From Solidesulfovibrio fructosivorans JJ] (GTDB lineage: Bacteria; Desulfobacterota; Desulfovibrionia; Desulfovibrionales; Desulfovibrionaceae), in assembly GCF_000179555.1 (NCBI RefSeq), contig NZ_AECZ01000011.1:62001-126000 (forward strand): a stretch of 64,000 nucleotides of DNA. The letters are read 5' to 3'. Positions 1 to 64,000 of this stretch are shown here, piece after piece. The position numbers and the translations under genes are program-made. The notes under the pieces were generated by a model, which ran no database searches, had not been told where the DNA came from, and saw nothing but the letters and a program-made list of their open reading frames with translations. Numbering within the stretch: position 1 is the first letter of the stretch; each line of letters opens with the position of its first letter.

Positions 1-4
1 GCAT

Positions 5-835
5 ATGTCCCAAGCCATAAATCCCAGGAGCTCCCTGTCCGTGGCGATTCTCAGCGGCAAGGGAGGCGTGGGAAAAACCAATCTCGCCCTCAACCTGAGC
101 TATGCCCTGTTTCGCGCCGGTCACAAGGTGCTGCTCATGGACTTCGATGTGGGGCTGGCCAATGTGGACGTGCTGCTCGGCCTGTCGCCGGAAAAAAACC
201 TGCAAGACCTCTTCCGGCCCGAAGTCAATGCCGAGGAGGTCATGCTGTCCGTGGAGGAAGGCGGCTTCGACTTTCTGCCGGCGGCCAGCGGCGTGCCCGA
301 ACTGCTGGAAATGGACGACGACATGCGCGAAATCCTTTTCCACAAGCTCAACAATGCGTTCAGCAACTACGATTACCTCATGCTCGACCTCGGAGCCGGC
401 ATCTCCCAGACCGTCCTGTCCGTGGCCGCCATGAGCCATCTCCACGTGCTGGTGGTCACGCCCGAACCGACATCCCTGACCGACTCCTACGCGGTCATCA
501 AGGTGCTCCATTCCCAATACGGGATTTCCGACTTCCATGTGCTGGTCAACCAGGTGAGCGGCGCCGCCGACACCAAGGCCACCTACAACCGTCTGGCTTC
601 GGCATGCCAGCATTTTCTGGGATTTACGCCGGAACTGCTCGGCGGCGTCCGCGCCGACCCGACCCTGCCGGACGCCGTGCGCCGTCAGATCCCGCTGTTG
701 CGCCACGCTCCCAAGTGTCCGGCGGCACAGGATATTTTGGCAGGAGCCGTCAAGCTGCACCGTATTCGACAGGCTCGGGAGGAGGCGCTGCAAACCCTGC
801 CGGTGCTGGGAAAACTTCCCCGGCCGCCGAAGTAG
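5..835 (+). CDS. MinD/FlhG-family ParA-type ATPase
   Basis: A 276-residue P-loop ATPase of the MinD/ParA superfamily. The deviant Walker A motif SGKGGVGKT lies at residues 17-25 and is followed by DFDVGLANVDVLLG, the switch-type motif shared by MinD and FlhG. The family places division sites or polar flagella by ATP-dependent dimerisation on membrane or partner proteins. The short N-terminal lead before the P-loop and the lack of an obvious C-terminal amphipathic helix fit FlhG (FleN/YlxH) somewhat better than MinD, but FlhF or flagellar genes would have to lie upstream, outside the window. The ATG at base 5 is the first start visible; the ribosome-binding site is off the edge. An HU-like gene follows after about 110 bases. 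Confidence 0.85.
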   Translation: MSQAINPRSSLSVAILSGKGGVGKTNLALNLSYALFRAGHKVLLMDFDVGLANVDVLLGLSPEKNLQDLFRPEVNAEEVMLSVEEGGFDFLPAASGVPELLEMDDDMREILFHKLNNAFSNYDYLMLDLGAGISQTVLSVAAMSHLHVLVVTPEPTSLTDSYAVIKVLHSQYGISDFHVLVNQVSGAADTKATYNRLASACQHFLGFTPELLGGVRADPTLPDAVRRQIPLLRHAPKCPAAQDILAGAVKLHRIRQAREEALQTLPVLGKLPRPPK

Positions 836-947
836 GCCTTGACGAACGTCGCTATTTTTCGGCAATGGTATGAAATAGATGGACGATTGCTCGACCGCCA
901 GCTTCCGGCGGTGCCCGGCCAACCGTCAACAGCGCGAGGACACCGCG

Positions 948-1223
948 ATGAACAAAAGCGAACTCATCAAAACCCTGGCCGAAACCAAGGACCTCCACAT
1001 CGATGAGGCGGCGGACATCGTCAATGCCTTCGTCGATTCCGTCAAGCAGGCGCTGATCAACGAAGACCGCGTGGAAATCCGCGGGTTTGGCAGCTTCAAG
1101 ATCAAGGGCTACAAAGGCTACACCGGCCGCAACCCCAAATCCGGCGACGTGGTCACCGTGGCTCCGAAAAAGCTCCCCTTTTTCCGCCCCGGCAAGGAAC
1201 TCAAGGAATATCTGAATAAATAG
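948..1223 (+). CDS. HU/IHF-family DNA-binding protein
   Basis: A 91-residue histone-like protein of the HU/IHF family, the usual length for the family. It opens with MNKSELIKTLAE, has the hydrophobic dimer core, and carries the conserved GFGSFKIK turn followed by the DNA-intercalating arm with GRNPKSGD. Such proteins bind and bend DNA as dimers and compact the nucleoid. The reading frame is open upstream to an ATG at 879, but that would add a 23-residue arginine- and cysteine-rich tail absent from the family. The ATG at 948, preceded by GAGG about nine bases away, is the better start. It lies between the ATPase and the UshA-like pair, all on the same strand with short gaps. HU and IHF subunits cannot be separated by eye. 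Confidence 0.92.
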   Translation: MNKSELIKTLAETKDLHIDEAADIVNAFVDSVKQALINEDRVEIRGFGSFKIKGYKGYTGRNPKSGDVVTVAPKKLPFFRPGKELKEYLNK

Positions 1224-1230
1224 GCGTCCC

Positions 1231-2097
1231 ATGCGAGCATTGCGCGTTTTTCTCCTGGGTCTGGGCTTCATGGTCCTGGCGATCCGGCCGGCTTTCGCCG
1301 CCGATCCCGTGCTGACCATCCTGTTTTCCGGCAATACCTACGGCTACTACGATCCCTGCCCCACCTGCGGCCCCGAAAAACTCGGCGGCCTGGCCCGGCG
1401 CGCGACCTATATCCGCAACCTGCGCACCCAGCCGCCCACGGCCGGCAAGACCCTGGTCGTGGCCGGAGCCTGGGAATTTCTGCCCGAAGTCTCGGCCGCG
1501 CCGCCCGAGCCCGAAAAGCTCCCGGCCGTGGCCAAGGCCCATGAACGCCTGGGCTATGACGTCCTGGCCGTGACTCCGGCCGAAGTAAAGGTCCTCACCG
1601 AACACAAGGCCGCCGTGCCCAAGGATGCCGTCATCCTCGGCCAGGAACCGACCACGCGGATCATGACCATCGGCGGCAAGGCCGTGGGACTGGTCTTTTT
1701 CCCCATGCCCGCCGACGTGAGCGCCCCTGTGCCGGACAAGCTGATGGACGCCGTGGCCAAGGCCGCATCCGGCCTGCGCGGCAAGACCGCCCTGGTCGTC
1801 GGCATCAGCCCCTGGGGGGCCATCGACGAGGAGGCGTTCATCAATACCCGCGTGGGCGCGGTGGACGTGCTGCTCGGCAGCGGCGGCGGCTCGGGCTTTC
1901 CCTCCCGGACCTCGAAAAACGGCAAGACGCTGTGGACCCGGGCCTACATCAAAGGCAAGACCATCAACCGCCTGGACCTCTTCGCGCTGCCCGGCGCGTC
2001 CGGCTTCACCTGGAAGGTCGGCGACAACTTCATGGCCAAGGTCCAGCCCCTGGATGCGGCCTTTCCCCAGGACGAGGCCATCGAAAAGTTGTTCTGA
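1231..2097 (+). CDS. UshA-like periplasmic protein, Cys form
   Basis: A 288-residue exported protein with a signal peptide (MRALRVFL then a hydrophobic core, cleavage probably after AFA near residue 23). The mature part begins DPVLTILFSGNTYG, which resembles the first strand of UshA/5'-nucleotidase calcineurin-like metallophosphatases (the 'NDxHG' strand), but the metal ligands of that motif are not intact. A CPTC motif (Cys43, Cys46) follows at once, suggesting a redox or metal-binding site. The C-terminal half carries DVLLGSGGGSG and YIKGKTINRLDLFALPG, shared almost word for word with the next gene. The domain is about half the size of full UshA. It starts 7 bases after the HU gene. Enzymatic activity is unknown; the UshA link is a fold-level inference. 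Confidence 0.75.
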   Translation: MRALRVFLLGLGFMVLAIRPAFAADPVLTILFSGNTYGYYDPCPTCGPEKLGGLARRATYIRNLRTQPPTAGKTLVVAGAWEFLPEVSAAPPEPEKLPAVAKAHERLGYDVLAVTPAEVKVLTEHKAAVPKDAVILGQEPTTRIMTIGGKAVGLVFFPMPADVSAPVPDKLMDAVAKAASGLRGKTALVVGISPWGAIDEEAFINTRVGAVDVLLGSGGGSGFPSRTSKNGKTLWTRAYIKGKTINRLDLFALPGASGFTWKVGDNFMAKVQPLDAAFPQDEAIEKLF

Positions 2098-2136
2098 TCC
2101 GACTGCCCGCACACCGTCTCAAAAGGTTTTTTTCCC

Positions 2137-3018
2137 GTGCTGCAAAAAATATTGCGCGCCCTCCCGGCCGCCATGCTCCTGCTTTGTGCCCTCGCCGTCC
2201 CGTCCGCGCGGGCGGCCGATCCCGTGCTCACCATCCTTTTTACCGGCAATACCTACGGCAACGTCGCGCCGTGCCCCTCCTGAGGCGGCAGGCTCATCGG
2301 CGGGCTGGCCCGGCGGGCCGCCTTCATCAAGACCCTGCGCAACGCCCCGTCGCTCCATGACCGGCTGTTGCTTCTGGCATGCCCCTTCGAAGTGCTTCCC
2401 GACTACGCCCTGGAAGCCAAACCCGATCCGCGAAAGATGCCCGGCATGGTCAAGGCCCTGGATATGATGGGCTACGACGCCGGAGCGCTTACCCCGGAAG
2501 AAGCGGCTTTTCTCAAAGAGGCCGGAGCGCCTCTGCCCGCCGCCTTCACCGTCCTTGGCACCGCGCCCCAAACCAAGCTGGTGCCCCTTGGCGGGGACAC
2601 GGTCGGCATCGTCTTTTTCCCGCCCTCGCCCGACCCGAAGAAACCGGCCCCGGCCGCCCTCGGCGACGCCGTGGCCCAGGCGGCCAAGGCGCTTCGGGGT
2701 AAGGCCCGGCTCGTCATCGGCATAAGCGGCCTGGGCATGGGCGACGAAAAAGCCTTTCTTGAGGCCCATCCCGGGGTCCTGGACATCCTGCTCGGCAGCG
2801 GCCCCAACGCCGGCAACGCCGGGCAACCCTCGGCCGACGGCAAGACCCTGTGGGCCCGGACCTACATCAAGGGCAAGACCATCAACCGCCTGGATCTGTT
2901 CGCCCTGCCCGGCGCCCCGGACTTCGCCTGGAAACCCGGCCAGACCTACAAGACCTCGGTCATCTCCCTGGACGAGCGATATCCCGCCGACCCGGCCGTG
3001 GAAAAGCTTTTCCAATAG
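2137..3018 (+). CDS. UshA-like selenoprotein candidate (UGA read as Sec49)
   Basis: Paralogue of the preceding gene with an in-frame TGA at 2281-2283. Reading TGA as selenocysteine gives a 293-residue protein with signal peptide (MLQKILRALPAAML...ARA), then LTILFTGNTYG and CPS-U-GG. The UGA falls exactly on the second cysteine of CPTC in the paralogue, with no length change on either side (CPTCGPEKLGGLARRA versus CPSUGGRLIGGLARRA). Homology runs uninterrupted across the codon to the shared YIKGKTINRLDLFALPG near the C-terminus. The GTG at 2137 is chosen because AAAAGG lies about 8-12 bases upstream and it supplies a basic n-region; ATG 2173 is the alternative. A hairpin can form immediately after the UGA. 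Desulfovibrio-type bacteria commonly use Sec, and I recall a family annotated as 'UshA-like (seleno)protein'. Selenium genes are not in the window. Confidence 0.82.
2284..2322 (+). promoter_or_regulatory. Candidate bacterial SECIS hairpin
   Basis: Directly after the in-frame UGA, GGCGGC (2284-2289) pairs perfectly with GCCGCC (2317-2322). An inner GGCT/GGCC stem (2291-2294 with 2307-2310, one G-T pair) leaves a roughly 12-base apical loop. The size of about 39 bases and position flush with the UGA fit bacterial SECIS elements recognised by SelB. The loop sequence was not matched to a consensus and the region is GC-rich, so some pairing is expected by chance. Confidence 0.5.
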
Positions 3019-3054
3019 CCGCCTTGACGCGGGCGGGCGGGCAAGACAAAAAAA

Positions 3055-3219
3055 CTGGGGGGAAACTTTTCTGAAGAAAAGTTTCCCCCCAGGCCCCCTT
3101 TCCAAAGACTTTTAATAATAGCATGATGTTATCCGTCCGACACGTGTAACGATAAAAAATTTAGGAAGGGGAGAGCGCAAGAGGGGCTACTGCACTTTTT
3201 AAAGGGTTTCCCCTCTCGC
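3055..3219 (+). repeat. Bipartite intergenic hairpin element, copy 1
   Basis: Part A is a perfect 18-bp palindrome (3055-3072 with 3075-3092, loop GA) containing GGGGGGAAACTTTTCT. It is followed by AGGCCCCCTTTCCAAAGACTTTT, then an AT-richer spacer, then AGGAAGGGGAGAG and part B (about 3177-3186 with 3210-3219, one mismatch in the outer stem). A begins 36 bases after the UshA-like gene stop, and B ends only 6 bases before the prepilin peptidase ATG. The same architecture recurs near 18.4, 28.7, 42.4 and 44.8 kb. It probably acts as a transcription terminator; a mobile repeat origin is possible. Confidence 0.8.
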
Positions 3220-3225
3220 ACCTTC

Positions 3226-4005
3226 ATGCCTATGCTTTTTTTCCCTTACCTCTTCCCCACAGCCGCCGGGGTGCTGGGCCTTGTGCTCGGCAGCTTTTAT
3301 TCGGTGTGCGTGTCGCGGGGCATCGCCGGCACATCCATTGTCCGGCCGCCGTCGCACTGTCCGCGCTGCGGCCACAGGCTGCGCTGGTGGGAATTGTTGC
3401 CCCTTGTCAGCTACCTGTTGCTGCGGGGGCGCTGCGCCTCCTGCGGGGAACGCATTTCCCCCCTCTATCCGCTGATCGAACTGGCCTCGGCGGTCTGGGC
3501 CATCCTTGCGGCTCTGGCCTTCGGTCCCGGCTGGTGGTTTCTCGGCTGCCTGGCCCTGGGCGGGCTGTACATCGTGGCCTCGGGCATCGATTTGCAAGTC
3601 TACCTGCTGCCGGACGTCCTGACCTACCCGGCGGCCGTCCTCGGCATCGCCATGGGCATCCTGCATCCCGGCATCGGGCTCTGGCCGGCGCTTATCGGCG
3701 CGGCGGCGGGATTTGGCGTCTTCTGGCTCCTTGCCGCCGGCTACCGGCTGGCCAAGGGCGTGGACGGTCTCGGCGGGGGCGACGTCAAACTCATGCTTTC
3801 CATCGGCGGCGTGGTCGGCGTGCTCGGGCTGCCTTACGCGGTGCTCATCGGTTCCGTGGCGGCGCTTGCGGCCAGTCCGTTTTTCATCCTGGGCCGAGGC
3901 CGGGAAAGATCCATGCCCATTCCTTTCGGGCCGTTTCTCTGTTTCGGGGCCATGGTGCAGATGCTTTACGGTCCCACCATCTTCCGTCTGTTGACCGGTC
4001 GCTAG
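3226..4005 (+). CDS. pilD: Prepilin peptidase (A24 aspartyl protease, PilD type)
   Basis: A 259-residue polytopic membrane protein. It has the N-terminal signature GSFYSVCVSR, then the zinc-binding cysteine pairs CPRC (45, 48) and CASC (70, 73) typical of bifunctional PilD enzymes that cleave type IV prepilin leaders and N-methylate the new N-terminus. The two catalytic aspartates sit in IDLQVYLLPD (Asp122) and GGGDVKL (Asp186). About seven or eight hydrophobic segments follow the usual plan. No pilin genes are nearby, so it may serve type IV pili or a type II secretion system elsewhere. The ATG at 3226 has no clear Shine-Dalgarno sequence because a repeat hairpin ends 6 bases upstream; ATG 3232 is an alternative. 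Confidence 0.93.
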   Translation: MPMLFFPYLFPTAAGVLGLVLGSFYSVCVSRGIAGTSIVRPPSHCPRCGHRLRWWELLPLVSYLLLRGRCASCGERISPLYPLIELASAVWAILAALAFGPGWWFLGCLALGGLYIVASGIDLQVYLLPDVLTYPAAVLGIAMGILHPGIGLWPALIGAAAGFGVFWLLAAGYRLAKGVDGLGGGDVKLMLSIGGVVGVLGLPYAVLIGSVAALAASPFFILGRGRERSMPIPFGPFLCFGAMVQMLYGPTIFRLLTGR

Positions 4006-4110
4006 AATTCGCGGGCAATGCAACGTCGGGCTGGCTTTTTGCCGCCGGACCATGCTAGGCTTATCATGTCGTCTTCAGATATCCCGCACCCATCATCAAC
4101 GGAGGAAGCC

Positions 4111-4455
4111 ATGTCACGCCGTATTCTCTTCGTGTTCCTGGCCGCAACGGCTTTGCTGGGACTCGCTGCCGGCTGCGCCCCGCTCAAACCCGCCTCGCCT
4201 TCCATGTTCTACGGCAACTGCATCACGCCCCCCGGCCCGGATCCCTGCGGTTCCGACATGAACATCTGCCAGCAGTTCGACAATGTCATTTCGCAAAAGT
4301 ACGCCACGGCCGGGGCCTGCCGCACGGCCTGCAACCAGGTTTACAACCACCTCTACTTCCAGGGCTATGATATGCAGGATTGCGGGTATATGCTCGATCG
4401 CGGCAGCGACCTGTGCGACCAGGAATGCCTGCGCCAGTATCCCGCACAAAAATAA
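4111..4455 (+). CDS. Small cysteine-rich lipoprotein, function unknown
   Basis: A 114-residue predicted lipoprotein. The signal peptide MSRRILFVFLAATALLG ends in a lipobox LAAGC with the lipidated cysteine at about residue 22. The mature part carries about nine further cysteines in repeated spacings (CITPPGPDPC, NICQQ, ACRTAC, DCGYM, LCDQEC), which suggests several disulfides in the periplasm. The start at 4111 is set by a strong GGAGGAAG about four bases upstream; an in-frame ATG at 4018 would bury the signal peptide behind 31 polar residues. I do not recognise the family. A strong GC hairpin follows the gene, so it is probably transcribed alone. Confidence 0.75.
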   Translation: MSRRILFVFLAATALLGLAAGCAPLKPASPSMFYGNCITPPGPDPCGSDMNICQQFDNVISQKYATAGACRTACNQVYNHLYFQGYDMQDCGYMLDRGSDLCDQECLRQYPAQK

Positions 4456-4486
4456 CGCCCGTAAAACTCCTTGCGTAGGGTTCACA

Positions 4487-4518
4487 GCGCGCCGCCGGAG
4501 CAAGGCGGCGCGCCGTTT
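4487..4518 (+). terminator. Rho-independent terminator-like hairpin
   Basis: A perfect 10-bp stem, GCGCGCCGCC (4487-4496) with GGCGGCGCGC (4504-4513), 7-base loop, followed by CGTTTCAC. It lies 31 bases after the cysteine-rich lipoprotein stop. The T-run is short, so strength is uncertain. Confidence 0.6.
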
Positions 4519-4578
4519 CACCGGGGTTTCCAAAAGCCATCGGAACCGAACGCGATGCGTCCGACACCACGTTGTCGC

Positions 4579-4607
4579 TTGACAGTTCCCTGTTTCCATT
4601 GGATTTA
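4579..4607 (+). promoter_or_regulatory. Candidate sigma-70 promoter for the mla operon
   Basis: A perfect TTGACA -35 hexamer (4579-4584) is followed after a 17-base spacer by a weak -10, GATTTA (4602-4607). It sits about 45 bases upstream of the preferred mlaE start at 4650 and would lie inside the gene if the earlier ATG at 4572 were used, which favours 4650. The -10 match is poor. Confidence 0.35.
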
Positions 4608-4649
4608 GACCGGGCCAGGAAACAGAGGCCCATATACGGCGCGCCTGTC

Positions 4650-5807
4650 ATGATACATTCTCCCCAATCCCGCTCTCTCCCCGATGCTCCGGCCTGCGCC
4701 ATGGCCGAGTCTGACGGCGTGCTCACCCTGACCTTCTCCGGAACATGGCGCATCGACAGGCCCTCCCCGGATCTGTCCCCGATCCGGGCGGCCCTGGGCA
4801 AATCCCCCGCTCCCAAGACGCTGGCTTTCGAAAGCGCCAAGGTCACCGACTGGGACAGCCGCTTTCTGACTCAATGTCGCGCCATTCTGGCCCTGGCCAA
4901 AGCCCATGGCGTGACACCCGATTTGTCCGGTTTGCCGGCTGGCGCGAAAAGCCTGCTGGAACTGGCCGAAAAAGTGCCCGAACGGCAGGGCGCGGCCCGC
5001 AAAGAGGCCAGCACCCCGTTTCTCACGCGCGTGGCCGACATGGCCTTCGGCGCATGGCAGGGCGTGCACAACCTGCTGGACTTCGTCGGCGACGTCACCC
5101 TGGCCTGCCTGGCCCTGGCCGGCGGCAGGGCCGTATTCCAGCGTTCGAATCTTTTCGCGCTCATCTACCAGGCCGGCGTCGAGGCGCTGCCCATCGTCTC
5201 GCTCATAAGCCTCCTCGTCGGGCTCATCCTGGCCTTCGTCGGAGCCATCCAGCTGTCCCAGTTCGGAGCCCAGATCTACGTCTCCACCATCGTCGGCATC
5301 GCCATGGTCCGGGTCATGGGCGCGATCATGACCGGCATCATCATGGCCGGCCGCACCGGCGCGGCCTACGCCGCCGAATTGGGCACCATGCAGGTCAACG
5401 AGGAAATCGACGCCCTGCGCACCTTCGGCTTCTCGCCGACCCAGTTCCTGGTCCTGCCGCGCATGATCGCGCTGGTGCTCATGATGCCCCTTTTGTGCAT
5501 CTACGCCGATATCATGGGCATCCTCGGCGGCTTTATCGTCGGGGTGTTCATGCTCAAGATCAATCCCATCCAGTACCTGACCCACACCTGGCAGTCCGTG
5601 CCCCTGGCGAATTTCTGGATCGGGCTCGTCCATAGCACGGTCTTCGGCGTGCTGGTGGCCATGGCCGGCTGCTACCGGGGCATGCGTTGCGGCCGAAGCG
5701 CCCTGGCCGTCGGACAGGCCACCACCGCCGCCGTGGTCACGAGCATCCTGGCCATCATCATCGCCACGGCGATCATCACCGTGGCCTGCAACATCATCGG
5801 CGTGTGA
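4650..5807 (+). CDS. mlaE: MlaE-type lipid ABC transporter permease with STAS domain
   Basis: A 385-residue permease of the MlaE family that moves phospholipids between inner and outer membrane together with MlaF and MlaD. Residues about 20-120 form a STAS-like N-terminal domain (LTLTFSGTWRID..., FLTQCRAILALAKAHGV), a fusion seen in many deltaproteobacterial homologues; E. coli has a separate STAS protein MlaB. The remainder has the family's hydrophobic segments and the conserved core MAGRTGAAYAAELGTMQVNEE with EIDALRTFG. The frame is open to 4572; 4650 is preferred because a TTGACA box lies between the two. The MlaF-like ATPase starts 6 bases after the stop, so the four genes to 8253 form one operon. 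Confidence 0.9.
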   Translation: MIHSPQSRSLPDAPACAMAESDGVLTLTFSGTWRIDRPSPDLSPIRAALGKSPAPKTLAFESAKVTDWDSRFLTQCRAILALAKAHGVTPDLSGLPAGAKSLLELAEKVPERQGAARKEASTPFLTRVADMAFGAWQGVHNLLDFVGDVTLACLALAGGRAVFQRSNLFALIYQAGVEALPIVSLISLLVGLILAFVGAIQLSQFGAQIYVSTIVGIAMVRVMGAIMTGIIMAGRTGAAYAAELGTMQVNEEIDALRTFGFSPTQFLVLPRMIALVLMMPLLCIYADIMGILGGFIVGVFMLKINPIQYLTHTWQSVPLANFWIGLVHSTVFGVLVAMAGCYRGMRCGRSALAVGQATTAAVVTSILAIIIATAIITVACNIIGV

Positions 5808-5813
5808 GGCCCC

Positions 5814-6611
5814 ATGGACGCGACCGCAACCGCCACCACCGCCGCCAAGGCTCCAACAGCCGCCGAAACGCCGGCCATCCGCGTCGAAAACCTGACCCTG
5901 GCCTACGGCGATTTCGTCATCATGCGCGATCTCAATTTCACGGTGAACAGGGGCGACATCTTCATCATCATGGGCGGCAGTGGCTGCGGCAAATCGACGC
6001 TCCTGCGCGTGCTGGTCGGGCTCAAGGAACCGGCCGTGGGCAAGGTGTTCTACCGCGAAGGCAGCCTCTGGGACGCCCCGTCCGAGGAGCGTGACGCCAT
6101 CTTGCGCCGCACCGGCATTCTCTACCAATCCGGCGCGCTTTTCAGCTCCATGACGCTCGCCGAGAACATCAGCCTGCCCCTCTCCCAATACACCAGGCTC
6201 AAGCCCAAAGAGATCCGCGAGCTGGCTTCCTTGAAGCTCGCCTTGGTCGGGCTGGCCGGATTCGAGGACTTCTATCCCTCGGAAATAAGCGGCGGCATGT
6301 GTAAACGGGCGGGGCTGGCCAGGGCCATGGCCCTCGACCCGGACATCCTCTTTTTCGACGAGCCCTCGGCCGGCCTCGACCCGGTCAGCGCCCACCTGCT
6401 CGACGAACTCATCCTGGAACTGCGCGACAGCCTGCGCGCCACCTTCGTGGTCGTCACCCACGAGCTGGCCAGCATTTTCGCCATCGGCAACAATTCCGTC
6501 TTCTTAAACGTCGAAACCCGGACCATGAGCGCCAGCGGTGACCCCAAGGGACTCCTGGCCCATACCACCGATCCCAACCTGCGCCACTTCCTCACCCGGG
6601 GCCAGGAATAG
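5814..6611 (+). CDS. mlaF: MlaF-type lipid ABC transporter ATP-binding protein
   Basis: A 265-residue ABC ATPase. After an alanine/threonine-rich lead of about 22 residues come Walker A GGSGCGKST, the Q-loop (GILYQSGALFSSMT, characteristic of the MlaF/Ttg2A group), the signature SGGMCKRAGLARAMALDP in which the third position is changed as in MlaF homologues, Walker B DILFFDEPSAGLDP and the switch histidine in VVVTHELASI. It powers the permease encoded 6 bases upstream. The MCE protein gene follows after 35 bases. Nothing in the sequence points to degeneration. Confidence 0.92.
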   Translation: MDATATATTAAKAPTAAETPAIRVENLTLAYGDFVIMRDLNFTVNRGDIFIIMGGSGCGKSTLLRVLVGLKEPAVGKVFYREGSLWDAPSEERDAILRRTGILYQSGALFSSMTLAENISLPLSQYTRLKPKEIRELASLKLALVGLAGFEDFYPSEISGGMCKRAGLARAMALDPDILFFDEPSAGLDPVSAHLLDELILELRDSLRATFVVVTHELASIFAIGNNSVFLNVETRTMSASGDPKGLLAHTTDPNLRHFLTRGQE

Positions 6612-6646
6612 CGGTCCGGCGGCCGGAACACAAAAAGGCATTCCCC

Positions 6647-7660
6647 ATGAGCGCCAAAGCCAACAAACCCCTGATCGGCCTGTTCGTCCTCGGCGCCCTG
6701 GCCCTGGCCCTCGGGGCCATCGTGGCCCTGGGCTCGGGCATGTTTTTCACGCAGAAATACCGCTGCATCATGTTCTTCCCCAATTCCGTCAGCGGACTGG
6801 AAGTCGGCGCGCCGGTCCTTTTCAGGGGCGTGCCCATCGGCTCGGTCACCGAGATCAGCATCGAGGCCGACCCCAGCAAGCTCCACTTCTTCATCCCCGT
6901 GGTGGTGGAAATCATGGGCGGCAAGATCAAGATCATCCACGACAAGGGCATACAGAAGGGTCTCCAAAATCTGGCCCAGGCGCGCGACGAAGGATCGGAA
7001 ACGCTGCTCACCCAGCTGATCGACAAAGGCCTGCGCGCCCAGCTTGTCACCCAAAGCTTCGTCACCGGGCAGCTCGCCGTCTCCCTGGACCTCATGCCCG
7101 ATACCCCCGTGCGCCTGGTCGGCAACACCAAGCTGCCCGAAATCCCCACCGTGCCCTCGACCTTCGAAAAGCTGACCGAAACCATCAAGCGCCTGCCCCT
7201 CGAGGAACTGGTCAACCGGCTCATCAGCGCGGTTTCCGGCTTCGAACAGCTCATCAACTCGCCTGAAGTCAAAGCCATCCCCGGCAAGATCGACACCGCC
7301 CTCACCAACGGCGGCGACATCCTGGTCGAAATCCGCAGCAAGGTGGGACCGCTCGCCCAGAAACTCGACCAGGCCCTCCAGAACTACTCCGACCTGGCCA
7401 AAAACCTCGACCGCCGCAGCGAGGGCCTGAGCACGTCGGCCAGCGGCGCGATCAAATCCCTGGACGCGACCCTCAAGGACGGACGCGCCGCCATCGGCAA
7501 CTTCCAGAAAGTCATCAACTCCAACTCGCCGACCGTCACGGACCTCAACCGGTCACTGTCCGAAATCGCCGGAGCCGCCCGGGCCATCCGTGAACTGGCC
7601 AATTTCCTCGAACGCCACCCCGAAGCCCTGATCCAGGGCAAGGGAGGACCCCGCAGATGA
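6647..7660 (+). CDS. mlaD: MlaD-type MCE-domain lipid-binding protein
   Basis: A 337-residue protein with one N-terminal membrane anchor (LIGLFVLGALALALGAIVALG) and an MCE domain from about residue 40 (CIMFFPNSVSGLEVGAPVLFRGVPIGSVTEI, the hallmark of the fold; VTGQLAVSLDL later). The long C-terminal region of about 150 residues is predicted helical and includes DLAKNLDRRSEGLSTSASGAIK, as in the longer MCE proteins related to PqiB or Mycobacterium Mce. MCE domains form hexameric rings or tubes that carry lipids across the periplasm. Its 3' end overlaps the auxiliary lipoprotein gene by four bases (ATGA), indicating translational coupling. Confidence 0.9.
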   Translation: MSAKANKPLIGLFVLGALALALGAIVALGSGMFFTQKYRCIMFFPNSVSGLEVGAPVLFRGVPIGSVTEISIEADPSKLHFFIPVVVEIMGGKIKIIHDKGIQKGLQNLAQARDEGSETLLTQLIDKGLRAQLVTQSFVTGQLAVSLDLMPDTPVRLVGNTKLPEIPTVPSTFEKLTETIKRLPLEELVNRLISAVSGFEQLINSPEVKAIPGKIDTALTNGGDILVEIRSKVGPLAQKLDQALQNYSDLAKNLDRRSEGLSTSASGAIKSLDATLKDGRAAIGNFQKVINSNSPTVTDLNRSLSEIAGAARAIRELANFLERHPEALIQGKGGPRR

Positions 7661-8253
7661 GACGTCGCCCCCGTACCATCGCCGCCGTCGTGGCAGCCGC
7701 CGCCTGCTGCCTGCCGCTCCTCACCGGCTGCGGCAAGTCCGCGCCCACCCACTTCTTTTCCTTAAGCACCGCCGCCAAGGAAAATGTCGCGGCACCGGAC
7801 GGCCCCTGCCAGTCCATCGGCATCGGCCCGGTGGATTTTCCGGCCTACCTCGACCGGTCCCAGATCGTCACGCGTCTGGGCCCCAACCAGATGCACCTGG
7901 CCGAATTCGACCAGTGGGCAGAACCACTTCGCGACAACTTCCAGCGCGCCCTGGCCGAAAACCTCGGCGCGCTCATCTGCGCCAAGCCCCTCGTCACCTA
8001 CCCCTGGCCCGTGGGCGGACACCCGGATAAGCAGATCGTCATCCAGGTCGCCCGCTTCGACGGCAGCCTCGGCCAAAACGCCACCCTGCGCGCCAGCTGG
8101 TCCGTGGTCGACGGCGACGGCAACAACCTCGCCTGGCGCTCCGTCGAATACCAGGAAGCCGCCACAGGCCCGGGCTACGCCGACCTCGCCGCCGCCCAAA
8201 GCAAACTCGTGGAGAAGTTCGCCAAGGACGTGGCCGACACGTTGCGGCAATAG
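7657..8253 (+). CDS. ABC-transport auxiliary lipoprotein, PqiC-like
   Basis: A 198-residue predicted outer-membrane lipoprotein. The signal peptide runs to a lipobox LLTGC with the cysteine at about residue 25. The mature domain starts THFFSLST and continues with IGIGPVDFPAYLDRSQIVTRLGP and LAEFDQWAEPLRDNFQRALAENL, the pattern of the PqiC/YmbA family (ABC-type transport auxiliary lipoprotein), which pairs with MCE proteins. It overlaps mlaD by four bases and closes the operon. The likely role is to dock the MCE assembly to the outer membrane; this is inferred from PqiABC. A long hairpin-rich non-coding stretch follows. Confidence 0.85.
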   Translation: MRRRPRTIAAVVAAAACCLPLLTGCGKSAPTHFFSLSTAAKENVAAPDGPCQSIGIGPVDFPAYLDRSQIVTRLGPNQMHLAEFDQWAEPLRDNFQRALAENLGALICAKPLVTYPWPVGGHPDKQIVIQVARFDGSLGQNATLRASWSVVDGDGNNLAWRSVEYQEAATGPGYADLAAAQSKLVEKFAKDVADTLRQ

Positions 8254-8786
8254 CGAGGGCGAAGCCGAAGACGAAGACGGAGAGGCGGGGGCTCTGCCCC
8301 CACACCCCCGCCGAGGGGCCACGGGCCCCCCGGTCCCCCCGATTCGGCTCTGGCCGAGCGGAGGTTTCGCGGGTTGGCGGGAGGGCGGAGAGTGGAGAAG
8401 ATGGAGGCGGAATTTGTCGGGACGGTGCATGTCGCTCCGCGACAAGCTCGTCCCAAGCAAATTCCGCCTCCACCACGCCGGTCGCCCCAAAGGGGCGACA
8501 TTCAGAGAAACAGCTTGTCTTAAAATGCGGCGCTTCGCCGCTGGCGCGGTTGTTGCCGCAATCGTGTCCGGCGTCGAGGCGCTTACGCGCCTCGTGCCGC
8601 CGGGCCGATTGCGGCAACGAACATGCGGCGTCCCACCGCTCAACAACACCAACCAACATCACCCAGCCCAACCAAACTCCCACCTCACCAACCCAACCCG
8701 GAAAGGGGGGTCCGGGGGACATCAAGTCCCCCGGCGGGGGTGCGGGGCGGAGCCCCGCCCTCCTTCTTCTTCGCCTACTCCCTTCC
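8254..8786. repeat. Non-coding multi-hairpin island flanked by inverted GC-rich modules
   Basis: A 533-base gap between convergent genes with no convincing coding frame. It contains, in order: a GC-rich module (8284-8340) with GGGGGC-TCT-GCCCCC and GGGGCC/GGCCCC hairpins; a 69-base hairpin with a perfect 14-bp outer stem (8403-8416 with 8458-8471) and two nested inner stems; a perfect 8-bp stem (8481-8488 with 8492-8499); a 6-bp stem (8527-8532 with 8536-8541); a 67-base hairpin with a perfect 13-bp stem (8552-8564 with 8606-8618) enclosing a second perfect 8-bp stem (8575-8582 with 8587-8594); and an inverted version of the first module (about 8703-8766). It may be a REP/BIME-like cluster, a small non-autonomous mobile element or a structured RNA. 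Confidence 0.8.
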
Positions 8787-9257
8787 CTATTTGCCATCCA
8801 GTTCGCCGACGCTCCGAAGCGCCTCATAGAGCACGATCGAGGCCGCGTTGGCGAGGTTGAGGCTGCGCACGTGGCCCCAGATGGGGATACGCAGGCGGAT
8901 GGAAGCGGCGTCGAGAAGCGATTCGGGCAATCCCCGGCTTTCGGTACCGAAGATAAGGGAATCGTTCGGGGTGTAGGCCAGGGTATGGTAGGGGACGGCG
9001 GTGTGGCCGCGGTTGCCGGCGGTGGTGGCGACGAGGCGGTTGCGGGGCCTTGCGGCCAGGTAGTCGTCAAAGCGGTCCCAAACGGTGAGATCGACGTAGG
9101 GCCAGTAGTCGAGGCCGGCTCGTTTGAGGTAGCGGTCTTCGAGGGAGAACCCCAGTGGTTTGATGAGGTGCAGGGGGGTTTTGGCGGCGGCGCAGAGTCT
9201 GGCGACGCTGCCGGTATTCTGGGGTATTTCCGGTTCGTAGAGAACGACTTCGATCAC
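8787..9257 (-). CDS. trmL: tRNA (cytidine/uridine-34 2'-O)-methyltransferase TrmL
   Basis: A 156-residue SPOUT-class methyltransferase of the TrmL (YibK) family, full length for the group. The N-terminus MIEVVLYEPEIPQNTGSVAR is diagnostic; the knotted AdoMet site is formed by LIFGTESRGLP and IPIWGHVRSLNLANAASIVL. The enzyme 2'-O-methylates the wobble base of tRNA-Leu isoacceptors in E. coli. The GTG start at 9255-9257 overlaps the TGA of the upstream thioesterase gene (GTGA) and is preceded by GGAGA, so the pair is translationally coupled. Longer frames to 9455 run antisense through the thioesterase and were rejected. Confidence 0.93.
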   Translation of the reverse strand: MIEVVLYEPEIPQNTGSVARLCAAAKTPLHLIKPLGFSLEDRYLKRAGLDYWPYVDLTVWDRFDDYLAARPRNRLVATTAGNRGHTAVPYHTLAYTPNDSLIFGTESRGLPESLLDAASIRLRIPIWGHVRSLNLANAASIVLYEALRSVGELDGK

Positions 9258-9658
9258 GCCGTCTCCTTGGTGTAGGGCGTGTTCTTGCGGTAGACGGTGC
9301 CCTGGAAGGCGGCGATGGCCTCGTCGGCGTCGTTGGTGATGGTGATGGCGTAGGTGGCCATTTTGTTGCCGCAAGAGACTTCGCGGGCTTCGGCGTAAAG
9401 GGTCTTGCCGATGCCGGGTTTGATGTAGGAGATGGTGGCGGAAACGGCCAGACACAGCTTGCCGTAGCTGTTGGAGGCGACGGCAAGGGCTAGGTCGGCC
9501 AGGGAGAAGATGGCTCCGCCGTGGGCGATCCCCGCGCCGTTTTTAAGGTTGTCGGTCAGATCCATGGCCGCTTTCGCATAGCCGGGTTCGGCGTCGAGGA
9601 GTCGGATGCCGAGATGGGCGGCCAAAGCGTCACGTTCGACGAACCACTGCATATCCAT
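9254..9658 (-). CDS. PaaI-type hotdog-fold thioesterase
   Basis: A 134-residue single hotdog-domain protein. The motif NGAGIAHGGAIFSLADLALAVASN (about residues 40-62) contains the helix and the conserved HGG with an acidic residue downstream, as in PaaI/YbgC-like acyl-CoA thioesterases. The later part, ATISYIKPGIGKTLYAEAREV and KMATYAITITN, is the standard strand pattern. Homologues hydrolyse aryl- or acyl-CoA esters; the substrate cannot be read from sequence. It is first in a two-gene operon with trmL. Confidence 0.85.
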   Translation of the reverse strand: MDMQWFVERDALAAHLGIRLLDAEPGYAKAAMDLTDNLKNGAGIAHGGAIFSLADLALAVASNSYGKLCLAVSATISYIKPGIGKTLYAEAREVSCGNKMATYAITITNDADEAIAAFQGTVYRKNTPYTKETA

Positions 9659-9786
9659 AAAGAACTTCCTTTGTCGTTGTGGCGGATGTCGAGAAATTTC
9701 GGGATGGAACGCCAGACGCGATTGTTTGTCAAGCCGGGGGATTGCGGGTATATGGGGACGTCGCCGTTGCCGACGGGGGGATCGAG

Positions 9787-10113
9787 ATGCCGAGGACCGT
9801 GTGCGCCTTCGTGCTTGCTTTTGCCGTGCTGACAGGCGCGGCCGGCGTCTGTCCGGCGGCCCCGCCGGGGCCGGCCGATCTCATGCGTTCCATCGAGACG
9901 GCCCGCAACGCCATTGCCGAGAACGAAAAAATCCTGACCAGCTATGGCAACGAACTGCGGACGGTCGTGGGCAACGACCCGGCTTCGATCAAGCGCCGCG
10001 AGGAAATCCGCATCCTCAAGCAGTATTACGTCCATGAGATCGAGGACTATCGGGCCAAGATCGCGGACGATTACCGGAAGATCCAGGAGTACAAGGCTCG
10101 TGGCGTCCAGTGA
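9787..10113 (+). CDS. Small secreted helical protein, function unknown
   Basis: A 108-residue protein with a signal peptide (MPRTVCAFVLAFAVLTGAAGVCPA, cleavage probably after CPA or nearby) and a mature part that is almost wholly helical and charged (LMRSIETARNAIAENEKIL, REEIRILKQYYVHEIEDYRAKIADDYRKIQEYKAR), likely a coiled coil in the periplasm. The start at 9787 is preferred over 9679 because it begins the signal peptide and has a G-rich tract just upstream. No family was recognised. A terminator hairpin follows 27 bases after the stop. Confidence 0.6.
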   Translation: MPRTVCAFVLAFAVLTGAAGVCPAAPPGPADLMRSIETARNAIAENEKILTSYGNELRTVVGNDPASIKRREEIRILKQYYVHEIEDYRAKIADDYRKIQEYKARGVQ

Positions 10114-10137
10114 AACGCAACCCCTTTTCCCAAATAA

Positions 10138-10164
10138 AAACGCCTCGCGTTGCGAGGCGTTTCG
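10138..10164. terminator. Bidirectional terminator between small gene and tRNA-Val
   Basis: CGCCTCG (10141-10147) pairs with CGAGGCG (10153-10159) around a 5-base loop. On the plus strand it is followed by TTTCGTTTCC; on the minus strand, downstream of the tRNA, by TTTTTATTTG. It can end transcripts from both sides. Confidence 0.75.
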
Positions 10165-10175
10165 TTTCCTTTCGG

Positions 10176-10251
<76 letters not shown>

Positions 10252-10260
10252 GTCGAAAAA

Positions 10261-10287
10261 AGTATGCTGACCGCCCCTATTTGGCAA
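10261..10287 (-). promoter_or_regulatory. Candidate promoter for tRNA-Val
   Basis: On the minus strand, TTGCCA (10282-10287) and CATACT (10261-10266) are spaced by 15 bases and end about 10 bases before the tRNA 5' end. The -10 matches five of six consensus bases, but the spacer is short. Confidence 0.35.
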
Positions 10288-10373
10288 GACTTTTTTTGAG
10301 AATCGGGTAAAAAAGTCCTCGGGCAACGTGCCCGAGAAACGACAACACCTTATTATAAAAGGACAAAACATCG

Positions 10374-11396
10374 ATGCGACTGCTCGTGACCGGCGGATGC
10401 GGCTTTATCGGCTCCAACTTCATCCGCGACATGCTGGACCGCCATGACGATCTGACCATCGTCAATCTCGACGCCCTGACCTATGCCGGCAACCGCCAAA
10501 GCCTGTCCGACATCGAGGCGGCCCATGGCGGCTCCCGCTATTTCTTTGCCCGGGGCGACATCGCCAACAGCGAGCTGGCGCTGTACCTGTTCGAGGAGCA
10601 CCGGATCGAGGCCGTGGTCAACTTCGCGGCCGAAACCCACGTGGACCGCTCCATAACCGACGCCTCGCCCTTTATCCGCACCAACGTGGCCGGCACCCAG
10701 AGCCTGCTCGACGCGGCCCGGCTTTTCGGCATCAAGCGTTTCGTCCACGTCTCCACCGACGAGGTCTACGGCACGCTCGGCCCGGACGGGAAATTCTCCG
10801 AGGATACGCCCCTTGCCCCCAACAGCCCCTACTCGGCCAGCAAGGCCGGGGCGGACATGCTGGTGCGCGCGGCCCACGAGACCTACGGCATGGACACGGT
10901 GATCACCCGCTGCTCCAACAACTACGGCCCGTTCCAGTTTCCGGAAAAGCTCATTCCCCTGATGTTCTCCCGGGCCATGGCCGACGAACCGCTGCCTGTC
11001 TACGGCGACGGGAAAAACGTGCGCGACTGGATCTACGTCACGGACCATTGCCGGGGCGTGGAGCTGGCCCTCATCAAGGGACGGGCCGGCGAGGTCTACA
11101 ACTTCGGCGGCGACGCGGAAAAGCCCAACATCGAGGTGGTGCGGACCATTCTAGCCGCCCTGGGCAAGCCCGAAAGCCTCATCCGCTTCGTCACCGACCG
11201 CCCCGGCCATGACCGCCGCTACGCCATGGACTTCACCAAGGCGGCGCGGGAACTGGGCTTTGCGCCCGAGTACGATTTCACGCGCGGCATCGCGGCCACT
11301 GTGGACTGGTACCGCCAAAACGGGGAATGGCTGAAAAGCGTGCAAAGCGGCGCCTATCGCCAGTTCATGGACAAATGGTACGGAGGACGGGCATGA
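10374..11396 (+). CDS. rfbB: dTDP-glucose 4,6-dehydratase
   Basis: A 340-residue extended short-chain dehydrogenase, usual length for RmlB. It has the NAD-binding TGGCGFIGSNFIRDML at the N-terminus, the substrate motif AAETHVDRSI, catalytic STDEVYGTLG and YSASKAGAD (YxxxK), and later NNYGPFQFPEKLIPL. It converts dTDP-glucose to dTDP-4-keto-6-deoxyglucose for rhamnose and related O-antigen or capsule sugars. It overlaps the reductase gene by four bases (ATGA). The thymidylyltransferase (rfbA) and epimerase (rfbC) are not in the window. An AT-rich leader with AAAGGAC precedes the ATG. Confidence 0.95.
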   Translation: MRLLVTGGCGFIGSNFIRDMLDRHDDLTIVNLDALTYAGNRQSLSDIEAAHGGSRYFFARGDIANSELALYLFEEHRIEAVVNFAAETHVDRSITDASPFIRTNVAGTQSLLDAARLFGIKRFVHVSTDEVYGTLGPDGKFSEDTPLAPNSPYSASKAGADMLVRAAHETYGMDTVITRCSNNYGPFQFPEKLIPLMFSRAMADEPLPVYGDGKNVRDWIYVTDHCRGVELALIKGRAGEVYNFGGDAEKPNIEVVRTILAALGKPESLIRFVTDRPGHDRRYAMDFTKAARELGFAPEYDFTRGIAATVDWYRQNGEWLKSVQSGAYRQFMDKWYGGRA

Positions 11397-12274
11397 CCGA
11401 AAATAGCGAGACCGGGCGGGCCATTGTCCTGGGCGGCAAGACGGGCCTGCTCGGTCGGCCGCTCACGAAGGCCCTGGCGGACGCGGGTTTTGCCGTGCTG
11501 CCCACCACCCGTAGCGAGCTGGATCCCTTCGACGCGGCGGCCGTGGAACGGGCGCTGGCCGATTTCGGCGCCACGCACCTGTTCAACACCGTGGCCTACA
11601 CGGCCGTGGACGCGGCCGAGGACGACGTTCCCGGGGCCTACCGCCTCAACCGGGACCTGCCCGCCCTGCTGGCCAAATGTTGCCGCGCGGCCAAGGTCAT
11701 GCTCGTGCAGTACAGCACCGATTTCGTTTTCAGCGGCGACGCGGACGCGCCGTATACCGAGGAGGACGCCACCGGCCCCCGCTCGGTCTACGGCGCGAGC
11801 AAGCTGGCGGGCGAAAAGGCCATCCTGGAGTCGGGGCTGCTGCAATACCAGATTCTGCGCACGGCCTGGCTGTTCGGCCCGGGCAAGAAGAACTTCGTGG
11901 CCACCATGTTGAACCTGGCCAAGGATCGTGAGGAACTGCGGGTCGTGGGGGACCAGGTCGGCTCACCCACCTATACCGTGGATCTGGCCGGCTGGTCGGC
12001 GGATCTGGCTCTTAAAAACCCGGTGGGGATTTTCCACGCCGTGGGAACGGGACACGGCAGTTGGTGCGAGCTGGCGGCCGAGGCCGTGGCCGCCGCCGGG
12101 CTGTCGTGCCGGGTGGTGTCCATTCCGTCCTCGGAATACCCGCAAAAGGCCTACCGCCCGCGTTATTCGGTGCTCAGCAACGCCAAGCTGGCCGAAGCCA
12201 TCGGCCGCGTGCCCCGGCCGTGGGTGCAAACGGTGCGGGAATACGTCTATTCGCAGATGCACACGGACGACTGA
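11393..12274 (+). CDS. rfbD: dTDP-4-dehydrorhamnose reductase
   Basis: A 293-residue RmlD-type short-chain reductase. It has a nucleotide-binding LGGKTGLLGRPL, then NTVAYTAVDAAEDD, QYSTDFVFSGDADAPYTEED and YGASKLAGEKAIL (catalytic Tyr/Lys), followed by RTAWLFGPGKKNFV, all matching the family. It performs the last step of dTDP-L-rhamnose synthesis, reducing the 4-keto group with NAD(P)H. The start at 11393 overlaps the rfbB stop; an earlier ATG (11327) lies inside rfbB. Its last 28 bases overlap the 3' end of the convergent sensor kinase gene, an unusually long tail-to-tail overlap. Confidence 0.93.
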   Translation: MTENSETGRAIVLGGKTGLLGRPLTKALADAGFAVLPTTRSELDPFDAAAVERALADFGATHLFNTVAYTAVDAAEDDVPGAYRLNRDLPALLAKCCRAAKVMLVQYSTDFVFSGDADAPYTEEDATGPRSVYGASKLAGEKAILESGLLQYQILRTAWLFGPGKKNFVATMLNLAKDREELRVVGDQVGSPTYTVDLAGWSADLALKNPVGIFHAVGTGHGSWCELAAEAVAAAGLSCRVVSIPSSEYPQKAYRPRYSVLSNAKLAEAIGRVPRPWVQTVREYVYSQMHTDD

Positions 12275-13737
12275 TCGGCCCCTTTGCCAATGGGCAGGGC
12301 GAAGCAGAAGCTCGCGCCCTGCCCAGGCGTGCTTTCCACCCAGATGCGGCCGCCATGGGCGGCGACGATGCCCTCGGCGATGGCCAATCCCAGGCCCAGG
12401 CTTTTCTCTCCGGCCGTGGGCTTGGCCGAAAGCCGTTCGAAAGGTTTGAACAGCCGGGCGCGCTCCTCCGGCTGGATGCCCGGGCCCTGGTCGCGCACCC
12501 GCACCACAGCCTCCTGGGACGCCGCATCCATCTCCACGCGCACGACGGAACGCAGCGGCGAGAACTTGACCGCGTTGGACAGCACATTGTCCAGCAGCCG
12601 GGCCACCAGATCGGCGTCGATTTCCATGGGGGGCAAGGGACGGGTCGTGACCTCGAGCCGGATGCCCTTGCCCGAGGCGGTGGCCTCGGCCAGACGAACC
12701 CGCTCCAGGATCAGGGAATCCAGGCAGGTGGAGGCCAATACCGGCTCCAGACGGCCGGTTTCCAGGCGGGTGAGGTCCTGCATGTTGGAAGCGAGCGTGC
12801 ACAGTCGCCGGCCGGCCTGGCTGATGACGGCGGCCATCTCCCGCACTTCGCCGCCCACCTGGCCGCAGATGCCGTCCAGGATGAGGTTGGCCGCGCCCAC
12901 GATGCCGCCGGCCGGGCTTTTGAGGTCATGGGCCAGCATGGACAAGAACATGCGCCGCAGCCGCTCCAGCCGCTTGATTTCCAGTATGCGCTCCACAGCC
13001 ACCACGCCGTGGAGCACCCGGCTGTAGAGTTCCTCGCGCTCGAAGGGCTTGTGCAGGTAATCGTCGCCGCCGTTCTTGAGGAATTCCGCTGAGATGGACC
13101 GGGGGGCCTTGCCCGAAATGCCGATGAGGCAGATTTCCCGATGGCGGAACTGCCGCCGGATGCTGCGGGTCAGCTCCACCCCGTTTTGATCCGGCATGTC
13201 GTAATCGATGATCACGGCCATGATGTCGGGACGCTGCTCCAGAATCCGCATGCCCATGCCCGGAGTGGCGGCCATATGCACCCGGAACTGGTAGCGCCGC
13301 AGCTGGCGGCGCAGATGGGCCCGCATGAAGCCCGAGTCCTCCACCACCAGGATGCGCACGGGCCGGTTGCGCAGCAGACGCTCGGCGAACCGGGCCACGG
13401 CCTGGCAATCCTCGGCATCGGCCACCACGTAATCAATGGCGTCGAGGGTTTCGGCCCGCTTGCGCAAATCGGACGTATAGCGGTCGCCCACGGCCAGCCA
13501 GGGGACGCGGGCGTTTGCCGAAGCAGCGGCCAGACGCTCCACCTCGGCCTGGGGCAAAGCCATATCCACAACACACAGCACGATGTCCTGCGTGGCCGTT
13601 TCGGCCAGGGCGGCAGCGGCGGCGGCGGCGTTGTCGGTGCGGATGGCCCGCAGGCCGGAGGCAGCACTGCAATGACCAACGAGACTGGCGGCCAAGGCGG
13701 CGTTGTCTGAGGCGAACAAAATACGCGGGTCGGACAT
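12247..13737 (-). CDS. Two-receiver sensor histidine kinase
   Basis: A 496-residue soluble signalling protein. Residues about 1-115 form a receiver-like domain lacking the conserved lysine near its end, so it is probably degenerate. Residues about 120-240 form an intact receiver (RILVVEDSGFMR, IIDYDMPDQNG with Asp178, and DDYLHKPF). A dimerisation/phosphoacceptor helix follows with LAHDLKSPAGG (His270), then a HATPase domain with LLDNVLSNAVKFSP, RDQGPGIQPEER and GLGLAIAEGIVAAHGG. No membrane segment is visible, so it acts in the cytosol, probably receiving phosphate from another kinase. The start at 13737 (MSDPRILF) begins the first receiver; an upstream ATG at 13779 adds only 14 residues. 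Confidence 0.88.
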   Translation of the reverse strand: MSDPRILFASDNAALAASLVGHCSAASGLRAIRTDNAAAAAAALAETATQDIVLCVVDMALPQAEVERLAAASANARVPWLAVGDRYTSDLRKRAETLDAIDYVVADAEDCQAVARFAERLLRNRPVRILVVEDSGFMRAHLRRQLRRYQFRVHMAATPGMGMRILEQRPDIMAVIIDYDMPDQNGVELTRSIRRQFRHREICLIGISGKAPRSISAEFLKNGGDDYLHKPFEREELYSRVLHGVVAVERILEIKRLERLRRMFLSMLAHDLKSPAGGIVGAANLILDGICGQVGGEVREMAAVISQAGRRLCTLASNMQDLTRLETGRLEPVLASTCLDSLILERVRLAEATASGKGIRLEVTTRPLPPMEIDADLVARLLDNVLSNAVKFSPLRSVVRVEMDAASQEAVVRVRDQGPGIQPEERARLFKPFERLSAKPTAGEKSLGLGLAIAEGIVAAHGGRIWVESTPGQGASFCFALPIGKGADQSSVCICE

Positions 13738-13875
13738 GGAATGCGGTGTCTCCCCGGTAGGATTCGGGAAATCTAGCAAAGGACATTTGACAGATCAATG
13801 GCGGCGAGCGGGAATATCGCAAACCGATTCGGGTTGGCGCTTGCCCTCGCGTCGCGGGCTCGCTAGAAATTCCCC

Positions 13876-14889
13876 ATGATTTCCGTGGTGCTGCCGGTGC
13901 GAAACACGGCCGACACCCTGCCCAGGGCCCTGGCCAGCCTGGCCGCGCAGACGCTTGCCGATTTCGAGCTGGTGGCGGTCGATGACGGCTCCGACGACGG
14001 CGGGGCAACCCTGAGGGTCCTTCGCGCCGCCGCCGGGCGCGACGCGCGGCTCAGGGTCCTCGACCGCCCCCATGACGGCATTGCCGCCGCCCTCAACACC
14101 GGCTTGGCCGCCGCCCGGGGGCGCTACATCGCCCGCATGGACGCCGACGACGTCTGCCATCCCCGCCGCCTGGAGCTCCAGGCCGGCTATCTCGACGCGC
14201 ATCCCGAGATCGGTCTGGTCTCCTGCCTGGCCGCCTTCGGCGGCGACCCGGACGCGGCCGCGGGCTATCTCGCCCACATCGAGTGGGCCAACAGCGTGCG
14301 CACCCCGCAAGCCATCCGGCAGGCCATCTTCCGGGAATCCCCCCTGCCCCATCCCACGGTCATGTTTCGGGCCGAGCTGCCGAACCGTTTCGGCGGCTAC
14401 CGCGACGGCGCCTTTCCCGAAGACTACGAACTGTGGCTGCGCTGGCTCGAGGCCGGCGTGGACATGGCCAAAATTCCCCAGGCGCTCATGACCTGGAACG
14501 ATCCGCCCGGCCGCCTGTCGCGCACCGATCCCCGCTACGATCCCGAGGCCTTCCACCGGATCAAAGCCGGCTACCTGGCCCGCCTTCTGGCCCGGATCAA
14601 CCCCCATCATCCTGAAATCCATGTGGTCGGGGCCGGGCGCATCACCCGCCGCCGGGCCGAGCATCTCCTGGCCCATGGCGTGGTCATCAAGGCCTGGCTC
14701 GACATCGACCCACGGAAAGTGGGCATGGTGCTCGGCGGTCGGCCGGTGCTGCATATGCGCGACGCGCCCGCCCCGGAGCGCTGTTTCGTCGTGCCCTACG
14801 TGGCGAGCCGGGGCGCGCCCGAATACATCGCGGAGACGCTGGAGCGGCGCGGCTTCAAGCTCGGCCGGTCCTATCTCCCCGCCGCCTGA
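13876..14889 (+). CDS. Family 2 glycosyltransferase
   Basis: A 337-residue GT-A glycosyltransferase. The first strand and nucleotide site are MISVVLPVRNTADTLPRAL and FELVAVDDGSDDGG; the metal-binding motif is ARMDADDVCHPRRL; the acceptor-side motif is GAFPEDYELWLRW (ED at about residue 178). The C-terminal 90 residues (VVGAGRITRRRAEHLL, IDPRKVGMVLGGRPVL, VPYVASRGAPEYIAETL) form a separate nucleotide-fold-like extension seen in some delta-proteobacterial members. It transfers a sugar from an NDP-sugar, probably in surface polysaccharide synthesis; the proximity to rfbBD is suggestive only, since a kinase gene lies between. Confidence 0.88.
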   Translation: MISVVLPVRNTADTLPRALASLAAQTLADFELVAVDDGSDDGGATLRVLRAAAGRDARLRVLDRPHDGIAAALNTGLAAARGRYIARMDADDVCHPRRLELQAGYLDAHPEIGLVSCLAAFGGDPDAAAGYLAHIEWANSVRTPQAIRQAIFRESPLPHPTVMFRAELPNRFGGYRDGAFPEDYELWLRWLEAGVDMAKIPQALMTWNDPPGRLSRTDPRYDPEAFHRIKAGYLARLLARINPHHPEIHVVGAGRITRRRAEHLLAHGVVIKAWLDIDPRKVGMVLGGRPVLHMRDAPAPERCFVVPYVASRGAPEYIAETLERRGFKLGRSYLPAA

Positions 14890-15010
14890 CCCGGTGCAAT
14901 ACGGCCGATCGAATCCGGAAGCTTATGTTGCTTTTGCCATAGAACTCTCGTAATCCGGCCGAGATGGCTGACCGTTATGCGGTGCGCCGACTTGCCAACC
15001 GGAGATCACC

Positions 15011-18000
15011 ATGCCCTGGATGCGGATGCACAGTCTGCGCACGCGTCTTTTCTGGCTGGTTCTCCTGGCCCTGCTCCCCGCCATCGTCCTCCATGTCGCC
15101 TCGACGCTGGAGAAACGCAACACGGCGCGCCAAGCGGCCAAGAAGAACCTTACGACCACCGCGGAACTCGCCGCGGCCAACCTGCATTCCGTCCTCAAAA
15201 ACGCCGGCGAAATCCTCCAAGGCGTGTCCGCCCTGCCAGAGATCACCGCCATGCGGCCGATCCCGGCCGAAAGACTCCTCATCCGGGTCAAGGAGTTCTT
15301 TTCCGATTTCGCCACCATCTCCCTGCTGTCGCCAGGCGGAACCATCGTGGCCTCGAACCTCCCCACCGGGCGGGAAATCAACTACGGCGACCGCCCCTGG
15401 GTGCGCCAGGCACTGGCCGGCCAGGCATTGGCCATCGGCGGCTTCACCGCCGGCAAGCGCACGGGCCTGCCCGGCCTGGCCCTGGCCTGCCCGGTACGCG
15501 ACCCGGCCGGCACAATCATCGGCGTATGCACGCTGAACCTGCGCCTCAGCTGGTTTTCAGGCGTCTTTTCCGACAAGGCCATGCCGCCCGAGGCCACGGC
15601 CTGTCTGCTCGACGGCCAGGGCAATGTCCTGGCCGCCTGGCCCGAAGCTTCCCGCCCCATAGGCCGTCCACTGCCCGATGCCGCGACGATCATGACCGAG
15701 CACGGGCACGCGCCAAAAGCGATCCGGACCGGCCCGGGCCCCGACGGCGCGGCCTCCTTCGAGGCCATCGTCCCGGTCATGGCCAACGGCCGCGACGCCT
15801 TGTATCTTCAACTGGGGCTGCCGGTCAGGAGCGTCGGCGCCTCCCTCGAAAGGACCATGTTCAGGGACTTGGGGTTTCTCGTCGTAACCCTGGCCTTCGC
15901 CTTGCTGGCCGCCCTCGTCTTCAGCAACACCACCCTGCTGCGGCCCACCCGGCAGCTTGTCCGGACGGCCACGGCCATGGCGCGCGGAAACCTCTCGAGC
16001 CGCCTGGACATCGGACCGGGCTACGGCGAACTTTCGGAACTGGGCCGGGCCCTGGACGTCATGGCCGCCAGCCTGCGCGAGCGCATCCGCTTCACCCAGG
16101 AACTCATCGACGCCATTCCGGCCCCCGTATTCTACAAGAGCCTCGATGGGCGCTATCTCGGCTGCAACAAGACCTACGAAACCATGGTGCACCCCCTGGC
16201 CTCCATTTTGGGCAAGACCTCCCGGGCGGTCCAAGCGCCGGAAATCGCGCGGCAATGCGAAGATACGGACCGGGAAGCGCTGACCGAACCACAGCGGAGC
16301 ATCCAGTTCGAAATGCGCGCGCGCCTGAGGGATGGCGCCTGGCACGACCAGCTCGTGACCAAATCCAGTTTCGAGAACGCCTCGGGCGTTACGGCCGGCA
16401 TTATCGGCGTGATGCAGGACATCACCACCCTGCGGCATTCCGAGATGGCGCTTTCCGATTCGGAAGCGAAATACCGGACACTGCTCGCCTCCATGCGCGA
16501 CGGCTTTGTGGTGATCGGCAAGGACAACCGCATCATGGAGTCCAATCCGGCTTTCCGGGAAATGCTCGGCTATTCCCGCGAGGAACTGAACGGGCTGACC
16601 ACGTTGGACATCACGCCGGAGCGCTGGCAGGCGCCCGAAGAGGCGGTGCTGCGCACCGCCGTCGACACCCAGGGCTTTTCCGGCATTTTCGAAAAAGAGT
16701 ACCGGCGCAAGGACGGCAGCGTCTTTCCGGCCGCCTTGCGCCTGCAACGCTATCCGTCCCGGGGCGATGACGCGCGCCGCTATTTCGCCATCGTGCGCGA
16801 CGTCACCGAGGACAAGGCCATCGAAGCCGATCTGCGTGCCGCCAAGGAGGCGGCGGAAACGGCCAACCGGGCCAAAAGCGATTTTCTGGCCAAAATGAGC
16901 CACGACATCCGCACGCCGCTCAATGCCGTCATCGGCATGACCGAGCTGACCCTCGACACGCCCCTGTCCCACCAGCAACGCGACGCGTTGGAAACCGCCC
17001 GCGAATCCGCCGCCAGCCTTCTGGCGCTTATCAACGACATCCTCGACATCTCCAGAATCGAGGCCCGCAAGCTGGAACTTGCAAGCGACGTCTTCGACCT
17101 GCGCCGCACCCTGGCCGGAATCACACGATCCATGCGCGCCCAGGCGAAAGACAAGGGGCTGCGCCTGGCCCTGGCCATCGCCCCGCGAACGCCCCGCTTC
17201 GTCACGGGAGACCCGGTGCGCCTGCGTCAGATCCTGCTCAACCTCGTCGGCAACGGCATCAAATTCACCGACCAGGGCAGCGTATCCCTGATCGTCGGAC
17301 CGGACACGGGGCAAGCCAAACCGGACGGCGCAACGGCCATCGCCTTCACCGTGTCGGACACGGGCATCGGCATCGAATCCGAAAGGCTCGAAGGCATTTT
17401 CGACATGTTCGCCCAGGCCGACGCCTCCATCACCCGCCAATACGGCGGCACGGGCCTGGGGCTGGCCATCTGCCGCGAACTGGCGCGGCTCATGGGCGGC
17501 TGCATCGTCGCCGAAAGCAGGCCCGGCGCGGGCAGCCGCTTTCGCGTCGTGGTGCCCCTTCCCCCGGCCTTGCCGCCCGAAACGGCCGCCACACCCGGGG
17601 CGAACGCCCTAACGGCCCCGGCGACTATCCTGGCGGCCCCGCGCAGCCTGCGCATCCTGCTGGTGGAGGACAACCCGGTCAACGTGAAGGTGGCGCGCAC
17701 CTACCTGTCCAGGCGGGGACACGCCTTCCTGGTGGCGGAAAACGGGAACAAGGCGCTGGCGATCCTTCAAACCGCCCCGGTCGATGTGGTGCTCATGGAT
17801 GTGGAGATGCCGGGCATGGACGGCCTGGAGGCGACCCGCCGGCTGCGGACGGGCCAAGCCGGTCCCGTCAACCGGAACGTGCCGGTAGTGGCCATGACCG
17901 CCCACGCTTTAAGCGGCGCCAGACAACGCTGTCTGGAGGCGGGCATGAACGATTACCTCGCCAAGCCGTTGGATTTTCATGCCCTGGACGCCCTCTTGGA

Positions 18001-18421
18001 CAGGATTTCCCGTCAGGCCGCGACTTCCGACGTCAATCCCCCCCCAACGGACGACGCGCCCCCGGCCCTGGACAGGCAACAAGCCCTCTCACGCCTGGAC
18101 GGCGACCTGGAGCTGCTCCAGGAACTGCAACGCGACTTCCTGCGGCAGTATCCGCGCAAGCTGCGCCTGATCGACCTGTGCCTGGACAAGGAGAACTGGG
18201 ACGAGGCGGCCCTGGCCGCCCATTCGCTCAAAAACATCGCCGGCGCGGTCGGGGCCGAGGCCTCGCGGCAGGCCGCCGGACGCCTTGAAACACACCTGCG
18301 CCAGGCCGACTACGAAGCCGCTTCCGACGCCCTCGCCGCCATCAAGGCCCTGCTGGGCCAGGCCGCCAAGGCCCTTCAGGCGGAGGGGGATGGCGAAGAG
18401 GCCGGGGGGAAACCATCCTGA
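15011..18421 (+). CDS. Membrane hybrid sensor kinase (Cache-HAMP-PAS-PAS-HK-REC-Hpt)
   Basis: An 1136-residue hybrid kinase. A membrane helix (about 13-31) and a second at about 287-309 enclose a periplasmic dCache-type sensor of about 255 residues. HAMP (about 310-362) is followed by two PAS domains (about 370-480 and 490-605; the second ends with the PAC pattern FAIVRDVTEDK), the phosphoacceptor MSHDIRTPLN (His631), a HATPase domain with NLVGNGIKFTD, VSDTGIGIE and GTGLGLAICRELARLMGG, a receiver with VLMDVEMPG (Asp930) and AKPLDFHALD, and a C-terminal Hpt domain with AAHSLKNIAGAVGA (His1071). All phosphorelay residues are present (BarA/EvgS-like order). The stop codon lies within the left arm of repeat element copy 2. 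No dedicated response regulator is adjacent. Confidence 0.93.
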   Translation: MPWMRMHSLRTRLFWLVLLALLPAIVLHVASTLEKRNTARQAAKKNLTTTAELAAANLHSVLKNAGEILQGVSALPEITAMRPIPAERLLIRVKEFFSDFATISLLSPGGTIVASNLPTGREINYGDRPWVRQALAGQALAIGGFTAGKRTGLPGLALACPVRDPAGTIIGVCTLNLRLSWFSGVFSDKAMPPEATACLLDGQGNVLAAWPEASRPIGRPLPDAATIMTEHGHAPKAIRTGPGPDGAASFEAIVPVMANGRDALYLQLGLPVRSVGASLERTMFRDLGFLVVTLAFALLAALVFSNTTLLRPTRQLVRTATAMARGNLSSRLDIGPGYGELSELGRALDVMAASLRERIRFTQELIDAIPAPVFYKSLDGRYLGCNKTYETMVHPLASILGKTSRAVQAPEIARQCEDTDREALTEPQRSIQFEMRARLRDGAWHDQLVTKSSFENASGVTAGIIGVMQDITTLRHSEMALSDSEAKYRTLLASMRDGFVVIGKDNRIMESNPAFREMLGYSREELNGLTTLDITPERWQAPEEAVLRTAVDTQGFSGIFEKEYRRKDGSVFPAALRLQRYPSRGDDARRYFAIVRDVTEDKAIEADLRAAKEAAETANRAKSDFLAKMSHDIRTPLNAVIGMTELTLDTPLSHQQRDALETARESAASLLALINDILDISRIEARKLELASDVFDLRRTLAGITRSMRAQAKDKGLRLALAIAPRTPRFVTGDPVRLRQILLNLVGNGIKFTDQGSVSLIVGPDTGQAKPDGATAIAFTVSDTGIGIESERLEGIFDMFAQADASITRQYGGTGLGLAICRELARLMGGCIVAESRPGAGSRFRVVVPLPPALPPETAATPGANALTAPATILAAPRSLRILLVEDNPVNVKVARTYLSRRGHAFLVAENGNKALAILQTAPVDVVLMDVEMPGMDGLEATRRLRTGQAGPVNRNVPVVAMTAHALSGARQRCLEAGMNDYLAKPLDFHALDALLDRISRQAATSDVNPPPTDDAPPALDRQQALSRLDGDLELLQELQRDFLRQYPRKLRLIDLCLDKENWDEAALAAHSLKNIAGAVGAEASRQAAGRLETHLRQADYEAASDALAAIKALLGQAAKALQAEGDGEEAGGKPS

Positions 18422-18563
18422 TGAAAGGTTCTCCCCCAGGCCCCCTTCCAAAGACTTTTTCCGGCGACGAATTACCACCACTTACCACTTTATATTATTA
18501 TAAAATTTAGGAAGGGGAGAGCGCGAGAAGGGAGAACCCTTTTCAAAGGGTTTCCCCTCTCGC
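18404..18563 (+). repeat. Bipartite intergenic hairpin element, copy 2
   Basis: Part A (about 18404-18437) is an imperfect version of the GGGGGGAAAC...TTCCCCC palindrome and begins inside the last codons of the hybrid kinase gene. The flank AGGCCCCCTTCCAAAGACTTTT is intact. After an AT-rich spacer comes TTTAGGAAGGGGAGAG and part B (GCGAGAAGGG to CCCCTCTCGC, 18524-18563) with inner AACCC/GGGTT pairing. It lies between convergent genes, B ending 33 bases from the phosphate permease stop. Confidence 0.78.
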
Positions 18564-18596
18564 ACCTTCTTCTCTCCCTCTTCTTATCCTTTCTCC

Positions 18597-20042
18597 TCAT
18601 GCCAGCATGGCGAACAGGAAAAACAGGCCGGCGCCGAGGAACATGGCGGCGGGCAGGGTGAAGACCCAGGCCATGGCGATGGAGCGCAGAGTGCTCATCT
18701 GCAGGCCGCTTTTTCCGGCGGCCATGGTGCCGGCCACGCCTGAGGACAGGACGTGGGTGGTCGAAACCGGCAGTCCCATGCCGTCGGCCAGGCCGATGGT
18801 AGCCATGGCGACCACCTGGGCCGCGGCCCCCTGGGCATAGGACAGCTTGGTTTTGCCGATCTTCTCGCCGATGGTGACCACGATGCGTTTCCAGCCGACC
18901 ATGGTGCCGGTGCCGAGGGCCATGGACACCGCGAGCAGCACCCAGTCCGGGGCGTATTCCGTGGGGCGGCGCAATATCTCACGCCACTGCCGGAGTTTCT
19001 CCCGCTGCTCCGGCGACGCGTCCTCAGCCATGAGACGCGCGGCGTCATCGAGGCACAGGATGTTGGTCCGGACGTTCCAACGGTCGGCTGCCGGCAGGGC
19101 GGCGAGGGTGTCGGCCTGGGCGAGGCTCACCTGGAGGGCTTCGGCGGCCGTGACCGCGCCGCGTGGTCCGCAGGACGCGGCCGGTGAATTTTGGGCCGGC
19201 TCCCGGTACTTGCCCGAGGCATAGGCTTTTTCGATCTCCAGGCGATGGGCGTTGAAATAATCGGTGAACTGGGCCGCCACCTCGCGCACGGCCAGGACGT
19301 CCCGGCTCGGCGTATCGACGTCCAGGGCGTAGACGCCGGGCAGGATGCCGATAAGGATGAGCATGATCAGCCCCACGCCCTTCTGGCCGTCGTTGGAGCC
19401 GTGGGCCAGGCTGACCCCGAGTCCCGAGACGATAAGCGCCAGCCGCATGCCGAACGGCGGCGGCGCGTCCCCCCGGGGCGGCTCGTGCAGAGTCTTGTTT
19501 TTCAGATAACGCCGCAACAACAGCAGCAGTCCTCCGGCCAGGACAAAGCCCATGACCGGGGATATGAGCAACGACAACCCCACCTCCACGGCCTTGTGCC
19601 AGTTGACGCCCGAGCCGAACGGCATTCCCTCGCGCACCGCGTTGGCGAGCCCGACCCCGAGGATGGCCCCGATCAGCGTGTGCGAGCTCGAAGCCGGCAG
19701 CCCCAGGTACCAGGTGCCGAAATTCCACAGGATGGCCGAGACCAGGAGCGAAAAGACCATGGACAGGCCGAGGTTGGTATTGACCGAGACGAGCAGGTCC
19801 ACGGGAAGCAGGTGGACGATGGAATAGGCGACGGCGATGCCGCCCAGGTGCACGCCGACGAAATTGCAAAGGCCCGAGAGCACGACGGCCGTGCGGGCGC
19901 GCAGGGATTTGGTGTAGATGACCGTGGCCACGGCGTTGGCCGTGTCGTGAAAGCCGTTGACGAACTCGAAGGAGAGAGCGATTCCGAGGGATGCCACCAG
20001 GAGAAGGATGGTGTGGCTGTCGAGGCCGGAAAAAATGTGCAT
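18597..20042 (-). CDS. PiT-family inorganic phosphate permease
   Basis: A 481-residue polytopic membrane protein of the PiT family (E. coli PitA type). The duplicated signature is clear: FVNGFHDTANAVATVI near the N-terminus, GLPASSSHTLIGAILG, and in the second half VSLAHGSNDGQKGVGLIM and GLPVSTTHVLSSGVAG. A hydrophilic loop of about 130 residues separates the halves. It couples uptake of phosphate (as metal phosphate) to proton symport. The start at 20042 (MHIFSGLDSH) has GGAG seven bases upstream; the ATG at 20066 has no ribosome-binding site. It sits beside a PhoU-domain protein gene on the other strand, a pairing often seen for PiT permeases. Confidence 0.93.
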   Translation of the reverse strand: MHIFSGLDSHTILLLVASLGIALSFEFVNGFHDTANAVATVIYTKSLRARTAVVLSGLCNFVGVHLGGIAVAYSIVHLLPVDLLVSVNTNLGLSMVFSLLVSAILWNFGTWYLGLPASSSHTLIGAILGVGLANAVREGMPFGSGVNWHKAVEVGLSLLISPVMGFVLAGGLLLLLRRYLKNKTLHEPPRGDAPPPFGMRLALIVSGLGVSLAHGSNDGQKGVGLIMLILIGILPGVYALDVDTPSRDVLAVREVAAQFTDYFNAHRLEIEKAYASGKYREPAQNSPAASCGPRGAVTAAEALQVSLAQADTLAALPAADRWNVRTNILCLDDAARLMAEDASPEQREKLRQWREILRRPTEYAPDWVLLAVSMALGTGTMVGWKRIVVTIGEKIGKTKLSYAQGAAAQVVAMATIGLADGMGLPVSTTHVLSSGVAGTMAAGKSGLQMSTLRSIAMAWVFTLPAAMFLGAGLFFLFAMLA

Positions 20043-20126
20043 GCCGTGCTCCGCGCGCGTTGCCATTCGTTACATGCCGGTCGGCCGGGGCCGGCCGGGG
20101 CGATTGCCGCCGGGCTTAGCGCCGCG

Positions 20127-20309
20127 TCATGTTCCTTCCACGAGATGCACGAGCGCCTGCCTGGCCTTGAGTTCCTCGGCGGTAAAGGAGAAACCGCGCC
20201 GGGCGGCATATTCGATCAACTCGTCGAGCGGCATGCCGCTGACCAAAATCAGGTCGTCCTTGTTTTCACGCAGGTATTCGATAAATTGATCGATGGCGTC
20301 CTGGCTCAT
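20127..20309 (-). CDS. Nif11-like small protein
   Basis: A 60-residue protein with the Nif11-type pattern: MSQDAIDQFIEYLRENKDD, then PLDELIEYAARRGFSFTAEELKA. The 'A..GF.FTAEEL' block is the signature of the Nif11 domain, which serves as leader peptide for RiPP natural products or as a stand-alone small protein near nitrogen-fixation genes. Here there is no Gly-Gly cleavage site and no obvious core peptide, and no modification enzyme nearby, so a stand-alone role is more likely. A strong GGAGGT lies six bases before the ATG. It is 84 bases upstream of the phosphate permease on the same strand and may share its transcript. Confidence 0.72.
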   Translation of the reverse strand: MSQDAIDQFIEYLRENKDDLILVSGMPLDELIEYAARRGFSFTAEELKARQALVHLVEGT

Positions 20310-20551
20310 GCGGACCTCCGGTTGACGTTGAGAAAGAAGAATGGCGAAGGTTTAGCCGCGCGGATATGGAGGCTGTGTCAACGCCCCGTGGCAATTGGGT
20401 GTTTCCGGCGTCTCCGGTTCGACAAAAAAAGTCGCGCCCGCGCGATCAACGTCAATTTGCGGCCCGGACTTCATCTTTTCTTCATAATCGGGTGGTATCC
20501 ATCCCAATGCCGCGCGGCCCCCGCAGCCGCGAACGGGCGAAAGGAGGCACT

Positions 20552-20839
20552 GTGGCCAACAAGGTTTTCAAATACGACGGGCTTCAGGAACCGGCTGTCA
20601 TCGCCGAATACCTGGAGGCCGTGCGGGACGGCTTCGCCAAAGGGGCCGTCACGCTCACCCAGGGCGATCAGATCATGGAACTCTTGCCGAAAGGACTGGT
20701 GGCCGTGACCATCGAAGGCAAGCTCAAGGGCGAGGACCGCAAGCTCAAGATGACGTTTCGCTGGAAGGAGCGGGAAGACGAATGCGACGTTCTCGACGCC
20801 CCCCTGCTGATTACGCCCCGGGACCCCAGCGATGCATGA
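20552..20839 (+). CDS. Amphi-Trp domain protein (GAK-type cluster)
   Basis: A 95-residue protein matching the amphi-Trp domain: MANKVFKYDGLQEPAVIAEYLEAVRDGFAKGAVTL then an amphipathic strand pattern ending in KLKMTFRWKE. I recall this domain as one of the markers of the uncharacterised 'GAK' gene set (ATP-grasp, amphi-Trp, HprK-related kinase), common in Desulfovibrio. The GTG start at 20552 follows AAAGGAGG by six bases; the frame is open upstream to 20366 but that part is not domain-like. The 3' end overlaps the PhoU-fusion gene by eight bases. Molecular function is unknown. Confidence 0.85.
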   Translation: MANKVFKYDGLQEPAVIAEYLEAVRDGFAKGAVTLTQGDQIMELLPKGLVAVTIEGKLKGEDRKLKMTFRWKEREDECDVLDAPLLITPRDPSDA

Positions 20840-22466
20840 GATCGAAACGAACTTCAAATTCCTCCTGGTCGAGGTCGAACGGCAGATCGAGGCGACCCTG
20901 GCCGTCGTGGAGAGGCACGACGAGCGCGCCATCGCCAAGATCGAAGCCCGCGACGACTATATCGACAACCTCAAAAGCGTCATCGAAAACGCCTGCTTCG
21001 CCACCCTGCATGGGGGAAAACGGCCGAGCGCGGCGGAAGTGGCCTACATCCGCTCGTTCAACATCATCGGCAACAACCTGGAGCGGGTGGGCGACCATGC
21101 CGTCAACATCGTGCGCCAAACCAGGCACTACGACGATCCCGAATGCATCAAGCGCTACGACTATAAACCTTTCTTCGATGAAGTGAAACACGCCTTCGAC
21201 TGGATGCCCAAAGCGGTACTCGAACGCAACATGTCGGCGGCGCTCAAAATATGCCGTTGCGAACTGCACCTTGACCGCCTGTACAAGGAACAGTTCGACC
21301 GCATCCGCGACGAGTTGCGCAGCGGCTACCAGACCGGCGACCTTCTCACCACCCTTTTTATCTTCCGCTACCTGGAACGCATGGGCGATGCGCTCTTAAA
21401 TGTGGGCGAAGCGGCCATTTTCGGCATCACCGGCGACAAATTCAAGATTCACCAGTTCACGGCCTTAAAGGACATCCTGGCCGAAAGCGGCCACGAGCTG
21501 CCGCTGTCCGAACTGGAATTCGAATCCATCTGGGGCACGCGCTCGGGCTGCCGCATCGGCCGCATCGCCGACCATGCCCCAAACGAGGCCTTGCCCCGTC
21601 GCGACGTCATCTTCAAGGACGGCGACACGGCCAAGCTGCGCAAGGAAGCGGCCAACATCGAGCGGTGGGAATCGCTCTTGCCCGGGCTGCCGCCCCGAGT
21701 CGAGGCCTTCCGGGAAGGCAAGAAATCGAGCTCCATGCTGGTGGAGCTGCTCCCCGGCCAGACCATCCAGGACCTGGCCGTGGCCGGCGACCTGGAGCTT
21801 TTGCAACGGGCGCTGACCGCCCAGTGCCTGACCGCCGCGGCGCTTTGGCAAAGGACCCTTTCCCACGATCCCATCGCGGCCGGATGCATGCCCCAGCTGC
21901 GGGCCCGGCTCGGCGAGGTGCTTACCGTGCACCCCAATTTCGACGCCCCGCCCCGGTCCATCGGCGCCCAGCCCCTGCCGCGCCTGGAAGCGGCCATCGC
22001 CGCGGCCGAGAAAGTGGAGGAGAAGCTGTCCGCGCCCTTTACCGTTTATATCCACGGCGATTACAACAGCAACAACATCCTCTACGACCCGGCCGCCGAC
22101 CGTATTCATTATATCGACCTGCACCGTTCGGCCGACGCCGATCTGGCCCAGGACGTCTCGGTCTTTATGATCTCCAATTTCCGCCTGCCGATCTTCGACG
22201 CCGAACGCCGGCGGGTGCTCAACACCGTCATTGTCGAATTCTTCGACTTCGCCCGGTCGTTCGCCGCGAAACAAGGCGACACGACTTTCGAAATCCGGGT
22301 GGCGCTGGGGCTGGCCCGGTCGCTTGTCACCTCGACCCGGTTCGAACTGAGCGAACGCTTTTCCAGACAGATGCTTTCCCGCGGCATCTACCTGCTCTCG
22401 CGGGTGGCCGGCCACGGCGGCGACCCGGCCGGTTTCCGGCTGCCCGTGGCCGCGGTCTGCTACTAA
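20832..22466 (+). CDS. PhoU-like domain fused to aminoglycoside-phosphotransferase-like kinase
   Basis: A 544-residue two-part protein. The N-terminal half (about 1-225) has the helical PhoU pattern with repeated metal-binding-type E/D motifs (FNIIGNNLERVGDHAVNIVRQ and FIFRYLERMGDALLNVGEA). The C-terminal half (about 270-540) is an APH/choline-kinase-like fold with the catalytic loop YIHGDYNSNNILYDP and the metal motif HYIDLHRSADADLAQD. PhoU proteins regulate phosphate transport; APH-type kinases phosphorylate small molecules. The fusion suggests phosphate-status-linked phosphorylation, but that is inference. It overlaps the amphi-Trp gene by 8 bases and is followed after 31 bases by the ATP-grasp gene. 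The divergent neighbour is a PiT permease. Confidence 0.82.
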   Translation: MHEIETNFKFLLVEVERQIEATLAVVERHDERAIAKIEARDDYIDNLKSVIENACFATLHGGKRPSAAEVAYIRSFNIIGNNLERVGDHAVNIVRQTRHYDDPECIKRYDYKPFFDEVKHAFDWMPKAVLERNMSAALKICRCELHLDRLYKEQFDRIRDELRSGYQTGDLLTTLFIFRYLERMGDALLNVGEAAIFGITGDKFKIHQFTALKDILAESGHELPLSELEFESIWGTRSGCRIGRIADHAPNEALPRRDVIFKDGDTAKLRKEAANIERWESLLPGLPPRVEAFREGKKSSSMLVELLPGQTIQDLAVAGDLELLQRALTAQCLTAAALWQRTLSHDPIAAGCMPQLRARLGEVLTVHPNFDAPPRSIGAQPLPRLEAAIAAAEKVEEKLSAPFTVYIHGDYNSNNILYDPAADRIHYIDLHRSADADLAQDVSVFMISNFRLPIFDAERRRVLNTVIVEFFDFARSFAAKQGDTTFEIRVALGLARSLVTSTRFELSERFSRQMLSRGIYLLSRVAGHGGDPAGFRLPVAAVCY

Positions 22467-22497
22467 TTGCACACAAGCCTGACCAATGGAGGATATG

Positions 22498-23382
22498 ATG
22501 AAGAGAATCGGCGTGGTGGGCATCCCCAAGGGGTGGTCCACCCTGCGGCTCCTGGACGCCCTGGAACGCAAAACCGGATTTCGCCTGTGCATCGACATGG
22601 CCGAGGTCCGGCTGGACCTGGAAACGGGCAAGGTATTCTGCCGTGGGGCCGACCTGACCGAGCTCGACGCCATCATCGTCAAGAAGATCGCGCCGAGCTA
22701 CTCCCCCGACGCCCTGGACCGCATGGAGATCCTGCGGTTTCTGCACGCCGGCGGCGTGCCGGTCTTCTCCAACCCGGACAGCATGTTTCGCCTGATCGAC
22801 CGCTTAAGCGGCACGGCCACCCTGCGCCTTGGCGGCATCCCCATGCCGCCGACGGTCATCACCGAGGACATCGAGGAAGCGGCCGCCACCGTGGCCGACT
22901 TCGGCCGGGCCGTGTTCAAGCCGCTTTTCAGCTCCAAGGCCCGGGGCATGACCGTCATCGAGGATACCCCCGAGGCCCGCGAGGAGATCGCCGACTACAA
23001 GGCGGCCGGCAACCAGGTCATGTACATCCAGAAGATGGTCTCCCATGCCGGCGGGCATCTGGACCTCGGCGTCTCGTTTCTGGGAGGCGAGTACCTGGCC
23101 ACCTACGCCAGACAGGGCAGCGGCAAATCCTGGGACACCACCACCCGCACCGGCGGCCACTACGTGCCCCACACCCCGTCCGACGCCATCATCGCCCTGG
23201 CCCACAAGGCCCAGTCGCTTTTCCCGGACATGGCCTTTACCTGCGTGGACGTGGTGGAGACCCCGGACGGCGCGGCCATCTACGAAGTCTCCGCCTTCGG
23301 CGGCTTCCGGGGACTGCTTGACGCCTGCGGCATCGACGCGGCCGAGGTCTACGCCGACTACGTACTGGAGAAACTCAAATGA
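22498..23382 (+). CDS. GAK-type ATP-grasp enzyme (RimK-like)
   Basis: A 294-residue ATP-grasp protein related to RimK and glutathione-synthase-like ligases: MKRIGVVGIPKGWST, LDAIIVKKIAPSYSPD, FSNPDSMFRLIDRLSGTATL, AVFKPLFSSKARGM (ATP-binding lysine and glycine-rich loop), then VDVVETPDGAAIYEVSAFGG (the usual magnesium-binding E/N region is altered to EVSA). Family members ligate a carboxylate to an amine using ATP; the substrate is unknown here. ATG 22498 is chosen because GGAGG ends five bases before it; in-frame ATGs at 22486 and 22495 overlap or crowd that site. The stop overlaps the HprK-related gene by four bases (ATGA). Confidence 0.82.
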   Translation: MKRIGVVGIPKGWSTLRLLDALERKTGFRLCIDMAEVRLDLETGKVFCRGADLTELDAIIVKKIAPSYSPDALDRMEILRFLHAGGVPVFSNPDSMFRLIDRLSGTATLRLGGIPMPPTVITEDIEEAAATVADFGRAVFKPLFSSKARGMTVIEDTPEAREEIADYKAAGNQVMYIQKMVSHAGGHLDLGVSFLGGEYLATYARQGSGKSWDTTTRTGGHYVPHTPSDAIIALAHKAQSLFPDMAFTCVDVVETPDGAAIYEVSAFGGFRGLLDACGIDAAEVYADYVLEKLK

Positions 23383-24467
23383 CGAGCCTGCCCACCATCG
23401 CCGGCATCATGGCCCCGATTCTCGAGGAATCGCCCATCACCCACCGCCTGGAAGTCACCTTCGACGAGGTGACCGTGATCATCTCCTCCAACTCCAAGGC
23501 GCTCATCGACAAGCTCGCCAACTATTATCGCGATTTCATCGGCGGCGGCGGGTCCATCACCATCCCGGTCACGGCCATCGAAGCCGGCCCTCCGGATTTC
23601 GACCTGCCCTACGCCATCAAACAGCGCGAACCCGGCAAGACCAAGCTCAAGGAAGCCTTCATCGACGTGCCCGACGGGCGGGTGGTCAGAAAACTCCTGA
23701 CCGGTCTGGCCTTTCTTTTCGGCCGTGGCGACAACTACGCCGTCGGCCCCTGCATCGAAAACGACAACCAGGTCGTCAACTTCATCAACAACCGTTTCAT
23801 CGAACACTGCCTCAAGGCCGGGGCCCTGCTCTTTCACGCCGCCGGCGTGGCCGCGCACGGATCGGGGCTGGTCATCTCCGGCTTCTCCGGGGCCGGCAAA
23901 TCCACCCTGGCCCTCGAAATCATGCGCCACGACACCACGTTCATCAGCAACGACCGAATCATGGTCTCCAAAAACGGCAACGGCTCGCTGACCATGACCG
24001 GCGTGGCCAAGATGCCCCGGGTCAACCCGGGCACGGTGCTCAACAACCCGAACCTGGCCCCGGTCATGGACGAGGCGGACCGCAAGCGTTTCTCCGCCCT
24101 GCCCGAGGCCGAGCTGTGGGACCTGGAGCACAAGTACGACGCGTTTATCGACGAGTGCTACGGCCCGGGCCGGTTCAAGCTGGCCTGCCTCATGTCCGGG
24201 CTGGTGGTCCTGCGCTGGAAGCGCGACACCTCGCCCATGACCGCAAACCGCGTCGACCTGCGCCAGCGCCGCGACCTCATGGCCGCGTTCATGAAGGACG
24301 TGGGCCTTTTTTACGAGTTCGAGGACCCGTCCGAACCTTCCATCGCCAGCCAAAACGCCTACCTTGATCTTCTGGGCGACCTGCCTGTGCTCGAAATCGA
24401 CGGCGGCGTGGATTTCCACAAGGCGGCCGAAGCCTGCCTCGCTTTTTTAAAGGAAATACAGTCGTAA
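23379..24467 (+). CDS. HprK-related kinase (GAK type, group B-like)
   Basis: A 362-residue P-loop protein. The Walker A GFSGAGKS lies at residues 168-175, preceded by LLFHAAGVAAHGSGLVIS and followed by TTFISNDRIMV, the arrangement of HPr kinase/phosphorylase catalytic domains. The N-terminal 150 residues are specific to this subgroup (FDEVTVIISSNSKALIDKL, YYRDFIGGGGSITIP). True HprK works on the PTS protein HPr; no HPr gene is near, and members of this subgroup probably phosphorylate a different partner, perhaps within the same cluster. It is the last gene of the four-gene unit and overlaps the ATP-grasp gene. A small hairpin lies just after the stop. Confidence 0.85.
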   Translation: MTSLPTIAGIMAPILEESPITHRLEVTFDEVTVIISSNSKALIDKLANYYRDFIGGGGSITIPVTAIEAGPPDFDLPYAIKQREPGKTKLKEAFIDVPDGRVVRKLLTGLAFLFGRGDNYAVGPCIENDNQVVNFINNRFIEHCLKAGALLFHAAGVAAHGSGLVISGFSGAGKSTLALEIMRHDTTFISNDRIMVSKNGNGSLTMTGVAKMPRVNPGTVLNNPNLAPVMDEADRKRFSALPEAELWDLEHKYDAFIDECYGPGRFKLACLMSGLVVLRWKRDTSPMTANRVDLRQRRDLMAAFMKDVGLFYEFEDPSEPSIASQNAYLDLLGDLPVLEIDGGVDFHKAAEACLAFLKEIQS

Positions 24468-24477
24468 ACGGCCTTGC

Positions 24478-24505
24478 GGGGGATGTGCCAACGCACATCC
24501 CCCGT
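24478..24505 (+). terminator. Hairpin after the GAK-type cluster
   Basis: GGGGGATGTGC pairs with GCACATCCCCC around CAAC, an 11-bp perfect stem about 10 bases after the HprK-related stop. No T-tract follows (GTGGTCGG), so it may be a processing or stability hairpin rather than a classical terminator. Confidence 0.5.
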
Positions 24506-24636
24506 GGTCGGACCCGTCCGGCGACAACCTTCTTGCGTTGCGTTTTCCGTCGCCGGCCCGGAGATGTTTCCCCGCCGCCCGCAGCATTGTCGATGGCTAT
24601 TTCGTTGGCAGCCTTTCGTAACGAAGCGGAGCCTCT

Positions 24637-27417
24637 ATGACCGATCCCAAATCCACGCCTGACGCCGCCCGGGAGCCTCTGGCCGACCCGTCCGGCCAGC
24701 CCGGCCTCAGCCTTGGCCCCGAAGAGGTGTTCATCAAAAACCTCGAGCACTTCGTGCAAAAGGCCCATGCCTTCCAAGGACTGGCCCACCAGAAAAAAAT
24801 CACCGCCTACGACGCCTACAAGCACCTGGAAGGCCTGTGGCTGCAAGTCTCGGCCCTCGGCGCGCACTTAAACGAGCCCGAGCCCCGGCCCAAACCCGCC
24901 ATGGCCGGGCTCAGCTCCCAGGAAGCCGAGGAGCGCCTGCGCCAATACGGCCCCAACCAGGCGACCACGGCCAAACGCGTCACCCTGCTCGACCGGATCG
25001 TCGACGCGGTCAAAAACCCGTTGGTGCTTCTCCTGCTCGTGCTCGGCACCATCTCCTACGCCACCGACGACGTCGAGTCGGCCGCGGTCATCATCGGCAT
25101 GGCCCTGCTCGGCGTGGTGCTCAAGGTCATCCAGGAGGCCAAGGCCGACACCGCCGCGACGGAACTCAAAAAAATGGTCCACACCACGGCCACGGTGCTG
25201 CGCGACGGGGCCCAGCGGGAAATCGCCCTGGCCGAAGTGGTGCCCGGGGACATCGTGCTTCTGGCCGCCGGCGACATGGTCCCGGCCGATGTGCAGCTCC
25301 TTCGCGCCAAGGACCTGCACATCAACCAGGCCATGCTGACAGGCGAGGCCCTTCCCGTGGAGAAATCCGCCCGGCCGGCCGACCAGGCGCCCCCGGACGG
25401 GGAAACCGGCCTTGGCGACCCGGCCATGTGCTTCATGGGCACCAACGTCGTTTCCGGATCGGCGGCGGCGGTGGTCACGGCCACCGGGGCCAAGACCTAT
25501 TTCGGCGGCATCGCGGCCAAGCTGTCGCAAAAACGCGTCGAAACCGATTTCGATCGCGGCATCAAGGGCTTCACCAGGCTGATGCTGCGCTTCATGATGG
25601 TCATGGTGCCCTTCGTCTTCGTGATCAATGGCGCTTCCACCGGCAACTGGATGGGGGCGTTCATGTTCGCCCTGGCCGTTGCCGTGGGCCTGACCCCGGA
25701 AATGCTGCCCATGGTGGTGACGGTGTGCCTGTCCAAGGGGGCGCTGGCCATGTCCAAGCACAAGGTCATCGTCAAGCGCCTGGACGCCATCCAGAACTTC
25801 GGGGCCATCGACGTATTGTGCACGGACAAGACCGGCACCCTGACCCAGGACAAGATCATCCTGGAAAGATACCTCGACATCAAAGGCGAGGAGGACTGTT
25901 CGGTCCTGGAATACGCCTACATCAACAGCAAGCTGCAAACCGGGCTTCGAAACGCCCTGGACCTGGCCGTCATCGATACCGGAGACGAAGCGGGCAGCAC
26001 CATCGACCCGTCCCAGTACGAACTGCTCGACGAGATTCCCTTCGATTTCATGCGCCGGCGCTTGAGTGTCATCGTGCGCGACAAGCGCACGGACAAGGCG
26101 GTGCTCATCTGCAAGGGCGCGGCCGAGGAAGTCTTCGCCCACAGCCGCGCCTACCTCAAAAACGGCGTCATCAAGCCCCTGGAAGGCTCCCATCTGGAAA
26201 CGCGCAAAAAGCTCGTCCACGACCTCAACGAGGACGGCTTCCGCGTGGTGGCCCTGGCCTACAAGGAAGTGGACGGATCGCGCCGCGACTTCGCCGTGGC
26301 CGACGAATCCGACATGACGCTCATGGGCTACCTGGCCTTCCTCGACCCGCCCAAGGACACCGCCGCCGACGCCCTGGCGGCCATGGTCGCCCACGGCATC
26401 AAGCCCAAGATCTTGACCGGCGACAACGCCGTCATCACGGCCAAGATTTGCCGGGAAGTCCGCTTCGACGCGGGCGAGCATCTGGTCACCGGCGACCAGC
26501 TCGCCGGCATGTCCGAGGAAGAACTCCACGAGACGGTGAAAACCTGCAACGTGTTCGCCAAGCTCGACCCCATGCAGAAGGAGCGCATCGTCACGGCCCT
26601 GCGCCAAACCGGCCACGTGGTCGGGTTCATGGGCGACGGCATCAACGACGCCCCGGCCCTGCGCGCGGCCGACGTCGGCATCTCCGTGGACTCGGCCGTG
26701 GACGTGGCCAAGGAATCGGCGGACATCATCCTGCTGGAAAAAAGCCTGCACGTGCTCGAACACGGCGTGCTCGAAGGCCGCAAGATCTTCTTCAACATCA
26801 CCAAGTACATCCGCATGGGGGCCAGCTCCAACTTCGGCAACATGTTCAGCGTGCTCGGGGCCAGCGCCTTTTTGCCCTTCCTGCCCATGCTGCCGATCCA
26901 GATACTGGTCAACAACCTCATGTACGACTTCTCCCAGACCGCCATCCCCACGGACAACGTGGACGCCGACATCCTCGGCAAGCCCAGACGCTGGCGTATC
27001 GACGACATTCGGCGCTACATCCTTTTCCTCGGCCCGGTCAGCTCGCTTTTCGACTACGTCACCTTCTTCGTCATGATCCACTTCTTCGGGGCCTGGAACA
27101 ACGCGGCGCTGTTCCAGACCGGCTGGTTCCTCGAATCGCTTTTGTCCCAGACCATCATCGTGCACGTGATCCGCACGGACAACGTCCCGTTTCTGCAAAG
27201 CTGGTCGAGCGTGCCGCTTGGGCTTACGACCATCTGCATCTGCATCATCGGCATCTGGCTGCCGTTTTCCCCTTTGGCCGGCACCTTCGGCCTGGTCGTG
27301 CCGCCGACGAGCTACTGGGGATTTATCGCCAGCATCATCTTCGGCTACATGTGCCTGACCCAGGTGGTGAAATCCTGGGTAGTGCGGCGCATCCAGGCCC
27401 GTTGCGCCACGGCGTAG
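24637..27417 (+). CDS. mgtA: Magnesium-translocating P-type ATPase (MgtA type)
   Basis: A 926-residue P-type ATPase. The MgtA-type core is recognisable from LAVAVGLTPEMLPMVV in the membrane region and KVIVKRLDAIQNFGAIDVLCTDKTGTLTQD, with the phosphorylated aspartate at residue 397; the actuator loop is MLTGEALPVEK and the hinge motif GDGINDAPALRAADVGISV. The family imports magnesium with the electrochemical gradient when the cation is scarce. The N-terminal 90 residues (before LSSQEAEERLRQYGPN) are longer and more polar than usual and may be regulatory. GGAG lies a few bases before the ATG. The 169-base upstream gap shows one hairpin at its start but no recognisable magnesium-sensing leader. 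The membrane-ferritin gene follows after 260 bases. Confidence 0.92.
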   Translation: MTDPKSTPDAAREPLADPSGQPGLSLGPEEVFIKNLEHFVQKAHAFQGLAHQKKITAYDAYKHLEGLWLQVSALGAHLNEPEPRPKPAMAGLSSQEAEERLRQYGPNQATTAKRVTLLDRIVDAVKNPLVLLLLVLGTISYATDDVESAAVIIGMALLGVVLKVIQEAKADTAATELKKMVHTTATVLRDGAQREIALAEVVPGDIVLLAAGDMVPADVQLLRAKDLHINQAMLTGEALPVEKSARPADQAPPDGETGLGDPAMCFMGTNVVSGSAAAVVTATGAKTYFGGIAAKLSQKRVETDFDRGIKGFTRLMLRFMMVMVPFVFVINGASTGNWMGAFMFALAVAVGLTPEMLPMVVTVCLSKGALAMSKHKVIVKRLDAIQNFGAIDVLCTDKTGTLTQDKIILERYLDIKGEEDCSVLEYAYINSKLQTGLRNALDLAVIDTGDEAGSTIDPSQYELLDEIPFDFMRRRLSVIVRDKRTDKAVLICKGAAEEVFAHSRAYLKNGVIKPLEGSHLETRKKLVHDLNEDGFRVVALAYKEVDGSRRDFAVADESDMTLMGYLAFLDPPKDTAADALAAMVAHGIKPKILTGDNAVITAKICREVRFDAGEHLVTGDQLAGMSEEELHETVKTCNVFAKLDPMQKERIVTALRQTGHVVGFMGDGINDAPALRAADVGISVDSAVDVAKESADIILLEKSLHVLEHGVLEGRKIFFNITKYIRMGASSNFGNMFSVLGASAFLPFLPMLPIQILVNNLMYDFSQTAIPTDNVDADILGKPRRWRIDDIRRYILFLGPVSSLFDYVTFFVMIHFFGAWNNAALFQTGWFLESLLSQTIIVHVIRTDNVPFLQSWSSVPLGLTTICICIIGIWLPFSPLAGTFGLVVPPTSYWGFIASIIFGYMCLTQVVKSWVVRRIQARCATA

Positions 27418-27432
27418 AGATGCTCAATGAAG

Positions 27433-27460
27433 TTCCGGGGAGGGCTTTTTCAAACGCGTC
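27433..27460 (+). terminator. Weak terminator-like inverted repeat after mgtA
   Basis: GGGGAGG and CCTCCCC flank a T-rich loop (GCTTTTTCAAACGCGT) shortly after the mgtA stop. Loop length of about 16 bases and no following T-run make this weak. The rest of the 260-base gap to 27677 shows nothing else I can support. Confidence 0.3.
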
Positions 27461-27677
27461 CTCCCCGGCCACGCGTCAAAGAGCTTTCATAGAATATCCA
27501 GTGTCAATCGGCCCAAAGTTCCGGACCTCCCGGGGGGACTGAAGCCACGTCTCCTCAAAACTGAGCCCAGAGTTCCTTGTTGCGAAATGGTCCCGGCCCG
27601 GCTTAGGTTGCCCTGCGCCCGCGGCCGTAACGCCGTTTGCGACAGATCCCCGGCATCGCGGGGAGGAGAGAACATCC

Positions 27678-28634
27678 ATGAAAAAATTTTCCCAGCTCAG
27701 CGAAGCGGAAATCCTGGCCCTGGCCATTTCCCTGGAAGAAGGGGATGAGCGCATTTACGTTGAGTTCGCCAATCGCCTCCGCGACACCTATCCGGCCACA
27801 GCCTCCGTGTTCGACGGTATGGGAGCCGAGGAATCCGCGCACCGGCGGCGGCTGACCGACCTGTTCCAGGCGAAATTCGGCGAGCATATCCCGTTGATCC
27901 GCCGCCAGGACGTCAAGGGATTCATCCAACGCAAGCCCATCTGGCTCGCGCCCGAACTCAAGCTCGAAGCCGTGCGCAAGTACGCCGCCGACATGGAAGG
28001 GGAAACGCTGCTTTTCTACGAAAAGGCGGCGGCCAGGGCCCAGGATGTCGATATCCGCCGGCTCCTCGACGATCTGGCCCAGGCCGAACGCACCCACGAA
28101 GCCCGGGCCGAGCATCTGACCGAAACCAACCTGGACGCGACGGCCCTCGAAACCGAGGCCGCCACCCAGCGCCGCCTGTTCGTGCTGCAAGTGGTCCAAC
28201 CGGGCCTTGCCGGACTCATGGACGGCAGCGTCTCCACCCTGGCCCCGGTCTTTGCCGCGGCCATGGCCACACACGACAGCTGGCAGGCGTTTCTGGTGGG
28301 CCTGGCCGCATCGCTCGGCGCGGGCATCAGCATGGGATTCGCCGAGGCGCTTTCCGACGACGGCAGCATGACCGGGCGGGGACACCCCTGGCTGCGGGGC
28401 GTCGTCTGCGGGCTTATGACCACGCTCGGCGGCATCGGCCACACCCTGCCCTTTCTCATCCCCCACTATGGCATGGCCATGACCGTCGCCTTCGCCGTGG
28501 TGGCCCTGGAACTGGCCGCCATCACCTGGATCCGGGCCAAATACATGGACACCCCGGCCTTCTCCGCCGCCGTGCAAGTCGGCCTCGGCGGCGCGCTGGT
28601 CTTCGCCACCGGCATGTTGATTGGAAGTGCCTAG
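27678..28634 (+). CDS. mbfA: Membrane-bound ferritin-like VIT protein (MbfA type)
   Basis: A 318-residue fusion. Residues about 1-145 form a ferritin/erythrin-like four-helix domain with carboxylate ligands ([71 protein letters not shown]). Residues about 165-318 are a VIT1/CCC1-type membrane domain with [20 protein letters not shown] and [20 protein letters not shown]. MbfA in alphaproteobacteria exports iron or manganese from the cytosol and protects against oxidative stress. The carboxylate pattern suggests an intact iron site. GGGGAGGAG precedes the ATG. Repeat element copy 3 begins 26 bases after the stop. Confidence 0.9.
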
Positions 28635-28660
28635 GGGGGAGATAGGGGGAGGAGAAGGCA

Positions 28661-28844
28661 TCCGGGGGAGGGAACTTTTTGAAAAAAGTTCCCTCCCCCG
28701 GACCCCCACCCTCAAAAACTTTCAAAAGGTGAAAATACGGCGTTTCACCCAACTTAAGAATATATCCGACTACAATCGTTAAAAAGTTTAGGAAGGGGAG
28801 AGCGCGAGAGGGGAGAACCCTTTTCAAAGGGTTTCCCCTCTCGC
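28661..28844 (+). repeat. Bipartite intergenic hairpin element, copy 3
   Basis: Part A is a perfect 20-bp palindrome (28661-28680 with 28683-28702, loop GA), variant sequence TCCGGGGGAGGGAACTTTTT. Spacer, then GTTTAGGAAGGGGAGAG and part B with a perfect 10-bp stem GCGAGAGGGG (28804-28813) with CCCCTCTCGC (28835-28844) and inner ACCC/GGGT pairing. A begins 26 bases after the mbfA stop; B ends 22 bases from the stop of the convergent permease gene. Confidence 0.83.
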
Positions 28845-28866
28845 ACCCTCTTCACGCCTCCCCTTC

Positions 28867-30057
28867 TTAAATCTTTATCCACTCCCGGCGTAAGGCGGTG
28901 TCCAGGATGACGCCGACGACGAAGGCCACGCCCATGTGCCACATGGCGAATCCGGCCACCACGATCATCACGTAGAATTCGGACTTTTTCGTGCCGATGT
29001 CGCGCACGGTCACGGCCAGTTCGGCTCCGGCCAGAAACAGGATCACCCCCAGCACCGCCGGCGGGAACATCTTGAAGATGACGGCCACGGACTGGCTGAA
29101 AAAAAGCGCGATGACGATGACGATGCTGCCGAGGATCACCAGCGATCCGCCGGTGCGCGCGCCGAAACGCACGTGGCCGGCCATGCCGCCCGCGCCGTGG
29201 CACATGGGCACCCCGCCGAACATCGGGGAGACGAGGTTCATGACGCCCTGGCTCACGCACATGGTGCGCTCGGTGACGGGCCGGTCCGGGAACAGGTCGT
29301 TGTTCTCGGCCGTGATGGCCACCACCGCGTTGCCGAGCGTCAGCGGAATCTGGGGCAAGGTGAAAAGCAGCGTGCCGGTAACGATGTCGTCCCAGCGTAT
29401 CTGGTGCAGGCCGAACCGGGGCAGCCGGAAGCCGATATTCACCTGGGCCAGTTCGCCCAAAAGCGCCGGATTGGAGACGACGGCGGCGACCACGCCAAGG
29501 ATCAGCAGCGCGAACATAGCCGGTATTTTCGGGTTGGACAGCAGCACGAAGGTCATGGCCAGGGCGATGCCGGCCAGCCACGGCGAGCCCACCATCCGGT
29601 GGATGCCCTCGACCACGAAGGTCATGCCGAGCCCGAGCATGATGCCGCGCACCACGGGCTTGGTGGCCAGCCTCGCCACGTATTTGATGGTCCCGGTCAG
29701 GCCGATGACGAGCCAGAAAAGCCCCGTGGTCAGCCCCGAGGCGAAAAGCGCCGCCGGGGTGATGCCGCCGGCCACGGCCGCCGCGCCGATGGCCTTCATG
29801 GGCTGGATGGGAATAGGCGTTTTGTAGAACAGTCCGGCCGCTATCTTGGACACGCCGAACATGAAAAGGAGCCCCAGGGGATCGACGCCGAGGATGGTGA
29901 TGTAGGCCACCACGAAAGGAATGAGCGTGCCGATGTCGCCGAAAGCGCCGGCCCACTCCATGGCGTCGTAACGGTTCGGGGTTTTGCCGCCGTGGACCAG
30001 GATGCCTTCCGTTGCCGATCGCGCGCCGTCATGCGCGGAACCATCCGTCTGGAACAT
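28867..30057 (-). CDS. MOT1-like molybdate/sulfate transporter
   Basis: A 396-residue membrane protein with about ten or eleven hydrophobic segments. Motifs are those of the MOT1 branch of the SulP superfamily: EWAGAFGDIGTLIPF near the N-terminus, PIPIQPMKAIGAAAVAGG, and the second signature PLTLGNAVVAITAENNDLFP. MOT1 proteins carry molybdate (some sulfate) and lack the STAS domain of SulP, which is also absent here. Molybdate demand is high in organisms using formate dehydrogenases, but the substrate is inferred. The start has AAGGAGG six bases upstream. The upstream ArsR-type regulator gene is on the same strand 117 bases away. Confidence 0.85.
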   Translation of the reverse strand: MFQTDGSAHDGARSATEGILVHGGKTPNRYDAMEWAGAFGDIGTLIPFVVAYITILGVDPLGLLFMFGVSKIAAGLFYKTPIPIQPMKAIGAAAVAGGITPAALFASGLTTGLFWLVIGLTGTIKYVARLATKPVVRGIMLGLGMTFVVEGIHRMVGSPWLAGIALAMTFVLLSNPKIPAMFALLILGVVAAVVSNPALLGELAQVNIGFRLPRFGLHQIRWDDIVTGTLLFTLPQIPLTLGNAVVAITAENNDLFPDRPVTERTMCVSQGVMNLVSPMFGGVPMCHGAGGMAGHVRFGARTGGSLVILGSIVIVIALFFSQSVAVIFKMFPPAVLGVILFLAGAELAVTVRDIGTKKSEFYVMIVVAGFAMWHMGVAFVVGVILDTALRREWIKI

Positions 30058-30174
30058 GGCGCCTCCTTCGCCCGGGCGTATGATGAAGCGGGAAAGGGGC
30101 CGGGCTTTTTGCGGCGTTCGATGACACGGATTTTAGAAAATACGTGTGACCAAAGCAAGCAAAAAAGGCGACGA

Positions 30175-30516
30175 TCAGGACTTGGCTTGCTTGCGCAAGT
30201 CTTCGAGATACAAGAACTGTTCCTCAACCTGCTGGTCGAAAAACCGGCGCACGCAGGAGAGGAAGGAGGACACGCACTGCATGCGCAGGGAATAATAGAT
30301 ATTGGTGCCGCGCCGGGAATCGGTGACGATGCCGGCTTCCTTGAGAACGCTCAAGTGCTTGGAAACGGTCGAGATGTCCGAGCCGACCAACTCGCGCAAC
30401 TCGCACACGCATTTTTCGCCCGCGCCCAGGGCTTCGACCATAAGCAGGCGGCTGGGATGCCCCAGGGCCTTGAACACCTTGGCCCGCTGGGCCAGCTGGA
30501 TCTGATTCGGCTGCAT
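30175..30516 (-). CDS. ArsR/SmtB-family metal-type repressor
   Basis: A 113-residue winged-helix repressor. The order is typical: RAKVFKALGHPSRLLMVEAL, then EKCVCELRELVGSDISTVSKHLSVLKEAGIV, then the beta-wing DSRRGTNIYYSL. The CVC pair in the third helix is the arsenite/antimonite-type ligand motif of E. coli ArsR, so metalloid or thiol sensing is plausible. The C-terminal tail adds two cysteines (MQCVSSFLSCVRRFF). The likely target is the downstream permease, but an operator was not identified. The start at 30516 (MQPNQIQL) is preferred; the frame is open to 30597. Confidence 0.85.
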   Translation of the reverse strand: MQPNQIQLAQRAKVFKALGHPSRLLMVEALGAGEKCVCELRELVGSDISTVSKHLSVLKEAGIVTDSRRGTNIYYSLRMQCVSSFLSCVRRFFDQQVEEQFLYLEDLRKQAKS

Positions 30517-30717
30517 GGTTCCCTGTAGCGTATCGGCGCGACGTTGCCAATACAGGCGATCGGATGCGTTGCTTCCAAAGCGGAAAAGCGCAAACACTGG
30601 CTCAAGACGCGGGCATCGGAGGACCGGAAGGAAAGAAGCTCGTGGTGACGCGGGGTTGCGCCAGACGATACGAAGGGCCGGGTCGTAATCGCCACAGCGC
30701 TGCGGCCTGCGGGAATG

Positions 30718-31077
30718 CTATAACAGCGTCTGCAAGAGCCCCATGGGCGTGCCCGAGGGAAGCGGCAGGCGCTTTTCCGGCAGGATGCGCTCGGCGAGCA
30801 AGGCGAGCCACTGGCGGGAAAAGGCGATATCGTCGTAGGTGAGAAAGCCGCGCCCGGAACCGTCGGTCGCCAGCCCGTAGCCGAAGACCGTCACCCGGAT
30901 GGTCTCCTTTTCGCCCACGGGCAGCACTTCGACGGTGATGGTGCGGGCGGCCGTATCAAGGATCAGGTCCCGCACCTCGCCGTATTCGTGGAGATACTGC
31001 CGGGCCGAGGATAAAAGCAGCTTGGAGAGCGACTTGTCCTTGGCCCCGGCAAGGTCGAGATTGAGATTGAACCCCAT
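30718..31077 (-). CDS. Conserved-looking hypothetical protein downstream of purF
   Basis: A 119-residue soluble protein of mixed alpha/beta character: MGFNLNLDLAGAKDKSLSK, a helix (LLLSSARQYLHEYG), then two strands (EVRDLILDTAARTITVEVLPVGE, IRVTVFGYGLATD) and a C-terminal helix (DDIAFSRQWLALLAERIL). No catalytic motif or signal peptide. It starts 9 bases after the purF stop and is probably the last gene of the carB-purF operon. I do not recognise the family. The 200 bases to the ArsR start hold no gene I can support. Confidence 0.65.
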   Translation of the reverse strand: MGFNLNLDLAGAKDKSLSKLLLSSARQYLHEYGEVRDLILDTAARTITVEVLPVGEKETIRVTVFGYGLATDGSGRGFLTYDDIAFSRQWLALLAERILPEKRLPLPSGTPMGLLQTLL

Positions 31078-31086
31078 GCCGCCGCC

Positions 31087-32502
31087 CTACCAGGAAAGGG
31101 CCAGGGACACGTCGTCCAGGCAGTTCTTGAGCCCCTCGCCGCAGGGCGGGATCATGTAGTCCCCGTCGAAGCAGGCCAGACAGTACGGCGGTTTTTCGCC
31201 GTTGCCCCGCACCGATTCCAACAACCCCTCGATGCTCAGGTAATGCAGGGAGTCGAGGCCGATGAACTTGGCGATCTCCTCCACGCTCTGGTGCGCGGCG
31301 ATCAGCTCGCCCTTGGAGGAGAAGTCGATGCCGTAGAAGCACGGAAAGCGGATGGGCGGACAGGACACGCGCATGTGGATCTCGCGCGCGCCGAGTTCCC
31401 GCAGGCGCTTGACCCGCGTGCGGATGGTGGTGCCGCGCACGATGGAATCCTCGACGATGAGGATGCGCTTGCCCTTGATCATGCTCTTGACCGGGTTGAG
31501 CTTCACCCGGACGCTGAAATCGCGCATGTCCTGGGAGGGCTGGATGAAGGTGCGGCCCACGTAGTGGTTGCGCACCATGCTCATCTCGAAGGGCAGGCCC
31601 GAGGCCTGGGAATAGCCGATGGCGGCGTAGAAGCCGGAATCGGGAAAAGGCATGACGTAGTCCGCGTCGACCGGCGCTTCCTGGGCCAGCGTCGCGCCCA
31701 TCTGCTTGCGCCGTTCGTAGACCACCTCGCCGAAGACTTCCGAATCGGGACGGGCGAAATAGATCAGCTCGAACACGCACTGCTTGACCGGCTGCGGGTC
31801 GCAGATGCGGTAGGACTGGAGCCGCTTGTCCTGGATGACCAGCATCTCGCCCGGGGCCACCGAGCGGATGGCCTCGGCCTCCATGAGGTCGAAGGCGCAG
31901 GTTTCGGAAGCGATCACGTAGGCATCGCCCATGCGCCCGAGCATCAGCGGCCGCACGCCATGGGGATCGCGCACGGCGATGATCTTGTCGTTGGCCAAAA
32001 GCAATATGGAATACGCGCCCTTGATCTTGTTGCAGGCCTTGATGACCGCCTCTTCCAGGGAACACGAGCCCAGGAACTTGGCGATCAGGTGCACGAACAC
32101 CTCGGAATCGATGGTGGTCTGGAAGATGGACCCCGTGGCTTCGAGTTCCTGGCGCAGCTCCATGGTGTTGACCAGGTTGCCGTTGTGGGCGATGGCCAGA
32201 TGGTAGTCGCCAAAACGCACCAGAAAGGGCTGGCAGTTGCGCAAAAGCGACGCGCCGGTGGTGGAATAGCGGATATGCCCCACCGCCACCGTGCCCTTGA
32301 GCTCCTTGCCCAGGTGCCGCTCGGAAAAGACGTCGGCAACGAGCCCCATGCCGCGCTGCTCGCGGATGCGGGTGCCGTCCCAGGTCACGATGCCGGCCGA
32401 TTCCTGCCCCCGGTGCTGGAGGGCGTAGAGGCCGAAATAGGTCATCCGCGCGGCCTCGGGATGGCCGTAGATGCCGAACAGTCCGCAGTATTCCTTTTTC
32501 AT
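31087..32502 (-). CDS. purF: Amidophosphoribosyltransferase
   Basis: A 471-residue PurF, full length. The N-terminus MKKEYCGLFGIYGH places the nucleophile at Cys6, exposed after removal of a short propeptide, as in the Bacillus-type enzyme. The Ntn-hydrolase half has LQHRGQESAGI and VGHIRYSTTG; the phosphoribosyltransferase half has the PRPP loop ILIVEDSIVRGTTIRTRVKRL. It makes 5-phosphoribosylamine from PRPP and glutamine, the first step of purine synthesis. Cysteines near the C-terminus (CFYGIDF and YCLACFDGDY) could support the iron-sulfur cluster of this class. carB lies 17 bases upstream. Confidence 0.96.
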   Translation of the reverse strand: MKKEYCGLFGIYGHPEAARMTYFGLYALQHRGQESAGIVTWDGTRIREQRGMGLVADVFSERHLGKELKGTVAVGHIRYSTTGASLLRNCQPFLVRFGDYHLAIAHNGNLVNTMELRQELEATGSIFQTTIDSEVFVHLIAKFLGSCSLEEAVIKACNKIKGAYSILLLANDKIIAVRDPHGVRPLMLGRMGDAYVIASETCAFDLMEAEAIRSVAPGEMLVIQDKRLQSYRICDPQPVKQCVFELIYFARPDSEVFGEVVYERRKQMGATLAQEAPVDADYVMPFPDSGFYAAIGYSQASGLPFEMSMVRNHYVGRTFIQPSQDMRDFSVRVKLNPVKSMIKGKRILIVEDSIVRGTTIRTRVKRLRELGAREIHMRVSCPPIRFPCFYGIDFSSKGELIAAHQSVEEIAKFIGLDSLHYLSIEGLLESVRGNGEKPPYCLACFDGDYMIPPCGEGLKNCLDDVSLALSW

Positions 32503-32519
32503 GGCGAGCCGTGGCGGGA

Positions 32520-35759
<3,240 letters not shown>

Positions 35760-36011
35760 GAGCGTATTTTTTGTAGAGGGTGGAACGAAAAAAGCGGAAC
35801 CGGCAACGAATAAGCCACTTCGGCCCGATGGGCAAGCAATTTGCCCCGAACCGCTCCGATCGACCTCGCAACCGGGCTTCACCCCGTCGCCACGGGGCCC
35901 GCGCCCAGGCTCCCGAGGCCGACGTTCCTTGACTTCCCGGCGGCCTTGTTTCAAACAGGCGGTTTCTCCGGCGTCGTATGGACGCCGGGACAAGCGCAAG
36001 GAAACCAGGCC

Positions 36012-38834
36012 ATGAGCAGTGACTACAAAAAGACCCTGAAACTCCCCAAGACCTCCTTTCCCATGAAGGCAAACCTCAAGGAAAAGGAGCCGGAAACCCT
36101 CAAGTTCTGGGCGGAAAACAACATCTATAACCAGATGCTCGCCGCCCGCGAGGACGCCCCCCGCTACGTGCTCCACGACGGGCCTCCCTACGCCAACGGC
36201 CACCTGCACATGGGCCATGCGCTCAACAAGATTTTGAAGGATATTATCGTCAAATCCCGCCACATGGCCGGGAACCAGGCCCCTTACGTGCCGGGCTGGG
36301 ACTGCCACGGGCTCCCCATCGAGCACAAGGTGTCCCAGGAGCTTACGGCCAAGGGCAAGACGAATCTGCCGGCCATCACCGTGCGCCGGCTGTGCCGGGA
36401 CTACGCCACCAAGTTCGTGGACATCCAGCGCAAGGAGTTCAAGCGCCTGGGCGTCTTCGGCGACTGGGACGATCCCTACCTCACCATGCGCCCGTCCTAC
36501 GAGGCGGCCACCGCCCTGGCGCTTTGCGATTTCGTGGAAAAGGGCTCGGTCTACCGGGGCAAAAAGCCCATTCACTGGTGCCTGTCCTGTCGGACCGCCC
36601 TGGCCGAGGCCGAGGTGGAATACGCCGACGAGACCTCGCCCTCGGTCTTCGTGCGCTTTCCCCTGCCCGACCCGAAAATAAAAGACGTCTTCCCCATGGC
36701 CGATCCGGCGAGAACCTACGCCGCCATCTGGACCACCACGCCCTGGACCCTGCCGGACAACATGGCCGTGGCCGCCCACCCCGAGTTCGACTATGCCCTG
36801 GTCGCGGCCGGCGACAGCCAATACGTGCTGGCGGCGCAGCTTCTGGAAAGCGTGCGCGAACTTTTCGGCTGGACCGACGCGAAGGTCCTGGCCACGGCCC
36901 CTGGCTCGGCGCTCGAAGGACTCAAGGCCCGCCATCCCTTCTACGACCGGGAGTCGCCCTTCGCTCTGGCCGATTACGTCACCCTCGACGCCGGCACCGG
37001 CCTTGTCCACACCGCGCCGGGCCACGGCCGCGAGGACTACGACACGGGCCTGCGCTACGGCCTGGACGTGCTCTCGCCCATGGACGACGCCGGCCGCTTC
37101 CTGGACGTGGTGCCCTATTTCGCCGGGCTCACCGTCTGGGAAGCCAACCCCAAGGTCATCGAAAAGCTCAAGGAAGTCGGCAATCTTCTGGCCGAGCGCA
37201 AGATCCGCCACTCCTATCCCCACTGCTGGCGCTGCAAGGAGCCGGTCATTTTCCGGGCCACCACCCAGTGGTTCATCTCCATGGAGGTGGGCGACCTGCG
37301 CAACCGCGCCCTGGCCGCCATCGACGGCGAGGTGGAATGGATTCCCGCCTGGGGTAGGGAGCGCATCCACAACATGATCGCCGGCCGCCCGGACTGGTGC
37401 ATCTCGCGCCAGCGCACCTGGGGCGTGCCGATTCTGGCCCTTATCTGCGAGTCCTGCGACACGGCCTACAACGACGCGGCCTGGATGCGCTCGGTGGCGG
37501 AAAAATTCGCCAACCACGAGCGCGGCTGCGACTACTGGTTCGAGGCGGACCTGGCCGACATCGTGCCGGCCGGGCTCACCTGCCCCAATTGCGGGGGGAG
37601 CCACTGGCGCAAGGAAACCGACATCCTGGACGTGTGGTTCGACTCGGGCACGAGCTTTGCCGCGGTGCTGGAAAAGCGCCCGGAACTGGCCTTCCCGGCC
37701 AACCTGTACCTGGAGGGCTCGGACCAGCACCGGGGCTGGTTCCACAGCTCGCTTCTGGCTTCCCTTGCCACGCGCGGCACGCCCCCCTACCGGCAGGTGC
37801 TCACCCACGGCTACGTGGTCGACGGCGAAGGCCGCAAGATGTCCAAGTCGCTCGGCAACGGCATCGAGCCCCAGGAAATCATCGACAAGCACGGCGCGGA
37901 AATCCTGCGCCTGTGGACGTCGGCCGTGGACTATCGCGACGACATCCGCCTCTCCGAGGAAATCCTCTCCCGGCTGGTCGAGGCCTACCGCCGCATCCGC
38001 AACACCTGCCGCTTCGTGCTCGGCAACCTGTCCGACTTCGACCCGGCCGTAAACGACGTGGCCCCGCAGTCCATGCTGCCGCTCGACAGCTACGCCGTGG
38101 ACACGGCCGCCCGGGCCCACGCCCGCATAGCCGAAGCCTACGAAGCCTACGAGTTCCACAAGGTCTTTCACGCCCTGCACAACCTGTGCGTCACGGACCT
38201 TTCGGCATTTTATCTCGACATCTTAAAAGACCGGCTTTACGTCTCGGCTACGGACAGCCTTGAGCGCCGCTCGGCCCAGGCGGCCCTGTGGCGCATCCTG
38301 CGCGTGCTGCTGCGCGACATGGCCCCGATTCTGTCCTTCACGGCCGAGGAGGTTTTCCGCCATACGCCCGAGTGCCAGCGGGGCGACGGCGTTTCGGTCT
38401 TCTCCCTGCCGCCGCTGGATACGGCGGGCTGGGAGCTTGCCCCGGAACGCAAGGAAAAGCTCGACCTCGTGGCGGCGCTTCGCGGCGAGGTGACCCGGGC
38501 CATCGAGCCCCGGCGCAAGGCCGGCGAAATCGGTCATTCATTGGAGACGGCGGTGACGCTCTACCTGCCCGAGGCCGTGCGCGAAGCGGTGGCCTCTTTG
38601 GACATGAACCTGCGCGAAGTCTTTATCGTGTCCCAGGCGACCCTCGCCCCGGCGGCCGACGCCCCGGCCGACGCCGTGGCCTGCGAGGGCCTCGAGGGCG
38701 CGCTTGTGGGCGTGGCCCGCGCCGCCGGCGAGAAATGCGCCCGTTGCTGGGTGTACGACAAACTGGGCACCGCGCCCGAGTATCCGGACCTGTGCCCGCG
38801 CTGCGCCGCGGTCATGGCGAAGGAGGCCAACTGA
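36012..38834 (+). CDS. ileS: Isoleucyl-tRNA synthetase
   Basis: A 940-residue class I synthetase. The HIGH box is [18 protein letters not shown]; the KMSKS box is [14 protein letters not shown]. The editing domain contains [20 protein letters not shown] and the Asp-containing GHGREDY. A zinc-finger pair near the C-terminus (CARCW and CPRCA) marks the bacterial type that is often mupirocin-sensitive. The start at 36012 ([19 protein letters not shown]) is the family start; a further 57 codons are open upstream to 35841 but are not homologous. It is divergent from carB, with about 250 bases between; that gap shows no T-box or other leader I can support. lspA follows after three bases. Confidence 0.96.
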
Positions 38835-38837
38835 TCC

Positions 38838-39329
38838 ATGCGCTCGAGCTTCAAGATCGCCATTCCCCTGGCCGTGCTGGTGGTCGTCCTCGACCAGGCC
38901 GCCAAGTTGTGGATCGTCGGCAACATGACGCTCTACACCACCCGACAGGTCATCCCCGGGTTTTTCAATATCGTTTATGTGCTCAACCGCGGCGCGGCCT
39001 TCGGTTTTTTAAACCGCAACGACATCCAGTGGCAGACCTACTTCTTCTTCGCGGCAACGGCCCTGGCCGTGCTCATCATCTTCCATCTGCTGCGCATGGC
39101 CAGTCCCGACAACAAGCTGCTCATCCTCGGCCTCGGCTCGATTCTGGGCGGGGCCGTGGGCAACCTCATCGACCGCATCAAGACGGGCGAGGTCGTGGAC
39201 TTCCTGGATTTCTATTATAAAAGCTATCACTGGCCGGCCTTCAACGTGGCCGACATCGCCATTTTCCTCGGTTCGCTGGCGCTCCTTGCGGCCTTTTACC
39301 GCATGCGCCGCCCCTCTTCCCGCAAATAA
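38838..39329 (+). CDS. lspA: Lipoprotein signal peptidase (signal peptidase II)
   Basis: A 163-residue inner-membrane aspartyl protease with four hydrophobic segments. Family motifs: LDQAAKLWI, YVLNRGAAFGFL, LGGAVGNLIDRIKTGEVVDFLDF and FNVADIAI, including the two catalytic aspartates in NLIDR and NVAD. It removes the signal peptide from diacylglyceryl-modified prolipoproteins and would serve the several lipoproteins predicted in this window. It lies three bases after ileS, an arrangement common in bacteria. Confidence 0.95.
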   Translation: MRSSFKIAIPLAVLVVVLDQAAKLWIVGNMTLYTTRQVIPGFFNIVYVLNRGAAFGFLNRNDIQWQTYFFFAATALAVLIIFHLLRMASPDNKLLILGLGSILGGAVGNLIDRIKTGEVVDFLDFYYKSYHWPAFNVADIAIFLGSLALLAAFYRMRRPSSRK

Positions 39330-39366
39330 CGGCCGCACCGCCGCCAACATCCGAAACGAGGTCCGC

Positions 39367-39600
39367 ATGCCCCCCTTGCCAGCGCTGCCGCCCATGACCA
39401 CCGGCCAGATGGTTTTCGCCGTCGCCATTTTGGCCCTGGCGATCCTTCCCAATTACATCGCGATATGGCAAAGTTTTCACCGCGTGTTTCCAACCCCCCT
39501 GGAGAGGATGTTCTGGTTTCTCCTGGCCATCTTCGTTCCCGTACTCGGGGGCGTGGTCTACCTCATCTGGGGACGCAAGCGAGGTCGCAAGCCGTCATGA
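39367..39600 (+). CDS. Small PLDc_N-like membrane protein
   Basis: A 77-residue protein with two membrane helices (MVFAVAILALAILPNYIAIW and FWFLLAIFVPVLGGVVYLIW) separated by a short polar turn, ending in basic GRKRGRKPS. This is the pattern of the PLDc_N (cardiolipin-synthase N-terminal) membrane domain, here standing alone with no phospholipase domain. The start at 39367 follows an AGG-type site; the open frame to 39286 overlaps lspA. It overlaps the cpoB-like gene by four bases (ATGA). Confidence 0.65.
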   Translation: MPPLPALPPMTTGQMVFAVAILALAILPNYIAIWQSFHRVFPTPLERMFWFLLAIFVPVLGGVVYLIWGRKRGRKPS

Positions 39601-40622
39601 AGTCCCGTCACAGCAAAGGTACGTTTCTGGCCGCAGCCATGCTCGCCGCCCTGGTCGGCGGCTGCGCGCCCAAGCCCAATACCCCGGCCCCCCTCAACAC
39701 GCCCGCCGACATGTGGGCGGAACTGGAGAACACCAAGGGCGAGTTGCGGCGCTTAAACGCCAAGGTCGAAGAGCTCTCCCAGCAGGTGCAGGCCAACAAA
39801 AACGATCCGGAACTGTCCGGCCGCGTGACCCGGCTCGAGGGCAACGTCAGCCGCATGGCCTCCCAGCTGGCCATCGACCTCGGCCCAACCGCCGGTCCGG
39901 CCGCAGCAACGCCGGCGGCCACAGCGCCGGCAGCCGCTCCAGCGCCTCAGGCCGGCTACGCGCAGCCCCAAACCGGCTACGCCCAACAGCAGCCCGGCTA
40001 TGCCCAGCCGCAAACCGGCTATAGCCAGCAGTCCCAGACCGGGTACGCCCAGCCCCAGACGGGCTACACCCAGCAGCAGCAATCCGGGTACGCCCAACCG
40101 CAGACCGGCTATGCCCAATCCCGCACCGGTTACGGCGCGCCCACCCCGGGCGGCGCGGGACCGGACGAATCCGAGCCGGCCATTCCGCCCTATACCGCCC
40201 CAGGCACCCAGGCTCCGGCCGCCCAGGCCCAACCGCCGGTGGTGCAGCCGCAAAATCCGGCCGACGCCGTCTACGCCAAGGGCCTTTCCAGCTTCAACGC
40301 CCGCCAGTACCAGCAGGCGCTGGGGATTTTCCAGGAATTCGCCCGCAATTTCAAAACCAGCTCGCTGATGCCGAACGCCCTCTTCTGGACCGGCGAGTGC
40401 TACTTCCAGCTCGGCGACTTCGCCAACGCGGCCCTGGCCTACCAGGAAGTCATCGAGAAATATCCCAAAAGCCCCAAACACGCCGATGCGCTCTTCAAGC
40501 GGGGCGTGGCCTTCATGAAGCTCGGCAATGCCGGCGCGGCCAAATTGTCCTTCAAGGAAGTCATCGACAAATATCCCGATTCCGCCTTCGCCACCCGGGC
40601 CAAATCCATGATGCCCAAGTAG
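39597..40622 (+). CDS. CpoB/YbgF-type TPR lipoprotein with tyrosine/glutamine-rich linker
   Basis: A 341-residue cell-envelope protein. The signal peptide ends in a lipobox LVGGC (about residue 23). A coiled-coil stretch follows (ELENTKGELRRLNAKVEELSQQVQ), then a low-complexity linker of about 62 residues built from eight GYAQPQT-like units (about 119-181), then a proline/alanine-rich stretch and three TPR repeats (DAVYAKGLSSFNARQYQQAL, ALFWTGECYFQLGDFANAAL, DALFKRGVAFMKLGNAGAA). The TPR end is typical of CpoB, which coordinates peptidoglycan synthesis with the Tol-Pal outer-membrane machinery. Tol-Pal genes are not near. The linker length and repeat type are unusual for the family. Confidence 0.85.
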   Translation: MKSRHSKGTFLAAAMLAALVGGCAPKPNTPAPLNTPADMWAELENTKGELRRLNAKVEELSQQVQANKNDPELSGRVTRLEGNVSRMASQLAIDLGPTAGPAAATPAATAPAAAPAPQAGYAQPQTGYAQQQPGYAQPQTGYSQQSQTGYAQPQTGYTQQQQSGYAQPQTGYAQSRTGYGAPTPGGAGPDESEPAIPPYTAPGTQAPAAQAQPPVVQPQNPADAVYAKGLSSFNARQYQQALGIFQEFARNFKTSSLMPNALFWTGECYFQLGDFANAALAYQEVIEKYPKSPKHADALFKRGVAFMKLGNAGAAKLSFKEVIDKYPDSAFATRAKSMMPK

Positions 40623-40648
40623 CGCCGGCCAACAAGCGACGGATACGC

Positions 40649-41092
40649 ATGGAAACCCCACAAGAAAACACGCTGCGGAAGATCATTTACCTGACCTTCC
40701 CGCCCGAATCCTCGAACAAGCCCGTGGTCTGCGATCTGGCCCGGGTCTACGGATTGGTCTTCAACATCTCGAAAGCCCAGATCACCCCGCGCCACGAAGG
40801 CCAGATGACCATGGACATCAGCGGCCCCAAAGAGGCCTTCGACGCCGGCATGACCTACCTCAAGGAGCACGGCGTGGGCGTTGTGCCGGCCGCCCAGCGC
40901 GTCTCCAGGGACGAGGATCGCTGCATCCACTGCGGCGTGTGCACGGCCCTTTGTCCGACCAGGGCCCTTTCGCTCAACATCGAGACCCGGCTGGTGGAAT
41001 TTCACGAAGACACCTGCTCGGCCTGCGGTATGTGCACCAAGGTCTGCCCGGTGGCGGCCATGGAGATTTTACTGGAAAACGGCGTCATGTAA
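40649..41092 (+). CDS. NIL-domain protein with two [4Fe-4S] ferredoxin motifs
   Basis: A 147-residue fusion. The N-terminal half (about 8-85) looks like a NIL domain (IIYLTFPPESSNKPVVCDLARVYGLVFNISKAQI), the fold found at the end of methionine-transporter ATPases. The C-terminal half holds two [4Fe-4S] motifs: CIHCGVCTALCP and CSACGMCTKVCP. This pairing is known in proteobacterial and archaeal proteins thought to act in sulfur or methionine/homocysteine metabolism. No MetN/MetQ genes are nearby. ATG 40649 has GACGGA upstream. Confidence 0.85.
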   Translation: METPQENTLRKIIYLTFPPESSNKPVVCDLARVYGLVFNISKAQITPRHEGQMTMDISGPKEAFDAGMTYLKEHGVGVVPAAQRVSRDEDRCIHCGVCTALCPTRALSLNIETRLVEFHEDTCSACGMCTKVCPVAAMEILLENGVM

Positions 41093-41108
41093 CCGGCGGG
41101 GGTGCCGC

Positions 41109-41639
41109 TTGGAAGAAAAACGGGCCTTCATGCGCATTCCCACGCGCCTATCCGGTTATCTCCGGCTGTTGCCGGATCCGGAAGACATCCAGATTTTCCG
41201 GGAATCGCCGTTCCTCGGCGGCGGCCCGGGACTCTGCAACGACCTGCGCGATGCGGGCATGAGCGAGGCGCTGCACACCATGCTGTGCTCGATCAACGCC
41301 AAACTCGACATGCTGCTCTCCATGCAAAGCCGCGACGAACTCACGGCCGACTTCCCGGTAACCATGGGGATCGTCGAAATCAGCGGCGCGGGCGTGCGGT
41401 TTACGGCCTCGCAGGAACTGGACGTGGAGCAGTATGTGGAGTCGGTCGTCGTGTTGTCGCGATTTCCGCTCCGCATGGCCGGCGCGGTGGGGCGCATCCT
41501 ACGCCAGGAGCAATCCCCGGACGGGAGCACGGTCTATGCCCTCGATTTCACTCGCATCCGGGAACGCGACCTGGAAAGCATCGTACAATTTGTCTTCCAA
41601 AGCCAGCGCGACGACCTGCGCGGAAAAAAATGGGACTAA
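41109..41639 (+). CDS. PilZ-domain protein, TTG start
   Basis: A 176-residue PilZ-like protein. The N-terminal RAFMR segment fits the RxxxR c-di-GMP-binding motif, and a second signature, EISGAGVRF, is close to the D/NxSxxG consensus but has Glu in place of Asp/Asn, so ligand affinity may be weak. The start is taken as TTG at 41109 because it leaves RxxxR inside the protein and has GGGGG seven bases upstream; ATG 41130 would remove the first arginine. A helical insertion (about residues 50-75) separates the two motifs. The CheZ gene follows after six bases, linking it to motility control. Confidence 0.75.
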   Translation: MEEKRAFMRIPTRLSGYLRLLPDPEDIQIFRESPFLGGGPGLCNDLRDAGMSEALHTMLCSINAKLDMLLSMQSRDELTADFPVTMGIVEISGAGVRFTASQELDVEQYVESVVVLSRFPLRMAGAVGRILRQEQSPDGSTVYALDFTRIRERDLESIVQFVFQSQRDDLRGKKWD

Positions 41640-41645
41640 CGCCGC

Positions 41646-42380
41646 ATGATCAATGACGAAGAACTTCTCGAACGCATGTTGGACAGGCTTTTGACCGAAG
41701 TCGTCCCGGACCTGCGCCACAGCATCAGCGTCACCATTGAAAAGGAAGTCGCCAAGACCCTGTCCCGTTCGCTTCTGGAAAGCGAGTTCCACCAGCGCCT
41801 AAACGAGGAAATGCGCCAGGGCCTCCAGGACATCTACAAAGAGATCAACCAGGCGGCCAAGACCGAGGGCGAGGCCCATGTCGACGACCGGCAGCAGGCC
41901 GACCAGCTCTTCCAGGAAGCGGCGCAGCAGCTGGACAAGATCCTCGAGACCACGGAAACGGCCACCACCGAGATCATGGACATCGTGGAAAAGCACATGG
42001 ACTTGCAAGCCGACGCGGCCGGGCTTCTGGCGGCCATGCAAAATGGCGTGGCCGACACCGAAGCCGTGGAAAAGCTGCGCACGGACAATGCCGCCCTCGG
42101 CGAAGACCTCATGCGCATCATGACCACGCTGAGCTTCCAGGACCTCACCGGCCAGCGCATCAAGCGCATCATCACCGCCATCAAAAAGGTCGAACAGATC
42201 GTGCTCGACCTCTACCTGTCCACAGGCATCCAGCTCAAGGCCCGGGCCGAAGCCCCGGACAAGACCATCTCCGAACTCCAGGCCGAGGCCAAACAAAAGG
42301 TTTCCGAACTCAAAGGCCCCCAGACCAAAGTCCAACAAGGCGCGGTGGACGACCTCCTCGCCCAGCTTGGGCTGGATTAG
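41646..42380 (+). CDS. cheZ: CheZ-type chemotaxis phosphatase
   Basis: A 244-residue helical protein. The core contains the CheZ active-site motif SFQDLTGQRIKRI with the essential Asp and Gln, following long heptad helices (EEAAQQLDKI..., EIMDIVEKHMDLQADAAGL). The C-terminal tail QGAVDDLLAQLGLD is the CheY-binding motif. CheZ dephosphorylates CheY-P. The N-terminal 60 residues are extended relative to E. coli. No other chemotaxis gene lies in the window. Repeat element copy 4 begins 19 bases after the stop. Confidence 0.88.
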   Translation: MINDEELLERMLDRLLTEVVPDLRHSISVTIEKEVAKTLSRSLLESEFHQRLNEEMRQGLQDIYKEINQAAKTEGEAHVDDRQQADQLFQEAAQQLDKILETTETATTEIMDIVEKHMDLQADAAGLLAAMQNGVADTEAVEKLRTDNAALGEDLMRIMTTLSFQDLTGQRIKRIITAIKKVEQIVLDLYLSTGIQLKARAEAPDKTISELQAEAKQKVSELKGPQTKVQQGAVDDLLAQLGLD

Positions 42381-42399
42381 GGGGAGAATGGCAAGAGAA

Positions 42400-42563
42400 G
42401 TGCGAGAGGGGAAACCCTTTAAAAAGGGCAGTAGCCCCTCTCGCACTCTCCCCTTCCTCAATTTTTCGACGTTACGGGAGCAACGCCGATAACATCCCCT
42501 CACCATTAAAAATCTTTGGAAAGGGGGTCCGGGGGGAAACTTTTCTACAGAAAAGTTTCCCCC
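42400..42563 (-). repeat. Bipartite intergenic hairpin element, copy 4
   Basis: Opposite orientation to copies 1-3. Part B has a perfect 12-bp stem GTGCGAGAGGGG (42400-42411) with CCCCTCTCGCAC (42435-42446) and an inner AACCCTTT/AAAAAGGG pairing. The reverse complement of TTTAGGAAGGGGAGAG follows (imperfect), then the spacer, then part A with at least 15 bp (42532-42546 with 42549-42563, loop AC). A ends 27 bases from the stop of the minus-strand nikO gene; B is 19 bases from the cheZ stop. Confidence 0.8.
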
Positions 42564-42590
42564 TGGTTCCATTTTATCCCTCGCCCTACC

Positions 42591-43328
42591 CTACTCCGTA
42601 GCGTGATGGTGGTGGGCCTGGTCGCCCAGGGGGTGACCGTGGACGTGTCGGTGGATGATGAAGTGCGGGTCGTGGACGAGCTTGCCCGCCTCGATGGTAT
42701 AGAAGGTCTCGGTCACGTCGAACAGGAAATCCCAGTCGTGGGAAATGACGATCAGCGGCTTGCCCAAGCGCTTGAGGATATCCGCGATGCGCTCCCGGGT
42801 CCCCGGATCGAGGCCGTTGGTCGGCTCGTCCAGTAACAGCGCCTCGGGTTCCATGGCCAACACCCCGGCCAGGGACACGAGCTTTTTCTCCCCGCCCGAA
42901 AGCCGGTGCGACAGCCGTTCGCCGAAACCGGCCAAGCCCAGCATGTCCAGGGTGCGTTCGGCCGCCTCCCGGGCGCGCGCCGGCGAGAGCCCGCAATTGA
43001 GCGGCCCGAAGGCCACGTCGTCGAGCACGGTCGGGTAGATGATCTGGTCGTCGGCGTTTTGCAAAAGGAGCCCGATACCCCGCCGCACGGCCCGGAAATC
43101 CTTTTCCGTGGCGGCAACGGTCCCCTTGTAGCGCACCTCGCCGGCATCGGGCCGGACAAGCCCCATCATCACATGCAACAGCGTGGTTTTGCCCGAGCCG
43201 TTCGGCCCAAAAAGCCCGATGCGCTCCCCGGCCGAAAACGTGAAATCGACATCGGCCAGCACCGGACGGTCGCTGCCGGGATAGGCGTAGCCCACCCCGG
43301 AAAGGCGCAGCAGCGGCTCAGAAGACAT
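42591..43328 (-). CDS. nikO: Nickel/cobalt ECF transporter ATPase (NikO/CbiO)
   Basis: A 245-residue ECF-type ABC ATPase with Walker A GPNGSGKTTL, Q-loop LLLQNADDQIIYPTVLDDVAFGPLN (the ECF hallmark), signature LSGGEKKLVSLAGVLA, Walker B EALLLDEPTNGLD and switch VISHDWDF. The C-terminal tail is histidine-rich (HRHVHGHPLGDQAHHHHATE), a common feature of nickel/cobalt ATPases. It energises uptake with NikQ; its start overlaps the nikQ end by 11 bases. Confidence 0.93.
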   Translation of the reverse strand: MSSEPLLRLSGVGYAYPGSDRPVLADVDFTFSAGERIGLFGPNGSGKTTLLHVMMGLVRPDAGEVRYKGTVAATEKDFRAVRRGIGLLLQNADDQIIYPTVLDDVAFGPLNCGLSPARAREAAERTLDMLGLAGFGERLSHRLSGGEKKLVSLAGVLAMEPEALLLDEPTNGLDPGTRERIADILKRLGKPLIVISHDWDFLFDVTETFYTIEAGKLVHDPHFIIHRHVHGHPLGDQAHHHHATE

Positions 43329-44088
43329 GTCCCCTCCGCAAAACGAAATCGAGCGCGCCGGCCGCCGCGGATACGACCAGACACAGGCTCAGGAAAACCA
43401 CATCGCCGCGCCGGGCCGCAAACCGGTCCAGGCTGGGGAATGTGCCGTGAAAGCCGCGCAACAGCATGGCCTGATAGACCCGCTGGGAACGATCGAAGCT
43501 GCGCACCAGCACCATGGCGACCAGGGCGGCGTAGGTGCGGTAGGTGCGCGCGTCCGTGGCCGGGACAAAGCCCCGAAGTTTGGCCGATGTAACCAGCCGG
43601 GCATACTCCTCGGCGATGACGTGCAGGTAACGGTAGGTGAAAAGAAAGAGAAAGGAAAACTTGGCCGGCACGCGAAGCGCGGTCATGGCCCGGCCCAGGG
43701 CCGGAGCCGGAATGGTGGCGACCAGGGCCACGATGCAAAAAAAGATGGCGTTGGTTTTGACCGTGATGACGGAGGCCAGGGCCACGCCCTCCCGGGTCGC
43801 GGTCAGGCCGAAGCTCCGCCACGCCGCCTCTCCCGGCGCTGTAAAGGGCAACACGAGCCACAAGAAAAGCACGAAGACGTTGACCGCGACGAACCGGCCC
43901 CAGACCACGCGCCAGGACGGGCGGGCGGCAATGGTGAGGCAAAAACCGCAGACGAGCACCAAACCGGCGGCGGCCGGCGTTGCGGCCAAGGCGGCGACAA
44001 CAGACAGGGCCAGACAGGCTACGAGTTTGAAACGGGGGTCCAGGGAATGGATAGGCGAGCTTCCCCGGGCAAGCGGCTCGTCGATCAT
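43318..44088 (-). CDS. nikQ: Nickel/cobalt ECF transporter transmembrane protein (NikQ/CbiQ)
   Basis: A 256-residue membrane protein of the EcfT/CbiQ family. It opens with SPIHSLDPRFKLVACLALSVVAA and carries the coupling-helix motifs RSFDRSQRVYQAMLLRGFHG (the 'A-x-x-x-RG' motif contacting the ATPase) plus the earlier FLFTYRYLHVIAEEYARLVTSAKLRGF. About five membrane segments are visible. It overlaps nikO by 11 bases and nikL by 4, indicating coupled translation in the order nikL-nikQ-nikO. Confidence 0.92.
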   Translation of the reverse strand: MIDEPLARGSSPIHSLDPRFKLVACLALSVVAALAATPAAAGLVLVCGFCLTIAARPSWRVVWGRFVAVNVFVLFLWLVLPFTAPGEAAWRSFGLTATREGVALASVITVKTNAIFFCIVALVATIPAPALGRAMTALRVPAKFSFLFLFTYRYLHVIAEEYARLVTSAKLRGFVPATDARTYRTYAALVAMVLVRSFDRSQRVYQAMLLRGFHGTFPSLDRFAARRGDVVFLSLCLVVSAAAGALDFVLRRGHVF

Positions 44089-44732
44089 GCGCCCCGTCCG
44101 CCCTTGCGGCAGCGGACGTAGGCCAGAAGTCCGGCAATGCCGACCAGCCAGCCGATGCCCCCGGCGATCCCGGCCAGGCCCGGGCCTTTTTCCTCCTGAT
44201 CCAACAGCATCTTGCGGATGGGCGCGATCTTGACTTCCACGGCCTGTTCGACCACGGCCCGCAAGGCGGCCTGGTCCATGGGCACGGCCACGGCGGTTTG
44301 GGCCGGTGCCGACGCGGCGGCTGTCGCGGGCGCGGTTGCCGTCGTAGCGGCAGGGGCGACCGGGGCCGCGCTTTGATCGGCCGGGGCGGCGGACAGGTAT
44401 TCCTCGGCCTTGACGGTCGTATTGTTCTGATGGCCCTCGCCGGCATCGAGATGGATGGCGATCTCAGCCTTGTCCTTGCGAGCGGCCTCGGGCACGGGGA
44501 AGACGAAATTGCCCTTGTCGTCCGTCTTGCCGGTCAGATAGACCTGCCCGGTGGCGGCGTTTTTGACAGTGATCTCCCCGAAGCGCACCCGGTCGGAGCG
44601 GCTGTAGCTGCATTCCACATGTACGTCGTTGCCCTCGACATAGGCGAACACGTTGACCCGGTGGGCCAGGGCCGGTGCGGCCGCACCCAGGCAAAGCGCC
44701 AAAGCTGCAATGAGAATATACTTATATTTCAT
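44085..44732 (-). CDS. nikL: NikL/CbiL-like nickel transport auxiliary protein
   Basis: A 215-residue exported protein with signal peptide (ALALCLGAAAPALA, cleavage before HRVNVFAYVEG, leaving an N-terminal histidine that could bind metal). The first 100 residues form a beta-sandwich-like domain (VECSYSRSDRVRFGEITVKNAATGQVYL, TDDKGNFVFPV). An alanine/threonine-rich linker (about 120-145) leads to a helix (AALRAVVEQAVEVKIAPIRKML) and one C-terminal membrane anchor (GIGWLVGIAGLLAYV). This layout matches the NikL component seen in deltaproteobacterial nickel ECF systems; the precise role is unknown. Confidence 0.85.
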   Translation of the reverse strand: MKYKYILIAALALCLGAAAPALAHRVNVFAYVEGNDVHVECSYSRSDRVRFGEITVKNAATGQVYLTGKTDDKGNFVFPVPEAARKDKAEIAIHLDAGEGHQNNTTVKAEEYLSAAPADQSAAPVAPAATTATAPATAAASAPAQTAVAVPMDQAALRAVVEQAVEVKIAPIRKMLLDQEEKGPGLAGIAGGIGWLVGIAGLLAYVRCRKGGRGA

Positions 44733-44750
44733 GGCAATAATCCCTTATAC

Positions 44751-44912
44751 GAGAGGGCCAATCCTTTGAAAAAGGGTTCTCCCTTTTCGCGCCCTCCTCT
44801 TCCCGAACACTCCGACATTCCTTGAGCAGCACCGCTCACATCCCGTCACCGTTAAAAGTCTTGGGAAGGGGGGCCTGGGGGGAAACCTTTCTACAGAAAG
44901 GTTTCCCCCCAG
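44751..44912 (-). repeat. Bipartite intergenic hairpin element, copy 5
   Basis: Inside the nickel operon between nikM and nikL. Part B (about 44751-44794) is degenerate. The spacer is followed by AAAAGTCTTGGGAAGGGGGGCCTG and part A, a perfect 18-bp palindrome (44875-44892 with 44895-44912, loop AC). A ends 11 bases from the nikM stop. Its presence between co-transcribed genes suggests partial termination, or an insertion that splits the operon. Confidence 0.78.
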
Positions 44913-44923
44913 TTCTTCCCAAC

Positions 44924-45532
44924 TTACCCAGCCAGACGGATGGCCAGCATCTCGGGGCGGACCTTGGCCAGGAAGGCCACGGCCATGGCCGTCAGCACCC
45001 CTTCGATAAGCATGATGGGAATATGGGCGATGAGAATCACCTTGGCCGTGCCGAGAAACGCCTCGCCGGACAGCGCCAGGGCGCAGGCGGTCAGGCAGCC
45101 GGCCAGAAGCACGGCGAAAAAGCCGCAGCAAAAGGCCCCCACCGCCTGTTTGGTTCCGCCGGCTCGAAGAAGCGGCCCGAAGAGCAGAAAGCAGAACACG
45201 GCCGGCAGCGCCATGTCGCAGGTGTTGACGCCGAGCACCACCAAACCGCCGAACTGGAAGAGCACGGCCTGGAGCAACAGCGCCACGCAGATGGCCGGAA
45301 AGGCCGCATAGCCGAGGATCGCGCCGATCAACCCGTTGAGGATAAGGTGGACGCTGACCGGCCCGATGGGCACATGGATGAGCGAAGCAACGAAAAAAGC
45401 GGCCGAGAGGATGGCCACGGTCATGAGCTTGTCGTAGTCCAGGCGCTTTAAGCCCACGGCCGTGCCCACGGCCGTGATCGCCCAGCCGCCGGCCAGCACC
45501 GGTCCGGAAAGCACCCCTTCGGAAATATGCAT
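44924..45532 (-). CDS. nikM: Nickel ECF transporter substrate-specific component (NikM/CbiM)
   Basis: A 202-residue membrane protein of the CbiM/NikM family. The conserved start MHISEGVLSGP supplies the N-terminal metal-binding His2; HVPIGPVSVHLILNGLIGAILGYAAFP provides the second ligand region. Six or seven membrane segments are visible. Cobalt versus nickel cannot be settled by sequence alone, but the flanking NikK and NikL genes indicate nickel. The true start is 45532, since any N-terminal extension would bury His2; the frame is open to 45610. Repeat copy 5 begins 11 bases after its stop. Confidence 0.92.
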   Translation of the reverse strand: MHISEGVLSGPVLAGGWAITAVGTAVGLKRLDYDKLMTVAILSAAFFVASLIHVPIGPVSVHLILNGLIGAILGYAAFPAICVALLLQAVLFQFGGLVVLGVNTCDMALPAVFCFLLFGPLLRAGGTKQAVGAFCCGFFAVLLAGCLTACALALSGEAFLGTAKVILIAHIPIMLIEGVLTAMAVAFLAKVRPEMLAIRLAG

Positions 45533-45636
45533 GCTGCCTGCCTGTCGCGCCCAAGGCGCGGAAAGTTGTGGGAGGGCGGACCCAGCCCGCCCTCCCGAAT
45601 CGTCAAGCAAGAGTCCCGGGGACGAATCGGAATGCC

Positions 45637-46419
45637 TTACTTCTTCTTGTGCTTGGGATCAACGAACTTGGCCCACATGACGGCCCCGCGCTCCACCTTC
45701 TTGGCCACGCCGTCCTTTTCGATGGTCTGCGGCGCGTCGGTCAGGGCGGCGAATCCCCACCAGCCGCCAAAGGGCACGGCATAGGTGAAAACGCCGTTGG
45801 CGTCGGTCTTGACCACCTGGGTCACCAGATATTCGTTGGGCGGGGTGTAGGCCTTGTCCTTATTATAATATTCCACTTCCACATCGACCCCGGCGGCCGG
45901 CTTGCCGTCCACGAGCACCTTGCCCGTGAACACGTTGCCGACATAGTTGCCGAAGGGACGCGAAAGCGGAATGATCTCGGCCGGTAGCCCCACAGGCTCA
46001 TCCCAGCCCTCTTCCTCGCCGAAGGCCGGCACCACGACCTTGGTCAGGTGCTCGATGTACTTGTCCTCGGCCGGCTCGAAATAAGGCTCGGGCACCACGT
46101 AGAAAATCCCCACGCCCGGGCGCTTGAAGGTATATTCGGACTTCCAGGCGTCATGATCCATGACCTTGGTCGGTTTGAGCGTGCCGAGCAGGTCGGTCTT
46201 CTTGCCGCCGTCAACCACGCCAAAGGCCTTGGGCTTGGCCATGTTCATGCCGTTGCCTTCCATGGGATGGGAGAAGGACACAACCAGGTCCACCTTGGCT
46301 TTTTCCTTGCTCGTGACCACATCCTGGGACGGAATGACCATGCCGAAATGGGCCAGGGCCGGGGCGGCCGTCAGCGCCACCGTCGCCAGCGCGACAAGAA
46401 CACGGAAAATGGACACCAT
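45637..46419 (-). CDS. nikK: NikK-like periplasmic nickel-binding protein (DUF4198)
   Basis: A 260-residue exported protein with signal peptide (LVALATVALTAAPALA, cleavage before HFGMVIPS, leaving an N-terminal His). The DUF4198-type beta domain contains SFSHPMEGNGMNMAKPKAFGV, VMDHDAWKSEYTFKRPGVGIF and a methionine/histidine-rich first third. The later Ig-like segment is FTGKVLVDGKPAAGVDVEVEYYN, and the C-terminus ends in basic KFVDPKHKKK. It probably binds nickel and passes it to NikM. It is first in the nik cluster; nikM follows after about 100 bases. An AT-rich upstream region with an inverted TGTTAT/ATAACA repeat could be its promoter-operator. Confidence 0.85.
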   Translation of the reverse strand: MVSIFRVLVALATVALTAAPALAHFGMVIPSQDVVTSKEKAKVDLVVSFSHPMEGNGMNMAKPKAFGVVDGGKKTDLLGTLKPTKVMDHDAWKSEYTFKRPGVGIFYVVPEPYFEPAEDKYIEHLTKVVVPAFGEEEGWDEPVGLPAEIIPLSRPFGNYVGNVFTGKVLVDGKPAAGVDVEVEYYNKDKAYTPPNEYLVTQVVKTDANGVFTYAVPFGGWWGFAALTDAPQTIEKDGVAKKVERGAVMWAKFVDPKHKKK

Positions 46420-46441
46420 GAAGCCTCCTTTTTTTATCGCC

Positions 46442-46478
46442 TGTTATCAATCATAGTAAGAACAAATAATTCATAACA
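46442..46478. promoter_or_regulatory. Candidate metal-responsive operator upstream of nikK
   Basis: TGTTAT (46442-46447) and ATAACA (46473-46478) form an inverted repeat across a 25-base AT-rich centre, about 25-60 bases upstream of the nikK ATG. The arms resemble half-sites reported for NikR-type regulators in some lineages, but the spacing is longer than usual. No NikR gene is in the window. Confidence 0.3.
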
Positions 46479-46536
46479 CGCGGCAGGAACGCATGGCAAC
46501 CATTAGCATACGAAAACCGTCGGAAGATAAAAATCT

Positions 46537-47388
46537 TCAGAAGGAAACCGAAAGGGACAGGGAACAATCGGGCTGGGCGGACGGCCGCAGTTCCGCCGCC
46601 AGACGCAGACGGGACACGGGCCGAAAGGCCACGGCCAGATAGGGCGCGACAAGGCTTTTGGGTTCGTAGCCGTATTGGCCGGGCCAGGCGTTCAGCGCCA
46701 GGATGGCGGCCAGGGCCGTCCCCCTGGCCCCGCTGGGATCGATGTGGTGGGAAAGGCGCTTGTCCAGGCGAAAGGCGGTGAGCGCCGCTCCGGCGGCCAC
46801 GGTCACCCTGCCCCAATCGTAGCCCAGGGCCAGTGTGGCCTCGTGGCTGCGCCAGGAGAAGGTCGCGTCGCGCTGGGAAGGCGGCGTGCCCGTGCCCGAG
46901 GCGCTGGCGACATCCTCGCGGGCCTCGGGGGCGCTGGCGATGAAAAGCTCGTAGCGGGCCAGGAGAAAACCGCCGTGGCCCGGTTCCCGGCGCAGGATCA
47001 GCCGGACCGAGGGGCCCCAAAGCAAGGCCGGCCGGGTTTCCCAGGCTTCATAATAGCCGATGCCGACGTTCTTGGCCTCGAAACGGCCCGTGGACGTGCC
47101 CAGGTGGAAACCCGGGGCGACAACGAGGTGGCGCGAGTCCAGCAGACGCCAGGAGAGCGCGACATAGGCCCGGGTCTCGGACCAGTTGCGGGTCCAGCCG
47201 CCGTACTCCGGCAGAATGCCGGCGGAAGGATTGGAGCAGCGGGGTTCGCCGAGGTCCCGATAGCCCAGGCTGCGGTAGACGGCGGCGATTTCCAGGCGTT
47301 CGTCGGCGAGGGCGGGACAGGCCGTGGCCGCGACAAGCGTCCAGACAAGGCTTGCCGCCGCCAGGATGCGCCGTCCTGTCCCGGTCAT
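46537..47388 (-). CDS. Outer-membrane beta-barrel-like protein, function unknown
   Basis: A 283-residue exported protein with signal peptide (MTGTGRRILAAASLVWTLVAATACPALA) and a mature sequence of alternating beta-strand-like segments (RAYVALSWRLLD, LVVAPGFHLGTS, LLWGPSVRLILRRE, GGFLLARYELFIAS, VAPYLAVAFRPVS) ending in a terminal phenylalanine (LSLSVSF), as is usual for outer-membrane barrels. No TonB box or plug domain. Two cysteines (about 51 and near the C-terminus) are present. The family was not recognised. Its start lies nine bases after the stop of the S9 peptidase gene on the same strand. Confidence 0.65.
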   Translation of the reverse strand: MTGTGRRILAAASLVWTLVAATACPALADERLEIAAVYRSLGYRDLGEPRCSNPSAGILPEYGGWTRNWSETRAYVALSWRLLDSRHLVVAPGFHLGTSTGRFEAKNVGIGYYEAWETRPALLWGPSVRLILRREPGHGGFLLARYELFIASAPEAREDVASASGTGTPPSQRDATFSWRSHEATLALGYDWGRVTVAAGAALTAFRLDKRLSHHIDPSGARGTALAAILALNAWPGQYGYEPKSLVAPYLAVAFRPVSRLRLAAELRPSAQPDCSLSLSVSF

Positions 47389-47397
47389 GGCCGCCCG

Positions 47398-49548
47398 TCA
47401 GGAGCCGGGCCGGGGACACGGCCCGCCGCCAGCCCCCGGGCGATCGCCCGCCCCGGTTTTGCCGTTTTCCCGAACCGGCGGCACGGTTGCGGCGTCGCCG
47501 AAAAAGAACGCCGTTTCCACTGGCGCGATCGGGACATAGCGCGTGAACCAGTCGAGGTTTCGGACCATCAGGTCGCGGATAAGCGACGGCTCGGTCACGT
47601 CGTGGCCGCTTCGGGGATAGGCGGCCAGCTTGGTGGGCACGCCCAGGCGCGACAGGGCGGTATAGAGTTCCAGGGACTGGGTGAACGGCACGCGCTCGTC
47701 GGACACGCCGTGCTGAAAAAGCGTCGGGGTCTTTATGGCGGCGGCATACTTGAGCGGCGAGTGGTCGAAAAGCGTCTGGAAGCGCTCGTAGGCTTCGCCG
47801 CCGAAATACAGCGGAATGAAATCGGGCAGGTCCATACTGCCGGATTGGCTGACCAGATCGGTTATGCCCGCGCCGATGGAGGCGGCGGCGAAACGGTCGG
47901 TATGGCCGATGGTCCAGGCGGTCAGGTAGCCTCCGTAGCTCCAGCCCATGACGCCCAGGCGCTTGGGATCGGCCAGCTTGCGCGCGACCAGGGCGTCGAT
48001 CCCGCTTTGCAGGTCGGCGAAGTCCACCCCGCCCCAATCGCCCTTGATCGCCATGCGAAAGGCCGGCCCGTAGCCGTCCGAGCCCCGGACGTTGGGCTGG
48101 AAAAGGGCGTAGCCGCGCTCGCTGAAGACAGCCAGCGGGTAGTAGTTGAGCGCGCCCAGATACTGCCGGTCGGCGGCCACGGCCGGACCACCGTGAAGCT
48201 CCACCAGAAGCGGCGGCGGCCCGGAACCGGGCGTGACGGGATGGGTATAGAGGCCCTCGAGGACGGTCCCGTCGGCCGCCTTCCAGCGCACCACCTCGGT
48301 CTTCCCCAGCCGGTAGCCGACAAATTCCTTGTTGACCGCGGACACGGGTTTCGGCGCGAACCGCCCGAGCGGAGTCAGGTAGGCCTCCGGGGGCAGGTCG
48401 CTGTCGACCAGCACCATGCCCAGGGCATTGCCCGAGGCGGAAACGGCGGCCTGGGACACCATGCGCGGCGTGCCGGACACCGTGCGCGGCGCGGCGCCGG
48501 AAACGGGCAGGGCCAAAACCACCGCGCCCGTGCCCTCGATTTCGCGGACATAGATGGTCCCGCCGTCAGCCGACCAGCCGAGCATCTCCGGCCGGGCGTC
48601 CGGCGTCGCCGCCAGCGCCCGGGGCGCGCCGCCGGACGCGGGAACGATCATGACCCGGGCGGCGCTGTAATAAAACCCCGGCGCGCGGGTGGCCACGTAG
48701 GCCAACCATTTGCCGTCCGGGGAAAAACAGGGGCTGGTTTCCGAATCGGCGGTAGCGGCCACCGGCACGACGCGGCCGGTTTTCACGTCCACCATGGCGA
48801 TGTCGGTCTGGGCCGCGTCCTGGGGCTGGGCCCGGCCGGCGACGGTATTGCCGCGACGACCGCGCGGCGGCGCGTCGGGCGGCGTCGTCTCGAAAGCGAT
48901 GCGGCCGCCGTCCGGAGAAAAGACGAAGCCGCCCACGTCCCTGTCCGTGACCAGTCCGCGAAGCGCTCCCTGGCCGGCAAGCGGCAGCAGAAAAAGCCCC
49001 GCCGCGCCGCCCTCCTCGTCCAGGACATCCACATCCGCGTCGCAGTTGGTCTCCCGGTTGCCCGAGCCGCCGTTCATGGTCATCGTCATGGCCAGCGCCT
49101 TCCCGTCCGGCGTAAAAGCCAGATCGAGCACGTCGCCCCGGCCGTGGGTGAGGCGACGGGTGTGGCCGGTTCCAAGCGACATGACCACGGCATCGGTCGT
49201 GTCGTCGGTTTGGACAAGGTAGGCAAGACGCGATCCGTGCGGAGAAAAAACCGGCTTTTCGCAGACCTCCCGTTCCGAAGTGACGGGGCGCGCCAAAGAC
49301 TTGGCGGCGTCGGCCACGTACACCCGCGAACGCAAATCGCCGCCCTGCTCGTCCATGACGGCCCGGGTGACGGTGAAGGCCACGTGTCTGCCGTCGGCGG
49401 ACAGGCGCAGGTCGTCGATCATGGCCACCCGCAGCATGTCGTCGATGGTGAAAGCCTTTTCGGAACAGACGGCGGGCGCGGCGCAGACACAAAAGAAGAC
49501 CGCGGCCGTCAGCGCGACGCGAAGACGAAATCGGAAAGCGGCAGGCAT
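47398..49548 (-). CDS. S9-family prolyl oligopeptidase/acylaminoacyl peptidase
   Basis: A 716-residue serine peptidase with a signal peptide (FRFRLRVALTAAVFFCVCAAPAVC). The first two-thirds form a TolB/WD-like beta-propeller with repeated 'SPDG' blades (LRLSADGRHVAF, VFSPHGSRLAYL, CFSPDGKWLAYVA, GWSADGGTIYV). The C-terminal alpha/beta-hydrolase has LLVELHGGP (oxyanion region), GVMGWSYGGYLTAW with the nucleophile Ser, and ARSGHDV-like YPRSGHDVTEP with the catalytic His. S9 enzymes cut short peptides, usually after proline or at blocked N-termini; the export signal points to periplasmic peptide turnover. ATG 49548 gives the signal peptide; the frame is open to 49611. Confidence 0.92.
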   Translation of the reverse strand: MPAAFRFRLRVALTAAVFFCVCAAPAVCSEKAFTIDDMLRVAMIDDLRLSADGRHVAFTVTRAVMDEQGGDLRSRVYVADAAKSLARPVTSEREVCEKPVFSPHGSRLAYLVQTDDTTDAVVMSLGTGHTRRLTHGRGDVLDLAFTPDGKALAMTMTMNGGSGNRETNCDADVDVLDEEGGAAGLFLLPLAGQGALRGLVTDRDVGGFVFSPDGGRIAFETTPPDAPPRGRRGNTVAGRAQPQDAAQTDIAMVDVKTGRVVPVAATADSETSPCFSPDGKWLAYVATRAPGFYYSAARVMIVPASGGAPRALAATPDARPEMLGWSADGGTIYVREIEGTGAVVLALPVSGAAPRTVSGTPRMVSQAAVSASGNALGMVLVDSDLPPEAYLTPLGRFAPKPVSAVNKEFVGYRLGKTEVVRWKAADGTVLEGLYTHPVTPGSGPPPLLVELHGGPAVAADRQYLGALNYYPLAVFSERGYALFQPNVRGSDGYGPAFRMAIKGDWGGVDFADLQSGIDALVARKLADPKRLGVMGWSYGGYLTAWTIGHTDRFAAASIGAGITDLVSQSGSMDLPDFIPLYFGGEAYERFQTLFDHSPLKYAAAIKTPTLFQHGVSDERVPFTQSLELYTALSRLGVPTKLAAYPRSGHDVTEPSLIRDLMVRNLDWFTRYVPIAPVETAFFFGDAATVPPVRENGKTGAGDRPGAGGGPCPRPGS

Positions 49549-49616
49549 CGGTTCGGACTCACCTCGCTTAAGCGATGGGGGCACTGTACGGTGTGCCGGG
49601 ATGGGGGTCAAACCTG

Positions 49617-49640
49617 AAAAAAAAGCCCCCTTGCGGGGGC
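49617..49640 (-). terminator. Rho-independent terminator for secD
   Basis: On the minus strand, GCCCCC (49635-49640 read in reverse) pairs with GGGGGC (49625-49630) around GCAA and is followed by eight T (49617-49624). It ends transcription seven bases after the secD stop, before the S9 peptidase gene. Confidence 0.85.
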
Positions 49641-49646
49641 CTTGCT

Positions 49647-51251
49647 TCAGATGCGAATGCCCGCGTCCGGCGGCCGCCGGGACAGCCAGAGGTCGAACAG
49701 AAAGCGGGTGAAGAAAATGGCCGTAAACATGGAGGCCACGGTGCCGAGAATCAGGGTTACGGCAAAGCCCCGGATGGGGCCGGTGCCGAACTGGTAGAGC
49801 ACCATGGCCGCGATGATCGTGGTCACGTTGGCATCGAAGATGGTGAGCGTGGCCCGGTCGTAGCCGGTGTCCACGGCCTTGCGGGCCGAGAGCCCCAGGC
49901 GGAGTTCCTCGCGTATCCGCTCGAAAATAATAACGTTGGCGTCAACGGCCATGCCGATGGTCAAAATGATGCCCGCGATGCCCGGCAGGGTGAGGGTCGC
50001 CCCGAATCCGGCCAAGCCGGCCATGATCAGCACCATGTTGAAAAGGAGGGCCATATCGGCGACGAAGCCGGCCAACCCGTAGTAAAGGACCATGAAGCCG
50101 ATGACGATGACGCCGCCGACCAGAGCCGAATAAACGCCCTGCTCGATGGATTCCTGGCCAAGGGAAGGACCGACGCTCCGTTGTTCCAGAATGCTGACCG
50201 GAGCCGGCAACGCGCCGGCGCGCAGCACGATGGCCAGATCGCGGGCTTCCTCGGTGGTGAAATGGCCGGTGATGCTGGCCCGGCCGCCGCTGATTTTTTC
50301 CTGAATGGTCGGCGCGGAATAGACCTTGCCGTCCAGAACGATAGCCAGGCGCTTTTTCACGTTCTCGCCGGTCACCCGCTCGAACTGGCGCGAACCGCTC
50401 GGCGTGAACGACAAGGCGACATAGGCCTGGTTGTTGCGGTCGAAATTGGCCCGGGCGTCGGAAATGTGCTCACCGGTCATGACCGCGTCGGAACGCAGGA
50501 CGATGGGCCGCTCGAGATAGGTGCCGTCGGGATTGCGGTGGCGCAGGACGGAAAGCTCCTCGCCCGGGGGCAAGATGCCCTTCTGGGCCTTGTCCAGGTC
50601 CGCGTTGTCGTCCACGACCTTGAATTCCAGGTGCGCGGTCTTGCCGATGAGCTTGATGGCCCGCTCGGGATCGTGCAGGCCCGGCAGCTGGATCTGGATG
50701 CGGTTGTCGGACTGCTTGCGGATGTCGGGCTCGGCCACGCCGAATTCGTCGATGCGGTTGCGGATGGTCTTGACGGCCTGGTCCACGGTCATGCGGGTCA
50801 GCTCGGACTTGTAGCGCGGGGTGAAGGACAGCTTGTAGGTGAACTTGCCGTCCGGGCCGCTTTCCACATTGTCGACGACCAGCACGTTGAAATGGTTGGC
50901 GAGCATGTCGTCGAAAGCCTGCCGTTTATCCCCCGTCGCCAAAACGAGCTGGAGATGCTTGCCGTCTGGCGTGGTCTGGGGGCGCAAAACGGCGATGCCG
51001 TCGTCCTTGGCCTGGTCGCGCACGTCCCGGCCCATCTGGACCAGGGAGTTGGCCAGGGCCTTGTCCACGTCCACGCCCAGGGTGAGGTGGATGCCGCCCT
51101 TGAGGTCGAGGCCGAGGTTTATGACATCATCAGGCAAAAACTTGCCCAGAAAGGACTGTTTGACCGGGCCGACGGACGGCAGCATATAAATGAGGCCCAA
51201 AAAGGCCACAAGACTGATGACGGCCAGCCGCCAACGCATATTTCCAGACAT
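49647..51251 (-). CDS. secD: Protein translocase subunit SecD
   Basis: A 534-residue SecD with one N-terminal helix (LAVISLVAFLGLIYMLP), the periplasmic region containing the characteristic LGLDLKGGIHLTL and SNRIQIQLPG motifs, and the C-terminal five-helix RND-type bundle (GIAGIILTIGMAVDANVIIFERIREELR). SecD works with SecF and SecYEG to drive export using the proton gradient. The start at 51251 has AAGGAGA about nine bases upstream. yajC lies 117 bases upstream, the usual order, but secF is not next: secD is closed by a strong terminator and an S9 peptidase gene follows. Confidence 0.95.
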   Translation of the reverse strand: MSGNMRWRLAVISLVAFLGLIYMLPSVGPVKQSFLGKFLPDDVINLGLDLKGGIHLTLGVDVDKALANSLVQMGRDVRDQAKDDGIAVLRPQTTPDGKHLQLVLATGDKRQAFDDMLANHFNVLVVDNVESGPDGKFTYKLSFTPRYKSELTRMTVDQAVKTIRNRIDEFGVAEPDIRKQSDNRIQIQLPGLHDPERAIKLIGKTAHLEFKVVDDNADLDKAQKGILPPGEELSVLRHRNPDGTYLERPIVLRSDAVMTGEHISDARANFDRNNQAYVALSFTPSGSRQFERVTGENVKKRLAIVLDGKVYSAPTIQEKISGGRASITGHFTTEEARDLAIVLRAGALPAPVSILEQRSVGPSLGQESIEQGVYSALVGGVIVIGFMVLYYGLAGFVADMALLFNMVLIMAGLAGFGATLTLPGIAGIILTIGMAVDANVIIFERIREELRLGLSARKAVDTGYDRATLTIFDANVTTIIAAMVLYQFGTGPIRGFAVTLILGTVASMFTAIFFTRFLFDLWLSRRPPDAGIRI

Positions 51252-51368
51252 GGGCGAGGCTCTCCTTGGGAGGCTTGCGCTTCGGGGAAACACTCAAGGC
51301 GAAGGAACGCCGGCCGGCCCCCTTCGCCTCGCGCGCCGGGGATGGACCCCCCGACGCCGTCAAAATCG

Positions 51369-51740
51369 CTAATCTTTGGCTTTGCCTTTCGCTTCAGCCT
51401 TGGCGGGAGCGGCCTGGGGCTCGCCGGGGCCGGAGACGAAGCTGCGATTGATCTCGATGGTGAGATCCTTGGCAATCTCCACGGTCAGCTTGTCGCCATG
51501 CACTTCCATGATACGGCCGTAGATGCCGCCGCCGGTCAGGATGTAGTCCCCGCGCTTGAGATTGGCCAAATACTCGCGGTGCTGCTTGGCCTTTTTCTGC
51601 TGGGGACGAATCAGCAGAAAATAGAAGATGGCGAACATAATGATCAGCGGCAAAAACGCGGTGATGGGATTGCCTCCCGCCCCACCGCTGCCGCCGGTGG
51701 GGGCGGCGCCCATGGCGTGTGCCAGACTCGGAAAAAACAT
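51369..51740 (-). CDS. yajC: Preprotein translocase accessory subunit YajC
   Basis: A 123-residue membrane protein: one hydrophobic helix (AFLPLIIMFAIFYFLLIRPQQKK) followed by the YajC hallmark RGDYILTGGGIYGRIMEVHGDKLTVEIA. The glycine-rich N-terminus and an alanine/lysine-rich tail (APAKAEAKGKAKD) are longer than in E. coli. It is a partner of SecDF/YidC in protein insertion. GGAGG lies six bases before the ATG at 51740. Confidence 0.92.
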   Translation of the reverse strand: MFFPSLAHAMGAAPTGGSGGAGGNPITAFLPLIIMFAIFYFLLIRPQQKKAKQHREYLANLKRGDYILTGGGIYGRIMEVHGDKLTVEIAKDLTIEINRSFVSGPGEPQAAPAKAEAKGKAKD

Positions 51741-51858
51741 GCTGCCTCCAGATAGGTTATTAGCCCGAATCATGCCCGGGTACGCGTTTTTTTGCGTCCG
51801 GCGCGGCGTCGGGCAAGGGCTGTCGCGGAAAAATGGATGGTCTAAAAATGCCGCCGCG

Positions 51859-52578
51859 TCAAGGTTTATCCGTCCGCCGGCTCTCCGCGACGCTTCCCGC
51901 GGGCGGCCAGGGGGTACATCCCCGTGCCGGAGAAAATCCCCGGGCAAAGGCCTGCCCGGCATCGGCCAGGACCAGCCGGTTGCGGCGGCCGATGCGCGCG
52001 GCGTCCGGGCAACCGGGAACATGAAACCGATGCGAGGCGGCATTGCCCACATACCCGCCCACAGGCGGCGGCAGGCGCAGGATGCGCGGCCAAAAGCCCC
52101 TGCCCTGGGCCATGGCCCGTCGCTGGGCGGCCAGAAGACGCCGCACCAACGGCTTGGGCAGATCCCGATACCAGAACACAAAGGCCGCGCCCGAGGCAAC
52201 CATGCCTTCGGCCACGGACGCGCCGTCAGGCAGCAGCAGGTCGCCAAGCGCCCGGCCGAACCGGTCCCGCCCCGCCCCCACCGGCACAAAACGCAGGGTC
52301 CGGCCGCGGGTCAGCCGTTCAAGCCCCCGCTTAGACGCGTCGGCGTAATACTGGGCCGGGGCCAGACCATGGGCGACCTCCGGTGCGTCGATGCCGGCCA
52401 GACGCACCGTACGGCCGTCGGCCAGACGCACCGTGTCCCCGTCGAAGACCCGGGCCACGGACACGGCATCCCGGGCCGCTCCCGGCCGGGGCGCAAACAA
52501 CAGGAGCAACACGGCGAAAGCCGCCAAGAACATTGCCCCTCGTCCACGCCCACCCTGCCGTTTTCCACAAAGCGGCAT
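51859..52578 (-). CDS. Secreted thermonuclease-like nuclease with C-terminal zinc-type motif
   Basis: A 239-residue protein with signal-like hydrophobic start (AMFLAAFAVLLLLFAPRPGAA). The Staphylococcus nuclease fold is evident from VARVFDGDTVRLADGRTVRLAGIDAPEVAHG (the metal- and substrate-binding loop) and DRFGRALGDLLLPDGASVAEGMVASGAAFV. The C-terminal part GNAASHRFHVPGCPDAARI followed by FSPARGC resembles the short Cys/His element attached to some nucleases and Ada-like domains. It would degrade nucleic acid in the periplasm or outside. GGAGG before 52578 supports that start; ATG 52533 is a shorter option, and the open frame to 52734 is not supported. Confidence 0.82.
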   Translation of the reverse strand: MPLCGKRQGGRGRGAMFLAAFAVLLLLFAPRPGAARDAVSVARVFDGDTVRLADGRTVRLAGIDAPEVAHGLAPAQYYADASKRGLERLTRGRTLRFVPVGAGRDRFGRALGDLLLPDGASVAEGMVASGAAFVFWYRDLPKPLVRRLLAAQRRAMAQGRGFWPRILRLPPPVGGYVGNAASHRFHVPGCPDAARIGRRNRLVLADAGQAFARGFSPARGCTPWPPAGSVAESRRTDKP

Positions 52579-52657
52579 CACCCCCCGCCTCCCAAAAACA
52601 AACCGGCCGCCGCGCAAGCCACGACAGCCGGTCAATACAGACATTCTTTGCGGCACG

Positions 52658-52858
52658 TTACTTGATCGCGCCGGGAATGAAACCGATCTTGTCGATGGCG
52701 CCCTTGATGGCGTCTTCGGAAGCCTCGCCGTCAAAGGTGGCCTGGCCTTTTTCCAGATCGACCGACACGTTGGACAGCCCCGGCACTTCGGACAGGGCCT
52801 TGGTCACGGACGCGACACACTTCGGGCAGTGCATGCCGCCGACTTCCAGGGTTTTCAT
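52658..52858 (-). CDS. Heavy-metal-associated domain protein (CopZ-like)
   Basis: A 66-residue HMA domain with the metal motif GGMHCPKC near residue 10, then [27 protein letters not shown], the ferredoxin-like fold of copper chaperones such as CopZ. The CxxC motif is intact (Cys-Pro-Lys-Cys). No copper ATPase is beside it. The start overlaps the hisA stop by four bases (ATGA), so it is translationally coupled as the last gene of the guaB-to-hisA unit, an odd place for a metallochaperone. Confidence 0.9.
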
Positions 52859-53598
52859 GCGACCTCCTCGGACTGGTCGGCGATGTAGGCCATGGCCTCC
52901 CCGAAATCGAGGGTTCCGGTATAGATGGCCCGGCCGGTGATTACGCCTTGAAGCCCTTTTTTGGAATACGGGAAAAGCGTTTTGACGTCGTCCAAAGTGG
53001 CCACGCCTCCGGCCACGAGCACGGGCAGGTCGGTGAGGTCGAGCAGGCGCTCAAGCGCCTCCAGGTTGACGCCGGTCTGCATGCCGTCGCGGCTGATGTC
53101 GGTGTAAACGACGAAGGCGGCGCCCTGCTCGGCCAGACGCGGCACGACTTCCTCGACGGTCATCCCCGCGTCCTCGACCCAGCCCTTGACCTTGAGCCGG
53201 CCGTCCACGGCGTCGAGAGACACGCCCACACGGCCCGGGTGGGCGGCGCAGATGGCGGCAAAGGCATCGGGCTCGGCCAGGGCCAGGGTACCGATGATCA
53301 GACGCCGCACACCGGCCTCCAGATAGGCGCCTGCGGTCCGCGCGTCGCGGATGCCGCCCCCGAGCTGGACCGGGATGGAAAGCCCGGCGCAGATGCGGGA
53401 GATCAGCTCGAAATTGCGCGGCCGGCCGCTAAACGCCCCGTCCAGGTCGATCAGATGCAACCACAGCGCGCCGAGGTCCTCCCAGTGGCGGGCCATGGCC
53501 TCGGGATCGGGAGAGAAGACGGTCACTTCATCGGCCAAGCCTTGCTTGAGGCGGACGCACTGGCCGTCCTTGATGTCCACGGCCGGGAACAGGATCAC
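52855..53598 (-). CDS. hisA: Phosphoribosylformimino-5-aminoimidazole carboxamide ribotide isomerase
   Basis: A 247-residue (beta-alpha)8 HisA. The two half-barrel motifs are present: [16 protein letters not shown] with catalytic Asp8 and the second Asp in [11 protein letters not shown]; phosphate loops are VQLGGGIRD and [11 protein letters not shown]. It catalyses the Amadori rearrangement in histidine synthesis. The GTG start (53596-53598) overlaps the TGA of the upstream lipoprotein gene (GTGA); the frame is open further upstream but that part overlaps the neighbour. hisB is two genes upstream. Confidence 0.95.
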
Positions 53599-54278
53599 AG
53601 ACCAAGCTCCTTCACGCCCTGCTTGAGCCCTTCCTGGGCCAGTTCCATGGCCGAGAGCCAGCGGCCGTTTCTGGACACGAACTTCTTGGCTTCCAGGATG
53701 TTGGCGGCCAGGGTCTGCTGGGTTTCGTTGAAGTGGAAGGTCTTGACGATGCCGCCGGTGCGCACGTCGATGAGCGTCAGGCTCAGGTTCACGCTGGCGG
53801 GCTTGGTGGCGCCGATCGCGGAACCCTCGCGCTCGCTCCAGTCGATGACCAGGGGCACGAGCACGAAGTCCGCGCCGGCGCATTTGCCGATATTCTGCCA
53901 GTAGCGCATGGTGGCCAGCCGGCCGGTCTCATTGCCGCGCTGCGCCGAACGGGCGCAGGTGTAGGCCATTTTGGACGGCACGAAGTGCTGGCCGGAGCCG
54001 GCCAGATCGGCGTCCAGGGCGGCGTCGAGCTGGACCGGGGCCGCCTCGGGCACGGACCGTATGGAGGGCAGGTAGCCCGTGGGCAGATCGGCGTCGGTGG
54101 CCGGAATGACGAACGGGGCTACGACGAAGGTCTTGTTCAGAAAAGCCACAGCCGAAGTGGCGGCATCGCCGGGGGCCGGTGCCTTGGCCATCGACGCGGT
54201 GCGACGCACGCATCCCGTCGACAGGGAGATGACGGCCGCCAACACGACAACGAGACAGGCCAACGATTTGTTTCGCAT
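53595..54278 (-). CDS. Lipoprotein of unknown function inside the his gene group
   Basis: A 227-residue predicted lipoprotein. Signal peptide [15 protein letters not shown] leads to a lipobox STGC (about residue 23). The mature region begins with a serine/alanine-rich stretch, then [18 protein letters not shown], and a central cysteine pair ([10 protein letters not shown] and [17 protein letters not shown]). The C-terminal part is [20 protein letters not shown] then a helix ([16 protein letters not shown]). It resembles the class of outer-membrane assembly lipoproteins with a 'GADFVLVP...DVRTG' pattern (CsgG/TolB-N-like fold). It is tightly packed between hisB (one-base overlap) and hisA (four-base overlap). 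Confidence 0.7.
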
Positions 54279-54868
54279 CAGTCCAGGCTCCCCTTGGTGC
54301 TCGGCACCCTGGTTCCATCGGCGGTCGTCGCCCGGCGCAGGGCCAGTCCCAGCGCCTTGAAGGCCGCCTCCACCAGATGATGGCCGTTTTGTCCGTATTC
54401 GTAATGAATATGCAGGTTGGCGCGAACCGTAAAGGCCAGGGATTTGAAAAACTCCCGCCACAGGTCACGTTCCTCGCCCGCGATCACCGGCGGCAGCGTT
54501 TCGCCGCCGCGATACACAAGGTACGGCCGGCCGGACAGGTCGACCACCACTTCGCACAGCGCTTCGTCCATGGGCACCTTGGCCACGCCCACCCGGGCGA
54601 TGCCGGCCCGGTCGCCAAGGGCCAGGCGTATGGCCTCGCCGAGCGAGATGGCCACATCCTCCAGGGAATGGTGGGCATCCACTTCCAGGTCGCCCCGGCA
54701 GGAAACCATCAGGTCGAAGCGGCCCCAGAAGCTTAAAAGCGACAGCATGTGGTCGGCGAAACCGACCCCGGTGTCGACCGAAGCCGTCCCCGTCCCATCG
54801 AGATCGATGCGGACGGAAACCTTGGTTTCGCCGGTTTCCCGGACAAACTCGCCGAAGCGTTCCCCCAT
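54278..54868 (-). CDS. hisB: Imidazoleglycerol-phosphate dehydratase
   Basis: A 196-residue monofunctional HisB. The duplicated manganese-binding motifs are VGFADHMLSLLSFWG and DLEVDAHHSLEDVAISLGEAI in the first half, and HIHYEYGQNGHHLVEAAFKALGLAL in the second. It dehydrates imidazole glycerol phosphate. It lacks the phosphatase domain of the E. coli bifunctional enzyme. ATG 54868 is chosen by homology; the frame is open to 55078, antisense-like with tatB. The stop overlaps the lipoprotein ATG by one base (TGATG). Confidence 0.95.
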   Translation of the reverse strand: MGERFGEFVRETGETKVSVRIDLDGTGTASVDTGVGFADHMLSLLSFWGRFDLMVSCRGDLEVDAHHSLEDVAISLGEAIRLALGDRAGIARVGVAKVPMDEALCEVVVDLSGRPYLVYRGGETLPPVIAGEERDLWREFFKSLAFTVRANLHIHYEYGQNGHHLVEAAFKALGLALRRATTADGTRVPSTKGSLD

Positions 54869-54884
54869 GGCGTTCACCGGCCGC

Positions 54885-55208
54885 CTAAGCGGTCGGAGCC
54901 TCCTTGCCCGGGGCCTGGGCCTCGGCCTGCTTCGCCGCGGGTTCGGCCGACTTGGCCTCGGCGGCGGTCGTTTCGGCCGCTTCCGCGGCCGGCTTCTCCA
55001 GCTCCTTGCGGGCCTCGGACTGCCGCTGCTCGCGCTCGGCCCGGTCCACTTCGGCCTCAAAGGTGGATTTGACGTCACTGCTCATACGTCGGAACTCGGC
55101 CATGCCCTTGCCGAGCGTGCGCATGAGGTCGGGCAGCTTGGAAGGACCGATAACGATAAGGGCCACGATCAGGATGACCACAAGTTCCGTGGAACCGATG
55201 CCGAACAT
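54885..55208 (-). CDS. tatB: Twin-arginine translocation protein TatB
   Basis: A 107-residue protein with the TatA/B layout: a membrane helix [25 protein letters not shown] with the conserved Glu8 and GPSKLP, then an amphipathic helix ([22 protein letters not shown]) and a charged alanine-rich tail. Glu8 and the length favour TatB over TatA. Sec-independent export would serve cofactor-loaded enzymes. tatA and tatC are not beside it. It lies 51 bases after guaA on the same strand. Confidence 0.85.
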
Positions 55209-55259
55209 AAAGTCACTCTTTTCGCCGGCCCGGGCCGACGGGATTGCGGTTCTCGACGG

Positions 55260-56810
55260 TTATTCCCACTCGATGGTGCTTGGCGGCTTGGACGACACGT
55301 CGAAGACCACGCGATTGACGCCCTTGACCTCGTTGATGATCCGATTGGACATGGAGGCCAAAAGCTCCGAAGGCAACCGGGTCCAGTCCGCCGTCATGGC
55401 GTCGAGGCTGTCCACAACCCGGATGGCGGCCACGTTTTCATAGGTGCGCCCGTCGCCCATGACCCCGACGGTTTTGAGCGGGAGCAAAACGGCGAATCCC
55501 TGCCAGACCTTGCGGTACCAGCCCGAGGCGGCGAGTTCGCCTTGCACGATCTTATCCGTTCGGCGCAAAATCTCAAGCCGTTCCTCGGTCACCTCACCAA
55601 TGATGCGGATGGCGAGGCCGGGGCCGGGAAAGGGATGGCGCCAGATGATGAAGTCGGGAAGGCCGATCTCCGCCGCCACCTTGCGCACCTCGTCCTTGAA
55701 GAGCTCGCGCAAGGGTTCGATCAACTGGAGCTTCATGTGCTCGGGCAGCCCGCCCACATTGTGGTGGCTTTTGATGACCGCCGAAGGGCCCCGGAAGGAT
55801 TCGGACTCGATGACGTCCGGATACAGCGTGCCCTGGGCCAGGTATTTGGCCTTGGGAAGCTTGGCCGCCTCGGCCTCGAACACCTCGATGAAGGTGGTGC
55901 CGATGATCTTGCGCTTTTTCTCGGGGTCGGTCACGCCGGCCAACCGGTCGAGGAAGAGCTTGGAAGCCTTGATGTAATAGAGGTTGAGATCGAAGTGCTC
56001 GCGCAGGTAGGCGGCCACCTCCTCGCCCTCGCCCAGGCGCAACAGGCCGTTGTCCACGAAGATGCAGTGGAGCTTTTTGCCGATGGCCTTGTGCAGCATG
56101 ACCGCGACCACGGTGGAGTCCACTCCGCCGGAAAGGGCGCACACGACCTCGTCGTCGCCGACCTGCTTCTTGAGCGCCGCAAGCTCCGTTTCCACGAAGG
56201 ACGCCATGGTCCAGCCCGGGGTCAGGCCGGCGATGGTGAAAAGGAAGTTGTGCAGGATGCGTTCGCCGTCGTCGGTGTGGGCCACCTCGGGGTGGAACTG
56301 CAGGGCGTACATGCGCCGCTCCACATTGGCCAAGGCGGCGATCTCCACGTTCTTGGTGCGCCCGGCCACGACGAAGCCGTCCGGCGGCGCGATCACCTTG
56401 TCGCCGTGGGACATCCAGACCGTGTGCCCGGCCTTGGCGTCGAGGCCGGCGAAAAGCGGCACGTCGGCCAGGACGGAAAGCTCGGCCCGGCCGTACTCGC
56501 GGTCGGTGGAGGCGGCCACCGACCCGCCCGGCTGGCTATGGGCAAGGAGCTGCATGCCGTAGCAGATGCAAAGGGTCGGCAGGTTCAGGTCGAAGACGGC
56601 CGGATCGAAGGGCGGGGCGTCGGCGTCGGTGACGCTCGACGGACCGCCGGAGAGAATGACGGCCGACGGGGCCATGGCCGCCACGTCTTTGGCGGTTACG
56701 GTGCAGGGATGAATTTCCGAATACACGCCGGCTTCGCGCACGCGACGGGCGATCAGCTGGGTGTACTGGGACCCGAAGTCCAGAATGACGACCTTGTCGG
56801 GTGCTGCCAT
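55260..56810 (-). CDS. guaA: GMP synthase (glutamine-hydrolysing)
   Basis: A 516-residue two-domain GuaA. The glutamine amidotransferase half has [12 protein letters not shown] with the catalytic Cys and a downstream [11 protein letters not shown]; the ATP-pyrophosphatase half has [17 protein letters not shown] and the dimerisation domain with [17 protein letters not shown]. It aminates XMP to GMP. guaB ends directly before its ATG (TAA-ATG with no gap), so the two are one transcript. Confidence 0.97.
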
Positions 56811-58997
<2,187 letters not shown>

Positions 58998-59005
<8 letters not shown>

Positions 59006-59783
59006 GGACCGCCCCCTTGCCGAGATAGGCCTCGATGACGTCCGGGTTGGACCGGACGTCCTGGGGGGAGCCGTCGGCGATTTTGATGCCGTGGTCAAGG
59101 ACCACGAGATGCTTGCAGATGCGCATGACGAGCTTCATGTCGTGCTCGATGAGGATGACCGTGACGTCCCGGGCCAGGATGGCGTGGATGAGGTCGACCA
59201 GGGAATCGGTTTCCTTGGGGTTCATGCCGGCGGCCGGCTCGTCGAGGAGCAGGAGCCTGGGGCCCGTGGCCAGCGCCCGGGCGATCTCCAGACGGCGCTG
59301 GTCGCCGTAGGAAAGGCTTGAGGCCGGGGTCAGGGCCTGCTCGCCAAGGCCGACGAAATCCAGGCATTCCATGGCGGCATCGACAATGGCCCGTTCCTCG
59401 GCCCGCTGAGACTTCGTGCGCAGGACCGCGCCGAAGAAGTTCGCCCTGGTGCGGCAATGGCGGCCGATGCGCACGTTGTCGAGCACGGTGAGCGAGGAGA
59501 AAAGGCGGATGTTCTGAAACGTCCGGGCCACGCCAAGCGTGGTCATGCGCTCGGGCTTGCTGCCGGCCACATCACGTTCGGCGCCCGCGCCGCTAAAGAG
59601 GATCCGGCCTTCGGTCGGCTTGTAGATGCCGGCCACGCAGTTGAACATGGTGGTCTTGCCCGCGCCGTTGGGGCCGATAAGCCCCAGGATCGCCCCCCGC
59701 TCCACGGAAAAGGAGACGTCGGAGAGGGCCATGAGCCCGCCGAAGCGCTTGCTTACGCCGTCCACTTTCAAGATCGCATCCAT
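58998..59783 (-). CDS. livG: Branched-chain amino acid ABC transporter ATPase LivG
   Basis: A 261-residue ATPase of the LivG type: Walker A GPNGAGKTTMFNCVAGI, FQNIRLFSSLTVLDNVRIG (LivG-type Q-loop), LSYGDQRRLEIARALATGP in which the signature is SYGDQ, and LLLDEPAAGMNPKE. The start at 59783 (MDAILKVDGVSK) is preferred to the upstream ATG at 59807. It abuts livM (one-base gap). Confidence 0.94.
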
Positions 59784-59784
59784 A

Positions 59785-60831
59785 TTACGCCGTCCGCCGC
59801 GCGGCAAGCTTTGCCCGCAATTCCTTGATCAGTCCGCTTTGCATGGTCGACTCGGCCACCTGGGTGAAAATGCCGCCCGGGCGGTAACGCATGATCAGCA
59901 CCATGATGAGGCCATAAGCCAGAAACCGGGTCTCGGCGGGCAGCCCGAGCTTGGGCAGAACGACCCGCAGCACCTCGCCGAGCGCGATGAGGATAATCGC
60001 GCCCACCAGAGCCCCGTTGATGTTGCCGAGCCCGCCGAGGACCACCATGCACAACACCAGAAAGGACTCCCAGAACTTGAACATGTCCGGTGAGATGAAA
60101 AGCGTCCAGCGGGCGAAAAAAGAGCCGGCCATGGCCCCGATGCCGGCCGAGACGGCAAAGGCGATGACCTTGTAGACAAGCAGGTTCACACCGCAGGAGG
60201 CGGCGGCCATGGAATCCTCACGGATGGCCAGCCAGGCCCGCCCCAGGCGCGAATCCTCCAGTCGGCGCATGACGAGGTAGACGAAAAGCACCATGACGAT
60301 GCCGAGGTAATAGTACGGCACCTCGCCCCGGAAGGCGTAGCGCCACCGGCCGTCGACGCCGAGGAGCGAGGCCAGCCAGGTGAAGTTGATGTCCACCGGC
60401 GCGATGCCGGGAACGCCGAGGGGGCCACGCGTGAGCCAGATCTCGTTGGTGAGGAAAAGGACCACCAGTTCGGAAAAGCCGAAAGTGACGATGGCGAAGT
60501 AGTCGCCGACGAGGCGCAACGTGGGCACGCCGAGCATGATCCCGAAGAAAGCGCCATTGAGCGCCGCCAGAGGCACGATCAGCCAAAACGACATGTTGTA
60601 GTGGATGGTGAGCAGGCCGGCGGTGTAGGCCCCGATGCCGTAGAAGCCCACGAAGCCGAGGTCGAGCAGGCCGCAGAAGCCGGGCAGGATGTTGAGCCCC
60701 ATGGCCAGGACCATATAGACCATGATGAGGACGAGCACGTGCAGGACGTACACGTCGCGAAAGGGCATGAGCGGATAGGCCAGGGCCGCCGCCGCGATCA
60801 CGTACTTGAGTGTGTTTAAGGCGCCACGCAT
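59785..60831 (-). CDS. livM: Branched-chain amino acid ABC transporter permease LivM
   Basis: A 348-residue permease with about nine membrane segments. The LivM pattern includes GLNILPGFCGLLDLGFVGFYGIGAYTAG, PTLRLVGDYFAIVTFGFSELV and the coupling motif EDSMAAASCGVNLLVYKVIAFAVSAGIGAMAG. It pairs with LivH to form the translocation pore. It starts about 50 bases after the livH stop. Confidence 0.93.
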   Translation of the reverse strand: MRGALNTLKYVIAAAALAYPLMPFRDVYVLHVLVLIMVYMVLAMGLNILPGFCGLLDLGFVGFYGIGAYTAGLLTIHYNMSFWLIVPLAALNGAFFGIMLGVPTLRLVGDYFAIVTFGFSELVVLFLTNEIWLTRGPLGVPGIAPVDINFTWLASLLGVDGRWRYAFRGEVPYYYLGIVMVLFVYLVMRRLEDSRLGRAWLAIREDSMAAASCGVNLLVYKVIAFAVSAGIGAMAGSFFARWTLFISPDMFKFWESFLVLCMVVLGGLGNINGALVGAIILIALGEVLRVVLPKLGLPAETRFLAYGLIMVLIMRYRPGGIFTQVAESTMQSGLIKELRAKLAARRTA

Positions 60832-60881
60832 GGGATATTCCGGTCGTTTCGGTCCGGCCGGCGACCCGGCCGTCCGGGTTG

Positions 60882-61766
60882 TCAGGCCTTTTCCACCATG
60901 GACCGGCCAAGGAATCCCGAGGGCCGGAAGATGATGACCAGGATCATGACCGCGTAGGCCACGCCGTCGCGGTAGGGAGAGGAGATGTAGCCCGCGCCGA
61001 GGGTCTCGGCGATGCCGAGCACCACGCCGCCGAGCATGGCCCCGGGCACCGAGCCGATGCCGCCGAGCACCGCCGCCGCGAAGGCCTTGACGCCGGCCAG
61101 GTAGCCCATGGTCGGGTACATGGTGTTGTAATACATGGACACCATGACGCCGGCCACCGCGCCCATGCCCGAACCGAGGGCGAAGGTGAAGGAGATGACC
61201 CGGTTGACGTTGATGCCCATGAGCGCCGCCGCGGTGCGGTTCTGGGCCAGGGCCCGCATGGCCGTGCCGATGCGGGTCTTGGTGATGATAAGGTTGAGGG
61301 CGACCATGAGGAGCAAGGCCACGACGTAGATGATGACCTGCATCCAGGAGATGGTCACGTCGGAGAAATGGAAGGCCGGCTCATTGAAAAAGGCCGGCAG
61401 CGCCTGCCGGGGAAACGGCAGCGGCCGGCTGCCCCAGATGATCATGGCCAAATTTTGCAGAAAGATGGACATGCCGATGGCGGTGATGAGCGCCGCGAGC
61501 CTCGGGGCCTCGCGAAGAGGCCTGTAGGCGACGACATCGAGCAGGACGCCGATGGCGGCCACGGCCAGCATGGCCAGGACCACGGCCAGGGCGAGCGGCA
61601 TGCCCATGGAAAGAAACGACAAGGTCAGGAAAGCCCCGAGCATGTAGATTTCGCCGTGGGCGAAATTGATCAGCTCAATGACGCCGTAGACCATGGTATA
61701 GCCCACGGCGATCAGCGCGTAGATCAGGCCCAGGGTGAACCCGTTGACGAGCTGCTGTTCAAACAA
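60882..61766 (-). CDS. livH: Branched-chain amino acid ABC transporter permease LivH
   Basis: A 294-residue permease with about eight membrane segments. LivH signatures: FEQQLVNGFTLGLIYALIAVGYTMVYGVIELINFAHGEIYMLGAF and the coupling loop AQNRTAAALMGINVNRVISFTFALGSGMGAVAG. The hairpin between it and livK may set lower expression of the membrane parts relative to the binding protein. Confidence 0.93.
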   Translation of the reverse strand: MFEQQLVNGFTLGLIYALIAVGYTMVYGVIELINFAHGEIYMLGAFLTLSFLSMGMPLALAVVLAMLAVAAIGVLLDVVAYRPLREAPRLAALITAIGMSIFLQNLAMIIWGSRPLPFPRQALPAFFNEPAFHFSDVTISWMQVIIYVVALLLMVALNLIITKTRIGTAMRALAQNRTAAALMGINVNRVISFTFALGSGMGAVAGVMVSMYYNTMYPTMGYLAGVKAFAAAVLGGIGSVPGAMLGGVVLGIAETLGAGYISSPYRDGVAYAVMILVIIFRPSGFLGRSMVEKA

Positions 61767-61817
61767 CGTCCGCTCCGAAACGCATCTTGCGGTTAAAGGG
61801 CCGGGCCGTAACGCGAA

Positions 61818-61842
61818 CAGGCTGGATGTGCTCCAGCCTGTC
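61818..61842 (-). promoter_or_regulatory. Intercistronic hairpin between livK and livH
   Basis: ACAGGCTGGA and its complement (TCCAGCCTGT) flank a short GCACA-type loop at 61818-61842. There is no T-run, so it resembles an mRNA-stabilising or attenuating stem that often lies after highly expressed binding-protein genes. Confidence 0.5.
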
Positions 61843-61872
61843 CGCGATCCGTCATCTTTTTCGTTGCCCCGC

Positions 61873-63042
61873 CTAGTTCATCTGCTTAGGAGCGGGTACA
61901 AACTTGCCGCCCTTGACCATCTTGACGAAGGCGGGCTTCTGGCAGTCGCCGTTGGCGTCGAAGTAGTTGACGCCGGTGACGCCCTTGTACCCCTTTTCCG
62001 GGGTGTTCATGCCGGCCAGGTAGGCGCGGATCTTGGCCCGGTCGGGGCCGACCTTGGAAATGGCCTGGATCATCATTCCCGCCGCGTCATAGGCGTTGGC
62101 GCTCATCCAGTCAACTTCGCGCTTGTACTTGGCCTTGAAGGCGTCGATGAACTTCTTGGCGTCCGGTCCGGCGGTGTCGGCCAGGAAGGGAGCGGTCAGG
62201 TAGGTGTCGTCGGCCGCCGCGCCGCCGAGCTTGATGTAGTCGGCATTGTCGAAGCCGTCGGCCCCGAACTTGGGCACGTTAAGCCCGATCTTTTTGGCTT
62301 GGTCGGCAATGAGCGCGCCTTCGGGATAGTAGCCGGCGATGAACATGGCCTGGGGCGCGCCGCCCTTGAGCTTGGTCAGCTGCGGCGTGAAGTCCTGGTC
62401 GCCCTTTTTGTAGGCCTCTTCGCCGACGACGTTCAGGCCGAGCTTCTTGGCCTCTTTGACGAAGGCGTCCTTGAGGCCGATGCCGTAGTCGTTGTTTTCA
62501 TAGAAGACGGCGACCTTTTTCAGCCCCATGACCTTGTCGATGTAGTCGGCCAGGAACTTGCCCTGGAAGTCGTCGCGGTACACGTTGCGAAACGACCAGA
62601 CCTTGCCCTGCTCGTCCTTGTTCTTGTCGCTGATGGAAATATTGGTGGCCGTGGGGGAGATGGCGGCGATGCCCTCGCGCACATAGGTGGGCAGCGCGGC
62701 CAGGTGGGCCGAGGAGCAGAGATGGCCGACGATGCCGACGATCTCGGGATCGTTGACGATGGAGGAAGAAACCGTGGCGGCCTCGCGGGGCTCACACTGC
62801 TCGTCGAGGTAGACGGCTTCGATCTTCTTGCCGTTCACCCCGCCGGCGGCGTTGACTTCGTCGATTTTCATGGCCACGCCGGCCTTGACATTTTCGCCAA
62901 ATCCGGCGGCGCTGCCGGTATAGGGCGACGGCACAGCGATCTTGATGGTATCAGCGGCGCCAGCGCTGCCCGCCGAGACGCCCAGAGCCAGGCCCAAGGC
63001 GGCCATGAATACCGCCATCCGTTTCACATTCCTGCCAAACAT
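61873..63042 (-). CDS. livK: Branched-chain amino acid-binding protein LivK/LivJ
   Basis: A 389-residue periplasmic binding protein (type I fold). Signal peptide MAVFMAALGLALGVSAGSAGA; mature start DTIKIAVPSPYTGSAAGFGENVKAGV. The conserved binding elements are VVSIVNDPEIVGIVGHLCSSAHLAALP and SPTATNISISDKN. A lone cysteine pair (Cys90-Cys117 region) may form the usual disulfide. It supplies leucine, isoleucine, valine or another amino acid to LivHMGF; substrate is a family-level inference. The start at 63042 has GGAGGG upstream; the frame is open to 63078. Confidence 0.94.
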   Translation of the reverse strand: MFGRNVKRMAVFMAALGLALGVSAGSAGAADTIKIAVPSPYTGSAAGFGENVKAGVAMKIDEVNAAGGVNGKKIEAVYLDEQCEPREAATVSSSIVNDPEIVGIVGHLCSSAHLAALPTYVREGIAAISPTATNISISDKNKDEQGKVWSFRNVYRDDFQGKFLADYIDKVMGLKKVAVFYENNDYGIGLKDAFVKEAKKLGLNVVGEEAYKKGDQDFTPQLTKLKGGAPQAMFIAGYYPEGALIADQAKKIGLNVPKFGADGFDNADYIKLGGAAADDTYLTAPFLADTAGPDAKKFIDAFKAKYKREVDWMSANAYDAAGMMIQAISKVGPDRAKIRAYLAGMNTPEKGYKGVTGVNYFDANGDCQKPAFVKMVKGGKFVPAPKQMN

Positions 63043-63123
63043 TGCTGCTCCCTCCGGTTGCGGTTGACGTCCAGCCAAACCCCTTTACGCCCGTGCACGG
63101 AAGGCAGGCCGGGCCTTCCGGGT

Positions 63124-63152
63124 CTTATACGGCATCCGGCAACATTCACCAA
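63124..63152 (-). promoter_or_regulatory. Candidate sigma-70 promoter of the liv operon
   Basis: On the minus strand, TTGGTG (63147-63152) and TATAAG (63124-63129) are spaced by exactly 17 bases, about 80 bases before livK. A small GGAAGGC/GCCTTCC hairpin (63100-63120) lies in the leader. The rest of the 495-base gap (63043-63537) shows no gene or RNA I can support. Confidence 0.45.
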
Positions 63153-63484
63153 ATCGTCATAAAAAGCAATGTGTCGTTCAGCGCACCCACTTCGGGGCCG
63201 CAGCATATGCGCCGCCCCACCACACGCTGACGAAGGCCGGCCGGGGATCGTTCCCCGAGGAGCTAAAAAATCCGGACCGAAGCGGCCCGGTCCGGGGAAT
63301 ACGCGCCACGAATACGGCGAGGAGGGATTCGCGCGCCGGGCGGGCAACGCGGCAGGATGGCCAGGGAGCATGCCGGCCGGCAGCGTCCGGGATGTCCGGA
63401 TTCCGGCGTTTCTTACGGCGATCGCGGCCACGCGCTCCCCGAAAGTCCGCTGGATGGTTCCCGCCCGCATGCCGTCTCCTTCAT

Positions 63485-63508
63485 CCCGTCCCCGGCCTTT
63501 CGGACGGG
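63485..63508 (-). terminator. Terminator-like hairpin after the TPR gene
   Basis: CCCGTCC and GGACGGG form a 7-bp stem with a 10-base loop, 29 bases after the TPR gene stop on the minus strand. No T-run follows, so this is weak. Confidence 0.35.
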
Positions 63509-63537
63509 GACGCTTGCCGCCGATTGCCCGCTTTGTG

Positions 63538-64000
63538 TTACTTGGAAACCTTGGTCTCCAGTTCGCGCCGGGCCGTGGCCCGGGTGTCCGGATCGACGCC
63601 CGGGGCGGCGAGAACCGCCTTGAAGGCCTCGGCCGCCTTGTCCGGCTCCTTGAGCGCGTACTTGTAGAGCAGGCCCAGGTTGAACCGGGCCCGGAAGTCA
63701 TTCGGATGCTTGGCCAAAACGTTCTCAAAGGCCGCCTTGGCCCCGTCGACGTCCTTCAGATTATAGCGCACCACGCCCAAGGCGTTCAAGGTCTCGGGGT
63801 CGTCGGGGCGGACCTTCATGACCTTGTCCAAAAAGGTCTTGGCCCGATCATACGCGCCCATGGCCATGAAACGCTCGGCCATGGTCAGTTGCAGCTCGGG
63901 GTCGTCGGGGTTTTCCTTGAGCTTTTGCATCAGCGCCATGATTTCCTTCATGGGGCCGTTCATGGCCTGGCCCATGGCTTCGCCCATGCCGCTTTTCGGC
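63538..64000 (-). CDS. TPR-repeat protein, cut by the window edge
   Basis: At least 149 residues with three or four TPR units: ELQLTMAERFMAMGAYDRAKTFLDKVM, ETLNALGVVRYNLKDVDGAKAAFENVL, FRARFNLGLLYKYALKEPDKAAEAFKAVL. The sequence upstream of the ATG at 63987 stays open in frame to base 64000, so the protein may begin outside the window; the first visible methionine starts a Met/Gly-rich stretch (MGEAMGQAMNGPMKEIM). TPRs mediate protein-protein contacts. No signal peptide is visible in the part shown. Confidence 0.75.
   Translation of the reverse strand, partial: PKSGMGEAMGQAMNGPMKEIMALMQKLKENPDDPELQLTMAERFMAMGAYDRAKTFLDKVMKVRPDDPETLNALGVVRYNLKDVDGAKAAFENVLAKHPNDFRARFNLGLLYKYALKEPDKAAEAFKAVLAAPGVDPDTRATARRELETKVSK

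Follow-up and report, generated by a model that had tools for sequence, protein, structure and literature searches.

A Predicted UshA-like Selenoprotein and Its Adjacent Cysteine Paralogue in Solidesulfovibrio

The Locus

The window analysed here is a stretch of 64,000 nucleotides from the genome of Solidesulfovibrio fructosivorans JJ (contig NZ_AECZ01000011.1, positions 62,001 to 126,000). Close to its start lie two adjacent genes of the NCBIfam family NF049981, "UshA-like (seleno)protein family 2" (curated cut-off 140 bits), preceded by two genes that recur beside the family in other genomes:

5..835, + strand: MinD/ParA-like ATPase, recurrent neighbour
879..1223, + strand: HU-family DNA-binding protein, next gene before the pair, also a recurrent neighbour
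1231..2097, + strand: tandem cysteine (Cys) paralogue with a CPTC motif, 288 amino acids, same family NF049981
2137..3018, + strand: UshA-like (seleno)protein family 2 gene, 293 amino acids with TGA read as selenocysteine (Sec49)
2137..2214, + strand: signal-peptide-like N-terminus, residues 1-26, ending ARA (A-x-A), recognized by eye
2281..2283, + strand: predicted Sec codon TGA (codon 49), CPSU motif
2302..2323, + strand: candidate bacterial SECIS hairpin, core GGCCC-GGC-GGGCC at 2307-2319

The frame at 2137-3018 (+) opens with GTG, closes with TAG and contains a single internal stop, the TGA at 2281-2283; a sequence-only reading had described it so, and the frame, the residue number 49 and the length of 293 residues are all correct. 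That reading had also placed the TGA at the second cysteine of a CPxC motif in a gapless alignment of the paralogues, with homology continuing past it, and both statements are borne out. The TGA coincides with the second Cys of CPTC (residues 43-46) in the adjoining gene, where the matching codon is TGC; CPTCGPEKLGGLARRA of the Cys copy aligns to CPSUGGRLIGGLARRA of the Sec copy, and the two proteins share 51% identity over residues 6-292. Homology thus lies on both sides of an in-frame UGA that is aligned to a conserved Cys of the homologues. The two paralogues score 293 and 284.9 bits against NF049981, covering positions 1-262 and 1-261 of its 262; neither matched Pfam. The family name given in the sequence-only reading is a real one. 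The Cys gene lies directly upstream of the Sec gene, and the gap of 39 bases between them suggests that both are carried on one transcript.

Reading the UGA Codon as Selenocysteine

The sequence-only reading had proposed a search for the selenocysteine genes, and these are present in the host genome (4.67 Mb, 75 contigs, 100% complete). Profile scores for SelA (613.9 bits), SelB (359.9 bits), and SelD (338.9 bits) are all over cut-off, as is that of a tRNA-Sec (84.8 bits), for which ARAGORN gives the anticodon tca (UCA); a second tRNA-Sec match (50.9 bits) is also over cut-off, and the host SelD has an in-frame TGA of its own (L020:1525-1527, codon U26). Because tRNA-Sec, SelA, SelB, and SelD are all encoded, the organism is, as judged from its genes, able to make selenocysteine. 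SelA was found in 29 of the 30 genomes checked in the host taxonomic family; in one Solidesulfovibrio genome with the gene pair (G405, a draft that is 96% complete) a SelA match was not found.

The TGA is a fixed property of the gene. All 14 second-copy genes, from 13 Solidesulfovibrio genomes, have one TGA at codon 49 and no further internal stop. A chance stop or a sequencing error at 2281-2283 is ruled out by this conservation of the TGA across genomes.

Recoding of UGA in bacteria is directed by a hairpin for which the published model specifies an apical loop of 3-9 nt with a G in its first two positions, located 16-37 nt after the UGA, as given in the accessible part of a review (PMC13188914). 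The Sec gene of the window contains a hairpin of this geometry, with the apical loop GGC at 2312-2314, separated from the TGA by 28 nt. Taken alone, this hairpin is not better than those of synonymous reshuffles of the gene (p 0.36), since GC-rich codons form such hairpins easily; folding of the 60 nt after the TGA likewise gave no signal (z 0.23, and 0.38 for the Cys copy). Within the window pair the hairpin energies are -8.8 kcal/mol for the Sec gene and -1.0 kcal/mol for the Cys gene. A search of the window against Rfam returned no SECIS match; one tRNA was the only hit over gathering, and a relaxed threshold added two unrelated weak matches.

The hairpin signal emerges at the level of the family, where the published geometry was scored against a null of synonymous reshuffles (G475, of which only a fragment was located, was left out). 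The 80 Sec genes have a mean hairpin of -9.5 kcal/mol versus -5.6 kcal/mol after reshuffling (Wilcoxon 4e-12) and the 26 Cys genes one of -6.6 versus -6.8 kcal/mol (p 0.41), although these p-values, like those for codon invariance given below, are too optimistic because related species are not independent. A hairpin at p<=0.1 is present in 37 of the 80 Sec genes versus 3 of the 26 Cys genes. The Sec genes at this level comprise 2/14 from the genus, 21/43 from other genera of the taxonomic family and 14/23 from distant relatives, so the signal is not significant within the genus, and the family result stems from other genera. In the genus pairs the stronger hairpin is in the Sec copy in 10 of 14 and in the Cys copy in 4. 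The codons of the hairpin are unusually invariant among genus Sec copies (140 of 20000 random column sets and 6 of 88 contiguous runs are as low) and not unusually invariant among genus Cys copies (12702 of 20000 column sets, 83 of 136 runs). The exact pattern of the window hairpin (GGCCC-GGC-GGGCC), which was picked after the sequences had been viewed, occurs in 19 of 20 taxonomic-family Sec genes; among Cys genes it is present in 3 of 15, and among the distant Sec genes in the first set in 3 of 23. Cys genes that derive from Sec genes and keep remnant SECIS-like structures have been described earlier, according to the available portion of that report (PMC1794560).

That the TGA is instead a true stop, leaving either a pseudogene or a 216-residue protein restarted at TTG 2368, is very improbable: an open reading frame from that TTG does exist mechanically, and pN/pS in the Sec copies is higher between the TGA and TTG 2368 (0.705) than after it (0.52), with 0.60 before the TGA and 0.84 over codons 1-26, but the TGA is retained, free of other internal stops, in every second copy of the genus and in most of the family; G50, G55, G56, R59, and R60 just past it vary little or not at all across a 51-sequence alignment; the Sec machinery of the genome is complete; and the hairpin signal is found family-wide in Sec genes and is absent from Cys genes. 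The gene at 2137-3018 is, on this genomic evidence, almost certainly a genuine selenoprotein gene, in which SelB and tRNA-Sec would read the UGA at 2281-2283 as selenocysteine, aided by the hairpin just 3' of it.

Distribution of the Tandem Pair

The family was found in 13 of the 14 Solidesulfovibrio genomes searched, the one genome lacking a match (G403) being 69% complete. Each of the 13 has an adjacent pair in which a TGA-free Cys copy comes first and a TGA-bearing copy second; one draft of 220 contigs (G400) has two adjacent pairs, which brings the total to 14 pairs. All 14 Cys copies have CPTC and no other cysteine, and all 14 Sec copies have CPSU, with one extra Cys outside the signal region in 6 of them. 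The two copies also differ in clade-specific motifs, CPSU, ISGLG, and LGSGPNAG (Sec) versus CPTC, ISPWG, and LGSGGGSG (Cys), and in main-body pN/pS, which is 0.52 for Sec copies and 0.34 for Cys copies (raw values, uncorrected for saturation).

In the host taxonomic family, a match that passes the cut-off or the E limit was found in 101 of 149 sampled genomes, representing 36 of 44 genera. Outside the genus, 92 genomes carry the family: 73 have a TGA copy unaccompanied by a second full-length one, 12 have a TGA-free copy only (three of them, G457, G499, and G509, counted by absence of TGA alone, with the Cys residue unseen), and 7 have two full-length copies (4 Sec+Cys, 3 Sec+Sec), none of them adjacent. 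The adjacent Cys/Sec pair is accordingly, among the genomes sampled, a feature of the single genus Solidesulfovibrio. The three Sec+Sec genomes (G498, G491, and G521, of other genera) each hold two unlinked TGA-bearing copies. In a sample of 394 genomes of the phylum, 7 are over the cut-off, the host included, and all 7 belong to the host taxonomic family; weaker matches occur in 140. The best 25 matches outside the taxonomic family each contain one in-frame TGA, and the 26th contains none.

A broken, TAG-bearing fragment of another family member is found in three Solidesulfovibrio genomes (L082:1501-1836, L083:367-702, and L084:1501-1836). The surrounding stretch, on contigs of 18-21 kb, is 100% identical among them (1911 bases between L082 and L084, 777 bases between L082 and L083) and may represent a mobile element or plasmid common to the three, or contamination; the plasmid records compared each covered at most 7% of the stretch.

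History of the Selenocysteine and Cysteine Copies

Homologues carry either Cys or Sec at residue 49, an exchange that the sequence-only reading had suggested looking for. In a tree of 90 sequences (G475 again left out, as a fragment) all 7 outgroup rows are Sec, and six label changes are needed (bootstrap range 5-6), 3 of which are forced by the starred branches alone. The pattern suggests that the six changes ran from Sec to Cys, with single reversals possible.

The genus Cys clade and the genus Sec clade, 14 genes each, are both well supported, and both fall inside a starred clade (97/95) together with Sec genes that other genera carry in single copy. The best tree makes them sisters with weak support (81/18; 85/72 in another tree), and earlier origins of the Cys copy survived an AU test on a 47-row tree (p 0.06 and 0.07). 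From the Sec state of the outgroup and the positions of the clades in the trees, Sec is most likely the ancestral state, and a duplication with one Sec-to-Cys change most likely dates to the ancestor of the genus or slightly earlier. A Sec-containing ancestral gene would have been duplicated in tandem at that point, and the upstream duplicate would have switched from Sec to Cys and been retained.

A Metallophosphoesterase Scaffold Without Its Metal Site

The 51-sequence alignment matches the catalytic domains of 5'-nucleotidases (3ivd, 1.7e-25; 2z1a, 4.2e-25) and SoxB (2wdc, 4.2e-13), and the SoxB model picks up 22 of the 51 sequences at E<=0.1 (the strongest at 1.5e-27); measured against the curated SoxB cut-off of 550, the Cys copy of the window reaches 10.9 bits and the Sec copy has no listed match. 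The dinuclear metal ligands of the UshA family are presumably the columns of D-x-H, D, N-H, H, and H-x-H in 2z1a and 3ivd. These eight columns are replaced in the 35 taxonomic-family sequences compared, except for one His in G184s; some distant relatives, for example G333r, G099r, and G036r, keep part of the metal site alongside the Sec motif. UshA and the 5'-nucleotidases also have a C-terminal substrate-binding domain. Matches to the best chains (509-567 amino acids) are confined to their N-terminal part, and the window protein, which ends at 293 residues and aligns solely to that part, lacks the C-terminal domain.

The invariant columns of the 51-sequence alignment are the Sec/Cys position, followed by two glycines and an arginine, and one late glycine. 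Position 49 is Sec or Cys in all 106 members compared (G475 dropped), and a partner Cys is present in 104 of them, as CxxU/C or, in 4, as CGU; the 4 with CGU are among the 23 distant relatives compared. G325r (L052) and G407 (L164) keep the Sec with the partner cysteine missing (VHSU and EAGU), so the CxxU pair is not universal.

By these comparisons the protein is a descendant of the metallophosphoesterases (5'-nucleotidase/SoxB catalytic domain) that has lost the metal site, with CPxU/CPxC as its sole conserved reactive feature. Since the nucleotidase metal site is gone, "UshA-like" denotes ancestry, not activity. The signal-peptide-like N-terminus suggests that the protein is probably exported.

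A redox role, as a selenol/thiol oxidoreductase, is the reading to which the conserved motif points, and it is rather likely. Such an oxidoreductase would act outside the cytoplasm on a decayed metallophosphoesterase scaffold; Sec49 would attack a substrate that is oxidised or bears sulfur, with Cys46 resolving the selenenyl bond. It is improbable that CPxU/CPxC performs no redox chemistry and instead coordinates a metal or metalloid, standing in for the lost dinuclear site. Such binding would suit a scaffold derived from metalloenzymes and the distant relatives, such as the three above, in which a partial metal site accompanies the Sec motif; against it, the canonical ligand positions are replaced throughout the taxonomic-family sequences compared (bar the His of G184s), two Se/S ligands alone would make a poor site, and two members have no partner Cys. 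A working 5'-nucleotidase/UDP-sugar hydrolase like UshA, which the profile similarity to 5'-nucleotidases and the family name might suggest, can be set aside almost entirely given the replaced metal ligands and a length of 293 residues that leaves no C-terminal domain.

Taken together, the oxidoreductase interpretation, export of a selenoprotein on a defunct metallophosphoesterase scaffold, and the proposed duplication history form a joint account that is considered probable.

The Gene Neighbourhood

In the taxonomic family the genes upstream follow the order CorC/HlyC, Lnt, RF2 (prfB), GGDEF, MinD-like, HU, and then the family gene, as assigned by Pfam in L103 and by sequence likeness of the same ORFs elsewhere; dapA follows downstream in several genomes (Pfam in L094, likeness elsewhere), and in the window a prepilin-peptidase-like gene lies 3' of the selenoprotein gene. 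A +1 frameshift site at a TGA is present in prfB in 14 of 14 loci scanned (L104, L103, L092, L094, L093, L102, L086, L087, L089, L090, L091, L096, L023, and L024; L088 and L095 were left out of the scan), 3.2-3.3 kb upstream of the first family copy wherever one locus holds both. Because prfB is situated a few genes upstream of the selenoprotein gene, one neighbourhood contains two UGA-recoding sites; the host prfB frameshift TGA is at L104:5600, approximately 1.9 kb upstream of base 1 of the window.

A functional link between RF2 and the selenoprotein was considered and rejected, for the neighbourhood is kept by 5 of 6 genomes checked in a sister genus without the family gene, where MinD, HU, and DapA are closed up around the empty place. 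Since MinD-HU-DapA is intact in genomes that lack the gene, plain inheritance probably accounts for the arrangement, which is then not a functional one. Loss of the Sec trait as the reason for the absence of the family from this sister genus (g3) was likewise rejected, SelA being present in 12 of 12 g3 genomes. As functional clues the neighbours in the taxonomic family are uninformative, being housekeeping genes.

Two further observations concern genes downstream. In the window, a small lipoprotein-like ORF, rich in cysteine and unmatched in Pfam, lies at 4018-4455, about 1 kb downstream of the selenoprotein gene, and a similar ORF is present in L092 (G404). In 3 of 5 distant relatives examined (L097-L101), a gene for a CCG-domain iron-sulfur protein comes after the UshA-like selenoprotein gene:

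L097:5797-6942: CCG-domain iron-sulfur gene (Pfam)
L098:5803-7053: CCG-domain iron-sulfur gene (likeness only)
L101:6128-7420: CCG-domain iron-sulfur gene (Pfam)

From its position, the CCG-domain protein is a possible electron partner.

Possible Roles of the Pair

Two accounts may explain why both copies are kept. In the first, which is a fair contender though somewhat short of probable, the Sec and Cys forms have split functions and act on different substrates or redox ranges; the clade-specific motifs, the different rates, and the retention of both copies across the genus agree with it, but drift within a backup pair could yield the same pattern.

In the second, the pair is a selenium-supply switch in which the Cys copy takes over under selenium shortage. 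The switch would act at translation: with both genes on a single transcript, lack of selenium would stop the Sec gene alone, at its UGA. The arrangement fits, in that the copies lie side by side with Cys upstream in 13/13 genus genomes with the family and the short gap suggests a single transcript, and in Methanococcus maripaludis, as far as the accessible text relates, Cys isoforms are used in selenium depletion (PMC11097638). The copies are merely about 51% identical, however, and their pN/pS of 0.34 (Cys) versus 0.52 (Sec) also fits divergent function; moreover, 73 of the 92 family-bearing genomes outside the genus have a TGA copy without a second full-length copy. A supply switch is a tentative possibility. 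The fuller sequence of events, in which decay of the metal site left catalysis to the CPxU loop and the genus pair then became a translational selenium-supply switch, is doubtful.

Relation to Known Systems and Significance

NF049981 appears among the CxxU selenoproteins, with GenBank annotation as its source, in the accessible part of PMC13188914, the only open-licence paper found that names it. Both window genes are far over the cut-off across the whole model and share CxxU/CxxC, with no difference at the family level. The PCGU type of UshA-like (seleno)protein, NF041198, is the COG0737 UshA-like protein with CxU in the available text of PMC2398784. It has recognisable homology to the window proteins, and its Cys/Sec likewise follows the first strand at the matching position, but its model has 519 positions and the window paralogues, at 52.2 and 45.2 bits, are far below its cut-off of 275. 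With SoxB and 5'-nucleotidase/UshA the window proteins have a catalytic-domain profile in common; they differ in having lost the metal ligands and the C-terminal domain and in carrying CPxU. The isoform sets of M. maripaludis resemble the window pair in placing a Sec and a Cys form in one genome; as described in the accessible part of PMC11097638, those sets are mostly methanogenesis enzymes whose expression follows selenium, whereas the window holds a bacterial tandem pair known from genes alone.

The accessible part of PMC13188914 holds no mention of an adjacent Cys+Sec layout, and titles and abstract openings in the open-licence literature yielded no paper on the tandem pair. The sequence-only reading had called the tandem layout less explored, which agrees with this outcome: the family is already named, and the tandem Cys/Sec pair of one genus is its least explored part.

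Why proteins keep selenocysteine where cysteine seems enough is an old question. With Sec and Cys forms adjacent in one probable operon, 13 genus genomes would supply matched pairs for measuring the benefit of selenium, and about five further Sec/Cys changes in the wider family would offer more comparisons; in addition, SECIS searches in GC-rich genomes could use the Cys copies as a built-in negative control.
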